A stretch of DNA of 64,000 nt from Bacillus marasmi (lineage in GTDB: Bacteria > Bacillota > Bacilli > Bacillales > Cytobacillaceae). The notes under the pieces are model-generated. The model was not told where the DNA came from. It searched no databases and worked only from the letters and a program-made list of their open reading frames with translations. The stretch spans positions 62,001-126,000 of the forward strand of contig NZ_LR656169.1 in NCBI RefSeq assembly GCF_902168435.1, read 5' to 3'. Numbering within the stretch: the stretch's first letter is position 1; every line of letters starts with the position of its first letter. The position numbers and the translations under genes are program-made. Of the stretch, positions 1 to 64,000 are shown piece by piece.

Positions 1-336
1 ATCATAGTGATAATCTGGTACATCAATTTTTGCGATATCACCTTTAGTGAACTGAAGTAAATTAGGTTGAGCCAAGCTATTTGCTTTTTCTATCATTTCT
101 TCAGAAACATCAATTCCTGTGACTGCATATCCCGCTTTTGCCAATTTATATGATCCATAGCCATCTCCACAGCCTAAATCGACTACACGAGCACCACGAT
201 TTACATACTGCTTAAAAAAAAGAACAATATCCTTTCGGCTCCCTGTTTCCCACATTTCCTTACTTTGGGAATGCCAGGAATTTGCTCTAGTATTCCATTC
301 CTTTTCTGCTGCCTCAACCCAATAAAAATCCTTCAT
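1..336 (-). CDS. Class I SAM-dependent methyltransferase (C-terminal part outside the window)
   Basis: Only the first 112 codons are present; the gene runs off the left edge. The translation has the Rossmann motif I VVDLGCGDGYGS (about residues 54-65) and an acidic motif II GIDVSEEMI, the SAM-binding signature of class I methyltransferases. Two ATGs are possible: the one at 336 sits 5-6 nt behind a GAGGG ribosome site, while the upstream one at 348 has almost no spacing to its AAAGGA, so 336 is preferred. It lies downstream of mntR on the same strand but behind mntR's terminator, so it is probably transcribed separately. The substrate cannot be told from the sequence. Confidence 0.85.
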   Translation of the reverse strand, partial: MKDFYWVEAAEKEWNTRANSWHSQSKEMWETGSRKDIVLFFKQYVNRGARVVDLGCGDGYGSYKLAKAGYAVTGIDVSEEMIEKANSLAQPNLLQFTKGDIAKIDVPDYHYD

Positions 337-443
337 TTGAACCCTCATTTCCTTTTATTGAATATTTTGATTATTTAATAAATAATTCGCTAAAGCATAG
401 TTATTTCCTTTTTTATTTATGAGGAGTATGAAGATATAAAAGA

Positions 444-466
444 GGCTAACTCGAAATGAGTTAGCC
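444..466 (-). terminator. Terminator of mntR
   Basis: A 9-bp perfect inverted repeat (GGCTAACTC / GAGTTAGCC, 5-nt loop) lies just past the mntR stop; on the minus strand it is followed by the T-rich stretch TCTTTTATATC. It separates mntR from the methyltransferase gene. Confidence 0.75.
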
Positions 467-473
467 CCAATGA

Positions 474-908
474 TTATTGATCACTTTCTGATTGTTGATT
501 ATGCTTTTGAATGTTTAGTAAATCACGTGTTCTTTTTTCGTCCTCTTCAAAAAATTGAACTAAATCACCGACACGCTCAATCGCATCCCAGCTCAAGTGA
601 TGTTCAATCCCCTCAACATCGTGATAGATATTTTCTTCCTTTACGCCGATAATCCGCAAGAACTGTTCAAGCAGTTCATGGCGGTAAAGTAGGCGTTGAC
701 CAGTTTTATGGCCTTTCTTCGTTAATACTAAACCTCTATATTTTTCGTAAATTAAATATTCATCCTTATCAAGCTTTTGAACCATTTTCGTTACAGAAGA
801 AGGGTGGACAGAAAGCGCTTCAGCAATGTCAGAAACACGAGCGTAGCCTTTCTCTTCAATAAGCTTATAAATCTGTTCTATATAATCTTCCATACTTGGT
901 GTCGGCAT
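474..908 (-). CDS. mntR: Manganese-responsive transcriptional repressor MntR (DtxR family)
   Basis: A 144-residue DtxR-family regulator, very close to B. subtilis MntR. An N-terminal winged helix ([20 protein letters not shown], about 25-44) is followed by a dimerisation domain. The Mn(II) ligands known for MntR are all present at the same numbers: D8, E11, H77, E99, E102 and H103. There is no C-terminal SH3-like domain, as is typical of MntR against DtxR. The start at 908 (MPTPSMEDY) is chosen over an upstream in-frame ATG because GGGAGGG lies 6 nt before it and the N-terminus then matches the family. Known role: represses Mn import genes at high Mn. No transporter target is in the window. 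Confidence 0.96.
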
Positions 909-989
909 CCGATACCCTCCCCAATCACTCATCATGAAAAGTTTACTATAAGTGGTAAGGACTGACAAGGTACAGACCCTATATCCAGC

Positions 990-3155
990 TTATTCTTTCA
1001 CCGTTTGTTCATCAAAAACAAAAATTAGCTTATGTTGTTTCTCATCATATGCAAGTTTGGCGTTAAAGACTTTTTCTTTTCCAGTAAAGCCTTCAATGAC
1101 GTCGGTCAGACCATCCTTCAATAGTTTCTTCACGTGTTGCTGCGTAATGGTTTTACCGAGAAGTTTTTTTGATAATGTAAAATTACACTTCGTTTTACTG
1201 TAATTCGAACAACCGTAAAACGTCCCCTTATCAATAACAGATCCGTCACATTTTTTACATTGACCAAGCTTTGTCACACGCTTCTGCTTCATTTCTCGTG
1301 GGACAAACGCCTGTTGATCCTCATCAGTAAACAGCCAAGCTTGAGATTCACTTGCGCTAGATTGGATTAAATGACTGACCATTTTATTTGTTTGCTCCAT
1401 AAACTGCTTTGGAGAGGCGGCTCCTTCTGAAATTTCCTTGAGCCGTTGCTCCCATTTAGCAGTCATTTCTGGAGAAGCTAAGATTTGTTTTCCAACAGCT
1501 GAAATTAGGATTTTTGCTTTCGCGGTTGCGTATACTAGGTTCTTTTTTATATCAATATATTTCCGGTCCTTCAGCATCGTAATAATACCGGCACGCGTTG
1601 CTTCTGTTCCTAAACCTTCTGTTTTCATCAGAACTTTTTCCAGCTCTTTATCCTCTATATGCTTCCCAGCGGTTTTCATTAAGGTGATTAATTGTCCTTC
1701 TGTATATCGTTTAGGTGGTTGCGTGGCACTTTCCTTTACAACAACCTTTTTTACAGTTCCTTGTTCGCCCTGCTGCAAATGCGGTAGCTCAGGTTCTCCA
1801 TCCTTTTCCTTATGAGGAATCACCTTCTTCCAGCCTTGCTCAAGTTCAACCTTCCCTTTAGAGATAAACTCTGCCCGGCCATCGACTAGCGTTTTTACTG
1901 TTGTATATTCAGTGATTGCTTTGCCGTAGTGAGCTGCGATTAAACTGCGAACAACCATATCGTATAATAGCTTTTCATCAGGTGTTAACTTGTTCAAATT
2001 AGGAACCTGTTCAGTAGGAATAATGGCGTAGTGATCCGTTACCTTCTTATCGTTAACATAGCGTTTATTTTCAGCAATCGTCGCAATAGGTAGCGGAAAA
2101 TACTCTCCATAATCCTGAGTCGCCCCAATTTTTCTCAACGTTTCAGGAAAGGTTTCAGCTTCTCCCTTAGTTACATACCTAGAATCAGACCTAGGGTATG
2201 AAACAATCCCTTTTTGATAAAGCTTTTGCAAAACATCCAATGTTTTTTTGGGTGGAAATTTATATTTGCGGTTTGCATCTGCTTGAAGAGCGGAAAGATT
2301 GTATAAAAGGGGGGGCATAAATTCTTTTTTCTCAGCCTTTACATCAGCGATTTCTGCTTGTTTATTTTGACAAAATGCAGCGATTTTTTCTGCCATCTCT
2401 TTTGTTTTAATCCGTGTTTCTCCATCCTTTTCCCATTTGCCAGTATATTTCTTTCCCTCTACAGCAAAATGTGCTTGGACTTCCCAAAACGGCTCGGACA
2501 CAAAGTTTTCTATTTCGTGTTCTCTTTTCACGATTAAAGCGAGCGTAGGTGTTTGAACTCTTCCTACTGAAAACACATCTGAAAAACCCCGTTTTTGTAA
2601 AAGTAAGCTGTATAGTCGCGACGCATTCATTCCAACGACCCAATCTGCACAAGCTCTCGTATAAGCTTCGAAATAGAGATTGCGAGTGTCAGCTTCAGCT
2701 AACAATGACTGAAATCCATCCTTAATTGATTTAGGAGTCAATGACGAAATCCACAGCCTTTGCATCGGCTTACGACAATTAGTTAATCGTAAGATGTTGC
2801 GAATAATTAGTTCCCCTTCACGACCGGCGTCTCCTGCATGAATAATCGAACTAACTCTTGTGTCATTCACTAATTTCTTAATAATACCAAACTGTTTAGC
2901 TTTATCCTTTGTTACTTCATATTGAAATTGAGACGGAATAATCGGCAACGTGTCCAATGACCACTTTTTCCAAGTAGAATCATATTTTTCTGGTGAAACG
3001 AGTTGACATACATGCCCTACTGCCCAGGTGACAAATGCTCCATTAGTAAAAATATCATTCGGCAATATTTCAATAAAACCCTGCTGTTTTTTAATTTTAA
3101 ATACGGAAGCCAACGTTAGCCCTTGATCTGGCTTTTCAGCGATTATGAGTTTCAT
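990..3155 (-). CDS. topB: DNA topoisomerase III
   Basis: A 721-residue type IA topoisomerase that relaxes and decatenates DNA by single-strand passage. The N-terminal Toprim fold shows EKPDQG (7-12) and HAGDAGREGE (about 107-115, metal-binding acidic residues). The SVGRVQTPT motif (196-204) and the catalytic-tyrosine motif SYPRSDSRY (Y320) follow. A C-terminal Cys cluster CKKC...C...C (about 650-680) is a zinc-ribbon-like DNA-binding element. Length is close to B. subtilis TopB (727). GGAG lies about 9 nt before the start. It is transcribed toward mntR and has no obvious operon partner. Confidence 0.97.
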   Translation of the reverse strand: MKLIIAEKPDQGLTLASVFKIKKQQGFIEILPNDIFTNGAFVTWAVGHVCQLVSPEKYDSTWKKWSLDTLPIIPSQFQYEVTKDKAKQFGIIKKLVNDTRVSSIIHAGDAGREGELIIRNILRLTNCRKPMQRLWISSLTPKSIKDGFQSLLAEADTRNLYFEAYTRACADWVVGMNASRLYSLLLQKRGFSDVFSVGRVQTPTLALIVKREHEIENFVSEPFWEVQAHFAVEGKKYTGKWEKDGETRIKTKEMAEKIAAFCQNKQAEIADVKAEKKEFMPPLLYNLSALQADANRKYKFPPKKTLDVLQKLYQKGIVSYPRSDSRYVTKGEAETFPETLRKIGATQDYGEYFPLPIATIAENKRYVNDKKVTDHYAIIPTEQVPNLNKLTPDEKLLYDMVVRSLIAAHYGKAITEYTTVKTLVDGRAEFISKGKVELEQGWKKVIPHKEKDGEPELPHLQQGEQGTVKKVVVKESATQPPKRYTEGQLITLMKTAGKHIEDKELEKVLMKTEGLGTEATRAGIITMLKDRKYIDIKKNLVYATAKAKILISAVGKQILASPEMTAKWEQRLKEISEGAASPKQFMEQTNKMVSHLIQSSASESQAWLFTDEDQQAFVPREMKQKRVTKLGQCKKCDGSVIDKGTFYGCSNYSKTKCNFTLSKKLLGKTITQQHVKKLLKDGLTDVIEGFTGKEKVFNAKLAYDEKQHKLIFVFDEQTVKE

Positions 3156-3257
3156 CCCTGATACTCCTTAACTTCTAGATTCATATATTTTTTATTGTAA
3201 GGATATTTCTAAGTTTGCGCAAAAGAATTTTTCTTGGAAAGTAATTGAGAAGTAACA

Positions 3258-3281
3258 AAAAACCAGCACCTCCAATGCTGG
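3258..3281 (-). terminator. Terminator between the 98-residue protein gene and topB
   Basis: Stem CCAGCA/TGCTGG (3263-3281) followed on the minus strand by TTTTTTG. It ends the transcript of the small gene immediately upstream on that strand. Confidence 0.7.
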
Positions 3282-3296
3282 CTTATGTTTTAATAT

Positions 3297-3593
3297 TTAA
3301 TTCCGCTGAGAATTGTACTTCATTATGGATTGGTTGTGTTGGACATACCAGTTTTCTTTTGGAACAACCGCCGAAATGATTAATATGAGCGAAGGAATTT
3401 TTTCTACCCTGCAAACAATCATGCCAATCTTTTCATTCATTATGACAAATGAATCTCCATGGCCAAATTTGTCCAGAGCATTTCCAATTTGTAGTAATGG
3501 AGCCACAATCGCTTCTCTTTCATCCTTGTCTATTGAAAGATGCGGAGAAAAGCGAACAATCCATTTTTCTTCTTCAATTGATATCCGATACAT
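3297..3593 (-). CDS. Conserved hypothetical protein, 98 residues
   Basis: I do not recognise this family. The protein is 98 residues, with no transmembrane segment or Cys motif, a hydrophobic stretch IPSLILIISAVV near residues 66-77 and the N-terminus MYRISIEEEKWIVRF. A strong ribosome site (GAGGGTGAGGGTG) lies 5-9 nt before the ATG and a terminator closes the gene, so it is very likely real. The overlapping plus-strand ORF at 3313-3645 has no such signals. Confidence 0.75.
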   Translation of the reverse strand: MYRISIEEEKWIVRFSPHLSIDKDEREAIVAPLLQIGNALDKFGHGDSFVIMNEKIGMIVCRVEKIPSLILIISAVVPKENWYVQHNQSIMKYNSQRN

Positions 3594-3821
3594 AATTCAC
3601 CCTCACCCTCTTAGATCAATATCAAAGCTTTTGATCTTTTTCTAAATCTAGCTAACTATTATGAAAACGGTTGCACGATAACAGTTGCCATTTATCTGGA
3701 ACAACCTTTCTGTTTTATTATTATACTATGCAAATCATAATTTTAATATCTGATTTTTCTTTATTTTCAGTAAATACTTTGTCCGATGTTGTCGGATAAG
3801 CTTTTAAAGCGTTTTCATCCC

Positions 3822-3850
3822 TTGACTGAAGCCATTTTCTCATGTATATT
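3822..3850 (+). promoter_or_regulatory. Sigma-A-type promoter of cspD
   Basis: TTGACT (3822-3827), a 17-nt spacer and TATATT (3845-3850). Predicted transcription start near 3857 gives a leader of about 120 nt. The rest of the 3594-3976 gap shows no coding potential. A short TCCGA/TCGGA inverted repeat at about 3782-3796 lies just upstream of the -35. Confidence 0.65.
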
Positions 3851-3856
3851 TAAAAC

Positions 3857-3976
3857 ATCATTAACAGAATTTATTACCGGTTTTGTAAAATAAAACCGTG
3901 GAATAATTCCGTTCTATGATAATATTTATCTAAGATACTATTTGGTGTCTTGACAGGCTTAGGAGGAAATCGAATT
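3857..3976 (+). other. Structured 5' leader of cspD
   Basis: The predicted leader carries a stem-loop CGGTTTT / AAAACCG (3878-3898), then a short GGAAT/ATTCC palindrome, before the AGGAGG ribosome site at 3961-3966. Long structured leaders are usual for cold-shock genes and act on mRNA stability and translation at low temperature; that role here is inference. Confidence 0.45.
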
Positions 3977-4177
3977 ATGCAAAACGGTAAAGTTAAATGG
4001 TTCAACAATGAAAAAGGCTATGGATTTATCGAAGTTGAAGGTGGAGACGATGTTTTCGTTCACTATTCAGCTATTCAAGGTGAAGGCTATAAAGCTTTAG
4101 AAGAAGGCCAAGAAGTTTCTTTCGAAATCGTAGAAGGTAACCGTGGGCCACAAGCTGCAAATGTGGTAAAACTTTAA
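3977..4177 (+). CDS. cspD: Cold shock protein CspD
   Basis: A 66-residue single cold-shock domain, nearly identical to B. subtilis CspD (starts [20 protein letters not shown]). RNP1 (KGYGFIEV) and RNP2 (VFVHYSAI) are intact. It acts as a single-stranded RNA/DNA-binding chaperone, keeping mRNA unstructured and contributing to transcription antitermination. The start at 3977 follows AGGAGG by about 10 nt; the upstream ATG at 3950 has no ribosome site and would add residues absent from the family. Monocistronic, with its own promoter and terminator. Confidence 0.97.
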
Positions 4178-4204
4178 GTTAATAATCAAAAATAGATTAA
4201 CACA

Positions 4205-4230
4205 GGCTGGCAAATTGCCAGCCTTTTCTT
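4205..4230 (+). terminator. Terminator of cspD
   Basis: Perfect hairpin GGCTGGC/GCCAGCC (4205-4223) followed by TTTTCTT. Confidence 0.85.
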
Positions 4231-4250
4231 ATTTCAAAATACAAACATCG

Positions 4251-4424
4251 TTAAGATAGCTTATTTCCATAGCCTTTGATTTTTTCACCCACCGTACATT
4301 CCGATATACAAAAACGATGTGCTTTCCTTCTCCCATGATTATTTTTTATATGCTTATGCAAAAAGCAGCCATCACAGTAGTGTTTCATTAGCTGCTCTAG
4401 CTCTTGGAATAGTTGCTTTCGCAT
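4251..4424 (-). CDS. ypeQ: Small zinc-finger protein (YpeQ-like)
   Basis: A 57-residue protein with four Cys in two pairs, YCDGC near the middle and CISEC further on, plus several His; the spacing suggests one bound zinc. It matches the short zinc-finger proteins found downstream of ypeP in Bacillus. The start at 4424 (MRKQLFQELE) has AGGTG 11 nt upstream; an earlier TTG at 4445 lacks a ribosome site. It follows ypeP closely (27 nt), suggesting one operon. Function unknown. Confidence 0.75.
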   Translation of the reverse strand: MRKQLFQELEQLMKHYCDGCFLHKHIKNNHGRRKAHRFCISECTVGEKIKGYGNKLS

Positions 4425-4451
4425 CCGAGAATTCACACCTTTCAACGCTGT

Positions 4452-5108
4452 TTATATAATTTGCATTTTGCTTTGGACCATTTTGCCCTCTAGTGCTTGA
4501 GTCGCTAATTTATCCGCTTCTTTATTCTCATTTCTCGGAATCGGTGAATATTTTGGCTTAATCGCAAGTTTTTTCAACTTTTCCTCAATACGGTCAAGCC
4601 AACGATTAAGATTTTCCTCAAAACAAGGCCATTCTCCTTCTAACTGTTTTAAAACAACCTGTGAATCTCCTTTGAACTCACAAGGCAAGCGATAGACGCC
4701 CATTTCTTCTAAAATATTTAAAGCAAAATAAAATGCAGCATATTCTGCTTCATTATTATTTTCCATTTCATCAAATACCTCATTGACCCGTATCCGATAT
4801 TTCTTTTTACCTTGATGATAGTATATCACCACTCCAAGCCCTGCTCGATTGCTTTCTTTTTGAAAACCTCCGTCAAAATATACCAAAATGTCATTTGCTT
4901 CCTCTTCGGCTTCAGCTAATAATTTGCGTAATTGCTTTAAATTCCAGTCTGTCCCCATTTCATCATAGAAAGTTATTTCGATAGCTTTTCCTGTTTTTTC
5001 TAACTCCTCTCCTATCTGAAGAGCAACCTCACCTGTCAACAGATCTGAATCAAATTGTACCGGAGGAATTCCTTTCCCCTTATATTTCCATTCAATTTTG
5101 TATTTCAT
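4452..5108 (-). CDS. ypeP: RNase HI-fold protein (YpeP-like)
   Basis: 218 residues: an N-terminal region of about 72 residues of unknown function, then an RNase H domain. The four acidic catalytic positions can be placed: D79 (YFDGG), E122 (NNNEAEY), D148 (KGDSQVV) and D199 (KEADKLA), so the nuclease centre looks intact. The domain would cut RNA in RNA-DNA hybrids, but activity is not shown by sequence alone. It is divergent from the ypdQ-like RNase H gene at 5230 and precedes the ypeQ-like gene. The 121-bp gap at 5109-5229 must hold both promoters. Confidence 0.85.
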   Translation of the reverse strand: MKYKIEWKYKGKGIPPVQFDSDLLTGEVALQIGEELEKTGKAIEITFYDEMGTDWNLKQLRKLLAEAEEEANDILVYFDGGFQKESNRAGLGVVIYYHQGKKKYRIRVNEVFDEMENNNEAEYAAFYFALNILEEMGVYRLPCEFKGDSQVVLKQLEGEWPCFEENLNRWLDRIEEKLKKLAIKPKYSPIPRNENKEADKLATQALEGKMVQSKMQII

Positions 5109-5229
5109 AACTTATCCCCTCTTCATTTTTTATTGCAAAATAACAAATGATAATTCATTCCCTTTCATATAGGACATATTTTTATGTTAAACTTACCTTT
5201 AGTTTACGCTTAAATGGAGGAATATTACA

Positions 5230-5625
5230 TTGTTTGAAATCTATATAGACGGAGCAAGTGCAGGTAATCCAGGACCCAGTGGTGCAGGAATTTTTATAAA
5301 AGGGAACGGTGTTGTTGAAAAGCATTCGATTCCTCTCGGAAGTATGAGTAATCATGAAGCTGAATATTATGCCTTTATTAAGGCGTTAGAAATTTGCATC
5401 TCAAATGGCTACAAGGTTGTGTCGTTCCGAACAGATTCAGAGCTAGTCAATCGAGCGGTCGAAAAGGAGTTCGTTAAGAACAAGCAATTCGCCCCTCTAT
5501 TGGAGAAAGCCCTTGAGTTAACTAAGCAGTTCGATTTATTTTTTATGAAATGGATCCCTTCTGCACAAAATCGGCAAGCAGATGAGCTAGCTCGTGCTGC
5601 CATTAGACTGAATAATAAGGATTAA
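5230..5625 (+). CDS. ypdQ: RNase HI-like protein (YpdQ-like)
   Basis: 131 residues, a single RNase H domain from end to end: D7 (YIDGASAGNPGPSGAG), E45 (SNHEAEYYAF), D69 (FRTDSELV) and D118 (RQADELAR) form the DEDD set. The start is TTG at 5230, supported by GGAGG nine nt upstream and by the motif beginning at residue 5; no nearby ATG fits. B. subtilis YpdQ is 132 residues. It lacks the basic handle region of E. coli RNase HI, so its hybrid-cleaving activity may be weak or different. Confidence 0.88.
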   Translation: MFEIYIDGASAGNPGPSGAGIFIKGNGVVEKHSIPLGSMSNHEAEYYAFIKALEICISNGYKVVSFRTDSELVNRAVEKEFVKNKQFAPLLEKALELTKQFDLFFMKWIPSAQNRQADELARAAIRLNNKD

Positions 5626-5670
5626 TTCTTTTCCCCAGGCATATATGAAATCGATATTTAGAGGTGTTTC

Positions 5671-6588
5671 ATGAAAAAATCTATTATTGCTGATTTTAGC
5701 TTAATGCTCGTAGCTCTCGTTTGGGGAGCAACCTTCGTATTAGTACAAAATGCCATATCATTTTTACCACCGTTAACCTTCAATGGTGTTCGCTTTTTAA
5801 TGGCTTCAATTATTTTAGGAATAGTGCTTTTTGCATTCAAGAAAGATCAATTAGCCTACTATAATCACAAGCTTTTGGTTTCTGGAGTGATTATGGGCAT
5901 GTGGCTCTTTTTTGGCTATGCTACTCAAACAATGGGATTATTGTATACAACCTCATCGAATGCCGGATTTATTACTGGTCTTTCTGTTGTACTAGTCCCT
6001 TTATTCTCTGTTGTTCTGTTAAAACAGCGTCCAGGAATGAACGCAATGATTGGCGTCTTTTTGGCGACAACCGGGTTGTATTTATTAACAATGACCGGTT
6101 CAACTAGTCTTAACCTTGGTGATTTTCTCGTACTCCTATGTGCAGTAAGCTTTGCATTACAAATCATTGTCACGGGAAAATATAGCTCTTCTTATCCTAC
6201 TTTATTATTAACAGTGGTGCAAATTACCACAGTTTCCATTTTTTCACTTATTTCTGCGTTTTTATTCGAAGATTGGCCAAAAGCACTACAGCCAGATATT
6301 TTGTTTAAAAACGATGTTGTTGTCGCTTTGCTTGTCACTTCAATTTTCGCAACCGCGTTAGCGTTTTTTGCGCAGACAGCGTTTCAAAAGTATACGTCTG
6401 CAACCCATGTAGCGTTAATTTTTGCGCTTGAACCAGTGTTTGCTGCTATTACCGCATACTTCTGGGGAGGTGAACGCCTCTCTAGTGGTGCAATATTTGG
6501 CTGTGTATTCATTTTTATTGGGATGATTTTGGCTGAGTTACCAATGGGGAAATTTTTTAAGTGGGAAAAAAGAAATAAAGCAGCATAA
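5671..6588 (+). CDS. EamA/DMT-superfamily transporter
   Basis: 305 residues with about ten hydrophobic helices and two internally related EamA halves (ALVWGATFVLVQ at the N-terminus; ALEPVFAAITAYFWGGERLS in the second half, the typical EamA signature). It ends in a basic cytoplasmic tail. AGAGGTG precedes the ATG. The family contains exporters of amino acids and other metabolites; the substrate cannot be assigned. It sits 45 nt after ypdQ with no terminator between, so the two may be co-transcribed. Confidence 0.85.
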   Translation: MKKSIIADFSLMLVALVWGATFVLVQNAISFLPPLTFNGVRFLMASIILGIVLFAFKKDQLAYYNHKLLVSGVIMGMWLFFGYATQTMGLLYTTSSNAGFITGLSVVLVPLFSVVLLKQRPGMNAMIGVFLATTGLYLLTMTGSTSLNLGDFLVLLCAVSFALQIIVTGKYSSSYPTLLLTVVQITTVSIFSLISAFLFEDWPKALQPDILFKNDVVVALLVTSIFATALAFFAQTAFQKYTSATHVALIFALEPVFAAITAYFWGGERLSSGAIFGCVFIFIGMILAELPMGKFFKWEKRNKAA

Positions 6589-6602
6589 CAACAATCAAAA
6601 AT

Positions 6603-6647
6603 AGCAAGCGATGAGAAACGTTTTCGTTTTCCCTCCGCTTGCTTATT
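6603..6647. terminator. Bidirectional terminator
   Basis: Outer stem AGCAAGCG/CGCTTGCT (6603-6643) with an inner AAACG/CGTTT pairing, between two convergent genes and with A/T-rich flanks on both sides. Confidence 0.65.
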
Positions 6648-6929
6648 TTATATGGAGATTAATTCCTTCTTTTTCACAAAAAGTATGGCTTCTTTTCGGG
6701 TCTTCACTTCATTTGCAGAAAATGTTTCCAACAGTGAGATAAAAAAACTGCCTTCAAACTGGCGTTGAGCTTTTAGTGTTAACTCAATTGCAGCAATCAC
6801 TAATTCATCTGAGGAGTTCGTGTAAGTTTTTCCAAAATTTATAAAACCGATAGCATCCTCTTGAAATTGAAAACCCTTTCCTTGCAAAAAGCTAATGTAC
6901 TCATTTACGGTTTGCACTGACTCGACCAA
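6648..6929 (-). CDS. Conserved small Bacillaceae protein, 93 residues (possibly DUF6123)
   Basis: A soluble-looking 93-residue protein (FLQGKGFQFQEDAIGFINFG; SFFISLLETFSANEVKTRKE). It resembles small Bacillaceae proteins I associate with DUF6123, but this is from memory and tentative. Function unknown. The start is uncertain: TTG at 6929 touches a GGGAGAGGG stretch, while GTG at 6917 has that stretch 12 nt upstream. It ends at the convergent terminator. Confidence 0.65.
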   Translation of the reverse strand: MVESVQTVNEYISFLQGKGFQFQEDAIGFINFGKTYTNSSDELVIAAIELTLKAQRQFEGSFFISLLETFSANEVKTRKEAILFVKKKELISI

Positions 6930-6955
6930 CCCTCTCCCTACAACTAAATACCTAT

Positions 6956-7444
6956 TTATAATATCTTAAATTTCGACATTTTTCTATCGTTTTTTCCGAG
7001 GAGATAGCCCATCGCTCCAGTTAAAACCCCAAATAACGCACCGCCAATCACTTCCTCAGGTTCGTGACCAAGGACTTCTTTAAGCTTTTTAGGTGGCTCT
7101 TCTTCGAAAGCTACACTTTCATCCTTGTTGATTTTTTCGACCAGCTCATGTAAATCATTAACCTTTAAAGTTAATTCACCCGCTTGTCTACGTACACCTT
7201 GGGCATCATACATCACAATGAGCCCATATATAAGTGATAGAGCAAAATCAATTGTCGGGAAACCTCTTTTTAAAGCAATATACGTTGTAAGTGAAGTCAC
7301 GCCTGCTGAATGGGAACTAGGCATTCCGCCCGTTTGGAAGAATATTTCCGGCTTCCATTTCCCTGTTTTACGGTAATGAAGTGGTATTTTCATACCCTGG
7401 GCAAGTCCCATGCTAAGTAATGCAATGATTACCCCTTTATTCAT
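6956..7444 (-). CDS. yuiD: Divergent PAP2-family membrane protein (YuiD-like)
   Basis: 162 residues with several hydrophobic segments. The central GGMPSSHSAGVTSL motif and VMYDAQGVRRQAG are characteristic of the divergent PAP2 (DUF212) family. The start at 7444 is set by GAGGTG 6 nt upstream and by agreement with YuiD length (about 158); the longer frame to 7504 would overlap the sspL promoter region. An acidic loop lies around residues 105-125. The family is related to acid phosphatases, but its substrate is unknown. Confidence 0.85.
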   Translation of the reverse strand: MNKGVIIALLSMGLAQGMKIPLHYRKTGKWKPEIFFQTGGMPSSHSAGVTSLTTYIALKRGFPTIDFALSLIYGLIVMYDAQGVRRQAGELTLKVNDLHELVEKINKDESVAFEEEPPKKLKEVLGHEPEEVIGGALFGVLTGAMGYLLGKNDRKMSKFKIL

Positions 7445-7554
7445 CCTGTTCACCTCATGTTTAGTGTGAAGAAACATGAGTTGATTTATTCTGAAAGGGA
7501 ACATTATAAATGTGGTTAGATATTACCAACCCCAAATATGGAGGTGATTCAAAA

Positions 7555-7695
7555 GTGGGCAGACAAAGACATAAGAACCGCGGCACTAAAGCTCCTGGTG
7601 TAAACCCACAGGGCTATGGCCAGGATGCAGAGTTCTCAGAAGAGCCAAAAAGCCAATTGGAGAATTTTGCGAAAAAATCGAATACAAAGAGGTAA
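7555..7695 (+). CDS. sspL: Small acid-soluble spore protein L
   Basis: A 46-residue hydrophilic protein whose C-terminal half (GVNPQGYGQ... EEPKSQLENFAKKSNTKR) matches B. subtilis SspL (42 residues, same terminal AKKSNTKR). The start is GTG at 7555, 7-8 nt after a perfect GGAGGTGA; an in-frame ATG at 7510 lacks a ribosome site. SspL is a minor SASP made in the forespore. A CATTATA element at about 7502 could be a sigma-G -10, but the -35 is unclear. Confidence 0.88.
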   Translation: MGRQRHKNRGTKAPGVNPQGYGQDAEFSEEPKSQLENFAKKSNTKR

Positions 7696-7724
7696 TGGTA
7701 AGTGCAGATGTTTTCTCACAAAAA

Positions 7725-7753
7725 AACTGCCGATTCATATTCGGCAGTTTTTC
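7725..7753. terminator. Bidirectional terminator after sspL and the hydrolase gene
   Basis: AAAAAACTGCCGA / TCGGCAGTTTTT stem-loop with A and T runs on either side, between convergent genes. Confidence 0.85.
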
Positions 7754-7760
7754 GATTTGA

Positions 7761-9074
7761 TTATATTACTTTAAAAACTTGTTCCTTTTGAATTTTGATT
7801 TGTTCCGATTTTAAATATTTATCAAAAAACTGGAGAATTATATTATTAGTTGTCTGAATGCACTCTCTAGCATCAATAGAACCAGTTCCTAACATTCCTG
7901 CTAAAATGGGAGAGATAATAGGTAAATCCGTAAAATTCATATGGTCAGACCCTTCAATGACGACCTGATAGGAATCTATTGCATTTTTCATTGCAACTGT
8001 ATTAGCATATTCCGAATCCTTTTTCGCCTCTTGATAATGACCTTCAGCGAATAAATTTAAGATAGGCTTTGGATAGGGTTCATTTGTTATGACGGTTTTA
8101 CCATCCTTAAAGTCGATGATTTCCCCTAGCATTGTTCCGTCGATGACCACTACTGCATCGACATCTGCATCCTCACGGCCTATTTGCGCAGAGGTTGCAC
8201 CACCTAATGAATGTCCAAAGGTACCAATATGGTCAAGATCAATCAAGCTATAGATTGTTTCATCATTGTCAGCTTTAACATGTTCCTTTACGTAATCTAA
8301 AACAAAAGCCATATCCCCTGTTCGTAGCTCCATCCAATCTTGTTCAAGCTGGTAAATTTCCTTCTCGGATAATTCTCCATTTTGTGCCATCATTGCATCA
8401 TTCATAAAATCCATATTCGTAATAATTCTTTTTCCATCAGTTTGTTCAGTCATGAAAGCATGGTAGGTATGATCAATACTACATACGACATATCCGTTGC
8501 TTGCCAATTCTTGATAAGTGGAATAGTTACTACTTCGTAAACCAAAGGCACCATGGGAAAAAATCACTAATGGGAATGCTTCCGAATGAGCTTTCACATC
8601 AGGATACCAAAACTGTATTGTTACATTACGATTGTCATTTGCATCCTCAGTAAATTCTTCTTTTCTGGATAAATCCGTCAACGTGTAGTTTTTAGTTAAA
8701 ACTTTGTAATCTCCTGTAGGTTCAATTTGATCATATTGGGGAAATAATTGTACTGGCAAGACTGCCATAACTATTAACATCACACGGCCGATAAAACCAA
8801 CAACAATTCGTATAGGTTTCTTTGAAATATTTTCCTTCTTACACACCAGATTGTATATGCCAACCAATGCCTGAATTCCTAAAACTATGCCTATCATGTA
8901 CCATGCAAAGCCCCAATCAATAAATGGAGTAAGTACTAGTATGAAAAAAAGTAGAAATAGCGTAATTTGCACTAACGATTTTTCCTTACTTAAGTTAGAT
9001 TTCTTCCGTATTCCCCACACAACAAAAGCTATCTCAACAAAGATTAAGCCTAAAATAATTAAATTTCCAAGCAT
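7761..9074 (-). CDS. Membrane-anchored alpha/beta hydrolase (dienelactone hydrolase / PAF-acetylhydrolase-like)
   Basis: 437 residues. The first 110-120 residues hold about four transmembrane segments; the rest is an alpha/beta hydrolase with an oxyanion-type FSHGAFGLRSSNYS motif, a nucleophile elbow FGHSLGGATSAQ, an Asp region (VVVIDGTML) and a late His (GSDHMNFTD). The start at 9074 follows GGAGGG by 8 nt; an upstream frame to 9164 adds 30 residues without support. The substrate is unknown; esterase or lipase activity is the safest family-level statement. Confidence 0.8.
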   Translation of the reverse strand: MLGNLIILGLIFVEIAFVVWGIRKKSNLSKEKSLVQITLFLLFFILVLTPFIDWGFAWYMIGIVLGIQALVGIYNLVCKKENISKKPIRIVVGFIGRVMLIVMAVLPVQLFPQYDQIEPTGDYKVLTKNYTLTDLSRKEEFTEDANDNRNVTIQFWYPDVKAHSEAFPLVIFSHGAFGLRSSNYSTYQELASNGYVVCSIDHTYHAFMTEQTDGKRIITNMDFMNDAMMAQNGELSEKEIYQLEQDWMELRTGDMAFVLDYVKEHVKADNDETIYSLIDLDHIGTFGHSLGGATSAQIGREDADVDAVVVIDGTMLGEIIDFKDGKTVITNEPYPKPILNLFAEGHYQEAKKDSEYANTVAMKNAIDSYQVVIEGSDHMNFTDLPIISPILAGMLGTGSIDARECIQTTNNIILQFFDKYLKSEQIKIQKEQVFKVI

Positions 9075-9268
9075 ATGTATTTCCCTCCACAACGCACGAA
9101 AATTTGTTACCTGTTTCTCAAATGCAGAACCAAAAAACTCCCTTGTGAAAAATATTTTCGACAAAAGGAGTTTTTCATAAGCTGACAGCTTTAATATCCG
9201 ATATATTCTGATTATGCTATAATCCTATCTTACCATTCTCATATATAATTACCAGTCAAACCCTAGCT

Positions 9269-10153
9269 TCAATGATTTGCTTCTGCAGCCATTGCTTCTG
9301 CTTTTGTTTTATGAACTGTGCCTCTTGGATGCTGTGGTGGAGCATAGATAGAATATAGCTTAAGGGGTATATTACCTGTGTTGGTTAAATTATGCCATGT
9401 ACCAGCGGGCACGATAATCGCAAAATCATCGCTTACTTCTCTTTGAAATGTTAATTGATTTTGACGACTCCCCATTTTCACTAATCCTTGCCCTTGTTCT
9501 AATCGGAGAAATTGATCTAGATTGGGATGCATTTCAACACCAATATCCTCACCCACACCGATACTCATTAAAGTGACTTGTAAATGTCTACCTGTCCATA
9601 ACGCCGTCCGGAACGTATTATTAGCTTCAGTAACATCATCGATATTTACAACAAATGGGTTTGGCCCAAAATCGGTTAATGGTTGTTGCCTCTCATCAAT
9701 TGAGTAATGTAATAATTCTAATTGTTTAGCATGGTCAAGTTCATCAAGACATATTTGGTGAAACACTTCACTCACAGAAGAAGTTTGGGCTAATTGAGTT
9801 GCATTTCTGTCTCCTTGATAAGCTCTGAGTTTCTCCTGATATCCCTTTTCCAACCCTTCTTGGTATGTTTGAAAAGGAATAGTTGTATCAAGTTCATACG
9901 CAGGTTGCTTCCCAGTTAAAGTGAGATATTGGTCATTCAACTGGTGACAGTGAGCTTTTTCATCCTCTAAAATTAATAAAACTTCATTTTTATGACTTTG
10001 ATTTGGCGCAATATTGGCAAGACGACTATAAAAATCAATAGCGCTTGCCTTTCTTTTTATAGCTTCAATAATCGTTTCAGTCAAATGTAGTTGTAAAGAT
10101 GAATCGATGCAATCATTTTCATCAAGGACGCTGTTAGTTGAATTAGCATTCAT
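9269..10153 (-). CDS. Ferritin-like domain fused to a cupin domain
   Basis: 294 residues. Residues about 22-152 form a ferritin-like four-helix unit with metal-ligand-like positions E30, E65xxH68 and E138xxH141 (EDEKAH, DELDH). Residues about 165-280 are a cupin: HPNLDQFLRLEQGQG (H209) and PAGTWHNLTNTG (H254). The second His of the textbook HxH cupin motif is N211 here. GGAGGG lies nine nt before the ATG. Related stand-alone cupins occur in Bacillus; the fusion suggests a soluble metal (iron or manganese) enzyme or a spore/stress protein, but no substrate is evident. The 219-bp gap to the sortase gene holds both promoters. Confidence 0.78.
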   Translation of the reverse strand: MNANSTNSVLDENDCIDSSLQLHLTETIIEAIKRKASAIDFYSRLANIAPNQSHKNEVLLILEDEKAHCHQLNDQYLTLTGKQPAYELDTTIPFQTYQEGLEKGYQEKLRAYQGDRNATQLAQTSSVSEVFHQICLDELDHAKQLELLHYSIDERQQPLTDFGPNPFVVNIDDVTEANNTFRTALWTGRHLQVTLMSIGVGEDIGVEMHPNLDQFLRLEQGQGLVKMGSRQNQLTFQREVSDDFAIIVPAGTWHNLTNTGNIPLKLYSIYAPPQHPRGTVHKTKAEAMAAEANH

Positions 10154-10372
10154 TGAAATGTTCCCTCCATTAATTTGCTACAGGCATTTATATGCAGAAC
10201 ATAACAGTCTGTGCTTATTTTTCCAAATATAGGGAAAATCGTTTCAACTTTCCAAACATTTTCTATTATCTCTGAATAATACTTGTAATATCAAATGGTA
10301 GATTTATAATTAATACATAGGATTACCATTATTTGAGAGTAATTCTGTGAGTCAACTATAGGAGGTGATTTT

Positions 10373-11092
10373 ATTATTAGAAAAGTATTTCTGGTTTTTT
10401 TAGTATTTATTGGTTTTGCTGGTGTTGCTTTTTCAATTTACAGCATTTCTCACCAACAAATTCAATACCAGGAATCAGCACGTAAGTATGATAAGCTCCG
10501 AATTATTTACGAAAAATCTACCAACGCTTCTGAACAAAAAAATCATCACGCTGAACTACTCAAGCTTAACAAAGATTATGTCGGATGGATTGACATTTCG
10601 GACACTACCATCAACTACCCCATCGTAAAGGGAGACGATAACAACTTCTATCTCAGCCATAATTTTTATCAAGACCCTGACTTTGCCGGGGCAATCTTCA
10701 TGGATTCACAAAATTCTCTTAAAAACCTCGACAAAAATACCATCATTTATGGACACAACATGAAGGATAAAAGCATGTTTGGCAGCCTGAATAACTTCCT
10801 CGACCAAGACTTCTATGAAAATCATAAAAGGTTTACATTGGATACCCACCTCACTGAACATACATACACTTGGGATATATTTTCTGTATATGAAACAACC
10901 AATCTAAACTGGATGAAAACGAAATTCCAGAGTAATGATGATTTTTTATCCTTCTTAGATTCCATTAACAAAAGTTCTGACATAAAGACAAAAACACATA
11001 TTAAGGAAGAAGATTATATTCTCACATTATCTACATGCACAAGGAGCAATAGCGATGAACGTTTAATAATCCATGCAAAATTAATAAAGTGA
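10373..11092 (+). CDS. srtB: Class B sortase, apparently initiated at an ATT codon
   Basis: Read from 10373 the frame is open for 239 codons: a short basic N-terminus (IRK), one transmembrane anchor (about residues 4-24), then a complete class B sortase domain with YVGWIDISDTTINYPIV, H128 in IIYGHNM, C222 in TLSTCTR and R230 in DERLIIHA, the transpeptidase triad. No ATG, GTG or TTG exists in frame upstream of the ATG at 10700, which lies in the middle of the domain. A perfect GGAGGTGA (10361-10368) is 6 nt before ATT 10373 (9 nt before ATT 10376). So the start is a rare ATT, or one base is wrong in this sequence. The next gene, 10 nt on, is a likely substrate. Confidence 0.85.
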   Translation: MIRKVFLVFLVFIGFAGVAFSIYSISHQQIQYQESARKYDKLRIIYEKSTNASEQKNHHAELLKLNKDYVGWIDISDTTINYPIVKGDDNNFYLSHNFYQDPDFAGAIFMDSQNSLKNLDKNTIIYGHNMKDKSMFGSLNNFLDQDFYENHKRFTLDTHLTEHTYTWDIFSVYETTNLNWMKTKFQSNDDFLSFLDSINKSSDIKTKTHIKEEDYILTLSTCTRSNSDERLIIHAKLIK

Positions 11093-11102
11093 GGAAATTA
11101 AT

Positions 11103-12560
11103 ATGAAATTACAATCCAAATTATTAGTATTCTTCTCATTCCTATTTTGTTTTTTGATAACTCAAACAGTCTTCGCAGAAGATTCATCCTTACTCAAAAT
11201 CGATGTTACAACAGATAAAGAAGCATACTCTGAAGGTGATGAAGTAACATATAAACTTAACATTTCAAATCTTTCCGATTTAATAGCGAAAAATGTTGTT
11301 GTGACGAGCACGATTCCCGAAGGTTTAACTTTGATAAACCAAGACCTCAAAGTAGAAGGTAACAAGATCATTTGGAATTTAGACAAAATCACCCCTGCCA
11401 CTAATGTAAATTTAGAATTCAAAGCAAAACTTCCTGTTCCAACCACTCCTGTAACACCTCCACCGACTGAGGTGGATGATACAATTACTTTACCAGTTGT
11501 TACACCAGTTACTGTGAAACCTACTGCAACCGTAGCGCCAGAAACAGGTGATGACACCAATCTCGTTGGCTATTATATTCTGCTCGGATTATCAGCTGGA
11601 GTACTAACAATTGGGATTCGTGGACTCCGGAAAAAGAGTATTAAAAAAGAATTATTTGCCCTACTCGCTTTAGCATTACTACTTCCTTCAGCATCAGCGC
11701 CAAAAGCTGAAACCCAAGCTGAGCCACAGTTGGCGACCGCTTCTGTTTCCCATAAATTAGTAGTAAATAATAAAGAATTCGTTGTACAAGCAACAGTTGA
11801 AGCTACAATGGAAGAACCTCCAGCTCCTGGCACTATTTCTGGAACTATTACAAATGCAATTGATGGAGAAGGAGTCGAGGGGCTAACCCTAAAATTCCGT
11901 GAAGGTGAAAATAACACCACTGGAGAAGTTGTAGGTACAGTAACGACAAATGAAGAGGGTTCCTATGAAATTGAACTACTTGAAGGAACCTATACCATTG
12001 AAATTAGTGGAGATGGCTTCATTACTACCACAAAAGTAATCCAAGTAATTGGTAAACAGAGTATCGGGGATTTAAATGCTGCTGTTTCCCCTGTATTTGG
12101 TGAGGGACTTCGAATCGTATTGACTTGGGGAGGCAATCCTGAAGATTTAGATTCACACTTGAATGGTCCGACAGCTGATGGTGACCGCTTTGTTGTTTAT
12201 TATAGTAATCAGAGCTATTCTGATGAATTGAATGAAATCATTCTTGATGAGGATGATACTGATTCATACGGACCAGAAACAGTGACAGTCATAAAACATA
12301 TCAGTGATGGTATTTATGTTTATGGGGTTCATAAATATACAGATGAAGAGGAAAATGACCAAGTACTTTCCAATTCAGGCGCTAAGGTTGAGGTCTATAA
12401 CGGGGAAAGCTTACTCAATACCTTTTATGTTCCAGCTAATCAGAACGGAAATCTATGGAAAGTTTTTGAAATTTACAACGGTGAAATTCACCCAATCAAT
12501 CAAATCTATTTCCATGAAGATTTTGACAATGAGGTAGACCTATCGCCGACTCCTAGATAA
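11103..12560 (+). CDS. Surface protein with an internal LPXTG-like sorting signal and C-terminal CarboxypepD_reg/YfaP-like domains
   Basis: 485 residues. Order: signal peptide (1-25, cut near VFA-ED); a DUF11-like beta domain (30-110); Pro/Thr/Val linker (111-144); APETGDD (145-151), hydrophobic helix (153-172) and RKKSIKK (176-182), which together read as a complete sorting signal; then ELFALLALALLLPSASA (183-199), like a second signal peptide or membrane helix; a carboxypeptidase-regulatory beta-sandwich (about 228-310, GTISGTITNAIDGEGVEG); and a YfaP/DUF2135-like domain (LRIVLTWGGNPEDLDSHLNG to the end). A normal sorting signal is C-terminal, so this looks like two surface proteins in one frame. 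It follows the sortase gene by 10 nt. A terminator follows. Confidence 0.82.
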   Translation: MKLQSKLLVFFSFLFCFLITQTVFAEDSSLLKIDVTTDKEAYSEGDEVTYKLNISNLSDLIAKNVVVTSTIPEGLTLINQDLKVEGNKIIWNLDKITPATNVNLEFKAKLPVPTTPVTPPPTEVDDTITLPVVTPVTVKPTATVAPETGDDTNLVGYYILLGLSAGVLTIGIRGLRKKSIKKELFALLALALLLPSASAPKAETQAEPQLATASVSHKLVVNNKEFVVQATVEATMEEPPAPGTISGTITNAIDGEGVEGLTLKFREGENNTTGEVVGTVTTNEEGSYEIELLEGTYTIEISGDGFITTTKVIQVIGKQSIGDLNAAVSPVFGEGLRIVLTWGGNPEDLDSHLNGPTADGDRFVVYYSNQSYSDELNEIILDEDDTDSYGPETVTVIKHISDGIYVYGVHKYTDEEENDQVLSNSGAKVEVYNGESLLNTFYVPANQNGNLWKVFEIYNGEIHPINQIYFHEDFDNEVDLSPTPR

Positions 12561-12606
12561 AAGTTCTTAAAAAGACATTGGAAAGACATAATAAATTATT
12601 AAATAA

Positions 12607-12656
12607 GAAGGGCACCATCCAATCTTTCTTGGGTGGCGCCCTTCAATCTTTTTTAT
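12607..12656. terminator. Terminator after the sortase operon (also at the end of ypcP)
   Basis: Long imperfect stem GAAGGGCaCCAtCC / GGgTGGcGCCCTTC (12607-12644) followed on the plus strand by a T-rich run. The ypcP stop codon abuts it from the other side. Confidence 0.8.
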
Positions 12657-13556
12657 TTATCCTGCGAATTGTTCATCAAAATTTAAGAATCGTTGCAATC
12701 CACGCATTTCCACTTCTTCAAACTTTGAAAGTACTTTTTCTTGATCAAATTTCAATAATGCTTCGTCCATATTATGTGTAAGTGGAACGTCACACTTAAT
12801 CTCAGCTAATTTTCGGCTTAAATATAGCATTTCCATATCCTGCTCAATTTTAGTTTTTTGTGTTTTAGTCAATTGATGGAGGTTAGCGACGATTCCATCA
12901 ACATCCTGAAATTGAGTAAGCAGCTTTAATGCCGTTTTTTCACCTATACCTTTAACGCCAGGGTAATTATCGCTAGGATCTCCCATTAGCGCCTTTAAAT
13001 CAATCATTTGACGTGGCGTTATTCCCTTTTCCTCGTAGAATGTATCCTTCGAATGAACAAGGTAATTTCCAAAGCCCTTTTTCAATAGAATGACATAAAT
13101 ATTTTCATCAATGAGCTGAAGGATATCTTGATCACCAGTTAATATATGAACATTTGCTTCTCCGCCAGTGCTTTTTGCAATAGTTCCAATGCAATCATCA
13201 GCTTCATATCCCGGTATCCCGATATTCGGGATATCAAATGACGCCACAACTTCCTTCACCAAATCAAATTGCGGGATCAGTTCAACCGGAGCATCTGAAC
13301 GATTCGCTTTGTAATCAGGGAACATTTCAGTCCGAAACGTTTTACTGCCCATATCCCAGCAGACAGCAACGTGAGAAGGTTTAAATTTAGATACTGCAGT
13401 TAAGAAATGCTTAACAAAGCCATTCACCGCATTGGTTGGTATCCCTTTAGAATTAATCATAAATTGTCCTGTGACAGCCGTTGCAAAATAGGCTCTAAAT
13501 AACAGGGCCATCCCATCGACAAGCATTAAGTTCGGTTTTTTATTGTCAGTTTGCAT
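12657..13556 (-). CDS. ypcP: 5'-3' exonuclease (YpcP, Pol I exonuclease-domain family)
   Basis: 299 residues (B. subtilis 296), a stand-alone version of the 5'-nuclease domain of DNA polymerase I. Visible motifs: LMLVDGMALLFRAYFA (metal-binding Asp), PNIGIPGYEADDCIGTIA, HILTGDQDILQL and LMGDPSDNYPGVKGIGEKTA, the helix-hairpin-helix/H3TH element. It removes RNA primers and flaps and overlaps in function with Pol I. The start at 13556 has GGAGGT nine nt upstream; the frame continues to 13685 without support. Confidence 0.95.
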   Translation of the reverse strand: MQTDNKKPNLMLVDGMALLFRAYFATAVTGQFMINSKGIPTNAVNGFVKHFLTAVSKFKPSHVAVCWDMGSKTFRTEMFPDYKANRSDAPVELIPQFDLVKEVVASFDIPNIGIPGYEADDCIGTIAKSTGGEANVHILTGDQDILQLIDENIYVILLKKGFGNYLVHSKDTFYEEKGITPRQMIDLKALMGDPSDNYPGVKGIGEKTALKLLTQFQDVDGIVANLHQLTKTQKTKIEQDMEMLYLSRKLAEIKCDVPLTHNMDEALLKFDQEKVLSKFEEVEMRGLQRFLNFDEQFAG

Positions 13557-13732
13557 GTATATTGTACCTCCAAAAATGAGTAACAGTGACATTATAACAC
13601 GTTTAAAGTTACAAACAGAATGGTAATGTTTATAAGTAGATATATTTGTAGATTGAGTTTCCTGGTTGGGTGGGCATTTCTTCAAAAACCTTTATGCAGC
13701 TTAAAATCTATTTCCTTTTGCCATCCAAAACT

Positions 13733-13774
13733 AAAAAAAAGCTGTGTGGCCCGCATTAATCATGCCACACAGCT
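13733..13774 (-). terminator. Terminator of the dynA operon
   Basis: An 11-bp perfect stem AGCTGTGTGGC / GCCACACAGCT followed on the minus strand by eight Ts. It ends the transcript carrying dynA and the 59-residue Cys protein and isolates ypcP. Confidence 0.88.
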
Positions 13775-13810
13775 CAATCCATAAAAATAACAATGCCATA
13801 TTTTTTCCGC

Positions 13811-13990
13811 TTACTGCTTGCCTTCTTTTTTCATTAAGTGCTGAACATTTTCCTTTGGTGTCCAGCATTGAAATTGATACTTAGGCTGGGTGGTGTAACC
13901 CAGCCTACAACATAAGTAACTCATACCTGAACTAACTTTTACTGAACGGAAATGAACGCATGTAGCACATGCATGAAATCGATTTGCCAT
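13811..13990 (-). CDS. 59-residue Cys-containing protein downstream of dynA
   Basis: Short ORF MANRFHACATCVHFRSVK... with CxxC (C8, C11), a CC pair (C27, C28), C42 and conserved-looking aromatic residues; a small metal-binding fold is plausible. An AGGTGG ribosome site lies about 5 nt before ATG 13990. It begins 44 nt after the dynA stop and ends before the operon terminator, so it is co-transcribed with dynA. I do not recognise the family. Calling it coding rests on ribosome site, Cys spacing and position. Confidence 0.6.
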   Translation of the reverse strand: MANRFHACATCVHFRSVKVSSGMSYLCCRLGYTTQPKYQFQCWTPKENVQHLMKKEGKQ

Positions 13991-14034
13991 AAGCCCACCT
14001 GTTTCTAATTAAAACCTCTATTGTGAAAGCTAAC

Positions 14035-17000
14035 TTAGTTAAAATCGCGAATTTGCTTTTCAATTTCAAGTAGCTCTTCAATAGGGAACTCATCGCTAAG
14101 TGAGGCAATGATTCCTTTGTAATACTCATCAACTTGCTCGGAAATATGACTGATTAATTTTGCTGTTTCCGCTTCAAGTGCGCCAAGATAGAACGCTTTT
14201 GCTTGTTCACCTTCTAATTGTAAATATTGTTCTGCCGGATCTTCTAGAACCTTTTCCAGTTCCTCTTGCATAAATTTCTTCTCATTTTTCTCAAAAAATG
14301 CTTTCGCATTTTTGTAATAAGAGAGTGCCTTTTGGAATTGCTTCATATCCAATGACTGAAATGCAAGTTCCACCTGTAAACCATCCAATTTTTCCGGTTC
14401 AAATGAGCTGAAAGTTAAATATTGATTCTTCTCCTTAAGCTCTGTTGCTAATTGCTCTGATCGCTCTTTGAGGAGCTTGTTAATATATGCCTCAAGTCTT
14501 AAAGTAGTCGCTCTTATTTCTTGTGTAAAATCATAACCAACAGACTCAATTAACTCATTCAAGCAATGCTGAAGGGTTTTCTTAATATTTCGTCCATCCT
14601 CCTTCAGAACAGCAGGATTAAAGGATTCTTTAAAGAAATCGCCAAAACGGAAGAATACTCTTTGTTTGATGTAGTAAAGAAGTTCATCCGCTTCCTGAAC
14701 TAATCGTTTTTTCAGGAAGTCAGCATTTTGCAGCTCAATAAAGCTGTGGACTTCCTCATGTTCTGCAATTGCTGCCAAGCGTTTTCTTTCTTTAACCGAC
14801 TTGTCTTCTTGTGCAGAAGCTATCATTTGATTAAGTATTTGCACGGTTCGAGAGTGCTCAGCTTTCGCTGCATCGACTACCATTTCCTTTAAGTCACCTG
14901 AAATAAAGTGGTAGAAGGCATTTTCGAATATATTTATCCGTGAATCTTTCGAATCAAGTTGACCCATTTTTTCTTGAATTGCTAGCAAACTTGAAATCGC
15001 AAACATGCTTGGTTTTCTGATTCCATAGCTAACTAATTGATCCTTAACATATTCAATAACTTGCGACATTTCTTCATCACTGCTTGCTAAATCAATCGCG
15101 TTGATGATAAAGAACATCTTGTCAAGCTCAAAGGTGTCCTTAACCCGTCCTAATTGAATCAAGAACTCACGGTCTGCCTTCGAGAATGCATGGTTATAAT
15201 AGGTGACAAACAAGATCGCGTCAGATGATTTGATATATTCAAATGCAACATTCGTATGACGGGCATTGATAGAATCCGCTCCTGGAGTGTCAACCAATGT
15301 GATTCCTTCTTTAGTTAATGGACAATCGTAATAAACGTCAATCCATTCAACTAAACATGACTTTTCCTCCTGGGCAACGAAATCGCGAAATTCATTCAAA
15401 TCGGTTTCAATGATTTGTCCTAAGCTTGCTTCATAGTTTGCGTATCCACTATTAAATGCACGTAGGAAAGCGTAATGAACCTTGCTGTATGCATCTAAAT
15501 GTTCCTCTGTTCCTAACACCTTCACGATAGCTTTAAGGGCATCTGTAAAATCTCTAGCACCAAAATCAAACACTTCCAGTGAACGTCTTACATCATCAAG
15601 CAATGCATCTGGATTTTTCAATTTTACTAACACTGTTCCATGTGGATGCTTCGAATCGACTGGTTTAATCCTGTTAATCGCTGCTGTTGTTGGATTTGGT
15701 GATACCGGTAATATCTTCTCACCAATTAAAGCATTAGCAAAAGATGATTTTCCGGCACTGAAAGCACCAAATAATGCAACAGTAAATTGTTGACTTTCTA
15801 GTCGATCAGCACGATGCTTCAATTCTACTGATACCTTTTCTAACCCAGGAACTGCTTTAACTTTGTTAGCTGAGTGACGTAAATGGGAAACAATTCGCTC
15901 AACCTGTTCTTTGGAGATTACAGGTGCTGAATCAACATGATGCTCTTCCACGGCAATCTCAACCTCAAGCTTAGCTTCGTCTGTCGCACTTTCTATAAAA
16001 GAATCTCGAATAATTTCTACATCCTCTTCGAGAGCTTGAGCTAAGTTATCAGCCAACTCCTTATAGTTGCTGAAATCTAATTCTTCATTTAATGCTTGAT
16101 TAATCGTTTTTTCTGTTTGCTCATGGCGATTGAAAATTGAATTTAATTGATCAATTGCTGTTTGCCATTCATTCAATTGCTCTAACTCATTTTTTACATC
16201 TTTCATTGCAATTGCATTTTTTCTTGTTAATTCTTGCAAATATAGCTCTTTCCACATTGAAATAGCATTTCTAGATAGCCTTTTAATGGAACCTGACACA
16301 TCATTTGTATAGTTTAATACATACTCCCCAGATAGCATTGCCCCTGGTTTTAGATTATTTTCTAATAAATCATGAGAGATTGTCACTTGAATTGATTGTG
16401 CAGCTTCCATTAGTTCTGGCTTTTCTGCATTGTTTTCTTTTAATATCTTTAAGGCAAGCTGGCGCAAATGCCATTCAACCTGCGATTTGACTCTATCAGC
16501 TAGCTCAATAAATAAACTTTCGCGTCTTTGATTGCGCTCTTGTTCAGTTTTATTTTTTGAAAAGAAAAGTCCCACTTTAAAATTAGGTTGACAGGATTCA
16601 AGATATTGCTTTGCTAGTTCACGGGTTTGAAATGGCATAATATAAGCGTTATCAAGGATTTCATCAACTTCGTCGTTGATTTCCAAGCTTTTTTGCTCAA
16701 CAGTTGCCTTTAACTCCTCAAGCATTTTTTCAATTTGATCAATTCGTTCTTTTAGGCCTAGTCGTTCAGACTCAGTTAGTTCTGTTAACTTACCTTCAAG
16801 TATATTAATTGATGTCTCATCTTGCTCTTTAATGATTTTCAAGTGGTCATTTGTTAATTTAATTAACGAATGTAAAATGGTTTCTGGCAAACTTTCTTCT
16901 CGTCGATTTATCTTTTCATGAAGCAATTGTTGCAATGCTTCAAATTGATTGTGAGAATTATCTGGAAATTTAAGTGATGTATACAGAATGTGCTCAGGTC

Positions 17001-17691
17001 TTACTCCCCATGACGCAAACGATTGTACAACACTATTTTGGAATCCTTCGTAACTCAGTTCTTCATCACGGTGCTTATCGATTTGATTGATAACTAAGCA
17101 CAATTGTTTTCCAGCTTGAGTTAATTCTTTTGTAAAAAGGAAATTCACTTCGGATTGGACGTGATTATAATCCATTACATAAAAAATGAGATCGGCCAAA
17201 TGTAGTGCAGACTCGGTTGCAATACGGTGGGCATCATCAGTGGAATCAATCCCCGGTGTATCCATGATGATGACATTGTTAGGAAGACTTGAATTTTGAT
17301 GACTAATTTCGACCGCTTCGATTTCATCGCCATCTTTACAATACGTCTTTACTTTTTCGTAATCATACGGTGCTAAATAAACCCGTGGTTTCCCCTTTTT
17401 AAAAATAACCTTTGCATACTCCTCACCCGTTTTTACCTTTACTAGGTTTGCACTCGTTGGAATCGGGCTTGATGGCAGGAGATTTTCACCAACTAGTCGG
17501 TTAATCATCGTTGATTTACCAGCTGAAAAGTGTCCGCAAAATGCAATCGAAAATTCCTGCTTGCTTAGCTTTTTGGCGAGCTGCTCCGCTCTGTTAGCTG
17601 TTTGTTCATCTTGATTCTGTTTAAAAAGATCGTATAACACTGCAATCTTTCCAAGTAAAGATTGCTCCTTTTGTTCGATAATTTGTACCAT
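14035..17691 (-). CDS. dynA: Bacterial dynamin-like GTPase DynA (two fused dynamin units)
   Basis: 1218 residues (B. subtilis DynA/YpbR 1193). Two complete GTPase units: the first with GHFSAGKST (53-61), a DTPGIDS switch and NQID; the second with GAFSAGKSS near residue 640, DTPGADS and NAID. Each is followed by long helical/coiled-coil stalk and paddle regions. The protein tethers and fuses membranes and protects against membrane stress and phage. The start at 17691 (MVQIIEQKEQS) follows AAGGGGA by about 6 nt; 7 extra residues upstream are unsupported. It is followed by the 59-residue Cys protein in the same transcript. Confidence 0.95.
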   Translation of the reverse strand: MVQIIEQKEQSLLGKIAVLYDLFKQNQDEQTANRAEQLAKKLSKQEFSIAFCGHFSAGKSTMINRLVGENLLPSSPIPTSANLVKVKTGEEYAKVIFKKGKPRVYLAPYDYEKVKTYCKDGDEIEAVEISHQNSSLPNNVIIMDTPGIDSTDDAHRIATESALHLADLIFYVMDYNHVQSEVNFLFTKELTQAGKQLCLVINQIDKHRDEELSYEGFQNSVVQSFASWGVRPEHILYTSLKFPDNSHNQFEALQQLLHEKINRREESLPETILHSLIKLTNDHLKIIKEQDETSINILEGKLTELTESERLGLKERIDQIEKMLEELKATVEQKSLEINDEVDEILDNAYIMPFQTRELAKQYLESCQPNFKVGLFFSKNKTEQERNQRRESLFIELADRVKSQVEWHLRQLALKILKENNAEKPELMEAAQSIQVTISHDLLENNLKPGAMLSGEYVLNYTNDVSGSIKRLSRNAISMWKELYLQELTRKNAIAMKDVKNELEQLNEWQTAIDQLNSIFNRHEQTEKTINQALNEELDFSNYKELADNLAQALEEDVEIIRDSFIESATDEAKLEVEIAVEEHHVDSAPVISKEQVERIVSHLRHSANKVKAVPGLEKVSVELKHRADRLESQQFTVALFGAFSAGKSSFANALIGEKILPVSPNPTTAAINRIKPVDSKHPHGTVLVKLKNPDALLDDVRRSLEVFDFGARDFTDALKAIVKVLGTEEHLDAYSKVHYAFLRAFNSGYANYEASLGQIIETDLNEFRDFVAQEEKSCLVEWIDVYYDCPLTKEGITLVDTPGADSINARHTNVAFEYIKSSDAILFVTYYNHAFSKADREFLIQLGRVKDTFELDKMFFIINAIDLASSDEEMSQVIEYVKDQLVSYGIRKPSMFAISSLLAIQEKMGQLDSKDSRINIFENAFYHFISGDLKEMVVDAAKAEHSRTVQILNQMIASAQEDKSVKERKRLAAIAEHEEVHSFIELQNADFLKKRLVQEADELLYYIKQRVFFRFGDFFKESFNPAVLKEDGRNIKKTLQHCLNELIESVGYDFTQEIRATTLRLEAYINKLLKERSEQLATELKEKNQYLTFSSFEPEKLDGLQVELAFQSLDMKQFQKALSYYKNAKAFFEKNEKKFMQEELEKVLEDPAEQYLQLEGEQAKAFYLGALEAETAKLISHISEQVDEYYKGIIASLSDEFPIEELLEIEKQIRDFN

Positions 17692-17779
17692 AAAAATCCC
17701 CTTGTCCCCCATTTATTCTATATTCTTTTATTTTATCCGATTTTTCTAACTTTTCCTACAAAAATGTATTATCTTTGAA

Positions 17780-17820
17780 AAAACAAAAGCCCGAGTCTTT
17801 TATACTCAAGCTTTTGTTTT
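17780..17820 (-). terminator. Terminator of the Fur-box peptide unit
   Basis: AAAACAAAAGC / GCTTTTGTTTT stem with an inner GAGT/ACTC pairing. On the minus strand it starts five nt after the stop of the 31-residue ORF and ends in a T run. Confidence 0.75.
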
Positions 17821-17824
17821 CATA

Positions 17825-17920
17825 CTATTTTATTTGGGATGGCTTTGTAACATTATTAAGTATGTGCTTCATTAGAATGGAATAGCCAACAATTGTTGAA
17901 CCGATTAGGACTGTTAACAT
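17825..17920 (-). CDS. 31-residue single-pass membrane peptide, probably Fur-regulated
   Basis: ATG at 17920 opens a 31-codon ORF: a hydrophobic N-terminal helix (MLTVLIGSTIVGYSILM) and a basic/polar tail ending KPSQIK. An AGGTGG ribosome site lies about 7-9 nt upstream and can fold into a small CACC-AAAA-GGTG hairpin. Upstream is a promoter overlapped by two Fur-box-like sequences; downstream is a terminator five nt after the stop. The unit is thus complete and independent of dynA. I do not recognise the peptide; a small membrane modulator induced by iron starvation is an inference. Confidence 0.6.
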   Translation of the reverse strand: MLTVLIGSTIVGYSILMKHILNNVTKPSQIK

Positions 17921-17949
17921 ATGTAGCACCACCTTTTGGTGAATGGTAA

Positions 17950-17999
17950 TGATAATTATTTTCAATTATCATGATATCATAAATGATAACCATTTTCAA
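17950..17999 (-). promoter_or_regulatory. Promoter with two Fur-box-like operators
   Basis: On the minus strand TTGAAA (17999-17994), 17-nt spacer, TATCAT (17976-17971). Two 15-bp elements fit the Bacillus 7-1-7 Fur box TGATAAT-N-ATTATCA: TGATAATTATTTTCA (17950-17964, 13 of 14) over the predicted start site, and TGATAACCATTTTCA (17984-17998, 12 of 14) over the -35. This is the layout of an iron-repressed promoter. Confidence 0.65.
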
Positions 18000-18068
18000 T
18001 AAGGTTTTGATTTTAATAATATTATATGAAAAATACTCAACTTTGATGATGGTGCTAAAATCATCAAA

Positions 18069-18098
18069 CAAAAAAACTTCCCTCATTAATGAAGGAAG
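18069..18098 (-). terminator. Terminator downstream of the 43-residue zinc-ribbon gene
   Basis: On the minus strand CTTCC...GGAAG hairpin followed by seven Ts (18076-18070). Between 18042 and 18068 lies a second perfect 9-bp inverted repeat (TTTGATGAT/ATCATCAAA) without a T run. Confidence 0.55.
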
Positions 18099-18203
18099 CA
18101 AGGACGTTTTGAAGAAGTTGTTGTGCATTCTTATTATAAGCTTCAATACCGGTTTGGTCACGATGTAAACATTACCAATTTCTTAGGTAACTTTCTCACC
18201 AAA

Positions 18204-18335
18204 TCATCTATGCTTATGATCTGATTGTTTTTGCACATCAATTAATATTTTATTTTCAGCCAACCCTCCACAAACATCACACGGTTTGACTTCATCATAT
18301 AAGATTCTGCACAGATCACAATAATACTTTTCCAT
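18204..18335 (-). CDS. 43-residue zinc-ribbon-like protein
   Basis: ATG at 18335 opens 43 codons with CDLC (C6-C9) and CDVC (C19-C22), the CxxC-x9-CxxC pattern of a small zinc ribbon, and a His-rich C-terminus (DHKHR). The ribosome site is weak (GGAAGTGA about 10 nt upstream). It is read toward the terminator at 18069 and is not part of the pbuX transcript unless read-through occurs. The family is not recognised. Confidence 0.5.
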   Translation of the reverse strand: MEKYYCDLCRILYDEVKPCDVCGGLAENKILIDVQKQSDHKHR

Positions 18336-18418
18336 GCGTAAGCTTCACTTCCAGTCAAATAAACAGTTTGGTTAAGTATATTCAACTTATTCCAATCGGT
18401 GACAGTTGGAGCATGTTA

Positions 18419-20355
<1,937 letters not shown>

Positions 20356-20361
20356 TTAAAT

Positions 20362-20417
20362 AACAAAAAACCTAAAGGTAAGACACTCATATCATGAGTG
20401 AGTCAATACCTTTAGGT
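20362..20417 (-). terminator. Riboswitch-controlled terminator of xpt-pbuX
   Basis: On the minus strand ACCTAAAGGTA / TACCTTTAGGT followed by TTTTTTG, with an inner CTCACTCAT/ATGAGTG pairing. The CTCACTCAT strand (20402-20394) is complementary to ATGAGTGAG in the 3' side of aptamer stem P1 (20477-20469), so antiterminator and terminator exclude each other. Confidence 0.88.
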
Positions 20418-20467
20418 TCATTTTCTAATACAAAAAGAAGACTAATAATTAATGTCCTAGTAAAGTG

Positions 20468-20545
20468 TCTCACTCATAGTCGGATTTTTTACGGAATTCC
20501 GGTAGAAACTTGCAGGCCATATCCCTGCGATTATATGAGTTTGTG
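20468..20545 (-). ncRNA. Purine (guanine-type) riboswitch aptamer
   Basis: On the minus strand the conserved core is almost identical to B. subtilis xpt: CTCATATAATCGC, GATATGGC, GCAAGTTTCTACCGG, CCGTAAA, TCCGACTATGAGTGAG. P1, P2 and P3 can all be drawn. The TCCGACTATG segment places a C at the ligand-pairing position, as in guanine/hypoxanthine-sensing members rather than adenine. Ligand binding would stabilise P1 and release the terminator, switching xpt-pbuX off. Confidence 0.96.
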
Positions 20546-20567
20546 AAATATTTGGTTGTATGGAGGT

Positions 20568-20596
20568 ATTATATCGAGATAATTTACCTTTGTAAA
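20568..20596 (-). promoter_or_regulatory. Sigma-A promoter of xpt-pbuX
   Basis: Minus strand TTTACA (20596-20591), 17-nt spacer, TATAAT (20573-20568), about 25 nt upstream of the aptamer. Confidence 0.75.
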
Positions 20597-20599
20597 CCA

Positions 20600-21021
20600 A
20601 AAAACTTAACATTTACAAAAAAATAGAATTTATTGTTCGTGTTTAACCATAAAAAATTGTGAATTTGCTATAATGCGTAAATTTTTAATAGTAAACAGGT
20701 TTTTTCACTCATTACAAGTTCTTTAATCACATTTTTATTCTGGCAGAATTTTGAAATCAAGGAACCCCTTGAAAACATTTCACATTTTTCCAAAATAGGA
20801 CAAGTTTTTCACCTTTAGTTCACATTTTATTCACACATTCTTCACGATTGAAGTGACTTTAATCACTTATATATCAATTTTACAACATAACCATAGTGTT
20901 TATTTTAGTATTGAACATTTTGTGAACTCGTTCAAAGTATATGGAATATTCTCTATTGTTCGGTATGATGTAAGTGTAATCATTAAATATTTCAAAATTG
21001 TGAAGAGAGGAGTGAGCGGAT
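20600..21021 (+). promoter_or_regulatory. Long AT-rich upstream region of the ba3 oxidase operon
   Basis: No convincing gene in these 420 bp. They contain a Crp/Fnr-type palindrome AAGTGA-CTTTAA-TCACTT (20851-20868, GTGA-N6-TCAC) and many TGTGAA/TTCACA elements in both orientations (for example 20657-20664, 20778-20784, 20819-20824, 20830-20835, 20920-20926) resembling ResD half-sites (TTTGTGAAT). Such clusters fit oxygen/redox control of a terminal oxidase. The binding protein is inferred. Confidence 0.5.
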
Positions 21022-21177
21022 ATGGCGAAAACGGAACTTGGAAATAAAACTAATGCTCCAATTAAGCATGAGGAGGAATCTCAATTAAAAGGTACATTAG
21101 TTTCCGTTTTCTTAGTCGCGTTAGTCCTAATCGGTACTTGGGCCGGAGTTTATTTCATGTATGTTGATCGTCTGTAG
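21022..21177 (+). CDS. Cytochrome c oxidase subunit IIa (ba3-type)
   Basis: A 51-residue protein with a polar N-terminus and one transmembrane helix (about residues 25-46, VSVFLVALVLIGTWAGVYFM), ending YVDRL. Its size, single helix and place directly before subunits II and I match the small IIa subunit of ba3-type oxidases. GAGGAGTG precedes the ATG. It contributes the extra helix that replaces the first helix of ordinary subunit II. Confidence 0.85.
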   Translation: MAKTELGNKTNAPIKHEEESQLKGTLVSVFLVALVLIGTWAGVYFMYVDRL

Positions 21178-21204
21178 TAAAAGAGGGAGAGGGGGAATAA
21201 AGCC

Positions 21205-21681
21205 ATGCATATCCATAAGTTTGAAAAGGTTTGGCTTACATTCGGTATTGCAATGTTAATTGTATTTTTATCAGTAATAGGAGTAAGTGCATTTTACTTG
21301 GGAAATCAACCACCAAGCTGCTTGAATACAATTGACCCAGCAAAAGTTGATACAACTAAGCCGTTTGATAAACCAGGATTACACAAAGTTGAAGGTAAAG
21401 AATGGGATTACGAATTAGTAATTGTCGCTTCTATGTTTAACTATAATCCAGGTGCAGTTCAAATTCCTAAAGGGTCAAAGGTTAAAGTAATGGTAACGAC
21501 TAAGGACGTTATTCACGGTTTTGAAGTAGCAGGAACAAACGTCAACATGATGGTTGAGCCAGGGTTTATCAGTGAATATGTTTCAACATTTAACAAAACT
21601 GGTGAATTCCTAATTCTATGTAATGAATACTGTGGCTCAGGTCATCATATGATGACTTCTAAAATCGAGGTGGTTGAATAA
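21205..21681 (+). CDS. Cytochrome c oxidase subunit II (ba3-type, CuA)
   Basis: 158 residues: one N-terminal transmembrane helix (about 10-31) and an external cupredoxin domain. All CuA ligands are visible: H104, C139, E141, C143, H147 and M150 (LCNEYCGSGHHMM). The single membrane helix and short length are typical of ba3-type subunit II. Its stop overlaps the start of subunit I by one base (TAATG). It receives electrons from cytochrome c. Confidence 0.95.
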   Translation: MHIHKFEKVWLTFGIAMLIVFLSVIGVSAFYLGNQPPSCLNTIDPAKVDTTKPFDKPGLHKVEGKEWDYELVIVASMFNYNPGAVQIPKGSKVKVMVTTKDVIHGFEVAGTNVNMMVEPGFISEYVSTFNKTGEFLILCNEYCGSGHHMMTSKIEVVE

Positions 21682-23333
21682 TGAATATTTCATCAGTGTT
21701 AAAAGTTGATCGTCAAGATGCAAAATTATCAATGGCTCACTTTTATGTAGCCTTTACAGCTTTAGCAATTGGTGGGCTTGCTGGTTTATTACAAGTTTTG
21801 GTTCGTTCAGGTAAATTCACTTTGCCTGCTGGTATTGGATATTATCAAGTATTAACTGTCCATGGTGTATTACTAGGACTAGTCTTAACAACATTCTTTA
21901 TTATGGGCTTCCAACATGCTGCTACTAGTTATTCTTCTGGAGCATATTCTAAAGGAATTAGAAGAACTGCTTGGATCGGTTTCTGGGTAATGACAGCTGG
22001 TACAGCAATGGCTGCCGTAATGGTTTTATTAAATCAAGCTTCTGTACTATATACTTTCTATGCACCATTACAAGCTCATCCACTTTATTATCTTGGATTG
22101 ACTCTTGTAGTTGTAGGTAGCTGGATTGACGGTGCTGCCATTTGTGCTACATATATTAAATGGCGTAAAGCTAATCCAGGAAAAACTAGTCCTTTAATGA
22201 CTTATATGTCTCTTGTTAACACTATGCTATGGTATATTGCTACTATCGGTGTTGCTGCAACTGTACTTATTCAATTATTACCATGGTCATTAAACCTAGT
22301 TCCAACTGTTAACGTTTTAGTTAGCCGTACATTATTCTGGTATTTCGGTCACCCGCTTGTATATTTCTGGTTATTACCTGCATATATGGCTTGGTACACA
22401 GTTATTCCAAAAGTTATTGGTGCAAAAATTTTCTCAGACTCACTGGCTCGACTATCGTTTTTGCTCTTTATCCTATTCTCATTCCCAGTAGGGTTCCATC
22501 ACCAATTGACTGAGCCTGGTATTGATCCAGCATGGAAATTCTTACAAGTAGTATTAACATTCTTAGTTGTTATTCCGTCTTTAATGACTGCATTCTCTTT
22601 ATTCGCAACATTTGAAACATTCGGTCGTTCTAAAGGATCTAAAGGTTTATTCGGATGGGTGAAAAAGCTTCCTTGGGGAGACGCTCGTTTCATCATTCCA
22701 TTTATCGGTATGTTAGTATTCATTCCAGCTGGTGCTGGTGGTATGGTTAACGCATCTCACCAAATGAACCAAGTAGTTCATAACACAGTTTGGGTAACTG
22801 GACACTTCCACTTAACTGTTGCAACAGCTGTTATGTTAACATTCTTTGGTGTTGCTTATTGGTTAGTACCACACTTAACTGGTCGCATATTAACTAAAGC
22901 AATGAATAAACTTTGTATTCTACAAGGTGTACTTTGGGCAATCGGTATGACATTTATGTCTGGTGGTATGCACGCAGCAGGTTTACTTGGTGCACCACGT
23001 CGTTCTGCATTCTCTGATTATGCAGGTTCTGCTCAAGCTGCTGAATGGATTCCTTACCAAATTGCACAAGCAGTTGGTGGTAGCATCCTATTCATCTCTG
23101 TAATCCTAATGGTTTACATTTTTATTAGACTAGCATTCTTTGCACCTAAAGGTGAACAAGAATTCCCAATGGGTGAAGTAAGCGAAAATGCAGATGAAAC
23201 TCCTGCAATTTTCGAAAACTGGAAAATTTGGCTTGGTGTTGCTGCACTATTAATCATCTTTGCTTACACAGTGCCATTAACAGATATCATTCAAAACTCA
23301 CCTCCAGGATCACCAGGATTCAAACCTTGGTAA
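21681..23333 (+). CDS. Cytochrome c oxidase subunit I (b(o/a)3-type)
   Basis: 550 residues, 12-13 transmembrane helices. Haem/copper ligand regions are visible: TVHGVLLGL (early haem His), GHPLVYFWLLPAY (CuB His and the cross-linked Tyr) and HHQ/VTGHFHLTVATA (CuB and haem His). The sequence is of the B-family (ba3) oxidase type, which works at low oxygen with a K-channel-like proton path. Codon use is strongly biased toward A/T-ending codons and looks highly expressed. Last gene of the three-gene operon. Confidence 0.95.
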   Translation: MNISSVLKVDRQDAKLSMAHFYVAFTALAIGGLAGLLQVLVRSGKFTLPAGIGYYQVLTVHGVLLGLVLTTFFIMGFQHAATSYSSGAYSKGIRRTAWIGFWVMTAGTAMAAVMVLLNQASVLYTFYAPLQAHPLYYLGLTLVVVGSWIDGAAICATYIKWRKANPGKTSPLMTYMSLVNTMLWYIATIGVAATVLIQLLPWSLNLVPTVNVLVSRTLFWYFGHPLVYFWLLPAYMAWYTVIPKVIGAKIFSDSLARLSFLLFILFSFPVGFHHQLTEPGIDPAWKFLQVVLTFLVVIPSLMTAFSLFATFETFGRSKGSKGLFGWVKKLPWGDARFIIPFIGMLVFIPAGAGGMVNASHQMNQVVHNTVWVTGHFHLTVATAVMLTFFGVAYWLVPHLTGRILTKAMNKLCILQGVLWAIGMTFMSGGMHAAGLLGAPRRSAFSDYAGSAQAAEWIPYQIAQAVGGSILFISVILMVYIFIRLAFFAPKGEQEFPMGEVSENADETPAIFENWKIWLGVAALLIIFAYTVPLTDIIQNSPPGSPGFKPW

Positions 23334-23344
23334 TCTGCGGTATA

Positions 23345-23381
23345 AAAAATGCCTTCGGAATTTTTCCGAAGGCATTTTTTA
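23345..23381. terminator. Bidirectional terminator between the oxidase operon and ypwA
   Basis: AAAAAATGCCTTCGGAA / TTCCGAAGGCATTTTTT perfect hairpin with T runs on both strands. Confidence 0.92.
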
Positions 23382-23382
23382 T

Positions 23383-24888
23383 TTAATCTGAATAGATTTG
23401 ATGATATTTCTCATTTAAATAGTCTATCAAATGCTGAGCATTCAAGCCTTCCCCGGTTACATCCTTAATGATTTCGAGCGGCTTTTTCATTTTTCCAAAT
23501 TGATGGACATGTGCCGACATCCATTCCTTAATTGATGAAAGATGTCCATTTGCTAAAAGCTCATCAAAATTTGGAATATCCTTAATCAGTTGGTTCTTAA
23601 ATTGGGCTGCGTACATATATCCTAAGGCGTAGGATGGAAAATAACCAAAGCTTCCCCCTGCCCAATGTACATCCTGAAGTACCCCTTCACCATCATGCTT
23701 TGGACGAATGCCTAAGTATTCTTCATATTTATCATTCCAAATTTGCGGTAAGTCTTTTACTTTGATTTCATCATTAAATAAACCTTTTTCAATTTCATAA
23801 CGAATCATGATATGTAAAGGATAGGTTAGTTCATCCGCTTCAATTCTAATAAGTGAAGGTTTCGATTCATTGATTGCTCGGTAGAAATCAATCAAGCTTA
23901 CCTGATCAAATTGTCCTGAAGCATATTGCTTTAGCAATGGATAATTATGTTTCCAGAAGGCAAAATTTCTACCTACAAAGTTTTCATAAAACAAGGACTG
24001 GGATTCATGAATTCCCATTGAAGTCCCATCACAAAGTGGCGTTCCAATCAATTCTTTAGAAATATTTTGTTCGTAAAGAGCATGACCGCCTTCATGAATG
24101 GTACCAAATACTGCAGTCCGAAAATCATTTTCATCATATTTCGTTGTTATTCGGACATCTCCAGGATTTAAACCTGTTGCAAAAGGATGAACAGCAACAT
24201 CTAAACGGCCAGCATGAAAGTTATAACCCATTTGCTCTAAGATTCTTAGGCTAACTTCACGTTGTTTTTCTTTTGAAAAATACTTAAACAAGAAGTCAGT
24301 TTGAGGAGGATTTTTTGAAGCACCTATCTTTTTGACAAGTGGAATTATTTCCTTTCGTAAATCGCCAAAAACTTGATCTAATACCTCAACTGTCATTCCC
24401 GGCTCATAAAAATTTAGCAATGTATTGTACTTATTGCCCTCAAAGCCCCAATATTGAATAAAACGCTTATTTGTTTCAACAAGTTGCTCTAAATATGGTT
24501 GAAATTGAGCAAAATCTTTATTTGCTTTCGCTTCCTCCCAAACATTCTCGGCTTTCGATTGGAGAATCACATATTGTTTATATTCCTCGGCTGGGATTTT
24601 TTTGTTGCGATCATATTCCTTTTGACATTCTTCGAGGATCTTTTCCGTAATCTCTGATATATTTTGATTAGAAAGTGCTTCGATAAAATCCGCCATTTCC
24701 TTCGATGTAGACATCCCAAATAGTTCTGATGATAACATTCCAATCACTTCTGAACGTTGCTCAACGCCCTGCTTAGGAGCCCCTGTACGTAAATCCCAAT
24801 AGATGAGGCCAAGCGCTTCGTTATATGCGCTCATTTTTTTCACATAATCAAGGAAGTCTTTTTCGATTTGTTTAATATTAGTTGTCAA
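23383..24888 (-). CDS. ypwA: Carboxypeptidase Taq (M32 family metallopeptidase)
   Basis: 501 residues, the same as B. subtilis YpwA. The zinc-binding HEGGH motif is at about H265 (IHEGGHALYEQN), with the family signatures YWDLRTGAPKQGVEQRSEV, HPFATGLNPGDVRITT and GIHESQS. It removes C-terminal residues from peptides. The start is TTG at 24888, with AAGGGAGG eight nt upstream; the frame extends to an ATG at 24909, whose position would bury the ribosome site inside the gene. Confidence 0.95.
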   Translation of the reverse strand: MTTNIKQIEKDFLDYVKKMSAYNEALGLIYWDLRTGAPKQGVEQRSEVIGMLSSELFGMSTSKEMADFIEALSNQNISEITEKILEECQKEYDRNKKIPAEEYKQYVILQSKAENVWEEAKANKDFAQFQPYLEQLVETNKRFIQYWGFEGNKYNTLLNFYEPGMTVEVLDQVFGDLRKEIIPLVKKIGASKNPPQTDFLFKYFSKEKQREVSLRILEQMGYNFHAGRLDVAVHPFATGLNPGDVRITTKYDENDFRTAVFGTIHEGGHALYEQNISKELIGTPLCDGTSMGIHESQSLFYENFVGRNFAFWKHNYPLLKQYASGQFDQVSLIDFYRAINESKPSLIRIEADELTYPLHIMIRYEIEKGLFNDEIKVKDLPQIWNDKYEEYLGIRPKHDGEGVLQDVHWAGGSFGYFPSYALGYMYAAQFKNQLIKDIPNFDELLANGHLSSIKEWMSAHVHQFGKMKKPLEIIKDVTGEGLNAQHLIDYLNEKYHQIYSD

Positions 24889-24976
24889 GAAGAATTCCTC
24901 CCTTAGCATTTTCTTAACATTTTATCATAATGAAACCTAAAGTAGACTTATATTGATTGTACGGATTTTAAGAAGG

Positions 24977-25005
24977 CAAAAAAAGGACAACAGCATAAGC
25001 TGTTG
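24977..25005 (-). terminator. Terminator of the candidate small RNA upstream of ypwA
   Basis: Minus strand CAACAGC-TTAT-GCTGTTG followed by CCTTTTTTTG. It separates the 25.0-25.13 kb transcript from ypwA. Confidence 0.8.
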
Positions 25006-25125
25006 CCGAGAGAAATTAGAGAGGTAAAAATGTTCCGGTAGAACATGATAGATAAAGTAACTAGACAACCTAGGGTGTGGACTTCTGGTAAGTCTCACTC
25101 CTTTCGTTTGTCTCATTAACAACTT
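24977..25125 (-). ncRNA. Candidate structured small RNA between norB and ypwA
   Basis: A promoter TTGTCA-N18-TATATT (25161 to 25132) and the terminator at 24977-25005 frame a transcript of about 150 nt with no good ORF; the 63-codon frame here has no ribosome site at its start. The RNA can form GACTT-ACCAG-AAGTC, CTAG-GTTGT-CTAG and TGTTC-TACCG-GAACA hairpins and contains an exposed AAAGGAGTGAGA that mimics a ribosome site. I cannot match it to a known RNA family. A trans-acting RNA or an attenuator are possible. Confidence 0.4.
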
Positions 25126-25167
25126 CATTATAATATAAAGTTATGGGCTTGTGTGTGACAAAGTTAA

Positions 25168-25207
25168 CAAAAACCTCCTTTCTTTTTAGCAAGAAAGGAG
25201 GTTTTTT
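25168..25207. terminator. Terminator of norB
   Basis: A 13-bp perfect stem AACCTCCTTTCTT / AAGAAAGGAGGTT with T runs on both sides; it ends the norB transcript on the minus strand. Confidence 0.88.
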
Positions 25208-25222
25208 CCTAAAATTGAAATG

Positions 25223-27571
25223 TTAATCTTCGTCAACCGCAAGATCCTTAACCGGAAGTGGCTCTTCTTCTTTATGTGTAACTTTACGGAGATTAAATAA
25301 AGCTTTCAAGCAGAAGATGACAAGAATGACGACCCCTACTAAGAAAACTGTATCCGGAATTGCACGAATCGTTAATAAATTTACTACTGTATCTTGCTGT
25401 AAGAAGGATGCAGCACGTGATGACGCATAACCATTATCATAAGCTGCTTTTAATTGCATAAATCCAACCGGAAGCAAGGAAATGAGAATCATACCGGCTA
25501 GTCCAACATTTAGTAAAACACATGAAATTTTAATGAATTTGTCGTTCCATTTTTCAGGCTTTACAATGTTTCTTAGAGAGAAGACAAGTACAGCACACGC
25601 AAACATACCGTACACACCCATCATTGCCCCATGACCGTGAGCGGGAGTTAAAAATTGACCGTGCTCTAAATAGCTGACTGCTGGTAAGTTAATAAGGAAA
25701 CCAAGGACTCCTGCCCCAACTAGATTCCAAATCGCAACTGAAATTAAGAACCAGAATGTACCTTTATATGGGAAGTCCGCTCCACCATCACGCATCATTT
25801 TATACTGTTCATAAGCTTCTAAGATTAATAGAGTTAACGGGATAACCTCTAATGCTGAGAACACTGCACCTAGAGCAATCCAAGCTTCTGATGAGCCATT
25901 ATAATAGTAATGGTGCCCAATTCCAATTACACCACTTCCAAGAAGTAAGATCAATTGGAAATACAATGCTTTAACTGTTGATTTCTTTGTAACAAGCTTC
26001 ATTTGGACCATCAAGAATCCGATTACAACCACTGCAAATACTTCAAAAATTCCCTCTACCCAAAGGTGAATGATCCACCAGCGCCAGTAATCAGCGAAGG
26101 TAAAGTGTGTACCTGGATTGATTAAGAATGCGAAAAGATAGAAGAAAGGTACGGCAATTGCTGAGTAGAATAATAGATGGATTAAACCACCCTTGTCCGT
26201 TTCTCGTTTTAGTCCGCTCTTAATTCCGCGATAAACGATATACAGCCAAATTAACATACCAGCTGCAAGAATAAATTGCCAAATACGTCCTAATTCTAAA
26301 TACTCCCAGCCTTGGTGGCCAAATAAGAACCAGTTATTACCTAAATAACCGTTTGCACCTAACCATTGACCAACCATACTTCCGCCTACAAGGACGACTA
26401 ATGCCCAGAATAAAATATCAACTAGTAAGCCTTGACGCTTTGGCTCGTGACCACCAACTAATGGTGCAAGGAAAATCCCCATCCCTAACCATGCTGTGGC
26501 AATCCAGAAAATAGCCAACTGTAGGTGATAACCTTTGGCAATATTAAACGGTAATATATCATATACCCATTTCATCCCGAAGAAACTATCAGGCTCAATA
26601 TAATAGTGTGCTAGCAATGCTCCAAACATAGCTTGAATAAAGAATAATACTGCAACAATTACAAAATATTTACCCGATTTTAACTGTGAATTTGTTACCG
26701 GTAGTTTAGCTATATCAATTTTTGGGAAGTTACCAGGCGTGTAAGCTTCCTGCATTCCAAGATGGTAACGATAGAAAACAAACAATATGATACCAACGAA
26801 TAAAATTAACACAGTTACACTAACACCACTCCACCAAATCGCAGAGAATGACATTTCATTACCGGCATCTTCATAATATGGCCAGTTATTAGTGTAGGTA
26901 ATATCGTCGTCTATTCTTTCAGTACTAGATAACCATGCTGTCCAGAAAAAGAAATCGGAAATCTGTTCAATTTGGTCACCGGAGGATACCCAAGAACGTT
27001 CACCATCTGGCATGTGTTCTTCTTTGATGAGATTAGCTTTTAAGCCCCAGCCATCTCCATTTGTGAATACATTATGGTAATGCTCTCTAACCTTTTCGAC
27101 CCCAAACACTTGAGCATCGGTTAAAACAAGAGTATCTTTATTTTCTTCATAGCGGTTTTCTCGCATTTCTTCAATAACCGCTTCACGAATTAACGTCTTT
27201 TCGTCTTTTGCTACATCTTGATAATCTTTGCCATAAGTTTCATTTGCTTTAAAATCCTGCATTGCTTTAGTATAGACTTCCAAAGCTTCTGCCGTATAAT
27301 CTGGACCCATATAAGAGCCATGGCCTAATACTGTTCCATAATCCATCAAACCATATTTTTGGAAGACAGCTTGTCCCCCCATAATCGATTCTTTAGATAG
27401 GATAACCTCTCCTTCGGCATCGGTAACCTCTAGTGGCCGTGGTGCCATATCTTTAAAGATCCAGAACCCTCCAACTAATAAAACTGTAAAGCTAAGTATA
27501 CATGTTGTAATAAGAATGGATTTTAAGAGTGCGTTTTTTGGTTTTGTTGTTTTCCCTTTGTGATTTCCCAT
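25223..27571 (-). CDS. norB: Quinol-dependent nitric oxide reductase (qNOR)
   Basis: 782 codons. An N-terminal fused cytochrome-c-like region without haem-c Cys motifs (about residues 40-240) precedes the 12-helix NorB core of the haem-copper oxidase superfamily, as in qNOR. Visible: GPDYTAEALEVYTKAMQ near the N-terminus, HYYIEPDSFFG, HLWVEGIFEVFAVVVIGF and HGHGAMMGVYGMFACAV with the metal-binding His residues. It reduces NO to N2O using menaquinol. The start at 27571 has AAAGGAAG eight nt upstream. Divergent from the DUF2249 gene; a symmetrical repeat lies between them. Confidence 0.94.
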   Translation of the reverse strand: MGNHKGKTTKPKNALLKSILITTCILSFTVLLVGGFWIFKDMAPRPLEVTDAEGEVILSKESIMGGQAVFQKYGLMDYGTVLGHGSYMGPDYTAEALEVYTKAMQDFKANETYGKDYQDVAKDEKTLIREAVIEEMRENRYEENKDTLVLTDAQVFGVEKVREHYHNVFTNGDGWGLKANLIKEEHMPDGERSWVSSGDQIEQISDFFFWTAWLSSTERIDDDITYTNNWPYYEDAGNEMSFSAIWWSGVSVTVLILFVGIILFVFYRYHLGMQEAYTPGNFPKIDIAKLPVTNSQLKSGKYFVIVAVLFFIQAMFGALLAHYYIEPDSFFGMKWVYDILPFNIAKGYHLQLAIFWIATAWLGMGIFLAPLVGGHEPKRQGLLVDILFWALVVLVGGSMVGQWLGANGYLGNNWFLFGHQGWEYLELGRIWQFILAAGMLIWLYIVYRGIKSGLKRETDKGGLIHLLFYSAIAVPFFYLFAFLINPGTHFTFADYWRWWIIHLWVEGIFEVFAVVVIGFLMVQMKLVTKKSTVKALYFQLILLLGSGVIGIGHHYYYNGSSEAWIALGAVFSALEVIPLTLLILEAYEQYKMMRDGGADFPYKGTFWFLISVAIWNLVGAGVLGFLINLPAVSYLEHGQFLTPAHGHGAMMGVYGMFACAVLVFSLRNIVKPEKWNDKFIKISCVLLNVGLAGMILISLLPVGFMQLKAAYDNGYASSRAASFLQQDTVVNLLTIRAIPDTVFLVGVVILVIFCLKALFNLRKVTHKEEEPLPVKDLAVDED

Positions 27572-27654
27572 TCCATTCACTTCCTTTCTGTTATCTACTT
27601 GCCTTATTTTAGACACATTGATGTGACAACTTTGTGAGATGCCGCATCTTCGAG

Positions 27655-27670
27655 GTGTGATTTTTCACAC
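27655..27670. promoter_or_regulatory. Inverted repeat in the norB/DUF2249 intergenic region
   Basis: GTGTGA-TTTT-TCACAC, six-bp arms with a 4-nt spacer. It resembles Crp/Fnr half-sites, but the spacer is 4 and not 6. Two further TGTGA copies lie close by in ATGTGACAACTTTGTGAG (27631-27648). Probably an operator for one or both divergent genes. Confidence 0.45.
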
Positions 27671-27815
27671 AGGTAAACTATGGAAAATAAAGTCAAAGTC
27701 AATAACAGTAAGGTTTCTTAATAAAAAGATACTCAACAAAGTGATATACCTCACTCAGTCATCATTGGAAATAGCTTACGATTGGATTGTTAATAAAAGT
27801 TTAGGAGTGGATAAA

Positions 27816-28046
27816 ATGGAAGGCACAATCTTAGAAATGGACGTACGCGAGGATTTAAAAAATAAGCAAGAGCCATTTCAAAAAATAATGGCTGCTATTG
27901 CCAATTTACAATCTAAGGATATTTTCTTGCTTCATGCGCCATTTGAACCTATTCCCCTATATGGCGTATTAGCTTCACAAGGATTTGAATATACAGCTGA
28001 AAAAGTTTCGGAAGACTATTGGAAAATCACTTTTACTAAAAAATAA
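27816..28046 (+). CDS. DUF2249 domain protein
   Basis: 76 residues, a small alpha/beta fold of the DUF2249 (TusA-like) type (ILEMDVREDLKNKQEP... FLLHAPFEPIPLYGVLASQGF). The start at 27816 follows TTAGGAGTGG by about 8 nt; the frame is open to 27639 but without a ribosome site. DUF2249 proteins commonly sit next to NO- and nitrite-related genes; here it is divergent from norB. Its biochemical role is not known; partner or electron/sulfur-handling roles are speculation. Confidence 0.85.
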   Translation: MEGTILEMDVREDLKNKQEPFQKIMAAIANLQSKDIFLLHAPFEPIPLYGVLASQGFEYTAEKVSEDYWKITFTKK

Positions 28047-28050
28047 AACT

Positions 28051-28092
28051 AAAAGCACAGCAAGGTTACAATACCTTTTGCTGTGCTTTTTT
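28051..28092. terminator. Bidirectional terminator
   Basis: AAAAGCACAGCAAGG / CTTTTGCTGTGCTTTTTT hairpin between the DUF2249 gene and ypvA. Confidence 0.85.
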
Positions 28093-28120
28093 CACGTTTT
28101 ATCGCATCTATTTAAGCGAA

Positions 28121-30046
28121 TTACCCATTATTAACAGTTGTTGGTAATATCCCTTTTATTTTTTCAATGATAGAAGGATGAACGTCCTTATCAATTAATA
28201 TATGAACAGCGCCCTTGTCAGTGCTGGTCCTTACTAGCCTGCCAACACCCTGACGCAGCCTCAACAGCATGTAAGGTAAATCCACTTCCAAAAACGGCTG
28301 GCTGCAACCTTCTCTTTTTGCTGTAAATACTGGATCGTTCGGAGGATATGGCAACGAAAAGAGGATAACGTTTCCTAAAGCATCTCCCGGAATATCCAAT
28401 CCTTCCCATAAGTGAACGGCACATAGTATCGAGGATGGTTCATTTTGAAACAGAGAAACGAGCTTACTAATTTCTGCATCCCCTTCGAAGTAAATAGGCT
28501 TATTAATTTTTCCAGTCATGTATTCTTTAAAGAAATAAAGCTCTGCTTTATTTGAAAACAAGACTAGCGTACCGTTTTCTGCAGCGTTTAGCTCTCTAAC
28601 ACAATAAGCTGAACGCTCCTCCAAATTATACTTATCGAACTCTGGCATGAATATTGTCATATTTTCATCATAATCAAAAGGTGAATTTACCGAAAATGAG
28701 TAATAATCAGCAATTCCCAAGCTACCAGCAATATAATCAAATGATTTGTTTTCAGACATGGTAGCTGATGAGAAAATAAACGGCTTACGCTGAGCAAAGA
28801 TCTCATCCTTTAATATATCTTTAACTAGACGTGGCATAATGACAAGTCTACGCTCATCATCGGTTTCTTCAAACCAAGTTATGCCATTGGTTTTTCCGAT
28901 AAACAACGATAAAGAATATGTGATTTGCTCCAAATATTCTTCAACAATTTTTAAATCATAATCATTAATAACAAACAGTTCGCTTTCAAACACTAACTCT
29001 TCTTCTAACGAACTAAGCGTGTCGAAAAGCTGTTTCGCCATGGTGACAATTTGATTATTTTTGATTATCGTCTTTTTCTCCGAACCGATTGTATCCTCAG
29101 AGTATTTTGTTAACCCGTTAAAAAATTCCATGCTTTGCATAATCGCTGTTTCAATAATATAGAGTGTTTTTTCACGGATATCATTGCCTGCAATTTTTTC
29201 CAATAAGGTTTCAAGGGTTTTTTCGGTTAATTTATAAGTTAAAGCCTTCTGAGCGGCATATTCTAACAAGTGTCCTTCATCAAAAACGACACAGCAGCCT
29301 TCTGGGAGAAGTGGTAACTGGCCCTCACGTCTGCGCGACTCCCTTGTCCAAACATGCTCCATGAAAAAGTCCTGTGAGCAAATAATTAAATCTCCAGCAC
29401 CTCGGTAATAGTCACGATGAAGGGTTTGACCACAACGATGGCGCTTATCACAGGAGAAACAGTCCTGGAGGGTGTCCCATGCGATACGCTCCCATTGTTC
29501 ATCAGTTAATTCAGGATGGTCCTTACGATCGCCATATGGGGAAAACGATTGCATTGAAGAACCACTATGCACAAACGACGGTAGCGATTCATAAATATCA
29601 CTAAATGTATTTGTAGTATCAGTTACCTGATTGGATTCTAGCTTATTTAAGCATAAATATTGATCGCGGGCCTTAGCGAGTCTGACATCCACGGTTAATC
29701 CTAGAGCTGCTTCCAGCCTCGCAATATCTCCCTCTTTTTTTACGATTTGCTCTATTAATGTTTCATCGGCACAAGCGATAATCGCTGGCTGATTCGTATA
29801 CCTTGCATAACATAGGGCATACAGTAAATAAACGATTGTTTTTCCTGTACCAACCCCCGCCTCAGCAAACATTACCTTTTTATCTTTGAAGGCTTTTTCA
29901 AGCTGAAATGCCATATAAATTTGTTCATCTCTTAATTCAAACCCTGCCTCTGGTAAGTAGTCATAAAAAACATCACCAATCCAGTCATTTAAACGCTCAT
30001 AAAAGGATTCAGTTTTCGTTAATGTAAATGGTAAACGACTTTGCAT
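28121..30046 (-). CDS. ypvA: XPD/DinG-type ATP-dependent helicase with Fe-S cluster (YpvA)
   Basis: 641 residues. Helicase motifs in order: Walker A FAEAGVGTGKT, four Cys for a 4Fe-4S cluster (YLCLNK, then CFSCDKRHRC), DEGH box (VVFDEGHLLEYA), SSATM, LWEGLDIPGDAL and RLRQGVGRLVR (motif VI). It has no exonuclease domain, unlike dinG at 52758. 5'-3' helicase on damaged or structured DNA is the family role. The start at 30046 is 5 nt behind GGAGG; the frame's TTG at 30058 falls inside that ribosome site. Confidence 0.93.
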   Translation of the reverse strand: MQSRLPFTLTKTESFYERLNDWIGDVFYDYLPEAGFELRDEQIYMAFQLEKAFKDKKVMFAEAGVGTGKTIVYLLYALCYARYTNQPAIIACADETLIEQIVKKEGDIARLEAALGLTVDVRLAKARDQYLCLNKLESNQVTDTTNTFSDIYESLPSFVHSGSSMQSFSPYGDRKDHPELTDEQWERIAWDTLQDCFSCDKRHRCGQTLHRDYYRGAGDLIICSQDFFMEHVWTRESRRREGQLPLLPEGCCVVFDEGHLLEYAAQKALTYKLTEKTLETLLEKIAGNDIREKTLYIIETAIMQSMEFFNGLTKYSEDTIGSEKKTIIKNNQIVTMAKQLFDTLSSLEEELVFESELFVINDYDLKIVEEYLEQITYSLSLFIGKTNGITWFEETDDERRLVIMPRLVKDILKDEIFAQRKPFIFSSATMSENKSFDYIAGSLGIADYYSFSVNSPFDYDENMTIFMPEFDKYNLEERSAYCVRELNAAENGTLVLFSNKAELYFFKEYMTGKINKPIYFEGDAEISKLVSLFQNEPSSILCAVHLWEGLDIPGDALGNVILFSLPYPPNDPVFTAKREGCSQPFLEVDLPYMLLRLRQGVGRLVRTSTDKGAVHILIDKDVHPSIIEKIKGILPTTVNNG

Positions 30047-30151
30047 ATTAGCCTCCAAAAAAATAGGGGCTACCCACTATTGGGCTAGTCCCTCTTTATG
30101 TCTTGTAATTGAATAACGTAACATTCTATATTATGTTAAGGAAAAATAATC

Positions 30152-31294
30152 CTATTCTTGCGGACGCGGTGGACGTTTTCCCCAATACTGATAATAATCT
30201 GTTCTGATAAAACCGTTAAAAAGCTTGCGTTTTTTCGTTGCTGGTTTACCGTAAAGACTCTCGAACTCCGGATGTGACGTTAACATGTAAATTGACCAAG
30301 TGTCTAACGGTACAAAGGCTTTTCCCATTTCTCGGTACATTTGTTCAACGGCTGGTTTATCACCGAGCCGTTCACCATAAGGTGGATTCCCTACAATCAC
30401 ACCATAATCTTGCTTGACGGTAAGGTCCTGCACCCTCATCTGTTTAAAGGTGATTAAATCGCCTAAGCCTGCCTCAAACGCATTCTCTTCGGCAATTTTA
30501 ACCATCCTATGATCGATATCAGAACCGGTAATGATTAAAGGTTGATCATAATTTGCTAAATCCTCTGCTTCATTCCTCGCCTGCTCCCAAACTGATGTTG
30601 GGATAATCGGCCAATCCTCTGAGATAAACTCTCGATTGAAGCCCGGTGCAATATTTTGACCAATCAGTGCAGCTTCTATCGGGATTGTGCCTGAACCACA
30701 AAATGGATCAATGAACGGACGGTCCGCTGTCCAATTCGTGAGTAAGACCAGGGCAGCGGCTAACGTTTCTTTTAATGGCGCTTCCCCCTGATCAGCCCGG
30801 TAACCTCGTTTATGTAATCCTGCTCCACTAGTATCAATTGTGATTGTAGCGACATCCTTTAATAAGGCTACTTCAATCTTATATTTAGGTCCATTTTCTT
30901 CAAACCAAGTTGTCCGCTTATAATGGTTTTGTAATCGAGCAACAATTGCTTTTTTAACTATCGCTTGACAGTCTGATACACTGAATAGCTTGGACTTTAC
31001 CGACTTCCCTGATACGGGAAATTCTGCATTTTCCGGCAGAAAATCTTCCCATGGTAAAGCCTTTGTTTTTTCAAATAGTTCATCAAAACTCGTAGCCCGA
31101 AACTCGCCCACTTTTATTTTGATGCGGTCAGCTGTTCTTAACCAGAGATTGCTACGGGCAATCGCCGTGCCATCCCCTTTAAAGGAAATGCGACCATTCT
31201 CCACATTGCAATCATATCCTAAATCGCGGACTTCCTTGGCAACAATCGCCTCAAGTCCCATCGCCGATGTAGCAATTAAATCATATTTTTTCAT
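30152..31294 (-). CDS. ypsC: THUMP-domain 23S rRNA m2G methyltransferase (RlmL/YpsC family)
   Basis: 380 residues: N-terminal THUMP RNA-binding domain (about 50-160), then a Rossmann methyltransferase with DPFCGSGTIPIEAAL (SAM motif) and the catalytic VGNPPYGERLG (NPPY, N6/N2-guanine type). Family members modify 23S rRNA G2445-equivalent positions. It has a basic C-terminus. Followed by ypvA after about 100 nt and preceded on the same strand by rnpB and its terminator. Confidence 0.93.
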   Translation of the reverse strand: MKKYDLIATSAMGLEAIVAKEVRDLGYDCNVENGRISFKGDGTAIARSNLWLRTADRIKIKVGEFRATSFDELFEKTKALPWEDFLPENAEFPVSGKSVKSKLFSVSDCQAIVKKAIVARLQNHYKRTTWFEENGPKYKIEVALLKDVATITIDTSGAGLHKRGYRADQGEAPLKETLAAALVLLTNWTADRPFIDPFCGSGTIPIEAALIGQNIAPGFNREFISEDWPIIPTSVWEQARNEAEDLANYDQPLIITGSDIDHRMVKIAEENAFEAGLGDLITFKQMRVQDLTVKQDYGVIVGNPPYGERLGDKPAVEQMYREMGKAFVPLDTWSIYMLTSHPEFESLYGKPATKKRKLFNGFIRTDYYQYWGKRPPRPQE

Positions 31295-31389
31295 TTTCCC
31301 ACCCTACTTAATCCAACATAATAATTACTGTCTTTTATGACTAACTTTTGTGACACTTTAAGACGCTTTCACTTTTATCATTATACACA

Positions 31390-31415
31390 AAGAAAGCTCT
31401 CCATAAAAGGAGAGC
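31390..31415 (-). terminator. Terminator of rnpB
   Basis: Minus strand GCTCTCC-TTTTAT-GGAGAGC followed by TTTCTTTG. Confidence 0.8.
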
Positions 31416-31440
31416 CAATTATCCATACACTCATACAAAG

Positions 31441-31858
31441 ACTTTAATAACGTTCTGTAAGCCATGTTCTGTGCCATCGTACTGCAAACGACCTAAGTCT
31501 CGTACTCCGGTGGTAATCATCTATCTACAGATTGGTTCCAATCTGTCCTTCTCCTTGTTGAATTCCTCAGAGAAAGTGCCCCTACCATTATTTGGGTTTC
31601 TCGCTCGTGGGGTTTACCCGTTCCACCCTCACCATTTCTGATGAGGCTACGTCACTGTGGCACTTTTATAGGTACTCATGCCATATCTAATGAGGACTTA
31701 GGCATTTTTCCGGCCGTCAGCCGAGGCAATCTCGACTGCCCTAGCTTATTGATTGGCTAGGCACGAACACTACGAGCATCTCAGCTCGTGCGAGCATGGA
31801 CTTTCCTCTACAGGTTGCATAGCTTCCTGCAGCGATTACCCGAACGTTATTAAAGAGT
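31441..31858 (-). ncRNA. rnpB: RNase P RNA (type B)
   Basis: The catalytic RNA that processes tRNA 5' ends. The minus strand follows the Bacillus type B RNA throughout: 5' AACGTTCGGGTAATCGCTGC, GAGGAAAGTCCATGCTCGCA, GTGCCTAGCCAA, CAGTGACG, GGGTAAACCCC, AACCCAAATAATGG, and the 3' part TGGCTTACAGAACGTTA. The 5' and 3' ends pair (AACGTTATTAAAG on both sides). Ends are estimated to within a few nt. It has its own promoter and terminator. Confidence 0.96.
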
Positions 31859-31867
31859 ACATTGCTT

Positions 31868-31896
31868 ATTATATGGAATATTACATTGAATCGCAA
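31868..31896 (-). promoter_or_regulatory. Sigma-A promoter of rnpB
   Basis: Minus strand TTGCGA (31896-31891), 17-nt spacer, TATAAT (31873-31868), about ten nt before the RNA's 5' end. Confidence 0.8.
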
Positions 31897-31926
31897 TGGT
31901 AATTACAAGAAAAACTGATATTCTTA

Positions 31927-32232
31927 TTAATCGTATAGCTTACTTCCAAACACATGCTTTTCTAAATTTGACAATCGTTTTAGGATATCAAAATTAGTGG
32001 TCCCAACCGCTGCTTGAGGTTGAGTATTTTGACGACGTGTTGATTCTTCTAATTGCTTTTTAAGCTTAACAACTTCCTGTTGTAGCTCCTCGATTTCCTG
32101 ATGAAAGGCTTCATAATCTTTAATGATAAGATCAAGAAATTTATCAACATCTTCCTGTTTATAGCCACGCATTGCTGTTTTAAACTCTTTTTCTAAAATA
32201 TCTTTCGCAGTTAATTTAAATTTATCTGACAA
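31927..32232 (-). CDS. gpsB: Cell division regulator GpsB
   Basis: 101 residues. N-terminal DivIVA-like domain ([28 protein letters not shown], shown here only in part: residues about 7-33), a coiled coil (about 35-66), a variable Gln/Thr linker and the conserved C-terminal trimerisation end ([15 protein letters not shown]). It shuttles between septum and side wall and binds PBP1 (PonA, encoded at 43923). The start is TTG at 32232, with GAGGTG eight nt upstream; an ATG nearby is out of frame. Confidence 0.95.
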
Positions 32233-32313
32233 TTCATATTCACCTCAAGTATCCCCTATCATCACATTATATTGTTCCAAAAATGTACACTTTTGTCAAT
32301 TTCCTTTCGAAAA

Positions 32314-32868
32314 TTAATATTGATCCTGCTGGGATTCCTCCACGATAATTTGCAAATCATAAAATCCAAACAAACGAAGATCATAGGGATGATTTTCTTT
32401 ATATTTTTGAGCCGTTTCGTAAAGATACTTCGGCCCGCCCTCTTTTTCGTGATCATAAAATAGAATTAAAGCATCGCTTTTCTCCAAAAAGAACTGGTTT
32501 TTTAAACGAAATTGCCATGGTCCCTCATACTTTTTTTTCGTGATAGAATCTACAAAATCAGCTCCGATTAAAACCGATTCGTATAATTCCTTATTTTGCT
32601 CATTCCAATTTTCTTCTTGATTTAAGAAAGGAGTAATTAAACCAAGCTGAAGTTCAGGATGCAGCTGTTGTAATTCAAATACCACTTCCGCTGCCCATAG
32701 TTCTGTTCCAAGCTGGCCACTTATAATAACCCACTCTAGGCCTTCCTCCAAAAAACGCTCCAGTTCCCTGCGTATCGCTAGCTTGATAAAGCTTATGGCA
32801 GGATGATTTTTCTGAAACAAACCAAGTTCAGAGGGTTTATAACCAGATATTGCAACCACCTTAGCCAT
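32314..32868 (-). CDS. ypsA: SLOG-fold protein YpsA (DUF1273)
   Basis: 184 residues with the DUF1273 features: N-terminal [15 protein letters not shown], central [17 protein letters not shown] (nucleotide-binding SLOG signature) and [19 protein letters not shown]. It matches B. subtilis YpsA, whose gene also lies beside gpsB and is linked to cell-division control. AAAGGGG lies about 11 nt before the ATG. Confidence 0.93.
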
Positions 32869-32961
32869 ACCTATTAAACCCCTTTAACTATCTGTTAACT
32901 TTTATGTAATCACATTATTTCATATTTTATATTCTTTTATTTTAGGCTAGAAACCGCAAAC

Positions 32962-32996
32962 AAACAAGGGCTTCAAGATAGGAAGCCCTTGTTTTC
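32962..32996 (-). terminator. Terminator of cotD
   Basis: AACAAGGGCTTC / GGAAGCCCTTGTT perfect stem just past the cotD stop, with T-rich sequence on the minus side. Confidence 0.82.
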
Positions 32997-33005
32997 AATA
33001 AATAA

Positions 33006-33311
33006 TTATCTCCAAAAAGGTCTAACCCCAGGGAAAGGTCGAGGTACTTGACCTTGAAAACCGCCTTGGAATCCTCCTGGAATCGGTCCAGGGCCAGCAT
33101 TAAAATGTTGATGTGTCACTTCATTTACTACTGATTGAGTTTGTGGGAAGTAGTGTTGGTGTGCATAGAACTCATGGTTTACAGTAGTTGTGTGTTGTGG
33201 GTGAATATGAGGTACCACATAATTTTGACATGTGTGATTAACACAGCATTTTGTAGGATGTACAATCGCTGGTAATACACAAGTTGGACACTTACAATTC
33301 ATCGGATGCAT
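33006..33311 (-). CDS. cotD: Spore coat protein CotD
   Basis: 101 residues, rich in His, Pro, Cys and Gln. It shares the CotD core: PAIVHPTKCCVNHT, VPHIHPQHTTTVNHEFY, HYFPQTQSVV and THQHFNAGP. The C-terminus is longer than B. subtilis CotD (75) by a Gly/Phe/Pro/Gln-rich tail (GGFQGGFQGQVPRPFPG). GGAGG is seven nt before the ATG. It is an inner-coat protein expected from mother-cell (sigma-K) expression. Confidence 0.93.
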   Translation of the reverse strand: MHPMNCKCPTCVLPAIVHPTKCCVNHTCQNYVVPHIHPQHTTTVNHEFYAHQHYFPQTQSVVNEVTHQHFNAGPGPIPGGFQGGFQGQVPRPFPGVRPFWR

Positions 33312-33479
33312 AAGAGATCCTCCTTTCTCTTTGACTATCTTTACATTACTAGCCTATGTTGAAGGAGGATATCTTGTACTAATGAAAATACCTATTTATA
33401 GTGAAAATAGGCCAGAAACGACAAAATCGCACTTATATAGCGCTTTTACCTACATTTCCGCCTAACCTATTGTTTTTAC

Positions 33480-33575
33480 TTATAACATTGTATAAAAACT
33501 ATCTTTTAAACTTGTAAATAAAATGGCAGTCAAACATACAACAACAAAAAACAAGAACAAAATTGCCTTATACAC
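33480..33575 (-). CDS. Possible 31-residue membrane peptide upstream of cotD
   Basis: A GTG at 33575 with GGAG eight nt upstream opens 31 codons: MYKAILFLFFVVVCLTAILF (one transmembrane helix) and a short tail ending KDSFYTML. It is the only plausible coding signal in the 33312-33718 gap, which is otherwise AT-rich and unremarkable. There is no clear terminator of its own. It could be a small sporulation membrane peptide, but it may also be chance. Confidence 0.35.
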   Translation of the reverse strand: MYKAILFLFFVVVCLTAILFTSLKDSFYTML

Positions 33576-33718
33576 TTTACCAGCTCCAAATAAGTTCTCC
33601 TATGGATTCATTCCATACAAGATAACATTTTACTCTGCACACCATTACGTTTCAATATGGAATGACTGGATTATTGATATGAATTTGTGAATATTTTGTT
33701 ACAGAGCTTAGCACCTTG

Positions 33719-34981
33719 TTAGTTCCCATCTTTAGCCAGCTTAATTGTTAACCTTAGCATACGTTTGTCACTGTCATTTGCGTATTTCATTAATTTTTTT
33801 TTGTCTGTAATTTTTGAGCAGGACTGTTTTGCTCTCTCGCAATATGTGTAGGCCATTTCAATATTTTTGATCCGATGCTCATAGATTTTTGCTAATTCAA
33901 TACATGCCTCAACTTGCAGTAAAAGAGGCCCATCTTCCGCTACCTTTTTCCAAAGCTCTTCTGCCTTCAGCCACTTACATTCCCGCTTATATTCAAAGGC
34001 TAAAGCGTTCATCGCTTGATAGTCCACATCATCTACTCCCGATAGGAGGTCACTGAAAGCCTGCTTCGCCTGAACCGATTGACCTAACGAAGCATACCAA
34101 CGACCCACTTCATAAGTTTCCTTAGCCGTTTGCTGCCCGTCGAGTCGAAGTAACTGAAATGATAGATGAATGTACAGGGAAATTAACGAGAGAATATCCA
34201 TCTCATTATGCTTTATCACACCCAATAAACCTTCGGGATTTTTCCGTTCGATAAAATCAAAATAAATAATAGGTGCTAAAAATCCAGGAATATCATCCTT
34301 TCTTTCAAAACCGAGCACTTCATTCTCAACCCTAGAAAGCTTAAGCTTATCGAGCTTGTGCTTCCACATTCGCCGTGCAGCGTGGTACAAATCGAAGTGA
34401 CCAAATGCCGGAAGCTTCGGCACATGGTCACGGATTAGTGTATGTCGAGTTTTAACCTGTGGCCAGTCAAATGCCTTGCCATTATAGGTTACCAGCGTCT
34501 TATAATCCACGCTTTCCAAAAAGCTTTGATACAACGGAATCTCTGCTCCTGGATGCGGAAGAATATGTTGTTTAAGGGTAACATGAGTTTCACTAACACT
34601 TGCGTGACCAAGTAAGAAAATCGTATTTCCTGCCCCTCCACCTAAGCCAGTCGTCTCGGTGTCGAAGAAAAATAGCTCATTTGGATTGTGCCCTTCAGCA
34701 GATAATGGATGCTTAATATTTGTATTGTTCCACGCCTGTACTACTGTAAATAAATCTTTAAAGCAATACTTACCATGTTGATGAGTTAGCGGGTAGGTTA
34801 CCTCCCGAATTAAGCAATAGCTATTGTCAAAATAATAGGGCCTTACATTAGCCTTTGTCCACTCTTCAATATACGGAATTTCTTGTTCTTTATTAGTTAA
34901 TAAAGCCTTCTGGACCTCATTTTTCTTTTCAGAAACTACAAGGTGCGGCTTTAAGCGATTTAATTTGTTTTTTAATGACAT
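33719..34981 (-). CDS. mrfB: Mitomycin repair factor B, DEDD exonuclease (YprB)
   Basis: 420 residues. A DEDDh-type nuclease domain begins at FFDTETTGLGGGAGNTIF (about 105-122, metal-binding D and E); further acidic/His positions are in LVTYNGKAFDWPQVKTRHTL and HNEMDILSLISLY. A C-terminal TPR-like helical region (about 290-410) follows. In B. subtilis MrfB works with MrfA to repair mitomycin C adducts. It begins 15 nt after the mrfA stop, so one operon. Confidence 0.93.
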   Translation of the reverse strand: MSLKNKLNRLKPHLVVSEKKNEVQKALLTNKEQEIPYIEEWTKANVRPYYFDNSYCLIREVTYPLTHQHGKYCFKDLFTVVQAWNNTNIKHPLSAEGHNPNELFFFDTETTGLGGGAGNTIFLLGHASVSETHVTLKQHILPHPGAEIPLYQSFLESVDYKTLVTYNGKAFDWPQVKTRHTLIRDHVPKLPAFGHFDLYHAARRMWKHKLDKLKLSRVENEVLGFERKDDIPGFLAPIIYFDFIERKNPEGLLGVIKHNEMDILSLISLYIHLSFQLLRLDGQQTAKETYEVGRWYASLGQSVQAKQAFSDLLSGVDDVDYQAMNALAFEYKRECKWLKAEELWKKVAEDGPLLLQVEACIELAKIYEHRIKNIEMAYTYCERAKQSCSKITDKKKLMKYANDSDKRMLRLTIKLAKDGN

Positions 34982-34996
34982 TCCGCACCTTCCCCC

Positions 34997-37276
34997 CTAG
35001 GCATTTCCTACATCAATAAATAATTTCAATATTTTTAGGACATCCTTTTTTGCGTTTGGATTTAGTGTATCTGTCCCAATGCATGAAGGACACCCTTGCT
35101 CACATTGACAGTGCTCAATCATTGTTTTTGTCTCGGTTAAAACAAATTCAATACCACTGTAAATTTTTTCACTTAAGCCTATTCCACCTGGATACCGATC
35201 ATAAAAGAAAATGGTCGGCTTTTCATTATGTGCTGCTTTCACCTGAGGAACAACGTGAATATCCTGTGGATCGCACATCACAAATAGTGGCACGATTGAT
35301 TTTAGCGCATGGGCAGTGCCGATTAACCCCTGCTCAAGCCTGTCCTCACTAAATAGTTGCAATTCCTTTTGCAAAGAAATCCACGCTGAGCTTGTGTGGA
35401 GTTCCTCTTCAGGTAAGTGGATTGGACCGGAACCAATATTTTCATGGGTTTCGAACTTGATTTTTTTAAAAATAGTGGCCATTGCTCTTACGCTAACGTC
35501 CCCAAAGCCTAGCTCCCAAGTTGTGGTTGACCGTTGTTTATCTACGTCTAGAACCTTAAGTTCTACTGCGAGGTTTGCATCAGTAAAATAATCTACTTCC
35601 ACCTCACGAACAAAAGCTTTCTTTTCTTCCCAGTCAAGTGTTTCCACTTGAAATTGAATTCCCTGATGCAGATAAATCGCTTCTTCATGCAGCAGTGTCA
35701 TTGCTGAGAAACGATCCATTTCACCAATCACCCTTGCTCTACCCGTCTCAGACTGATCAATGATGACGATATTTTCCTGTGAAGCGGAGCGAAGACTTAT
35801 GTTATGAGCAGGAAAGGAATCATTCATCCAATACCATTTATCACCATTTTGATAGAGAATTCTTTCTTCTGTTAGATATTCCAGTAATTCCTCTGTCTCA
35901 ACATTACCAAACTGATCCCCCTGTTTAAAAGGAAGTTCATATGCAGCGCATTTCATATGATCTATGAGAATAATTAAATTATCAGGATTGATGCGAGCAG
36001 TTTCTGGACTTCTTTTAAAGAAATAATCTGGATGCTGGATCACATATTGATCAAGCGGACTCGAGCTTGCAACTAATATAACAAGCGACTCATCATGGCG
36101 TCGTCCTGCTCTTCCCGCCTGCTGCCAAGCGCTTGCAATCGAGCCCGGATAACCGGTCATAATGCAAACCTGAAGCTGACCAATGTCAACACCAAGTTCA
36201 AGGGCATTTGTGCTGACCACGCCATAAATTTCACCTGCTCGCAGTCCTTTTTCTATTTCACGACGTTCCGTTGGTAAATATCCACCTCGATAGCCTCGAA
36301 TTGATTTTGGCCCCAATTGATATTTGACCAACTCCTTTAAGTAGGTTAATAAAATTTCGACTCTGACTCTACTCCGGGCAAAGACGATGGTTTGGATTTT
36401 ATTTTTCAAAAGCACACCAGCAAGGCGTCTAGCTTCGAGTGTAGCGCTTCTACGTATATTTAACGGCTTGTTAATGATAGGTGGATTATAAAAAAGAAAA
36501 TGCTTTCTACCGCTTGGTGCGCCATTGTTATCAATTAATGTCATATTTGTTTCGGTTAACCGTTCTGCTAATTCCAATGGGTTGGCGATAGTAGCGGACG
36601 TACAAATAAACACAGGATTGCTGCCGTAGTATTGGCAAATCCTTTTTAGACGGCGAATCACATTAGCTACATGGCTTCCGAATACGCCACGATATATATG
36701 GAGTTCATCAATGACGACATATTTTAGGTTTTCAAACAGCGCCACCCATTTCGTATGATGCGGCAAGATTGCTGAATGGAGCATATCAGGATTGGTTATG
36801 ACGATATGACCAGCCCTGCGAACCTTTTGGCGAATATTCGCGGCCGTATCGCCATCATATGTATAACAATTCAAGTCAAGCTCTCCCCCTTGAATCAGTT
36901 CATTTAACTCGCTTTTTTGATCTTGTGCTAACGCTTTCGTCGGAAACATATAAAGCGCTCGTGCACTTGAATCATTCAATAGTGTTTGCAAGACAGGAAG
37001 GTTGTAACAAAGCGTTTTTCCGGAAGCGGTTGGTGTAACCGCAACAATGCTTTTCTTAGCTGAAACAGCCTCATACGCTGATCCTTGATGGGTATATAAT
37101 TGTCCAATCCCACGCTGTTTTAATGCTGTAGCTAACTTGGAATGAAGCATTTTTGGTAATGGAACTGTGACCGCTTCTTTTTCTTCAATTGTATGCCAAT
37201 ATTCGATGCACTGCTTCGTTTTCTGATCCTCATTAAACAGACCAATAATCTCTTGTAGACTTTTTCTAACCTTCAA
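34997..37276 (-). CDS. mrfA: Mitomycin repair factor A, DEAH-like helicase (YprA)
   Basis: 759 residues. Walker A TPTASGKTLCYNLP, motif II IDELHIYRG, TSATIANP, motif VI QQAGRAGRR, then the DUF1998 C-terminal domain with four Cys (CQCEQGCPSC). The start is TTG at 37276, set by GAGGTG six nt upstream; the GTG at 37285 lies inside that ribosome site. A 3'-5' helicase acting with MrfB in a UvrABC-independent mitomycin repair route. Confidence 0.94.
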   Translation of the reverse strand: MKVRKSLQEIIGLFNEDQKTKQCIEYWHTIEEKEAVTVPLPKMLHSKLATALKQRGIGQLYTHQGSAYEAVSAKKSIVAVTPTASGKTLCYNLPVLQTLLNDSSARALYMFPTKALAQDQKSELNELIQGGELDLNCYTYDGDTAANIRQKVRRAGHIVITNPDMLHSAILPHHTKWVALFENLKYVVIDELHIYRGVFGSHVANVIRRLKRICQYYGSNPVFICTSATIANPLELAERLTETNMTLIDNNGAPSGRKHFLFYNPPIINKPLNIRRSATLEARRLAGVLLKNKIQTIVFARSRVRVEILLTYLKELVKYQLGPKSIRGYRGGYLPTERREIEKGLRAGEIYGVVSTNALELGVDIGQLQVCIMTGYPGSIASAWQQAGRAGRRHDESLVILVASSSPLDQYVIQHPDYFFKRSPETARINPDNLIILIDHMKCAAYELPFKQGDQFGNVETEELLEYLTEERILYQNGDKWYWMNDSFPAHNISLRSASQENIVIIDQSETGRARVIGEMDRFSAMTLLHEEAIYLHQGIQFQVETLDWEEKKAFVREVEVDYFTDANLAVELKVLDVDKQRSTTTWELGFGDVSVRAMATIFKKIKFETHENIGSGPIHLPEEELHTSSAWISLQKELQLFSEDRLEQGLIGTAHALKSIVPLFVMCDPQDIHVVPQVKAAHNEKPTIFFYDRYPGGIGLSEKIYSGIEFVLTETKTMIEHCQCEQGCPSCIGTDTLNPNAKKDVLKILKLFIDVGNA

Positions 37277-37485
37277 CGTACTCACCTCTATTCTTACATT
37301 TTACCGAATCTACGTTCGCAAAAAAAGACTGAATGTAAAATTTTCGTTTTCTGGTATTCATTCATCTCTACCAAATTAGTCCACATTAAATTTTCCCAGA
37401 ATAATTTTATTGGAATTTGAATGACTTCTACTGATTATTTGTTACAATAAGGAAAGTAAAGGCTATCATTTGTAGAGGTGCTAAC

Positions 37486-38178
37486 ATGAAAAAAGAACAA
37501 ATCAAGAAAGTATTATCGCAATTCTCTTTATTTCGAGAATTGGATGAGCAAGAAATTTCAAAAATAGTAGAAATTTCAATTGCTAGAGAATTAAAGAAAA
37601 ACAACCATGTTTTCCTACAGGGTGATCCGATATCCAATGTTTATTTTATTGTAGAGGGAAAAGTAAAAATATACAAAAGTGATTCGAGCGGTCGTGAACA
37701 AATCGTTAATATCGTTAAGGCTGGCGATATGTTCCCTCACGTAGGTTTTTTCCGAAAGGGTGAATACCCTGCATTTGCAGAAATCATTGAACACGCTAAG
37801 CTTGTAGTAGTTCCCATCGACCAATTCGAAAAGGTCCTCATTGATAATCCCTATTTGTGTATTAAGGTTTTTAATGTTCTTGCCGAAAAAATTATTGACC
37901 TTCAAGATCGCCTGGAAGAACAAATTTTAAATAACACTTACGAGCAAATTATTAAATTATTAGTGCGACTTTCCGAAAAGCATGGCTCAACTTTAGACGA
38001 TGGAAAGGTGTTACTTAAATCAGAATTTACGAACAAGGACTTGGCCAATATGATTGGTACCACAAGAGAGACAGTAAGCCGTACGCTAACGAAAATGAAA
38101 AAAGAAGGCTTAATCGAAGTAAATAGCTCAGGAGATATGGTCTTTGACCCAGAAGTTATGTTAGACGAGATATTTTAA
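37486..38178 (+). CDS. Crp/Fnr-family transcriptional regulator
   Basis: 230 residues: cyclic-nucleotide-like beta barrel (about 15-130), dimer helix (131-155), winged helix (about 156-225). The recognition helix TTRETVSRTLTKM carries E195, S198 and R199, the Fnr/Crp set that reads TGTGA/TTGA half-sites. There is only one Cys (C125), so it cannot hold an Fnr-type Fe-S cluster; a Dnr-like haem/NO sensor or other ligand is more likely. It converges on hcp, whose upstream region has a matching operator. AGAGGTG precedes the ATG. Confidence 0.9.
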   Translation: MKKEQIKKVLSQFSLFRELDEQEISKIVEISIARELKKNNHVFLQGDPISNVYFIVEGKVKIYKSDSSGREQIVNIVKAGDMFPHVGFFRKGEYPAFAEIIEHAKLVVVPIDQFEKVLIDNPYLCIKVFNVLAEKIIDLQDRLEEQILNNTYEQIIKLLVRLSEKHGSTLDDGKVLLKSEFTNKDLANMIGTTRETVSRTLTKMKKEGLIEVNSSGDMVFDPEVMLDEIF

Positions 38179-38190
38179 AGACAAAAAAGA

Positions 38191-38227
38191 ACCAACCGCA
38201 GAGAGGTAAAAAGGCGGTTGGTTTTTT
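38191..38227. terminator. Bidirectional terminator between the regulator and hcp
   Basis: ACCAACCGC / GCGGTTGGT hairpin followed by TTTTTT on the plus strand and A-rich on the other side. Confidence 0.88.
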
Positions 38228-38233
38228 GATTTT

Positions 38234-39523
38234 TTATGAATTAAGCATTGCTTCCATGTCTTCTTGCGCGTTTCCAATTAACTTAAGGTTAAATGTTTCT
38301 TGGAGTACGTTTAAGACACCTTCTGAAATAAATTCAGGCGGCTTTGGCCCAATGCGAATATCTTGAATCCCTAAGCTGAATAAACCTAAAAGGATTGCTA
38401 CAGCTTTTTGTTCAAACCAAGAAAGTACGATACTTACTGGTAGCTCATTTACACTGCAGCCAAATGCGTCTGCTAAGGCAAGGGCAATTTTCACTGTTGA
38501 TCCTGAGTTGTTACATTGTCCTAAGTCGATGTAACGAGGAATTTCTGTACCCGGCACTACTCCGTAATCAACATCGTTGAAACGGAACTTACCACAGGAA
38601 GTTGTTAAAATAACTGTTTCAGGAGGTAGTGAAGTTGCTAATTCACGGTAATATTCTCCGCCTTTTCCAGGTGCATCACAGCCAGCGATAACAAAGAAAC
38701 GCTTGATTTTCCCTTCTTTAACAGCAGCGATAACTTCTGGAGCTAAACCAAGAACTGTCTCGTGGTGGAAACCAGTTAATAATGTTTCGTCAGAATCGAT
38801 ATTAGCTTCAGGTAATTCTAAAGCGCGATTAATTAGTGGTGAGAAATCATCGTTAACAATTTTTTGAACGTTTTCTAAACCTGCTACTTCATAAGAGAAC
38901 ATACGGTCAGCATATGAGCCCTTGATTGGCATTACGCAGTTAGTAGTCGCCAAAATAGCTCCTGGGAATTTTTCAAATAAACGACGTTGATCATACCATG
39001 CTTTACCGATATTACCTTTTAAGTGAGAGTATTTTTTTAATGCTGGATAGCCATGAGCTGGTAGCATTTCTGAGTGAGTATAAATGTTGATGCCTTTACC
39101 TTCTGTTTGTTTCAACAATTCTTCAAGAGCAAATAAATTGTGTCCAGATACTACAATCGCTTTGCCTTCAATTTTGTTTTGTGAAACACGGATTGGTTGT
39201 GGAATACCAAGGCGTTTTGTGTGAGCCTCATCCAACACTTCCATGATACGAACGGCTGCCTGTCCAACCTGCATCGCCATGTTGATGTGTTCTTGAACGT
39301 TAAAGTTAGAGTTTGTTAGCGTCATATATAGTGCTTCTTGTGTTGTTCTATCTACGAAGTCGTCTGTAAATCCTAGTTGATTAGCGTGGGTTCTGTAAGC
39401 TGCAATTCCTTTTAAGCCAAAAATGATTGTGTCCTGTAGGCTTGCAATCGTTTCATCTTTGCCGCACACGCCTACGACTGTACAGCCTCCAGTTGGAGTT
39501 TGTTCACATTGGTAACAAAACAT
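38234..39523 (-). CDS. hcp: Hybrid cluster protein / hydroxylamine reductase (short, class III type)
   Basis: 429 residues, about 120 shorter than E. coli Hcp, fitting the class with a deleted helical bundle. N-terminal Fe-S Cys are C3, C6, C14 and C20. Hybrid-cluster ligands lie in later motifs: VSGHNLFALEELLKQ, HSEMLPAHGYP, TTNCVMPIKG, AGCDAPGKG, LTTSCGKFRFN and IDLGQCNN. Reduces hydroxylamine in vitro and acts on NO in cells, also as a protein S-nitrosylating factor in E. coli. A Crp/Fnr-type site lies 65 nt upstream of the start. Confidence 0.93.
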   Translation of the reverse strand: MFCYQCEQTPTGGCTVVGVCGKDETIASLQDTIIFGLKGIAAYRTHANQLGFTDDFVDRTTQEALYMTLTNSNFNVQEHINMAMQVGQAAVRIMEVLDEAHTKRLGIPQPIRVSQNKIEGKAIVVSGHNLFALEELLKQTEGKGINIYTHSEMLPAHGYPALKKYSHLKGNIGKAWYDQRRLFEKFPGAILATTNCVMPIKGSYADRMFSYEVAGLENVQKIVNDDFSPLINRALELPEANIDSDETLLTGFHHETVLGLAPEVIAAVKEGKIKRFFVIAGCDAPGKGGEYYRELATSLPPETVILTTSCGKFRFNDVDYGVVPGTEIPRYIDLGQCNNSGSTVKIALALADAFGCSVNELPVSIVLSWFEQKAVAILLGLFSLGIQDIRIGPKPPEFISEGVLNVLQETFNLKLIGNAQEDMEAMLNS

Positions 39524-39587
39524 TTCTATTCCTCACCTTCATACATTTTCTACTGTTAAAGCATAACAGTTGTAGTTCACCCAAAAA

Positions 39588-39603
39588 CGTGATGCACATC
39601 ACA
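39588..39603. promoter_or_regulatory. Crp/Fnr-type operator upstream of hcp
   Basis: CGTGA-TGCACA-TCACA matches TGTGA-N6-TCACA in nine of ten positions; it is 65 nt upstream of the hcp start codon and 1.4 kb from the Crp/Fnr gene. Confidence 0.65.
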
Positions 39604-39728
39604 CCCTATTCAACAGTCATAAAATGTTCAAATTTTGGTAACCATTGGAAATGAACCCCCAAATAAAAAAATGCATAGAATAAACACAAAAACAACTATT
39701 TTTTCTCATGGAAAGGAGCTACGGAGTT

Positions 39729-40202
39729 ATGTCTAGCAAACTACCATTTGACCCAAAGAAGCACGAGCCATTTGGCGATATTTTTAAGCAAATGAATGAG
39801 TTTTTACATGATAATCGTCCAATTAGAGGAATCCTTCAAACGATTGATGATTTTTTCCGCACACCTTTTCCACACATGTCATTCCCAGTTGAGGTAACAG
39901 AAACAGACTACCATCATATTATTTTAGCTGAACTTGCCGGCGTGCAGAAAGATCAAATCCATATTGATGTTTTAGGGAATTCCGTCACTATTACCGTAAA
40001 AAATGATGAGGAGTTGTCCGAGGAAGACGATACAAAACAGCGGTATCGAAAAAGAAAAACGATGTCTCGCACGAGTAGAACAATCACCCTGCCTTTTCTT
40101 ATCAATGAAAAGACCGTCAAAGCTTCATATAAAAACGGCTTATTAGAAATTGCTATTCCAAAAAACAAAGGTAAAAAAGTCATTATTGACTATAATGAAT
40201 AA
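39729..40202 (+). CDS. Small heat shock protein (Hsp20/alpha-crystallin family)
   Basis: 157 residues with an alpha-crystallin domain (FPVEVTETDYHHIILAELAGV about 56-76, to GLLEIAIPKN near 147-156). The I-x-I-like C-terminal motif is not clear. An ATP-independent chaperone or spore-associated Hsp20 are both possible. The start at 39729 (MSSKLPFDPK) is preferred to ATG 39708, since AAAGGAG lies between the two. Confidence 0.85.
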   Translation: MSSKLPFDPKKHEPFGDIFKQMNEFLHDNRPIRGILQTIDDFFRTPFPHMSFPVEVTETDYHHIILAELAGVQKDQIHIDVLGNSVTITVKNDEELSEEDDTKQRYRKRKTMSRTSRTITLPFLINEKTVKASYKNGLLEIAIPKNKGKKVIIDYNE

Positions 40203-40205
40203 TAA

Positions 40206-40233
40206 AAGAGGCGACTAATGTCCGCCTCTTTCC
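40206..40233 (+). terminator. Terminator of the hsp20 gene
   Basis: AAGAGGCG/CGCCTCTTT hairpin four nt after the stop codon. Confidence 0.75.
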
Positions 40234-40266
40234 ATTTGTTTCCTATTTGTTTTCATTATACTACTA

Positions 40267-40322
40267 AAAACTTTTCGACAATTCGACTTTGAAACTTTAT
40301 TTCACAAAACTTTTCGACGAAT
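40267..40322. repeat. Short direct repeats containing Spo0A-box-like heptamers
   Basis: AAAACTTTTCGAC occurs at 40267-40279 and 40307-40319, with another TTCGAC between. On the minus strand this gives TGTCGAA, AGTCGAA and CGTCGAA, close to the 0A box TGTCGAA. It lies between two convergent genes, where no promoter is expected. Confidence 0.4.
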
Positions 40323-40348
40323 TTCATATTCTTCATAGCCACAATTTC

Positions 40349-40921
40349 CTATACCTTTAACATCCCACCAATTCCTTGTACCATCGATTTCACTTGAGAA
40401 AGAGCATTAATCATTTGTCCTGCAGTGTTGACCATCTTATTAATATCCATTGATCCATCCTGTGATTTGAACGAGTTCATGATATTAGACATCCCCCCCG
40501 ATTGTTTCGGCATCATTGCAGGATTAGGGTATTGATTAATAGTTGCTGGACCCGCCTGCATTTGCTGCTGATAATACGGTGGATAGGGTTCATCAGGCAC
40601 TTGTAACGGATTTTGTAACACCGTTTGTGAAAAACCTTGATTCATCAAATATGGATGTCCTGCATATGAATTAGTACTAGTCATATTATTTTGATAGGAA
40701 TTTGGATACTGATTCATTTGCATCGGATAAGGGTATGGGGTGTTGCTCCAATTAGTGGCACCATATTGAGCTTGGAATGGTGTTGGATAGGGTGATGTAG
40801 CTTGCTGCCCCTGCTGCCGTAATGGAAAATCCTGATAAACATATGGCTCTATATATCTACTTGATTGGTTTCCCCCAGGCGGATAAAAAAAATAGGATTG
40901 TATTTTTTTTCGACCAAACAT
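40349..40921 (-). CDS. yppG: YppG-like spore coat protein
   Basis: 190 residues, mostly low-complexity Tyr, Pro, Gln, Asn and Met-rich sequence (PYPTPFQAQYG, PYPYPMQMNQYPN), then a conserved C-terminal block (SNIMNSFKSQDGSMDINKMV... QVKSMVQGIGGMLKV) typical of YppG. B. subtilis YppG is about 125 residues, so the repetitive part is longer here. GAGGAGG precedes the ATG. Probably coat-associated. Confidence 0.85.
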   Translation of the reverse strand: MFGRKKIQSYFFYPPGGNQSSRYIEPYVYQDFPLRQQGQQATSPYPTPFQAQYGATNWSNTPYPYPMQMNQYPNSYQNNMTSTNSYAGHPYLMNQGFSQTVLQNPLQVPDEPYPPYYQQQMQAGPATINQYPNPAMMPKQSGGMSNIMNSFKSQDGSMDINKMVNTAGQMINALSQVKSMVQGIGGMLKV

Positions 40922-40988
40922 GGGCGAACATCCTCCTCAACTTTCATTACGACATTTTATGAAGATACGTTTAAAAAGGTGTAAATTG

Positions 40989-41002
40989 AAAGTGCTTTCA
41001 AA
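40989..41002. promoter_or_regulatory. cre-like palindrome between yppG and yppF
   Basis: TGAAAGTGCTTTCA is a perfect 14-bp palindrome that fits the CcpA cre consensus (TGWAANCGNTNWCA) with one mismatch at the central C. Confidence 0.4.
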
Positions 41003-41142
41003 TAGAGAAAATTAGGATTTTTCCGATATTAACGCTTTTTGTCAAACAGTGAAGAAAATTGTCTGAAGTCTCAATTTTCACAAAATGGCGAAAATGGCGT
41101 TTTCCATGTTAGGATAGTAAAAAAGACGAAGGAGGAATTTAT

Positions 41143-41355
41143 ATGCAAGTTCACGAACTCAAAAGAAAATTTATTCAATTTCGAGAGTATGAACCAGAAA
41201 CCGTAAATGCACTATTAGATTTCGCCAAAAGAGTTTATATCTATAATGAAATTTCAATTAGTGATTATCGGAACCTTGTTCGTGAGCTCGAGTCTCTAGG
41301 GGCAGCTATCCCTTGTGACAATATAGATCAATCCCTCATCGAGAATTCATTTTAG
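41143..41355 (+). CDS. yppF: YppF-like small protein
   Basis: 70 residues, helical, no Cys cluster (LKRKFIQFREYEPETVNALLDFAKR...ISISDYRNLVRELESLGA). Position, size and sequence agree with B. subtilis YppF. GGAGG is 8-9 nt before the ATG. Function unknown. Confidence 0.82.
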   Translation: MQVHELKRKFIQFREYEPETVNALLDFAKRVYIYNEISISDYRNLVRELESLGAAIPCDNIDQSLIENSF

Positions 41356-41446
41356 TTTGGGGAGATTACCAGATCACCGAAGAATAAATGAATGCGTTAA
41401 TATGTATAGTAATTTAGGAAATAAAAACAAATCTTTACCAACATAA

Positions 41447-41475
41447 AAGAGGGTGCCTAAAAAAGGCACCCTCTT
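41447..41475. terminator. Bidirectional terminator
   Basis: AAGAGGGTGCC / GGCACCCTCTT perfect 11-bp stem between convergent genes. Confidence 0.88.
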
Positions 41476-41498
41476 AAAATTTTATTCACGGTTTAAAG

Positions 41499-41774
41499 TT
41501 AAACCAAATTCAGACTAATACTTGCTGAGCTTTTACATTGATGAGTAATAATTGGTTTATGTTGAGTATTATCTACAACTTGTTGATCGATTGTATTTTC
41601 TAATGTTGTCATTCTACTTAAGCAATGATCAACCCGATCCTCTTGTAGATGATGTACATATTCCTGATGCTCAATGAAGGAGGAGTGAATTACGTCTTCT
41701 AATTTTTCCAATTGACAATAAATCTCGTTTAATCTTGTTAAAAGTTCCGGCTTATAAATCAATGGTTCATTCAT
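41499..41774 (-). CDS. Hypothetical protein, 91 residues (position of yppD/yppE)
   Basis: A 91-residue helical protein with an acidic coiled-coil-like middle (LNEIYCQLEKLEDVIHSSF, HHLQEDRVDHCL) and a Ser/Leu C-terminus. AAAGGAGG eight nt before the ATG and the terminator show it is real. Its location corresponds to the small ypp genes of B. subtilis, and a sporulation protein is possible, but I do not recognise the family. Confidence 0.7.
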   Translation of the reverse strand: MNEPLIYKPELLTRLNEIYCQLEKLEDVIHSSFIEHQEYVHHLQEDRVDHCLSRMTTLENTIDQQVVDNTQHKPIITHQCKSSASISLNLV

Positions 41775-42016
41775 TTTAGAATCCTCCTTTTAATTGAAAT
41801 CCTACAAACTAATCAACCGACGTCTTTTAGTTAGTCTCGATAGTATAATTCTAATTCGCTATTTTCTTGCTGCTTCCTTCACCAAAGACAAAACTAGTAA
41901 TGATTCGGCAAAGAAAGTTATATTTTATGTTTTGCTCATCTTTTTTTCGACAGTTATCATCTAATTGGAATGGAAGCATCTATTCTGGAACAAAATAAAC
42001 TCGGAGGTGTTTCCAT

Positions 42017-42124
42017 ATGAATAACAATAAAAAACAGAACAAGGTCCAGCCAAAGCAGTTAAAGGAGCAAAAAACAGGGTATGGTGATAAAAAACTTGAA
42101 GGACCAGACAGACCGTCAACGTAA
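42017..42124 (+). CDS. sspM: Small acid-soluble spore protein M
   Basis: 35 residues, Lys/Gln/Asn-rich, ending KKLEGPDRPST against KKLGGPNRPST in B. subtilis SspM (34 residues). GGAGGTG is about nine nt before the ATG. It is convergent to yppC, as in B. subtilis. Minor forespore SASP. Confidence 0.88.
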   Translation: MNNNKKQNKVQPKQLKEQKTGYGDKKLEGPDRPST

Positions 42125-42133
42125 TATTAAAGG

Positions 42134-42161
42134 AAAAAAGCAGGTATTGACCTGCTTTTTT
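42134..42161. terminator. Bidirectional terminator between sspM and yppC
   Basis: AAAAAAGCAGG / CCTGCTTTTTT hairpin with T runs on both strands. Confidence 0.88.
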
Positions 42162-43157
42162 CTATTTAAACATTTCTTCTATTCCTATTAATGTACGCAT
42201 TTGTTTTTGTTTTTCAATGTACCAATCAGTCAGAAAAATCGGTCGTTTATGATGAATTGGTTTATACCATGCTTTTTTTATTTTTCTAAATTCACTCCAG
42301 TCTTGATGCTCATGGATATGATGAGAAATAACTGGGTAGGTTGTACGCAGAAAAGGTGTATCACGAAGATGCTTTTGTTTCAAGTAACGCTCATAATCAA
42401 CTCTCGAACCCGTATGCTCGGTTTGCTTTGCAAATTGATAAAAACGGTGATATAGCTCAGGTGAAAGTAAAATATCCGCTAATCGCTTACCAAGATCAAT
42501 TCGATTCGATAGCTTAGTAAAGCCACTAACACTAGCACCATATAAATCCCCATCAAGCGTAGGAAAAATGACCGAACTGAAATGAAACCAGTCCTGAAAA
42601 TTATAAGGAAAAGAATGGAATACTTTTTTCTTAAACACCGGTTGCTCGATGACAGGGTGTTGAATCACATTTTGCTCATTTATAATCAACGAGGTCATTA
42701 ACCTCTTGCCATCCCGTTTCCTCCAATAATTATTCCACTCTGCTTCCATAAAACCGGAAACATAAAAAAAACGCAAAAGGTGAAACATTGGTTGTCCCAT
42801 TTTCGTCGAATAATGGTAAAGTAGCAATTGAGGAAAAGCATCTTGAAAAATTAACCAGTTAGCACGTTCAAATGTCAAAAACATTAAAGTCCGAAGCTTT
42901 TTTGGCAAAGCTCGTGGGAACCATTTCCCTTCCAAATCACACATATTCCAGCCGCCGTTTCGGGAAACCATACTCGCCAGAAAAGCCCAGTTAATATCAG
43001 GATGAGTTTCAAAAAAAACAAAATAAGCTCTCGTTCTGGAAATATTGTCAACATTCTTTTTTTCAGTAGCCTCTTTGATTTTGCGAAGACAAAACTCTTC
43101 CTCATATGAGAGTTTATAGCTTGATAGCGGTATATTGTTTAGTCTCAATGTCATCAT
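42162..43157 (-). CDS. yppC: DUF2515 family protein YppC
   Basis: 331 residues, no signal peptide, rich in aromatic residues (VSRNGGWNMCDLEGKWFP, FLTFERANWLIFQDAFPQLLLY). It matches YppC/DUF2515 in B. subtilis, of unknown function. The start is not settled: ATG 43157, ATG 43154 or TTG 43148 all follow AAGG closely. Divergent from recU. Confidence 0.85.
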   Translation of the reverse strand: MMTLRLNNIPLSSYKLSYEEEFCLRKIKEATEKKNVDNISRTRAYFVFFETHPDINWAFLASMVSRNGGWNMCDLEGKWFPRALPKKLRTLMFLTFERANWLIFQDAFPQLLLYHYSTKMGQPMFHLLRFFYVSGFMEAEWNNYWRKRDGKRLMTSLIINEQNVIQHPVIEQPVFKKKVFHSFPYNFQDWFHFSSVIFPTLDGDLYGASVSGFTKLSNRIDLGKRLADILLSPELYHRFYQFAKQTEHTGSRVDYERYLKQKHLRDTPFLRTTYPVISHHIHEHQDWSEFRKIKKAWYKPIHHKRPIFLTDWYIEKQKQMRTLIGIEEMFK

Positions 43158-43265
43158 CCTTATTTTTAGCCTATAGGTTTAGCTTTAGACAAATAGTTCT
43201 TTTTATTCAGCCATTACGTATAGATATTTGGTATGATAGTAGGGAGTTTGAGAGGTGCATTTTAA

Positions 43266-43877
43266 ATGAATTTTCATTATCCTAACGGTAAACGCTATGT
43301 ACAGCCTAAGAAACAACCATCAGCCGTTGCTAAAGTGGAAAAAAAGCAGACCTACAGTAATCGTGGCATGACTCTAGAGGATGATTTAAATGAAACGAAC
43401 CGCTTTTATTTAGAAAACAACATCGCTGTTATTCATAAAAAGCCGACTCCGGTTCAAATTGTCAATGTTGATTATCCGAAACGAAGTGCCGCAGTTATAC
43501 GGGAGGCGTATTTTAAACAGGCATCAACAACTGATTATAATGGAATATACCGAGGAAAGTATCTGGATTTTGAAGCGAAGGAAACGAAATTTTCAACGTC
43601 CTTTCCCTTAAAAAATTTCCATGAACATCAAATCAACCATATGAGGGCAGTAATAGAGCACGGTGGAATTTGTTTCGTTATTTTACGATTTTCAAGCAAT
43701 GAATCCTTGTATTTTCTTCCGGCAGAGCATCTATTAACCTATTGGAACCGAATGAAGGACGGTGGAAGAAAGTCAATTACGATGGAGGAAATTAACCTAC
43801 ATGGCCACCCTCTTCCACTTGGGTACAGGCCAAGAATTGACTATATTAAAATAATAGATTATCTTTATACCTTCTAA
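43266..43877 (+). CDS. recU: Holliday junction resolvase RecU
   Basis: 203 residues (family about 200-206). The conserved [19 protein letters not shown], metal-binding [14 protein letters not shown] (D and E) and HQINHM are present. It cuts four-way junctions in recombination repair and modulates RecA. GAGAGGTG precedes the ATG. Followed by ponA after 45 nt, the conserved recU-ponA operon. Confidence 0.96.
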
Positions 43878-43922
43878 ATGAATTTATTCATGTTTGCTTG
43901 AAAAGAAAGGAAGCGTTGAATT

Positions 43923-46526
43923 ATGTCAGAGAAATATCAAACGAGAGAGGAGCGCAAAAAGCAACAACAGACCGGGAAGAATACTCCGAAAGCGAAAAAG
44001 AAGAAATCAAAAAAAGGTACTCTAAATAAAATTTTCCTTATTTTAGTCGCCCTTGGAATTATTGGGATACTAACCGGTGTTGCCACTTTCGCTTATATGG
44101 TAAAAGATGCGCCAAAGCTCGAGGAATCTGCCTTAAAAGATCCGATTCCATCTGAAATATATGATAAAGACGGAAATCCGATTGCCGAAGTTGGCACAGT
44201 TAATCGTGACTATGTAGAATATGAAGAAATACCTAAACTCGTCGAAGATGCCGTATTAGCAACAGAAGATGTTCGATTTTACAAGCATAATGGTGTGGAT
44301 CTCATTCGATTAGGTGGAGCTGTCATTGCCAATGTCACAAGAGGCTTTGGCTCTGAAGGAGCAAGTACGATTACACAACAGGTAGTCAAAAACTCGTTCT
44401 TAACGCCAGAAAAAACAATTTCGCGTAAGGTTCAGGAAGCTTGGCTTTCCTATCAGCTGGAGCGAAAATATACAAAGCATGAAATCTTCGAAATGTATGT
44501 AAATAAAGTATGGATGTCTGAAGGAGCACACGGCATTAAAACCGCCGCAAAAATTTACTATAACAAATCACTAGATCAGCTTGAGCTTCATGAGGCTGCA
44601 TTGCTCGCTGGTATGCCGCAAAGTCCAGAAAACTATAATCCATTTAATTATCCTGACCGCGCAGAGAAACGAAGAAATATCGTTCTATCACTGATGAATC
44701 AGCACGGCTTCATTTCAAAGGAAGAAATGGAACAAGCCCAAGCTATTCCGGTTGAGTCAACATTGTTACCTGTGGAGCAGCGTGCTAAAAAGGAACAGCC
44801 ATTTGACTCCTTTGTTGACCGTGTGATTGATGAAGTTGAAAAGAAATATGGTAAAGATTTAAACGTCTTTACAGATGGATTAAAAATCTATACAACGCTT
44901 GATCCGAATGCCCAAACATATGTTGAAACGATGCTAAATACAAACGACATCGTCGCATTTCCTGATGATCAATTTCAAGCTGGTATTGTCTTATTAGACA
45001 CAAAAACTGGGGAAATTAGAGCAATTGGAGGAGGTAGAAACCAAAAGGTTAAACGTGGTTTTAACTATGCTACTGATATTAAGCGCCAACCTGGTTCGAC
45101 GATTAAGCCAGTTCTTGACTACGGCCCAGCAATTGAATATTTAAAATGGGGTACTTATCAGCCGCTTGATGATGCACCGATGAAATACTCTGATGGTACA
45201 CCTGTAAATAACTGGGATAATAAACATCTTGGAACTATGACTATGCGTGTCGCACTCGGTATGTCTAGAAACATACCAGCGATTAAAGCCTTGCAAGAGG
45301 TGGGATTAGATCGCGCTAAAGACTTTGCTGAAGGATTAGGAATCCATCTATCTGAGATATATGAATCTTATGCAATTGGCGGAATGGAAGATGGTGTATC
45401 GCCAATGCAAATGGCCGGTGCTTACAGTGCATTTGGTAATAACGGTATTTACACTGAACCATACTCAGTGAAGGAAATCGAATTGCGAGACGGTACAAAA
45501 ATCAAAACGGCTCCTGAATCAACCGTTGCGATGAAGGATTACACAGCCTTTATGATTACTGACATGTTAAAGAGTGTCGTCAGAGAATCATACGGTACAG
45601 GAAGAACAGCAGCCGTTCCAGGACTACAAGTTGCAGGGAAAACCGGTACGACAAACTATGATGATGCAACAAGAAGAAAGAACAACATTCCTAGTAGCGC
45701 AGTTCCGGATGCATGGTTTGCAGGCTATACGTCAAACTATACAGCAGCTGTTTGGACTGGTTATGATAACCGCAATACTTATATTCCATCAGGTGACGGT
45801 CAAAGAATAGCCCAGAAACTGTTTAAAAATTTAATGGCTCATGTGTCAAAGGGCATAGATACGCCTGACTTCCCTGTTCCAAAAACGGTACAAAAGGTTT
45901 CAATTGAAAAGGGTACTACGAAGCTTGCCAGCCCACACACACCAAGTGATCAAGTAGTTACTGAATATGCAGTTAAAGGTAGCGCTCCAACTGAAGTATC
46001 AGATAAATATAATAAACTTGGAGCACCGAGTGGAGTTAATGCTAAATATGATCAGGCTGCAAATAACATCTTGTTAACGTGGGATTATCCAGCCGAGAAC
46101 AGCGAAGGAATTCAATACGCAGTATCGGTTTCAATTAACGGTGGAGCCTCACAACAGCTGCAAACGACCGCAGAAAAGGGGATAAACGTTGTAAAACCGA
46201 CTCCAGGCGCTACCTATTCCTTTAGTGTTACCGCCATCCGTGGCGAACAGAGAAGTGATCCAGCTGGAGTCACAATCGTAATACCAGCTAAAAATAACAA
46301 TCAAAATGATGATGATCATGATGATGATACTGACAATCAAGATAACCAAAATAATGATGGCAATAACGATAATCAAAACAATAATGATAACAATGGTGGT
46401 ACCCAACCTGGGACACAGCCTGGGACACAACCACCAACACAACCTGGTACCAACCAAAATCAAACCTCAAGTAATATGAGCTCGCGCCTACCTGATGGAA
46501 GGAGCAATACGTTTACCAGAAACTAG
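43923..46526 (+). CDS. ponA: Penicillin-binding protein 1A/1B (class A)
   Basis: 867 residues: a basic cytoplasmic start, one membrane anchor (about 34-60), GT51 glycosyltransferase (E115 in ATEDVRFYKH; EGASTITQQVVKN), transpeptidase with S392xxK395 (PGSTIKP), SRN (GMSRNIP) and KTGT motifs, then a fibronectin type III-like domain (about 700-785) and an Asp/Asn-rich, Pro/Gly/Thr/Gln tail to the end. It polymerises and cross-links peptidoglycan and is a GpsB partner. The tail is the only unusual part. Confidence 0.96.
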   Translation: MSEKYQTREERKKQQQTGKNTPKAKKKKSKKGTLNKIFLILVALGIIGILTGVATFAYMVKDAPKLEESALKDPIPSEIYDKDGNPIAEVGTVNRDYVEYEEIPKLVEDAVLATEDVRFYKHNGVDLIRLGGAVIANVTRGFGSEGASTITQQVVKNSFLTPEKTISRKVQEAWLSYQLERKYTKHEIFEMYVNKVWMSEGAHGIKTAAKIYYNKSLDQLELHEAALLAGMPQSPENYNPFNYPDRAEKRRNIVLSLMNQHGFISKEEMEQAQAIPVESTLLPVEQRAKKEQPFDSFVDRVIDEVEKKYGKDLNVFTDGLKIYTTLDPNAQTYVETMLNTNDIVAFPDDQFQAGIVLLDTKTGEIRAIGGGRNQKVKRGFNYATDIKRQPGSTIKPVLDYGPAIEYLKWGTYQPLDDAPMKYSDGTPVNNWDNKHLGTMTMRVALGMSRNIPAIKALQEVGLDRAKDFAEGLGIHLSEIYESYAIGGMEDGVSPMQMAGAYSAFGNNGIYTEPYSVKEIELRDGTKIKTAPESTVAMKDYTAFMITDMLKSVVRESYGTGRTAAVPGLQVAGKTGTTNYDDATRRKNNIPSSAVPDAWFAGYTSNYTAAVWTGYDNRNTYIPSGDGQRIAQKLFKNLMAHVSKGIDTPDFPVPKTVQKVSIEKGTTKLASPHTPSDQVVTEYAVKGSAPTEVSDKYNKLGAPSGVNAKYDQAANNILLTWDYPAENSEGIQYAVSVSINGGASQQLQTTAEKGINVVKPTPGATYSFSVTAIRGEQRSDPAGVTIVIPAKNNNQNDDDHDDDTDNQDNQNNDGNNDNQNNNDNNGGTQPGTQPGTQPPTQPGTNQNQTSSNMSSRLPDGRSNTFTRN

Positions 46527-46549
46527 CTTAATAATTTTTACAGCATAGG

Positions 46550-46583
46550 AAGAGGATGATTCATTAGAATCATCCTCTTTTCT
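46550..46583. terminator. Bidirectional terminator between ponA and ypoC
   Basis: AAGAGGATGATTC / GAATCATCCTCTTTT hairpin with a 4-nt loop. Confidence 0.88.
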
Positions 46584-46595
46584 TGTTATTGCCAA

Positions 46596-46970
46596 TTACT
46601 TTCGTTTTGCCTCTTGAATAGCAAGAAATTTAGAGTATTGCTTTTCCTGCTCAGAAAACAATTCACATAATTGTATGAATGAAGGATACAAGTTGGGACG
46701 TTGCATGAGGAACTGAACTCGTTCAATGAAGTTGACCGGCTTAATCGATAAGCTGTCATCATCTATCTCTCCTAGCTTTCCCACAGGTAGTCCATTCGAC
46801 CAAAACACAAAGGTTAACAGCAATTCAATTCCTTTCTTCATCGGGATTAATGCTTCTTTATTTTTCCGAACAGCATATAACTCTTTAATTTCTATTTCTA
46901 GTCCATTCCATTCTTGAAGTAACTGAGGAATATGATTAGCTGCCTCAAGCCATGGCTCAGTTTGCTCCAT
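46596..46970 (-). CDS. ypoC: YpoC-like protein
   Basis: 124 residues, helical (PMKKGIELLLTFVFWSNGLPV central signature). It matches YpoC, encoded after nth in B. subtilis, function unknown. It overlaps the nth 3' end by 14 nt, so translational coupling is likely; last gene of dnaD-nth-ypoC. Confidence 0.85.
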   Translation of the reverse strand: MEQTEPWLEAANHIPQLLQEWNGLEIEIKELYAVRKNKEALIPMKKGIELLLTFVFWSNGLPVGKLGEIDDDSLSIKPVNFIERVQFLMQRPNLYPSFIQLCELFSEQEKQYSKFLAIQEAKRK

Positions 46971-47628
46971 TCTTCACCACATCCTTTTTTTTCATCCGCT
47001 TTTGACCTTCTCGGCAAACATCAAGTAATGGACAGCTTGGACACTGTGGATTTTGGGCTTTACAATGGTATCTTCCAAAAAAAATCAACCTATGATGTGT
47101 CACAGACCATTCCTCTTTTGGGATTTTCTTCATCAGTGTATTTTCAACTTCAAGAACAGTATCCTTCCATCGACAAAAACCCAGCCGTTTACTTACCCGC
47201 TCCACATGAGTATCAACCGCTATCGCCGGTACCCCAAAAGCAACAGAAACAACAACATTAGCGGTTTTCCTCCCAACACCTGGCAGCTTCATTAATTCAT
47301 CTCGATCATTTGGTACTATACCGCCATATTCTTCTAACAACATACTGCATAGTTTTTGAATGTTTTTCGCCTTATTACGATAAAGACCAATCGAACGAAT
47401 ATCCCCTTGCAATTCTTCCAATGAAACACCCAAATAATCCTCGGGTGTTTTATATTTTTGGAACAGATTTTTGGTCACTTTATTAACCAGTACATCGGTG
47501 CATTGAGCGGATAAGGCAACGGCGATAACCAGTTCAAATGGATTCGAGTGAACTAATTCGCAATGGGCCTCGGGAAACATCTCACCCATTTGATCTAAGC
47601 ATAATCGAATCTGTTGTTTTGTTAGCAT
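46957..47628 (-). CDS. nth: Endonuclease III
   Basis: 223 residues. Helix-hairpin-helix with catalytic Lys (LMKLPGVGRKTANVV), catalytic Asp region (AVDTHVERVSKRLG) and the C-terminal 4Fe-4S ligands CKAQNPQCPSCPLLDVC (C-x6-C-x2-C-x5-C). A DNA glycosylase/AP lyase for oxidised pyrimidines. The start at 47628 has GGAGGGG about 7 nt upstream; the frame's upstream start at 47655 is not supported. Confidence 0.96.
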   Translation of the reverse strand: MLTKQQIRLCLDQMGEMFPEAHCELVHSNPFELVIAVALSAQCTDVLVNKVTKNLFQKYKTPEDYLGVSLEELQGDIRSIGLYRNKAKNIQKLCSMLLEEYGGIVPNDRDELMKLPGVGRKTANVVVSVAFGVPAIAVDTHVERVSKRLGFCRWKDTVLEVENTLMKKIPKEEWSVTHHRLIFFGRYHCKAQNPQCPSCPLLDVCREGQKRMKKKDVVKNGAN

Positions 47629-47690
47629 GAATCTCCCCTCCACTTTTACAAACAAATAGCGAGAGAATTGGATTCTCTCGCAACTTTATT

Positions 47691-48386
47691 CTATTGCTCA
47701 AGCCAATTGTAAAATGGTACGTTACTAGGCTTTTCCTGTGCGTCATCCCTTTGCCGATTTGGTAGCTGGTGCTGACGGAATTTCCGGGCATAATTTTTAG
47801 CCTGTTCTATCGTTTTAACCCCATTTTTCTTCCATTCAAATAGTATCCGATCTATATATCGAAAGTTTAATTTTCCGGAAATCACAGCCTCTCGAAGAGC
47901 AGCTTTTATGATCACAGAATCATGCTGGTCGTCGTCTAACCACATTGCCAAAGATTCGCATTCAAACGGCGATAATGGACGACCAAACTCAGTTTCAAAG
48001 CAGCTATATAAATCCGTTTCCTGTTTTTGCTGCTGTTCATTTTCTTGAAATGATTGCTGAAGCTTAAACTGATTAATGAGCTTTTCCCACAATGGATCTA
48101 AAGAGTACATCTCATATCGAATACCATCTTCAGAAAATCCTTCTTTAATATCGATATAACCCTTTTGAATCAACCTTCTTAAAATCATGGAGCAATCGCC
48201 CGTCATTCGCTCGGCCAATTGAACAGGTGTAGGAAAGAAGTTTCCCTTTTCTATAAAGGACAGTAAGTGCAGGATTAAGACAACTTCCTGGTCATCAAGA
48301 TTAATCTTTTTATAATGAGTAAGTAGTGCGGTAGGAACCGATAGATTACCGCTTTTTATCCATGTCAACATGGTTGAATTGTTCAT
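47691..48386 (-). CDS. dnaD: DNA replication initiation protein DnaD
   Basis: 231 residues (B. subtilis 232): an N-terminal winged-helix oligomerisation domain (ALLTHYKKINLDDQEVVLI) and the DnaB/DnaD C-terminal domain with the YxxxIxxxW motif (YIDRILFEWKKNGVKT), ending in VPFYNWLEQ. Primosome protein loading the replicative helicase. The start at 48386 follows AGAGGTG by 8 nt; GTG 48395 lies inside that site. Confidence 0.95.
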   Translation of the reverse strand: MNNSTMLTWIKSGNLSVPTALLTHYKKINLDDQEVVLILHLLSFIEKGNFFPTPVQLAERMTGDCSMILRRLIQKGYIDIKEGFSEDGIRYEMYSLDPLWEKLINQFKLQQSFQENEQQQKQETDLYSCFETEFGRPLSPFECESLAMWLDDDQHDSVIIKAALREAVISGKLNFRYIDRILFEWKKNGVKTIEQAKNYARKFRQHQLPNRQRDDAQEKPSNVPFYNWLEQ

Positions 48387-48481
48387 TTGTAGCACACCTC
48401 TTCACTAGTATAGCATGAACATCTTTGCCAAGTAAGACTCGCTAAAATAATCCCAAAAACTGCAATGGTTGGATTTATCAG

Positions 48482-48516
48482 AAAAAACAGGCTGTCGCTT
48501 CGACAACCTGTTTTTA
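48482..48516 (-). terminator. Terminator of asnS
   Basis: AAAAAACAGGcTGTCG / CGACAaCCTGTTTTT imperfect hairpin immediately past the asnS stop. Confidence 0.8.
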
Positions 48517-48525
48517 ATAAAATTA

Positions 48526-49821
48526 TTAAGGATATAGTCGATTTAACAGACGTGGGAATGGAATCGTCTCACGAACATGCTCGACACCACTTATCCATGC
48601 AACAGTTCGTTCTAGACCAAGCCCGAAGCCTGAATGTGGGACAGATCCAAATTGCCGTAGCTCAAGATACCATTTGTAAGCATCAGGACTAAGCTCATGT
48701 TCCTTTAATCGTTTTTCTAGAAGTGAGAAATCGTGAATCCGCTCAGAGCCCCCGATAATCTCTCCGTAGCCCTCAGGAGCGATTAAATCTGCACACAGGA
48801 CTACATCTTCACGTTCAGGATGCGGCTGCATATAGAACGGTTTGAGCGTTGTAGGATAGTGTGTGATAAATACAGGTTTATCATAGCTTTCTGCAATTGC
48901 AGTTTCATGTGGAGCTCCAAAGTCGTCACCCCACTCGATATCATCAAAGCCCTTTTCCTGCAAAAATTTCACTGCATCATCATAGGTGATTCTCGGGAAA
49001 GGTGCAGTAATTTGTTCTAGTTTTGACGTGTCACGACCTAGCGTTTTTAATTCCACGACACAATTTTTCAGAACTGATTGAACTATATATGAAACATACT
49101 GCTCTTGAACTTGTAGATTTTCTTCGAATTCAACAAATGCCATTTCTGGTTCAATCATCCAAAATTCAATTAAGTGACGGCGTGTTTTTGATTTTTCAGC
49201 ACGGAAGGTTGGACCAAACGAGAACACTCGTCCTAAAGCCATTGCAGCTGCTTCCATATAGAGCTGACCGCTTTGTGAAAGATAGGCATCTTCATCAAAA
49301 TATTTCGTAGCAAATAACTCTGTTGTTCCTTCTGGAGCACTTCCAGTCAATATAGGCGGATCTACTTTCGTAAATCCTTGGGTATTAAAAAATTCATATG
49401 TAGCCCGAATGATTTCGTTACGAATCTTCATAACTGCATGCTGACGACGTGAACGGAGCCATAAATGTCGATTATCCATCAAAAACTCCGTACCATGCTC
49501 TTTCGGCGTGATTGGGTAATCGACAGCCGCATGTAATACTTCTATTCCAGTAACCTGTAATTCAAATCCAATCGGAGAGCGTTCGTCTTTTGTTACTTTT
49601 CCCGTAACATACATGGATGTTTCCTGGGTGATTGCTTTTGCTTGCTGAAACATCTCTTCCGGAACTTCGCTTTTTACAACGACTCCTTGAATAAAGCCTG
49701 TACCATCGCGAAGCTGTAGGAAGGCAATTTTCCCACTTGAGCGCTTGTTAGCTAGCCAAGCACCGATTTTTACTTCCTGATCAACGTATTTATGGACCTC
49801 TGAAATGGTTGTTTTTATCAT
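48526..49821 (-). CDS. asnS: Asparagine-tRNA ligase
   Basis: 431 residues (B. subtilis 430). Anticodon-binding OB fold (about 15-100), then a class II core with motif 2 [21 protein letters not shown] and motif 3 [10 protein letters not shown]. The start at 49821 follows GGAGGG by about 8 nt; a frame to 49866 is unsupported. It has its own promoter, and no T-box features are seen in the short leader. Confidence 0.97.
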
Positions 49822-49871
49822 TATTATGTCCCTCCAAAACAATACGAAACTCGAAATATGTACCAAAGTTC

Positions 49872-49901
49872 ATTATACCGTTTACTGCCTTTTATAATCA
49901 A
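49872..49901 (-). promoter_or_regulatory. Sigma-A promoter of asnS
   Basis: Minus strand TTGATT (49901-49896), 18-nt spacer, TATAAT (49877-49872), about 50 nt upstream of the start codon. Confidence 0.65.
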
Positions 49902-49924
49902 TATCCGAAACAAGAAGAAAATAT

Positions 49925-49957
49925 GCAAAAACGAGACAGATTTCTCTGCCTCGTTTT
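49925..49957 (-). terminator. Terminator of aspB
   Basis: AAAACGAGaCAGA / TCTGcCTCGTTTT imperfect hairpin between the aspB stop and the asnS promoter. Confidence 0.7.
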
Positions 49958-49969
49958 AAGAAAAGATGT

Positions 49970-51160
49970 CTATTGCATTTTACTTTCAACAAATTTATGG
50001 ATGCGGTCTACTGCTGCTTCCAATAGCTCTAATGAGGTCGCATAAGATAGGCGAAGATTGTCTGGTGCTCCAAAGCCTGAGCCTGGGACAACTGCTACTA
50101 ATGCTTCTTCAAGCAGCGCTGTCGAGAAATCATCCACATTTGCATATCCTGTTAACTCAACTGCCTTTTTGACATTTGGGAATAAATAGAAAGCACCTTG
50201 TGGCTTAATACAAGTAAAGCCTGGGATTTCAATCAATTTTAAATAAATTGTATTTAAACGGCTTTCAAATGCTTTTCTCATTTCCTCAACTGGTTCCTGA
50301 GAACCTGCGTATGCGGCAATGGCACCGTATTGTGCTGTTGTAGTCGGATTTGATGTACTATGACTAGCTAAATTTGTCATTGCTCCAATTAATTCTTTAT
50401 TCCCGGCAGCATATCCGATTCGCCAGCCTGTCATAGAATGAGACTTTGATACACCGTTGATAATAATCGTTTGTTCTTTAAGTTCTGGTGAAAGCTCGGC
50501 GATTGAAATATGTTTATTTTCGTCATATACGAGCTTTTCGTAAATTTCATCAGACACAATTAAGATGTCGTTTTGCAAACACACTTCACCTAGCGCTAAT
50601 AGTTCAGCCTCAGTGTACAACATTCCTGTTGGATTACTTGGTGAGTTGATAATGACTGCTTTTGTTTTGTCAGTAATTGCTTGTTTCAATTGGTCTGGAG
50701 TGATTTTATATTCATTCTTCTCTAAGCCCTCAACATAGACAGGTACTCCATCTGCAAGTTTTACTTGTTCAGGGTAACTTACCCAGTAAGGTGTAGGGAT
50801 GATGACTTCATCTCCCTCGTTTAGTAACGCTTGAAACAATGTATACAAAACATGTTTTGCACCACTACCAACAATAATTTGGTTTGCTAAGTAATCAATT
50901 CCTTGATCTTGTTTAAATTTTTTTATGATTTCATTTTTTAAAGCCGGTAAGCCTGCGGCTGGTGTGTACTTTGTTTGACCTTCATTCATTGATAATACTG
51001 CGGCATCAATGATATGTTGCGGGGTATTAAAATCAGGTTCCCCCGCGCCTAATCCAATCACATCTAACCCCTGTGATTTAAGTTCCTTAGCCTTTGCTGT
51101 AATAGCAAGAGTCGTTGATGGTGTTAACGTTTTGACCCTATTAGCTAATTGAATTCCCAT
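49970..51160 (-). CDS. aspB: Aspartate aminotransferase (class I/II, subgroup Ib)
   Basis: 396 residues. PLP-binding features: VGSGAKHVLYTLFQAL, NSPSNPTGMLY, SDEIYEKLVYD and the PLP-lysine motif NGVSKSHSMTGWRIGYAAG (second K). It interconverts aspartate and oxaloacetate with glutamate/2-oxoglutarate. It ends at a terminator before asnS; ypmB is 24 nt upstream, so the two share a transcript. Confidence 0.95.
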   Translation of the reverse strand: MGIQLANRVKTLTPSTTLAITAKAKELKSQGLDVIGLGAGEPDFNTPQHIIDAAVLSMNEGQTKYTPAAGLPALKNEIIKKFKQDQGIDYLANQIIVGSGAKHVLYTLFQALLNEGDEVIIPTPYWVSYPEQVKLADGVPVYVEGLEKNEYKITPDQLKQAITDKTKAVIINSPSNPTGMLYTEAELLALGEVCLQNDILIVSDEIYEKLVYDENKHISIAELSPELKEQTIIINGVSKSHSMTGWRIGYAAGNKELIGAMTNLASHSTSNPTTTAQYGAIAAYAGSQEPVEEMRKAFESRLNTIYLKLIEIPGFTCIKPQGAFYLFPNVKKAVELTGYANVDDFSTALLEEALVAVVPGSGFGAPDNLRLSYATSLELLEAAVDRIHKFVESKMQ

Positions 51161-51184
51161 TCTCCTAGCACTCCTTTTTTCTTT

Positions 51185-51658
51185 TTACATATTCTCGATT
51201 TTTCTCAGCCATTCACCTGTTTCAAAATCAACGTAATAATAATTTATCAGATTATTACGAGAAATGTAATATATTTCCCAACATTGTCGTTTTTTTATCA
51301 TTGCTAATTTGACTGAAATAATTTCCTTCGGATCTTTTTCTTGCAATAATTTATTAACGGCTTGTTGTTGAGTTATTCCTTCTTTTGCTTTACGCACAAT
51401 TACTTGATTATTTTTTTCTGATACCCAGACAATTACATCTTGTTTCTTATTGTCTTTTCCACGGAGTATATAATACGTTTCATTTCCGTTGAAAATTTGG
51501 ACATCGTCAATTTTATTTAGCTTAACTTCCTTTTTTGCAGCAGCAATGGCTTTTTCTTCAGCATTTCCCAATGGTTTTACAGAGTGTAAATATACATATG
51601 AGAAAAACGCAATGACCAACACGATTATTCCAATCCCACTTAAAATCCATTTTTTCAT
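51185..51658 (-). CDS. ypmB: YpmB-like membrane-anchored protein (DUF5590/PepSY-like)
   Basis: 157 residues: N-terminal transmembrane anchor (about 5-24) and two PepSY-like beta-helix units outside the membrane (ITQQQAVNKLL; final IYYISRNNLINYYYVDFETGEWL). Matches YpmB, upstream of aspB in B. subtilis. Function unknown. The small ypmA gene found beside it in B. subtilis was not found here. Confidence 0.85.
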   Translation of the reverse strand: MKKWILSGIGIIVLVIAFFSYVYLHSVKPLGNAEEKAIAAAKKEVKLNKIDDVQIFNGNETYYILRGKDNKKQDVIVWVSEKNNQVIVRKAKEGITQQQAVNKLLQEKDPKEIISVKLAMIKKRQCWEIYYISRNNLINYYYVDFETGEWLRKIENM

Positions 51659-51746
51659 CTTTTATCACTTCTTTATGTACGATATATATTTTTTGGCAAT
51701 GATAGAATGAGTCATTTTGGGTAACATAACGATAAGATACTAACCT

Positions 51747-51755
51747 ATTATAGCA
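51747..51755 (-). promoter_or_regulatory. Extended -10 promoter upstream of ypmB
   Basis: Minus strand TGCTATAAT, an extended -10; the -35 (ATCCTT) is weak. It may drive ypmB-aspB. Confidence 0.45.
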
Positions 51756-51846
51756 GTCAGTGACTATTGAAGGATATTTTTCAGTTAATTTTACAATAAA
51801 ATTTTTCTAGCCTACACACACATTTGGCTGCGCAATTAGTGCGCAG

Positions 51847-52680
51847 CTATTTTTTTTCATTGGATATCTTCAGTATTTCGTAATTTTTTTCGGTGAATTT
51901 GACCGTTATAGCTCCTATATCATGATTATGGTAAACACGAACCCAAGAATGTTGTAGCTGTTCCAATAAATCGTCGTTTATCTCTTGACGATTTTCAGGA
52001 AAAAAGAAAGCGATTTGCGGATCCAGTTCCTTCATTACTTCCTCGGAAACAAATTCCTTTGTTAACCGCCCTGGAAGCTTTACAATCGTTGTACCGACAG
52101 TTTCGTTATCCGGGAGATAAAGCTTTGGATCATGCTTAGGCTGATTCAACCATAAGATCCGCTTCTTGAGAAAGTTAATCTCAAGATCGATGCCATTATC
52201 GTCATGAATGGCTTCCACGATTACCCCTGGGAGAGGCTCGGCTTGTTCCCCTGCGCTAAACGTCTGTATATTAACATTCCCGCGCAAACTTTCAAGCCTC
52301 TGTAATTGCTCGGTGGCACTAACACCACTCATTAAATTTCGGACCGAATATTGATTAATAACCCACTCTAAATTATGCATACAACAGCTTTTATTACTAG
52401 TTAACAACACCGTATCAATCTGCTTGACATGATATAGTGCCAATAAATTTTTTAATTCCTGCTTCGTATTTTGACCACCAGAATTAATCAATACATTTTT
52501 TCCATTTGGATGCTGAATTAATGCTGCTTCACCATCCGTTAACGAGAAGAACGTCATCGCTAATTCTGTTTTCTTTAAATGTAAATCTATTGCTTCTATT
52601 TCAACCGGGTTAGCTGGAGATTCCAACGGGACGTAGTACCAATGCGAAAAAAGTATAAACGGCACCATTATCCACTTCAT
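51847..52680 (-). CDS. Metallo-beta-lactamase-fold (ComEC-like) protein lacking the zinc motif
   Basis: 277 residues with an N-terminal signal sequence (about 1-19), so exported or anchored. The fold start resembles the ComEC/Rec2 hydrolase domain (FFSLTDGEAALIQHPNGKNVLINSGG...IDTVLLTSNKSCCMHNLEWVIN), but where HxHxDH is expected it has SNKSCCMHN, and DGGG is NSGG. The enzyme centre therefore looks lost. GGAGG is seven nt before the ATG. It lies downstream of dinG on the same strand. A hairpin GCTGCGCAATTAGTGCGCAGC overlaps the stop codon. Confidence 0.7.
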   Translation of the reverse strand: MKWIMVPFILFSHWYYVPLESPANPVEIEAIDLHLKKTELAMTFFSLTDGEAALIQHPNGKNVLINSGGQNTKQELKNLLALYHVKQIDTVLLTSNKSCCMHNLEWVINQYSVRNLMSGVSATEQLQRLESLRGNVNIQTFSAGEQAEPLPGVIVEAIHDDNGIDLEINFLKKRILWLNQPKHDPKLYLPDNETVGTTIVKLPGRLTKEFVSEEVMKELDPQIAFFFPENRQEINDDLLEQLQHSWVRVYHNHDIGAITVKFTEKNYEILKISNEKK

Positions 52681-52757
52681 CTATATTCCTCCAATACAAA
52701 CATTAGCTATATCGTGTGTTCATTTAAGGAATTTTATTACAAAGCAATGCAAATATT

Positions 52758-55562
52758 TTACAACCAGCCCTCAATCGCCTCCACCATATCCTCAAGTGAA
52801 TATTTTTTTAAGGTGACGGTTGGGATCGACTGCAAAAATGCCCTTCCATATCTTGTGGTAATAATACGACGATCAAATACAATAATTACACCCTTGTCGG
52901 TAGACGTTCGAATCAATCTTCCAAAACCCTGTTTAAAACGGATTACCGCTTCAGGTAAACTGTAGTCAGAAAAAGGATTACCACCCTGATTTTTAATTAT
53001 GTCACTTTTCGCTTCAGTTATTGGCTCATCTGGTGGTGAAAATGGGAGCCGCACGATGATAAGGCAGGATAAATCCTCACCAGGGATATCAACTCCTTCC
53101 CAAAAACTGCTCGTCCCTAAGAGTATTGCTTTCTCAAAGCGTTGAAAATTTCTGGTTAATCGAGAACGGCTCCCGCTCGTTATTCCTTGGGCCATGATTG
53201 CAAAATCAGACAGAAAACCGCTCTCACGCAATAAATCATATGTTCTTTTAAGCATGTCATGGGCAGTAAATAGGATTAGCATTCGTCCTTTGGTTGCCTC
53301 TGCTATGGAAATGATGTGTTCGGTAATCGCAATAACGTAATCTTGCTGTGACACAGTATTGATTTCTGGTAAATCCTCTGGAATGATTAATTGAATTTGC
53401 TGTTCATAATCAAACGGAGATGGAATGACTCGATTTATCGTAGGCAATTGACTGATTCCAAGCTCACGTTCTATGTAGTCAAACTTATTCTTCACTGTTA
53501 ATGTTGCAGAGGTCACGATGACTGATTTCTTTTTATTAAAAAAATGTTCTTGTAAATATTCACCGACACTTACAGGATAAGCATATATAGTCGTCGAATT
53601 TTGGACTGAACGCAAATCAAGTTCAATCCAGCGTACGTTTTGTTGAACTGGCATTAAAAATACTGTTTTTATAGCCTCGCGAAGCACATTTAGTTGCTCT
53701 AAAACAGCAACAGCCTCCTCGAGAATACCTTTTTGAATACTTGATAAGACAGCAGCTTTAGACTGAACTTCCTCGATAGCAGAAGAAAAATACTCTATGG
53801 CATCCTTCAATAAAAATGAAAACCGCTCTGCTTCGGTTATGAGCGCATTCCATTCCTTTCCGTCTTCATCACCTTTAATTCTCAATGAAACTCGATTATA
53901 GCTGGTCTGCATATTTCGCTGTTTGTGCTGCGAAAAAATCACAACAATTTTAAAGAATTCATCCATAACATATTGCAGTTCTCCGATAAGATTGTTTATT
54001 TCAAAGGAGTACTTTGTAGGAATCGATATATTCAAATCTCGTAAAAGGTGATTAAATCTAAAAAATAGTTGTTTCTGTTCAATTGACCCAATTTGACCAA
54101 ATAATAATCGGCATGTCAAATAATCTATTGTCAAACCGAAATGCTTCCCTGCCGCCTTCTCAAAGTGATGGCCTTCATCGATTATACAATAATCATAAGG
54201 AGGAAGAACTGGTTTTTCAGCAACTAAATCTGACAGAAGGAGTGCATGGTTCGTTATGATTAGGTTTGCAACTTGTGCTTGTCGCTTAGCCTTTTGGTAA
54301 AAATCATAAGGGAGCCAATGCTTGGCGTTCATAAATAAGTCATGATCATGATTAATTTTATTCCAGAAAATATGACCGCCACTCGATAAATTCAGTTCGT
54401 CGACGTCACCCGTTTCTGTCTCTGTTAACCACACTAAAATTTGCATCTTTGTTAAAAGAGTATCGTAATTATCCTCTTCATCATGTAGGTTCTGCTCAAA
54501 TTTAGCCAAATTTAGATAATGGTTCCTCCCCTTTAATAAACAGGAATTTACTGCTGTCGGGAACATTCTTTTTAAGAGGGGAATGTCCTTTGTCATGAGC
54601 TGATGTTGTAGCTGGGTTGAAAGCGTACTGACAATAACTTTACCATTTGTTTGCTTTGAAAAAATCGCAGCAGGGATTAAGTAAGCAAGAGATTTGCCTA
54701 CTCCAGTTCCAGCTTCAATCACAGCATGCTTTTCGTTGGTCAAAGCTTCAAATACTGTATCCATCATCGCAAACTGCCCACCACGTCTTTCATAAGCAGA
54801 AAAAGCATTTTTTAGGAGTTCTTCTTTCGCTAACTCAGTAACAGGATATGAAAATTCAGTGGTCGTTTGTTCTGAAACATGGTCTTCCTCTGATCTTTTT
54901 AGGGCTAAGCCACGATAGATTTCAAGCTGTGAAGGTAAATACTCAACCTTTTGTTGCTTCGTAATCGTGATATCTTCAAGAAACATTTGAATATCACTTT
55001 TTAAACCACCAGACAGTTTTGCCAATTGGGTTATTGTTACACGCGGAAAAGCCTCTATACGTGTTAGCAGCTTAAGAAAAAGCTCTGCCGTTACATAGGC
55101 ATCGCTATCAGCTTGATGTGGTCGATCATGCTGTAGGCCTTCCTGTAGGGCTAAATCGTTTAATTTATAGCTATCGGCTGTAGGGTACAAAATTCGAGCA
55201 AGTTCAACTGTATCGAGAACAGGTCCGAAGAAACCTTTACACCCTGCTTCAAGTAATTCTTCCTGTAAAAAAGACAAATCAAATAACACATTATGAGCCA
55301 CAAAGTATCCATTTTCTAAGATGTCAGACACCTTTTGCGCTATTTTACAGAATTCAGGGGCATCTGATACCATTTCATCATTAAGTCCCGTAAGTTCTTC
55401 AATAAATGTTGGGATTTTTTGTTGAGGATTGATCAGAGAAGAAAATTGCTCTGTAATTTTTCCATCTTCGATGACAACCGCTGCAAATTGAATAATTTTA
55501 TCGCCACGTTTTGGTGAATTCCCAGTTGTTTCTAAATCCACCACAACATATTTATTTACCAT
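52758..55562 (-). CDS. dinG: DinG-family helicase with N-terminal DEDDh exonuclease
   Basis: 934 residues. Exonuclease at the N-terminus (VDLETTGNSP; FVAHNVLFDLSFL; HQADSDAYVT), then a superfamily 2 helicase: Walker A EAGTGVGKSLAYL, DEGH (IIDEGHHFEKA), TSATLT, GTSSFWEGVDIPG and RFKQGFGRLIR. Unlike ypvA (28121) it lacks a clear four-Cys cluster, as in other Firmicute DinG, where the protein is a 3'-5' exonuclease. The start at 55562 follows GAGGTG by six nt. Confidence 0.94.
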   Translation of the reverse strand: MVNKYVVVDLETTGNSPKRGDKIIQFAAVVIEDGKITEQFSSLINPQQKIPTFIEELTGLNDEMVSDAPEFCKIAQKVSDILENGYFVAHNVLFDLSFLQEELLEAGCKGFFGPVLDTVELARILYPTADSYKLNDLALQEGLQHDRPHQADSDAYVTAELFLKLLTRIEAFPRVTITQLAKLSGGLKSDIQMFLEDITITKQQKVEYLPSQLEIYRGLALKRSEEDHVSEQTTTEFSYPVTELAKEELLKNAFSAYERRGGQFAMMDTVFEALTNEKHAVIEAGTGVGKSLAYLIPAAIFSKQTNGKVIVSTLSTQLQHQLMTKDIPLLKRMFPTAVNSCLLKGRNHYLNLAKFEQNLHDEEDNYDTLLTKMQILVWLTETETGDVDELNLSSGGHIFWNKINHDHDLFMNAKHWLPYDFYQKAKRQAQVANLIITNHALLLSDLVAEKPVLPPYDYCIIDEGHHFEKAAGKHFGLTIDYLTCRLLFGQIGSIEQKQLFFRFNHLLRDLNISIPTKYSFEINNLIGELQYVMDEFFKIVVIFSQHKQRNMQTSYNRVSLRIKGDEDGKEWNALITEAERFSFLLKDAIEYFSSAIEEVQSKAAVLSSIQKGILEEAVAVLEQLNVLREAIKTVFLMPVQQNVRWIELDLRSVQNSTTIYAYPVSVGEYLQEHFFNKKKSVIVTSATLTVKNKFDYIERELGISQLPTINRVIPSPFDYEQQIQLIIPEDLPEINTVSQQDYVIAITEHIISIAEATKGRMLILFTAHDMLKRTYDLLRESGFLSDFAIMAQGITSGSRSRLTRNFQRFEKAILLGTSSFWEGVDIPGEDLSCLIIVRLPFSPPDEPITEAKSDIIKNQGGNPFSDYSLPEAVIRFKQGFGRLIRTSTDKGVIIVFDRRIITTRYGRAFLQSIPTVTLKKYSLEDMVEAIEGWL

Positions 55563-55694
55563 GTAATACACCTCAAACCTTCATTCAAAACCAACGGTAT
55601 CATACTTATGGAAAAATCAAAAGAACATCTATTATCTTTTTTCCACAAATCTAACACCCTTAAACTAACTTTCTCAGCTATTCGGCTATTGCAT

Positions 55695-55720
55695 AAGAAA
55701 AACCCCCTAAAAAGTGGGGG
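55695..55720 (-). terminator. Terminator of the panBCD operon
   Basis: AACCCCC / GGGGGTT stem followed by TTTTTC on the minus strand, directly at the panD stop. Confidence 0.82.
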
Positions 55721-56110
55721 TTATACGTTCATAACAGTAGCTTCAGGCTCTGCATTTATCATTTCAACAATTTGATTATACTCATTCATAATTGCAACCT
55801 TAGGCTTGTGATCTTTAACTTTCTCTTCTGAAACGAGTACATAAGAGATAATAATTACTACATCCCCTTCGTGAACAAGTCGAGCTGCAGCACCATTTAA
55901 ACAAACAACTCCACTGCCTCTTTGACCTGGGATGATATAGGTTTCAAAACGCGCACCATTATTATTATTTACAATTGCCACTTTTTCGTTTGGAAGCATG
56001 CCAACAGCGTCTAAAATATCTTCGTCAATCGTAATGCTACCCACATAATTTAAATTTGCTTCAGTAACACGAGCACGATGGATTTTTCCGTTCATCATTG
56101 TGCGAAACAT
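55721..56110 (-). CDS. panD: Aspartate 1-decarboxylase
   Basis: 129 residues (B. subtilis 127). The self-cleavage site G24-S25 (NYVGSITID) that forms the pyruvoyl cofactor is intact, with the conserved NGAAARL (about 72-78). It makes beta-alanine for pantothenate. Third gene of panBCD, 29 nt after panC. Confidence 0.97.
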
Positions 56111-56139
56111 AATTTTCCCCCTATTTGGACCCTTTAGTC

Positions 56140-56985
56140 CTATAATTGAATAATAAGATTGTCGATTAAGCGGACTTTGCTAAAGCGAACTGCTACCGCT
56201 ATAATGATCTTTCCATTTACTTGTTCAATCACCTTTAGTTCTGGATAGGAATAGATTTCAATGTAATCGACAATTCCATCTGTATTTTCATTAATATGTG
56301 ATTCAACGATTTTAACAAGTGAATCCGGATCCTTTTCCCCCGTATCAATCGCTCGTTCTGCTATTTTTAACGCTTGATAGATGGCCGGTGCCTGTTTTCT
56401 TTCTTCAGGTAATAAGTTCACATTACGCGAGCTTTTAGCTAATCCATCTTCCTCACGTACTGTTGGAACAGGAACGATTTCTATCGGAAAGTTATAGTCA
56501 TTTACTAAACCATCGACTACTGCCACCTGTTGAGCATCCTTCAAACCAAAATAAACGCGATTAGGTAACACAATATTAAAAAGCTTTGTCAATACTGTAG
56601 CCACTCCGTCAAAATGCCCAGGTCTTGATGTTCCACATAACACATCGGTTCGATCTTTAACGACTGCAATAACCGATGGCTTAGTTGGATACATTTCCTC
56701 TGCAGCTGGGTGGAATATATAATCAACCCCGTGATTGACTGCCACTTGCTTGTCTCGCTCAAAATCACGCGGATAAGAGGCGAAATCTTCTTTCGGACCG
56801 AATTGAAGCGGGTTGACAAATATGCTTAAAACAACCACATCGTTTTCTTTTCTAGCCTGATCCATTAATGATGCATGTCCCTCATGTAAATAGCCCATTG
56901 TTGGCACGAAACCAATCGTTTTTCCTGCTGCCTTTTCCTTGAAGAGATCCGTTCGCAAATCACTTATTTTAGTATAAACCTTCAT
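56140..56985 (-). CDS. panC: Pantothenate synthetase
   Basis: 281 residues. [16 protein letters not shown] (HIGH-like), [27 protein letters not shown] and AKSSRNVNL (KMSKS-like) are present. It joins pantoate and beta-alanine using ATP. The start at 56985 has GGAGG six nt upstream and overlaps the panB stop by one base (TGATG). Confidence 0.97.
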
Positions 56986-57821
56986 CACTTGCCTCCATAT
57001 AAGCCGACTAGTTCCTCTTGCTTCATTGTAAAGCTATGTTTCTCAGTAGGGAACAAGCCAATTTTAACCTCTGTAACATACGAATTGATTCCTAAAGTCA
57101 TCAATTCGTTGCTATCAGCGTATTGTTTAACAAATTTAGGTGCACGATCCACTCCGAAATTAACAACATCATGAAAGACAAGAACTTGTCCATCACAGTC
57201 AATGCCAGCTCCAATTCCAATCGTTGGTATCGTTATACGTTGTTGAATCTCTTTTGCTAATTGCTTTGGTACACATTCCAGCACAACTGCAAATGCTCCC
57301 GCTTCTTCGCACTTAAGAGCGTCTTCAATGAGCTTTTGGGCCTGCTTAGCATCTTTACCCTGAACTTTATAACCACCAAGAACCCCTACTGACTGAGGTG
57401 TCAATCCTAAATGGGCAACAACTGGTACACCAGCGTTTGTAAGAGCTTGTATTCCTTCAAGAACGAAAGTATCTGCACCTTCAATTTTAACTGCATGAGC
57501 ACCCGTTTCCTGTAGCAGTCTTGCTCCATTCACCAACGTGTCTTTCCTGGATAAATGATAACTCATAAAAGGCATGTCCACTACAATAAAAGTGTCCCCC
57601 GCGCCTCTTTTTACTGCTTTTGTATGATGAATCATATCCTCCATAGTTACAGGAATCGTAGAATCATAGCCTAATACTACCATTCCTAATGAATCTCCTA
57701 CAAGGATCATGTCAACGCCTGCTTTTTCGGCAATTTTTGCTTGTGGATAATCATAAGCAGTTAGCATGACAATCTTTTCATTAGTTGCTTTCATTTTCAA
57801 AAAATCTGTCGTTTGCTTCAT
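56985..57821 (-). CDS. panB: 3-methyl-2-oxobutanoate hydroxymethyltransferase
   Basis: 278 residues. [49 protein letters not shown] and [15 protein letters not shown] motifs are intact. It makes ketopantoate from 2-oxoisovalerate. Two adjacent ATGs (57824, 57821); the second has better spacing to GGAGG (7 nt). First gene of panBCD; a leader with a pan-type RNA and terminator precedes it. Confidence 0.96.
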
Positions 57822-57861
57822 CATCTTTCCTCCATTTCTTTGGAAAGAGGAGACAAAACAA

Positions 57862-57890
57862 TAAAAAATCCTTCTTATGGCAGAAGGATT
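57862..57890 (-). terminator. Leader terminator upstream of panB
   Basis: Minus strand AATCCTTCT / AGAAGGATT followed by TTTTTTATTG, 40 nt before the panB start; no gene ends here, so it is an attenuator. Confidence 0.75.
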
Positions 57891-57914
57891 GTATAAGCGT
57901 GTTTTGTTTGTTTT

Positions 57915-57955
57915 ATCCCTCTGTCCTGGTCCGTTATGGATCTAGGCAGATATCC
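57915..57955 (-). ncRNA. pan-type leader RNA upstream of panB
   Basis: On the minus strand TCTGCCT-A-G-A-TCC (57950 downward) pairs with GGACC-AGG-A-CAGA (ending 57920) around loop ATAAC, a stem broken by bulged adenines on both strands. A stem with two conserved bulged As is the hallmark of the pan motif found before panB/panC/panD genes. The neighbouring terminator fits attenuation. The motif assignment is from memory of the description and from location. Confidence 0.55.
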
Positions 57956-58010
57956 ATTATTAAAATATAATTGATAAATTGGTGCAGTTCTTTCGATACT
58001 ACCCAAAAAG

Positions 58011-58019
58011 ATTATATCA
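58011..58019 (-). promoter_or_regulatory. Extended -10 promoter of panBCD
   Basis: Minus strand TGATATAAT (extended -10), giving a leader of about 180 nt before panB. The -35 is weak. Confidence 0.5.
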
Positions 58020-58048
58020 GAAGTATATTAAGTTTGGCTACAAATTTC

Positions 58049-59035
58049 TTAATTTTCTGAGAGATCAATGTCAGCTGAGTAAACATGATGTATTTTACCA
58101 GCCTCATCCTCAATTAGCAAGACACCATCTTCCGTAATACCTAAAGCTTTACCACGAATATTTTCATTAATCGTTCTAGCGATAATCGTTTTTCCTATGC
58201 TAATCGCGTAGCTTTCCCAAAGTAGCTTAATCGGAGTAAAGCCATCCTCCAAGTATAACAAATAAAGCTTCTCAAAATTGGAAAGGACACTTCGAATCAT
58301 TTGTGCTCTTGATATTTTTTCTCCAGATTCAATCGCCAATGATGTGGCAATATCACGAAGTTCTTCAGGGTAATCCGTTAACTGTTGATTCACATTTATC
58401 CCCACTCCGATTATGATGGCAAAAATTTGGTCAGCTTCTGCTTGAAGTTCAGTCAGAATTCCAGTCACCTTTTTGCCGTGAAGTAATATATCATTTGGCC
58501 ATTTAATTTCTGGAGATAGCTTTGTAACCTCTTCAATCGCTCTTACCACAGCTACGGCGGTAATCAAAGTAAGCTGCGGTGCCTTTTGGATAGGAATATT
58601 CGGTCGTAAGATCATACTCATCCATACACCTGTATATTTAGGTGAATGCCAAGCTCTGTTCATTCTCCCCCGACCTGTTAATTGCTCTTCCGCTATAACT
58701 ACAGTACCTTCAGGTGCATTTTCATAAGAAAGTGTTTTAGCAATTTTTTGCGTTGAATCAACACTTTCCTGATAATGGATGTTTTGACCAAGAAATTTTG
58801 TCGTTAAACCTAACCGAACTTCATCGGCAGAAATTTGATCAGGCGTCTTTATGATGCGGTAACCTTTTCTTTGAATCGCTTCCAGTTCAAAACCATGTTT
58901 ACGCAACTCTTCAATATGCTTCCAAACTGCAGTTCTGGAGCAGCCGATTAAATCAGCTAAATATTGACCTGAAAGATAATCACCGTTCGCTTCAGTAAAG
59001 GCATCAAGTAGCTTTTTTCTCACCTCAGATTGCAT
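58049..59035 (-). CDS. birA: Biotin-protein ligase / biotin operon repressor BirA
   Basis: 328 residues: N-terminal winged helix (SGQYLADLIGCSRTAVWKHI), then the ligase with GRGRMNRAWHSPKYTGVW, KWPNDI and GVGINVNQ. It attaches biotin to carboxylases and represses biotin genes. The start ATG at 59035 is preferred to GTG 59047; it overlaps cca's 3' end by 16 nt. Confidence 0.95.
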   Translation of the reverse strand: MQSEVRKKLLDAFTEANGDYLSGQYLADLIGCSRTAVWKHIEELRKHGFELEAIQRKGYRIIKTPDQISADEVRLGLTTKFLGQNIHYQESVDSTQKIAKTLSYENAPEGTVVIAEEQLTGRGRMNRAWHSPKYTGVWMSMILRPNIPIQKAPQLTLITAVAVVRAIEEVTKLSPEIKWPNDILLHGKKVTGILTELQAEADQIFAIIIGVGINVNQQLTDYPEELRDIATSLAIESGEKISRAQMIRSVLSNFEKLYLLYLEDGFTPIKLLWESYAISIGKTIIARTINENIRGKALGITEDGVLLIEDEAGKIHHVYSADIDLSEN

Positions 59036-60231
59036 AAATTCACCCACTCCCTTATTTTTACTTGTTCATTTTCTAATCTACCCTCAAGAATTTCTTCCTC
59101 TATTTTCGTTAACGTTTCCTTAATCCAGGGACCTGGTGGCCTATTCAACAGCTTCATTAAATCTGTACCAGTTATGTTCAATTCCTGTTTTGATTTTATT
59201 GGCAAAGAATGATAGCGTTTTAGCAAGTTATTTATGTCTGCTTCTGTATTTTTACCTTGTAAAACGTTAAAAACTCTCTCTGAATTTATCATGTAAGATT
59301 TTCCGGCTGCGTACAATGCTTGATTGTCCCAGTTATTTTCTAATCGGAAACACAGCCAGTGTACTATCTGTCTGATATCACGGATTTTTTTACCTGGTAG
59401 TTTCCAGCTTCTTAAAAAAGATTCCAAACTGCTTGACTCTATTTCAATTAAATGTACTAACAAGGTCCACATTTCATCTATTGATAATTCATGATTATCA
59501 AATTGTGCAACACGATCTATTCTTTTATGATAAGTCTTTAACACCGGTAAATAGTAATCTAAATTCGTCATACACAAGAATTGAAGCGCTTCATTACGAT
59601 TATTACCTACCAAAAGCTTCTCAAACTCAGCACATTTTCTTTCCACAGCAATATGGGTTAATAAATGACCCATATTTTCAAGTGCCTTAAAACACTCGTC
59701 ATCTAAGCTAAATGAAAGCTGACTAACAAAGCGAATTGCCCGCATCATTCTTAAAGCATCTTCTGTAAACCGATCCTCGGCTCTGCCTACTGTAACTATT
59801 TTCCGTTCAGAAATGGCTTTTCTACCAAAGAATGGATCAATGATTGCACCGTCTTTATTCATCGCCATGGCATTCATCGTAAAATCACGACGCTTTAGAT
59901 CCTCATTTAGCGAACGTATAAATTGTACTTCATCTGGTCTTCGAAAATCCTTATAGCTCGTTTCCGTGCGAAAGGTGGTAATTTCATAGCTGCAACCATG
60001 ATAAAGGACTAGAACCGTACCATGTTCAATCCCTACATCTACAGTATGAGGAAATATTTGTTTAATTTCTGCTGGCGTTGCCGATGAGGCTATATCCACA
60101 TCTGAAATTGGCCGATTGAGCAGGTGGTCTCTTACTGCGCCACCAACAAAATAAGCTTCATATCCGGCATCTTCAATTTTAGTTAGTATAGGAAGCGCGT
60201 TTCTAAATAAAGGATTCACATTATTCACCAT
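59020..60231 (-). CDS. cca: CCA-adding tRNA nucleotidyltransferase
   Basis: 403 residues (B. subtilis 397). Class II head FVGGAVRDHLLNRPISDVDIA (D and D metal ligands), FRRPDEV, RRDFTMNAMA, FTEDALRMMRAIRFVSQL and the EEDxxR-like tRNA/nucleotide template region. It adds and repairs the 3' CCA. The start overlaps the bshA stop by 11 nt; the ribosome site is weak (TTAGAGC), so coupling is likely and GTG slightly downstream is an alternative. Confidence 0.94.
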   Translation of the reverse strand: MVNNVNPLFRNALPILTKIEDAGYEAYFVGGAVRDHLLNRPISDVDIASSATPAEIKQIFPHTVDVGIEHGTVLVLYHGCSYEITTFRTETSYKDFRRPDEVQFIRSLNEDLKRRDFTMNAMAMNKDGAIIDPFFGRKAISERKIVTVGRAEDRFTEDALRMMRAIRFVSQLSFSLDDECFKALENMGHLLTHIAVERKCAEFEKLLVGNNRNEALQFLCMTNLDYYLPVLKTYHKRIDRVAQFDNHELSIDEMWTLLVHLIEIESSSLESFLRSWKLPGKKIRDIRQIVHWLCFRLENNWDNQALYAAGKSYMINSERVFNVLQGKNTEADINNLLKRYHSLPIKSKQELNITGTDLMKLLNRPPGPWIKETLTKIEEEILEGRLENEQVKIREWVNLCNLR

Positions 60232-61357
60232 GCTCTAACAAACTATAGTATATATCTTCATATTGAGACACTATTTGTTCTGCAGCAAATTTCGTCTTTG
60301 CTGTTTTCATAGCGTTTTCTGAAAACTGCTGATGGAGTTCATCATTACATAGAAGCTCTACCGCTTGTTTGGCACACATTTCTATATCACCTAATTCACA
60401 TAGGAAACCATTTTCACCGGCGATTATCACTTCAGGAATCCCACCAACATTTGTCCCTATGCACGGAACACCACATGCCATCGCTTCTAGTGCTACTAGA
60501 CCAAAGCTTTCTTTTTCAGACAACAACAGCATTAAATCACTGATAGAATATAGCTCTTCTAAATTTTCCTGTTTCCCCAAAAAACAAACCTTTTCGCGAA
60601 TTCCCAATGAACAGACAAGCTTAGAGACTACTGACATTTCCGGACCGTCTCCTACTAACAGGAGCCGTGCTGGAATTTTATCAGCAATTTTAGAAAATGC
60701 CATCACAACATCTGGAACCCGTTTAACCGAACGAAAATTCGACACGTGTATGACGACTTTTTCTTCATCACGGATGTTAAATTCATCACGTAAATGCTGA
60801 GAATCCGTCTTTTGATAAACCCTTGTATCAATAAAATTATAAACCGGATGAATATATTGATTGGGATGCAATAATTCATTCGTTTGTGAAATCAATGCAT
60901 TTGACACAGCCGTGACGTAATCTGATTTTTCAATTCCAAATTTTATCGCATTTGAAAGCGATGGGTCATGTCCTAAGACAGTAATATCCGTCCCATGCAA
61001 CGTGGTCACAATCTTTAAATCTCGCTCACACATTTGCTTGGCAAGGATGCCACACACTGCGTGTGGAATAGCATAGTGTACATGTAAAAGATCAAGTTCC
61101 TCCATGTTAGCTACCTCTGCCATTTTACTCGCAAGCGCAATATCATATGGTGGATATTGGAACACAGAGTACTCATTTACATCCACCTGATGATACGATA
61201 TATTGTGATACATTTTTTTTAAACGAAAGGGCATACTCGAGGAAATAAAATGGATCGTATGTCCTCGTTCAGCTAACATTTTCCCAAGTTCTGTGGCCAC
61301 CACACCCGACCCTCCGATGGTCGGATAGCAGGTGATGCCAATCTTTAATTTTTTCAT
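60221..61357 (-). CDS. bshA: Bacillithiol glycosyltransferase BshA
   Basis: 378 residues, GT4-family (GT-B fold). Donor-binding [20 protein letters not shown] (EX7E) and [19 protein letters not shown] at the N-terminus. It transfers GlcNAc from UDP-GlcNAc to L-malate, the first step to bacillithiol. Four-nt ATGA overlap with bshB1. Confidence 0.96.
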
Positions 61358-62106
61358 TGCTGTTCCCCTAACAAGTCATAATCAACTAGGAATGGTCGTT
61401 TAACCTTAAAACCTTCGGCATAGCGAATTCCAACCTCTTTACCAAAAAGCCTTTCCCTCGCTTCAACCGATTCAATATATCCGTTTACAAGCGGGGTATC
61501 GACGGTGTCAGTACTTCGTTCAAATTGACTTTGATAAGTTTCTAGGGAGGCGCGCTTTTTATCAAAAAACTCTGATATATTAATAACGAAATCCGGTTTA
61601 TGAAAACCATTTATCATGTAAAAATAAAGATTATTTGGTTTATGAGCTGGATATTTGCATTCAAAATAGAAATTTCTTATTCCCGCAGAAAAAACCGCCT
61701 CTTCAATAAGGCGGGCACAATTTCCATGATCAGGATGACGATCATCAAAATATGGCGCAAAAACTAGCTTTGGTCGAAAATAACGAATCACTTCGACCAC
61801 CTTTTTCATACTTTCATCATTAATATAAATGCCACGATCAGGAAGGTCTAACGTCTTTCTGATGTGCACGCCTAAGACATTTGCCGCTGCTTTCGCTTCA
61901 ATCAGACGCCGTTCAACTGTTCCATTCGAAGAAAGCTCAGCTTTTGTCAGGTCACATATTCCAATTGTCTTTCCTTGTGCTGCATATTTCGCTATTGTTC
62001 CTGCCATTCCAATTTCAACATCATCTGCATGGGCACCAAATGCTAATATATCTAGATGAATATTTTGTTGGTTTATGATCGGCTTTCGTTGACTATTTTT
62101 CTCCAT
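61354..62106 (-). CDS. bshB1: Bacillithiol deacetylase BshB1
   Basis: 250 residues (B. subtilis 236). Zinc motif [28 protein letters not shown], and DDRHPDHGN are present, the LmbE/PIG-L type. It deacetylates GlcNAc-malate. The N-terminus is about 14 residues longer than in B. subtilis, because the ATG lies inside the mgsA 3' end (34-nt overlap). Confidence 0.95.
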
Positions 62107-62480
62107 TCCATATCGCCCCGCTCTAATCCTTTAATTAGTACTTCTGCAGTCCCCATATTGGTAGCAAGTGGCACAGAGTATACATCACAAAGTCGAACAA
62201 GCGCCTTTACATCAGGTTCATGTGGCTGCGCAGTGAGCGGGTCTCTGAAAAAGAAGACCATATCCATTTTGTTCTTTGCAATTAACGCTCCTACCTCTTG
62301 ATCTCCACCGAATGGACCAGATTGAAATCTTTCTACATCAAGGCCTGTCGCCTCCATCACTCTCAATCCTGTAGTTCCTGTTCCAAATAAGGTATGCTTC
62401 GCAAAAATGGCTTCATATGCTATTACAAATCTGACAAGATCATCTTTTTTCTTATCGTGTGCGATTAAGGCAATATTCAT
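62073..62480 (-). CDS. mgsA: Methylglyoxal synthase
   Basis: 135 residues. [41 protein letters not shown] and [11 protein letters not shown], the full active-site set. It converts dihydroxyacetone phosphate to methylglyoxal. The start at 62480 (MNIALIAHD) matches the family; the upstream ATG adds five residues. Confidence 0.96.
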
Positions 62481-62569
62481 TACCGGATTCCCCATTCTTT
62501 ATTTATTGGCCGATAAAGAAGACATGTTGATTTCCACTGCAATCAACCATATTCTTTAGCTCAAAAAAA

Positions 62570-63370
62570 TTATTCAATTATGTTTTCTAAACCATAAACC
62601 AGTGTTTCAAGGTTCATGACTGTGTCAACTGCAAGTTTTACTCCTGACATAAATGAAGCGCGATTGTAGGAATCATGACGAATCGTCAACGTTTGTCCCT
62701 CTGAACCGAATAATACCTGTTGATGGGCAATTAGACCTGGTAAGCGCACGGAATGAATATGCATCCCGTCAAAATTAGCTCCTCTAGCACCTTGAATCGT
62801 TTCCTTTTCATTATGATGACCCTGCTGCTTTTCTTCTCTTACTTCGCTAATCATTTGTGCAGTTTTTACTGCAGTACCTGATGGGGCATCTAATTTTTGA
62901 TCATGATGAAGTTCAATAATTTCAACATCTTGGAAGTATTTTGCCGCTAGCTTCGAAAACTTCATCATTAACACTGCACCGACCGCGAAGTTTGGTGCGA
63001 TAATGCAGCCTAGTTCTTTTTCCTTACAAAGATCATCTAATTCTGCTAAATCATCCACTGAAAAACCAGTTGTCCCGACTACAGGCCGTACTCCATATTG
63101 AAGTGCTGTTTTTGTATGGTACATTCCAACCTCGGGTGTGGTTAGGTCAATTAAAACATCTGGTTTGTGCTCTTGGAAACATTGCTCGATATTATCGTAA
63201 ATGGGTGTTTCAAGTCCAGTAAATCCATCAAGTTCAGCTAATGTTTTTCCACTGTGCTTATGGTCAATAACAGCTACTAATTGATAATTCTCAGTGCGAG
63301 CAACAAGCTGCACTGCTTCTCTTCCCATTCGTCCACGCGGACCTGCAACAACAATCTTAATATTACTCAT
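62570..63370 (-). CDS. dapB: 4-hydroxy-tetrahydrodipicolinate reductase
   Basis: 266 residues. NAD(P) motif [14 protein letters not shown], catalytic [16 protein letters not shown] and C-terminal RASFMSGV. It reduces the precursor to tetrahydrodipicolinate for lysine, peptidoglycan and spore dipicolinate. Overlaps ypjD by eight nt. Confidence 0.96.
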
Positions 63371-63719
63371 TACCTTTGTTCTCCTCTTCCTTATGTATGG
63401 TTGTCCAACGATTTTTATCGCGGGTTTTAAACTTATTCATAACTATGTTATGTGCTTGTTCTAAATCAATATTTAGAGAATTAGCAAAACAAATTAATAC
63501 AAAGAGCATGTCCCCTAATTCTTCTTCAATTTCTTTTTCTTCTTCCGTAACTTTTTTAGGTTTTTCTCCATAGTAATGATTGACCTCTCTGGCTAGCTCT
63601 CCAAGCTCTTCCGATAGTCTAGCAAGCATCGCGAGCGGGCTGAAATAACCTTCTTTAAACTGAGTTATATAGGCATCGACCTCTGCCTGAAGCTCTCTCA
63701 CTGTTTTGTCGTTTTGCAT
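63363..63719 (-). CDS. ypjD: MazG-like nucleotide pyrophosphohydrolase YpjD
   Basis: 118 residues (B. subtilis 111), MazG-type helical NTP pyrophosphohydrolase: [17 protein letters not shown] (ExxE) and EEEIGD-like [14 protein letters not shown] (EE...D). It degrades non-canonical NTPs. First gene of ypjD-dapB-mgsA-bshB1-bshA-cca-birA. GGGGGA is about ten nt before the ATG. Confidence 0.94.
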
Positions 63720-63917
63720 GCGTATAAATCCCCCTATATAAACAGAAAATTCTCATACCATTCTTAATGTTAGCTAAAACTTATTCTATTTACAAATCTT
63801 ATTTTCTCATAAAAAGTGAGGTTTATAAAATGAAATGGTAGTATAACTGTTAGAAGTTATATTTTTATAATGAAAATGCTTTTCTAAGATAAAAATAATA
63901 AGCGTGGAGGAATGAAG

Positions 63918-64000
63918 ATGTTTTTAGGACCTAAGTTAAGAAATATTATTTTTATTATGCTTGGCGCTGCTATATATTCTTTCGGGATCGTTCATTTTAA
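63918..64000 (+). CDS. ypjC: YitT-family membrane protein (YpjC-like), N-terminal fragment
   Basis: Only 27 codons are present; the gene leaves the right edge. MFLGPKLRNIIFIMLGAAIYSFG is a short cytoplasmic start and first transmembrane helix as in YpjC/YitT. ATG 63918 follows GGAGG by seven nt, better than ATG 63912. Divergent from ypjD as in B. subtilis; the assignment relies partly on synteny. Confidence 0.7.
   Translation, partial: MFLGPKLRNIIFIMLGAAIYSFGIVHF

Follow-up and report, generated by a model that had tools for sequence, protein, structure and literature searches.

Sorting signals are defined as C-terminal (PMC4155245, PMC5569036), and screens for them may be confined to that end: a survey of adhesins covered the last 50 residues (PMC8286594). 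A conserved class of proteins with an internal signal would escape screens limited to the C-terminus. The window analysed here, a 64 000-nucleotide stretch of the Bacillus marasmi genome (contig NZ_LR656169.1), encodes a protein with a candidate signal of this kind in the middle of its chain, followed by a second segment that resembles a signal peptide. Is this arrangement genuine, and what would a sorting signal do in such a position?

Organization of the gene and its product

Positions 11103-12560 of the plus strand, which carries all parts of the sortase and polyprotein genes described here, form one uninterrupted frame of 485 aa with no stop, as seen in both the ORF list and the sequence. 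The product begins with an N-terminal signal peptide recognized in the sequence (residues 1-25, VFA|ED; 11103-11177), whose A25 is invariant in eight of eight aligned copies. A DUF11 domain follows (residues 31-114; 11193-11444), matched by Pfam PF01345 at 6.1e-9 with 36.7 bits against a cut-off of 24.6; the match stops at profile position 85 of 114. The scan covered the window copy and seven other members of the family described below, and the cut-off was exceeded in all seven. Beyond a Pro/Thr-rich linker lie the motif APETGDD (residues 145-151; 11535-11555), with a predicted sortase cut between T148 and G149, and a hydrophobic stretch of 19 aa assigned from the sequence as the sorting-signal helix (residues 154-172; 11562-11618; helix at 151-173 in the full-length model).

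The next element, also read from the sequence, is a basic loop, RGLRKKSIKKE (residues 173-183; 11619-11651), which is predicted to be cytoplasmic and doubles as the n-region of a second signal-peptide-like segment (residues 184-202; 11652-11708). The chain continues with a beta-hairpin (residues 209-237; 11727-11813) that includes SHKLVVNNKEFVVQATVEA, a carboxypeptidase regulatory-like (transthyretin-like) domain (residues 244-320; 11832-12062; Pfam CarboxypepD_reg, 2.8e-11), and a last domain containing LTWGGNPEDLDSHL (residues ~337-468; 12111-12506), for which no Pfam family was reported. The sequence-only reading had described a mid-chain sorting signal and a second signal-peptide-like segment within one protein, and the single 485-residue frame, together with its counterparts in relatives, confirms that description. 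Three further features emerged beyond that reading: an upstream sortase gene (10376-11092), two kinds of C-terminal half and a shared hairpin.

Conservation of the fused frame

Searches with the window protein found other relatives besides a paralogue encoded in the window genome. A contig search returned an orthologue in the Bacillus sp. DNRA2 assembly (L031), 73% identical over the full length, and two short matches to the DUF11 region. A core profile extending from the sorting motif to the hairpin was run against 193 genomes of the family and against overlapping samples drawn at three wider levels (order, 397 genomes; class, 398; phylum, 299), as well as 159, 7 and 19 genomes of three other families. 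The family itself holds eight intact loci in five genomes (134-149 bits; next match 29.5). The order sample added five intact members, for the weakest of which (G312) the first profile gave 49.9 bits and the second 106.9, and a further search with the second profile added four more at 79-106 bits. This brings the number of intact members among the sampled genomes to 17 loci in 14 genomes. No new strong member was found in the class (398) or phylum (299) sample. Thus, the combination of sortase and polyprotein is rare in the samples, yet its carriers come from five families within one order. Each of the 17 intact members has a single frame and the same layout. A decayed locus of the sortase-polyprotein kind, broken into fragments, is present in G987 (L120, ~5239-6840; L094).

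The sequence-only reading had suggested a search for separate homologues of the two halves. No separate-gene version was found in the loci checked, among them 50 further loci, some overlapping, that were inspected for the DUF11 module; weak matches entered this check where a locus had been assigned. Within the 50, only the paralogue of the window protein (L103), which is no weak match, and the decayed L094 in G987 have the module. C-terminal domains alone do occur elsewhere (G037 and G007, see below). Several weak profile matches were rejected as members: L083, L084, L086, L087, L121 and L123 either are ordinary surface proteins whose class B signals are C-terminal or come from loci containing genes for such proteins, and the loci of L085 and L122 have no such surface-protein gene.

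Comparison of the window copy with its 73% identical orthologue (G004) gave a dN/dS of 0.10 overall; by part, the ratio is 0.09 in the first signal peptide and also in the C-terminal part, 0.11 in DUF11, 0.15 in the motif and first helix and 0.19 in the loop and second signal. These ratios are rough at the dS values of 1.2-2.3 observed for this pair, and in the linker and in the hairpin stretch synonymous change is saturated, so that no ratio is computable for either. For the closer pair G000_B/G004_B, the values are 0.34 overall, 0.10 for the motif and first helix and 0.26 for the loop and second signal. The hairpin stretch in this pair has a ratio of 0.72, and therefore shows no sign there of strong constraint.

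The internal sorting signal

Only five columns are invariant in the 17-row alignment of the core: the P, T, G and D of the motif, and an Ala at the -1 position of the expected signal-peptidase site. The motif, a hydrophobic span and basic residues occur in that order in all 17 members of the alignment; a script resolved 16 of them and missed G458. The basic loop between the two hydrophobic segments has 4-11 residues in the 16 resolved members, and the loop of G458 is seen in the alignment. In every member ~300 or more residues follow the loop, which places the signal away from the C-terminus. When a profile of class B-type signals was run on the window genome, two places scored below E 1, both of them internal, and the next matches had E values of 2.4 and 6.2.

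These internal signals resemble class B sorting signals. Conventional class B substrates, such as those of C. difficile SrtB and the proteins of L083, L123 and L084, whose C-terminal signals NPQTGDDTNIFLY, NPQTGDDTNILLY and NPQTGDTTNIMLY, respectively, came from the same searches, have the same succession of motif, helix and basic residues and likewise a class B sortase. They differ from the polyproteins in carrying (S/P)PxTG or NPxTG, with the signal at the C-terminus, whereas the polyproteins mostly have A before PxTG and continue after the signal with a predicted second export signal and ~300 to 1100 residues.

A listed substrate of C. difficile SrtB, CD630_03860, has the sequence SPKTGDNTN, and the enzyme cleaved four peptides (SPKTG, PPKTG, SPSTG, SPQTG) and left LPETG and NPQTN uncut; APxTG is absent from the peptides reported in the part of that study available (PMC4155245). 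In C. difficile cells, two proteins with SPSTG and SPQTG were neither cleaved nor anchored (PMC5569036). We consider it likely that a sortase cuts at the internal site of the polyproteins.

The adjoining sortase gene

A gene for a class B sortase ends ten bases upstream of the polyprotein gene. Callers restricted to ATG, GTG and TTG put its start at 10700, and with this start, which is the one in the ORF list, the protein is truncated to 130 aa; the frame is open from 10343. The most likely start is an ATT at 10376 (or 10373), which gives a protein of 238 aa (10376-11092), and a Shine-Dalgarno sequence, AGGAGGTGAT, is seen directly at 10360-10369 as a 10-base match to the scan consensus. With the start at ATT 10376, solved sortase B chains are matched over residues 2-238, the best at 3.6e-48. 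The sortase_srtB profile, run on the window sortase as the single representative of the 17 partners, scored the truncated ORF at 1.9e-37 and 128.9 bits, below the whole-protein cut-off of 153.75.

All 17 intact polyprotein genes have a class B-type sortase gene just upstream, at a distance of -14 to +184 nt. The catalytic H, C and R fall in invariant columns of an alignment of the 17 partner sortases. The partners belong to one family, those from other loci being 46-71% identical to the window sortase, and a tree that also included five conventional class B sortases places all 17 together on the same side of a branch supported at 100/100. Of the six sortase genes in the window genome, the two that adjoin polyproteins have the lowest scores with a general sortase profile, a comparison of scores and not of class for the other four. 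A search of 397 genomes with a profile of the 17 partner sortases gave seven matches scoring 303-327 bits, all of them neighbours of a polyprotein gene; the match after these reached 234 bits. All seven had contributed to the profile, and the result therefore says no more than that orphans of this type did not turn up. Distances between sortases correlate with distances between modules (r 0.71-0.72; none of 5000 permutations was as high), a correlation that common descent alone would give.

An Ile codon appears to be the start of most partner sortases: the codon at the start position is ATT, ATC or ATA in 15 of the 17, with ATG in G002 and GTG in G312. Starts were placed by hand at the basic N-terminus, and another start is possible in G000_B and G004_A. 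Most of the Ile codons lie behind a Shine-Dalgarno sequence, that of G992 being poor. The sortases of the window, G011, G495 and G935 have no in-frame standard start codon ahead of the membrane segment. A comparison set consisted of 34 other matches to the sortase profile, 24 of them with loci; among the 21 of these 24 that could be resolved, a standard start codon always lies upstream. In S. aureus, infC, cvfC1 and ccpN are described as having AUU or AUA starts behind extended Shine-Dalgarno sequences, with a yield below that of AUG where measured (PMC13009471). By analogy with this lower yield, the Ile starts suggest that production of the sortase is probably low.

The second signal-peptide-like segment

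The expected signal-peptidase site after the second hydrophobic segment has Ala at -1 in all 17 members (A202 in the window copy). The -3 position is A or V in 15 of the 17 rows; G002 has I there, and the window copy, whose site is the poorest of the set, has P. In the window copy, Pro occupies position -3 for a cut after A202 and position +1 for a cut after A199, so that the cut may be weak, shifted (S198/A199) or absent. Release exactly at ASA, one option in the sequence-only reading, is unlikely in this copy, as Pro comes next. The signal-peptidase step thus appears to be the weakest link for the window copy, with S198/A199 as a possible site. For most members, we regard a cut by signal peptidase as on balance probable.

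Kyte-Doolittle means over 19 residues reach at least 1.95 in the first helix, 1.55-2.49 in the second segments and at most 1.50 in the C-terminal halves. The scale alone therefore separates the second segments from the C-terminal halves only narrowly. A membrane anchor at the C-terminus was rejected on the maximum of 1.50 compared with at least 1.95 for the first helix. In both structural models, the helix of the second segment has 13 residues, compared with 21-23 for the first, at low confidence. We also rejected an independent start of translation for the C-terminal half, as the window copy has no in-frame ATG, GTG or TTG between the motif and the second signal. Across the members, seven such codons have a Shine-Dalgarno match of at least four bases, and they occur only in G003_D (three), G011 (two) and G312 (two).

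C-terminal halves and the shared hairpin

Two kinds of C-terminal half were distinguished. Ten of the 17 members end in carboxypeptidase-regulatory and DLDSHL domains, four of them being much longer proteins of 1129-1142 aa, and seven carry TSP3-type repeats and a VWA domain. Assignment was by Pfam scan for eight members (three of the first kind and five of the second) and by eye for the other nine. An alpha/beta-hydrolase-like match was present in four of the five scanned members of the second kind and was only weak in G011. No match between the two kinds was found by BLASTP at E 1e-3 with the sequences behind the hairpin. The window C-terminal domains also occur on other proteins, at 5319-6758 of L038 (G037) and 3668-6994 of L039 (G007), where only that part matches; such domains therefore travel. 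Four plasmid records match the C-terminal domains only, none over 80% of the query, with 33-42% identity in the region of the last domain.

Directly after the second signal, the pattern THxLTINxKEYxxxTTVEA is recognizable in all 17 members, whatever the C-terminal half. A hairpin common to otherwise unrelated halves may be expected to serve the module rather than its passenger. AlphaFold2 models were built from an input of two sequences, and that of the full-length protein is of poor quality (pLDDT 51, pTM 0.31). In a model of residues 26-242, the DUF11 sandwich is completed by the hairpin (pLDDT 74-87), which lies beyond both predicted cut sites. All 50 structural matches listed for this model run from model residue 5 or earlier to 197 or later, and they align 95-108 residues within one target stretch of 97-145 residues, compared with ~86 for DUF11 alone; for 36 of the 50, the alignment omitted long stretches of low confidence. 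When the hairpin was appended to the N-terminal part, the score with the DUF11 profile moved by +0.4, -0.5 and +2.0 bits in three members, which is no clear gain, and in G011 and G002 the profile reaches position 110-111 of 114 without the hairpin. That the products are clamped by a split domain, with the hairpin packed into DUF11 as modelled, is a tentative proposal to which we give slightly less weight than to its opposite.

Proposed maturation and alternative explanations

The same layout and an adjoining sortase gene recur among the relatives, and the protein thus looks like one made for cutting into two surface parts. We lean modestly towards a dedicated class B sortase with a polyprotein substrate, in which a sortase cut is accompanied by a probable signal-peptidase cut and the products are perhaps clamped. 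The N-terminal signal peptide would export the DUF11 part, and the first helix and basic loop would stop transfer. The second signal would restart export of the C-terminal half, giving a predicted membrane hairpin with both ends outside. Sortase B would cut PxT|G and link DUF11 to peptidoglycan, and signal peptidase I would probably cut after the second signal, freeing the C-terminal part. The two cuts together would excise a membrane hairpin of ~54 residues, and the second signal would turn a membrane remnant into an exported product. The beta-hairpin of the C-terminal part may pack into the DUF11 sandwich to form a non-covalent pair, and we infer that the C-terminal part is displayed on the wall through DUF11. 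The sequence-only reading had proposed a double-cut polyprotein; the fused frame and adjoining sortase gene in all 17 members, the invariant PxTGD and the invariant -1 Ala support that proposal, and the cleavage itself we infer. The picture as a whole would be a new maturation route, with two cuts, a discarded membrane hairpin and halves joined by the beta-hairpin, operating as a portable wall-display platform with exchanged C-terminal domains and with its sortase kept low by a conserved Ile start. As a complete account, this is speculative and rather doubtful.

If the sortase were the only enzyme to cut, the second segment would be a true membrane span, and DUF11 on the wall and a membrane-anchored C-terminal half would tie wall to membrane. 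The poor signal-peptidase site of the window copy is in keeping with this, as is an artificial C. difficile fusion, CD3392-CwpV, in which two repeats were placed behind the signal: cleavage depended on srtB and the trailing part was found predominantly in the membrane fraction (PMC5569036). The fusion resembles the polyprotein in that protein behind a sortase B signal did not block cleavage; unlike the polyprotein, it was engineered, and no second signal peptide is described for it in that text (PMC5569036). The Ala at -1 in every member, A or V at -3 in 15 of the 17 and the short second helix (13 residues compared with 21-23 in both low-confidence models) argue against a single cut, which we judge fairly improbable. 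A protein that is not processed at all, residing in the membrane as a surface protein with a helix hairpin inserted into DUF11 and an incidental PxTGD, is quite unlikely. The modelled domain does form with the insertion in place, but the motif is invariant and under purifying selection, and every intact member has a class B-type sortase beside it.

The two parts do resemble two secreted proteins end to end, and the sequence-only reading had allowed that a frameshift or lost stop joined two genes or that a sequencing error produced the frame. A recent event of either sort is highly improbable. The same fused frame is present in the 73% identical full-length orthologue, which comes from a different assembly (DNRA2), and in 15 other intact members, and the search for a separate-gene version was negative in the loci checked. 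Selection acts on both sides of the junction and across it (dN/dS 0.15-0.19), and the stretch between motif and second signal of the window copy is free of in-frame ATG, GTG and TTG codons.

Relation to known systems

The cytochrome b/c1 precursor FbcH is a bacterial chain that signal peptidase cuts at an internal signal to yield two products. Like FbcH, the polyprotein is one chain, with a predicted internal export signal and two predicted products; unlike the polyprotein, FbcH involves no sortase. In pili, donor-strand complementation lets a strand of one chain complete an Ig-like domain of another. The polyprotein would be similar if the split-domain model holds, with the difference that donor and acceptor would both derive from one precursor, on either side of two cut sites. 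The parts are thus known, and the arrangement was not found in searches of open-licence PMC text: these yielded neither a natural internal sorting signal nor a report of sortase B with DUF11, which does not establish absence from print. A class with internal signals suggests that a sortase can act as a precursor-processing enzyme. A split domain, if true, would provide a means of attaching a domain to the wall non-covalently and a possible display tool in laboratory Bacillus; if shown, it would make the polyprotein more than a variant of known sorting-signal proteins.

Genomic surroundings

Behind the polyprotein gene, a GC-rich inverted repeat followed by T-rich sequence is seen directly at 12610-12641. 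The terminator scan did not list this repeat, and promoter and terminator scans gave no more sites than in shuffled sequences. Neighbouring genes on the opposite strand encode a PAF-acetylhydrolase-like protein, a cupin protein weakly matching rubrerythrin, a 5'-3' exonuclease and a dynamin-family protein, with no obvious link to the sortase-polyprotein pair. A protein of 1225 residues encoded at 14035-17712 has two dynamin-family stretches.
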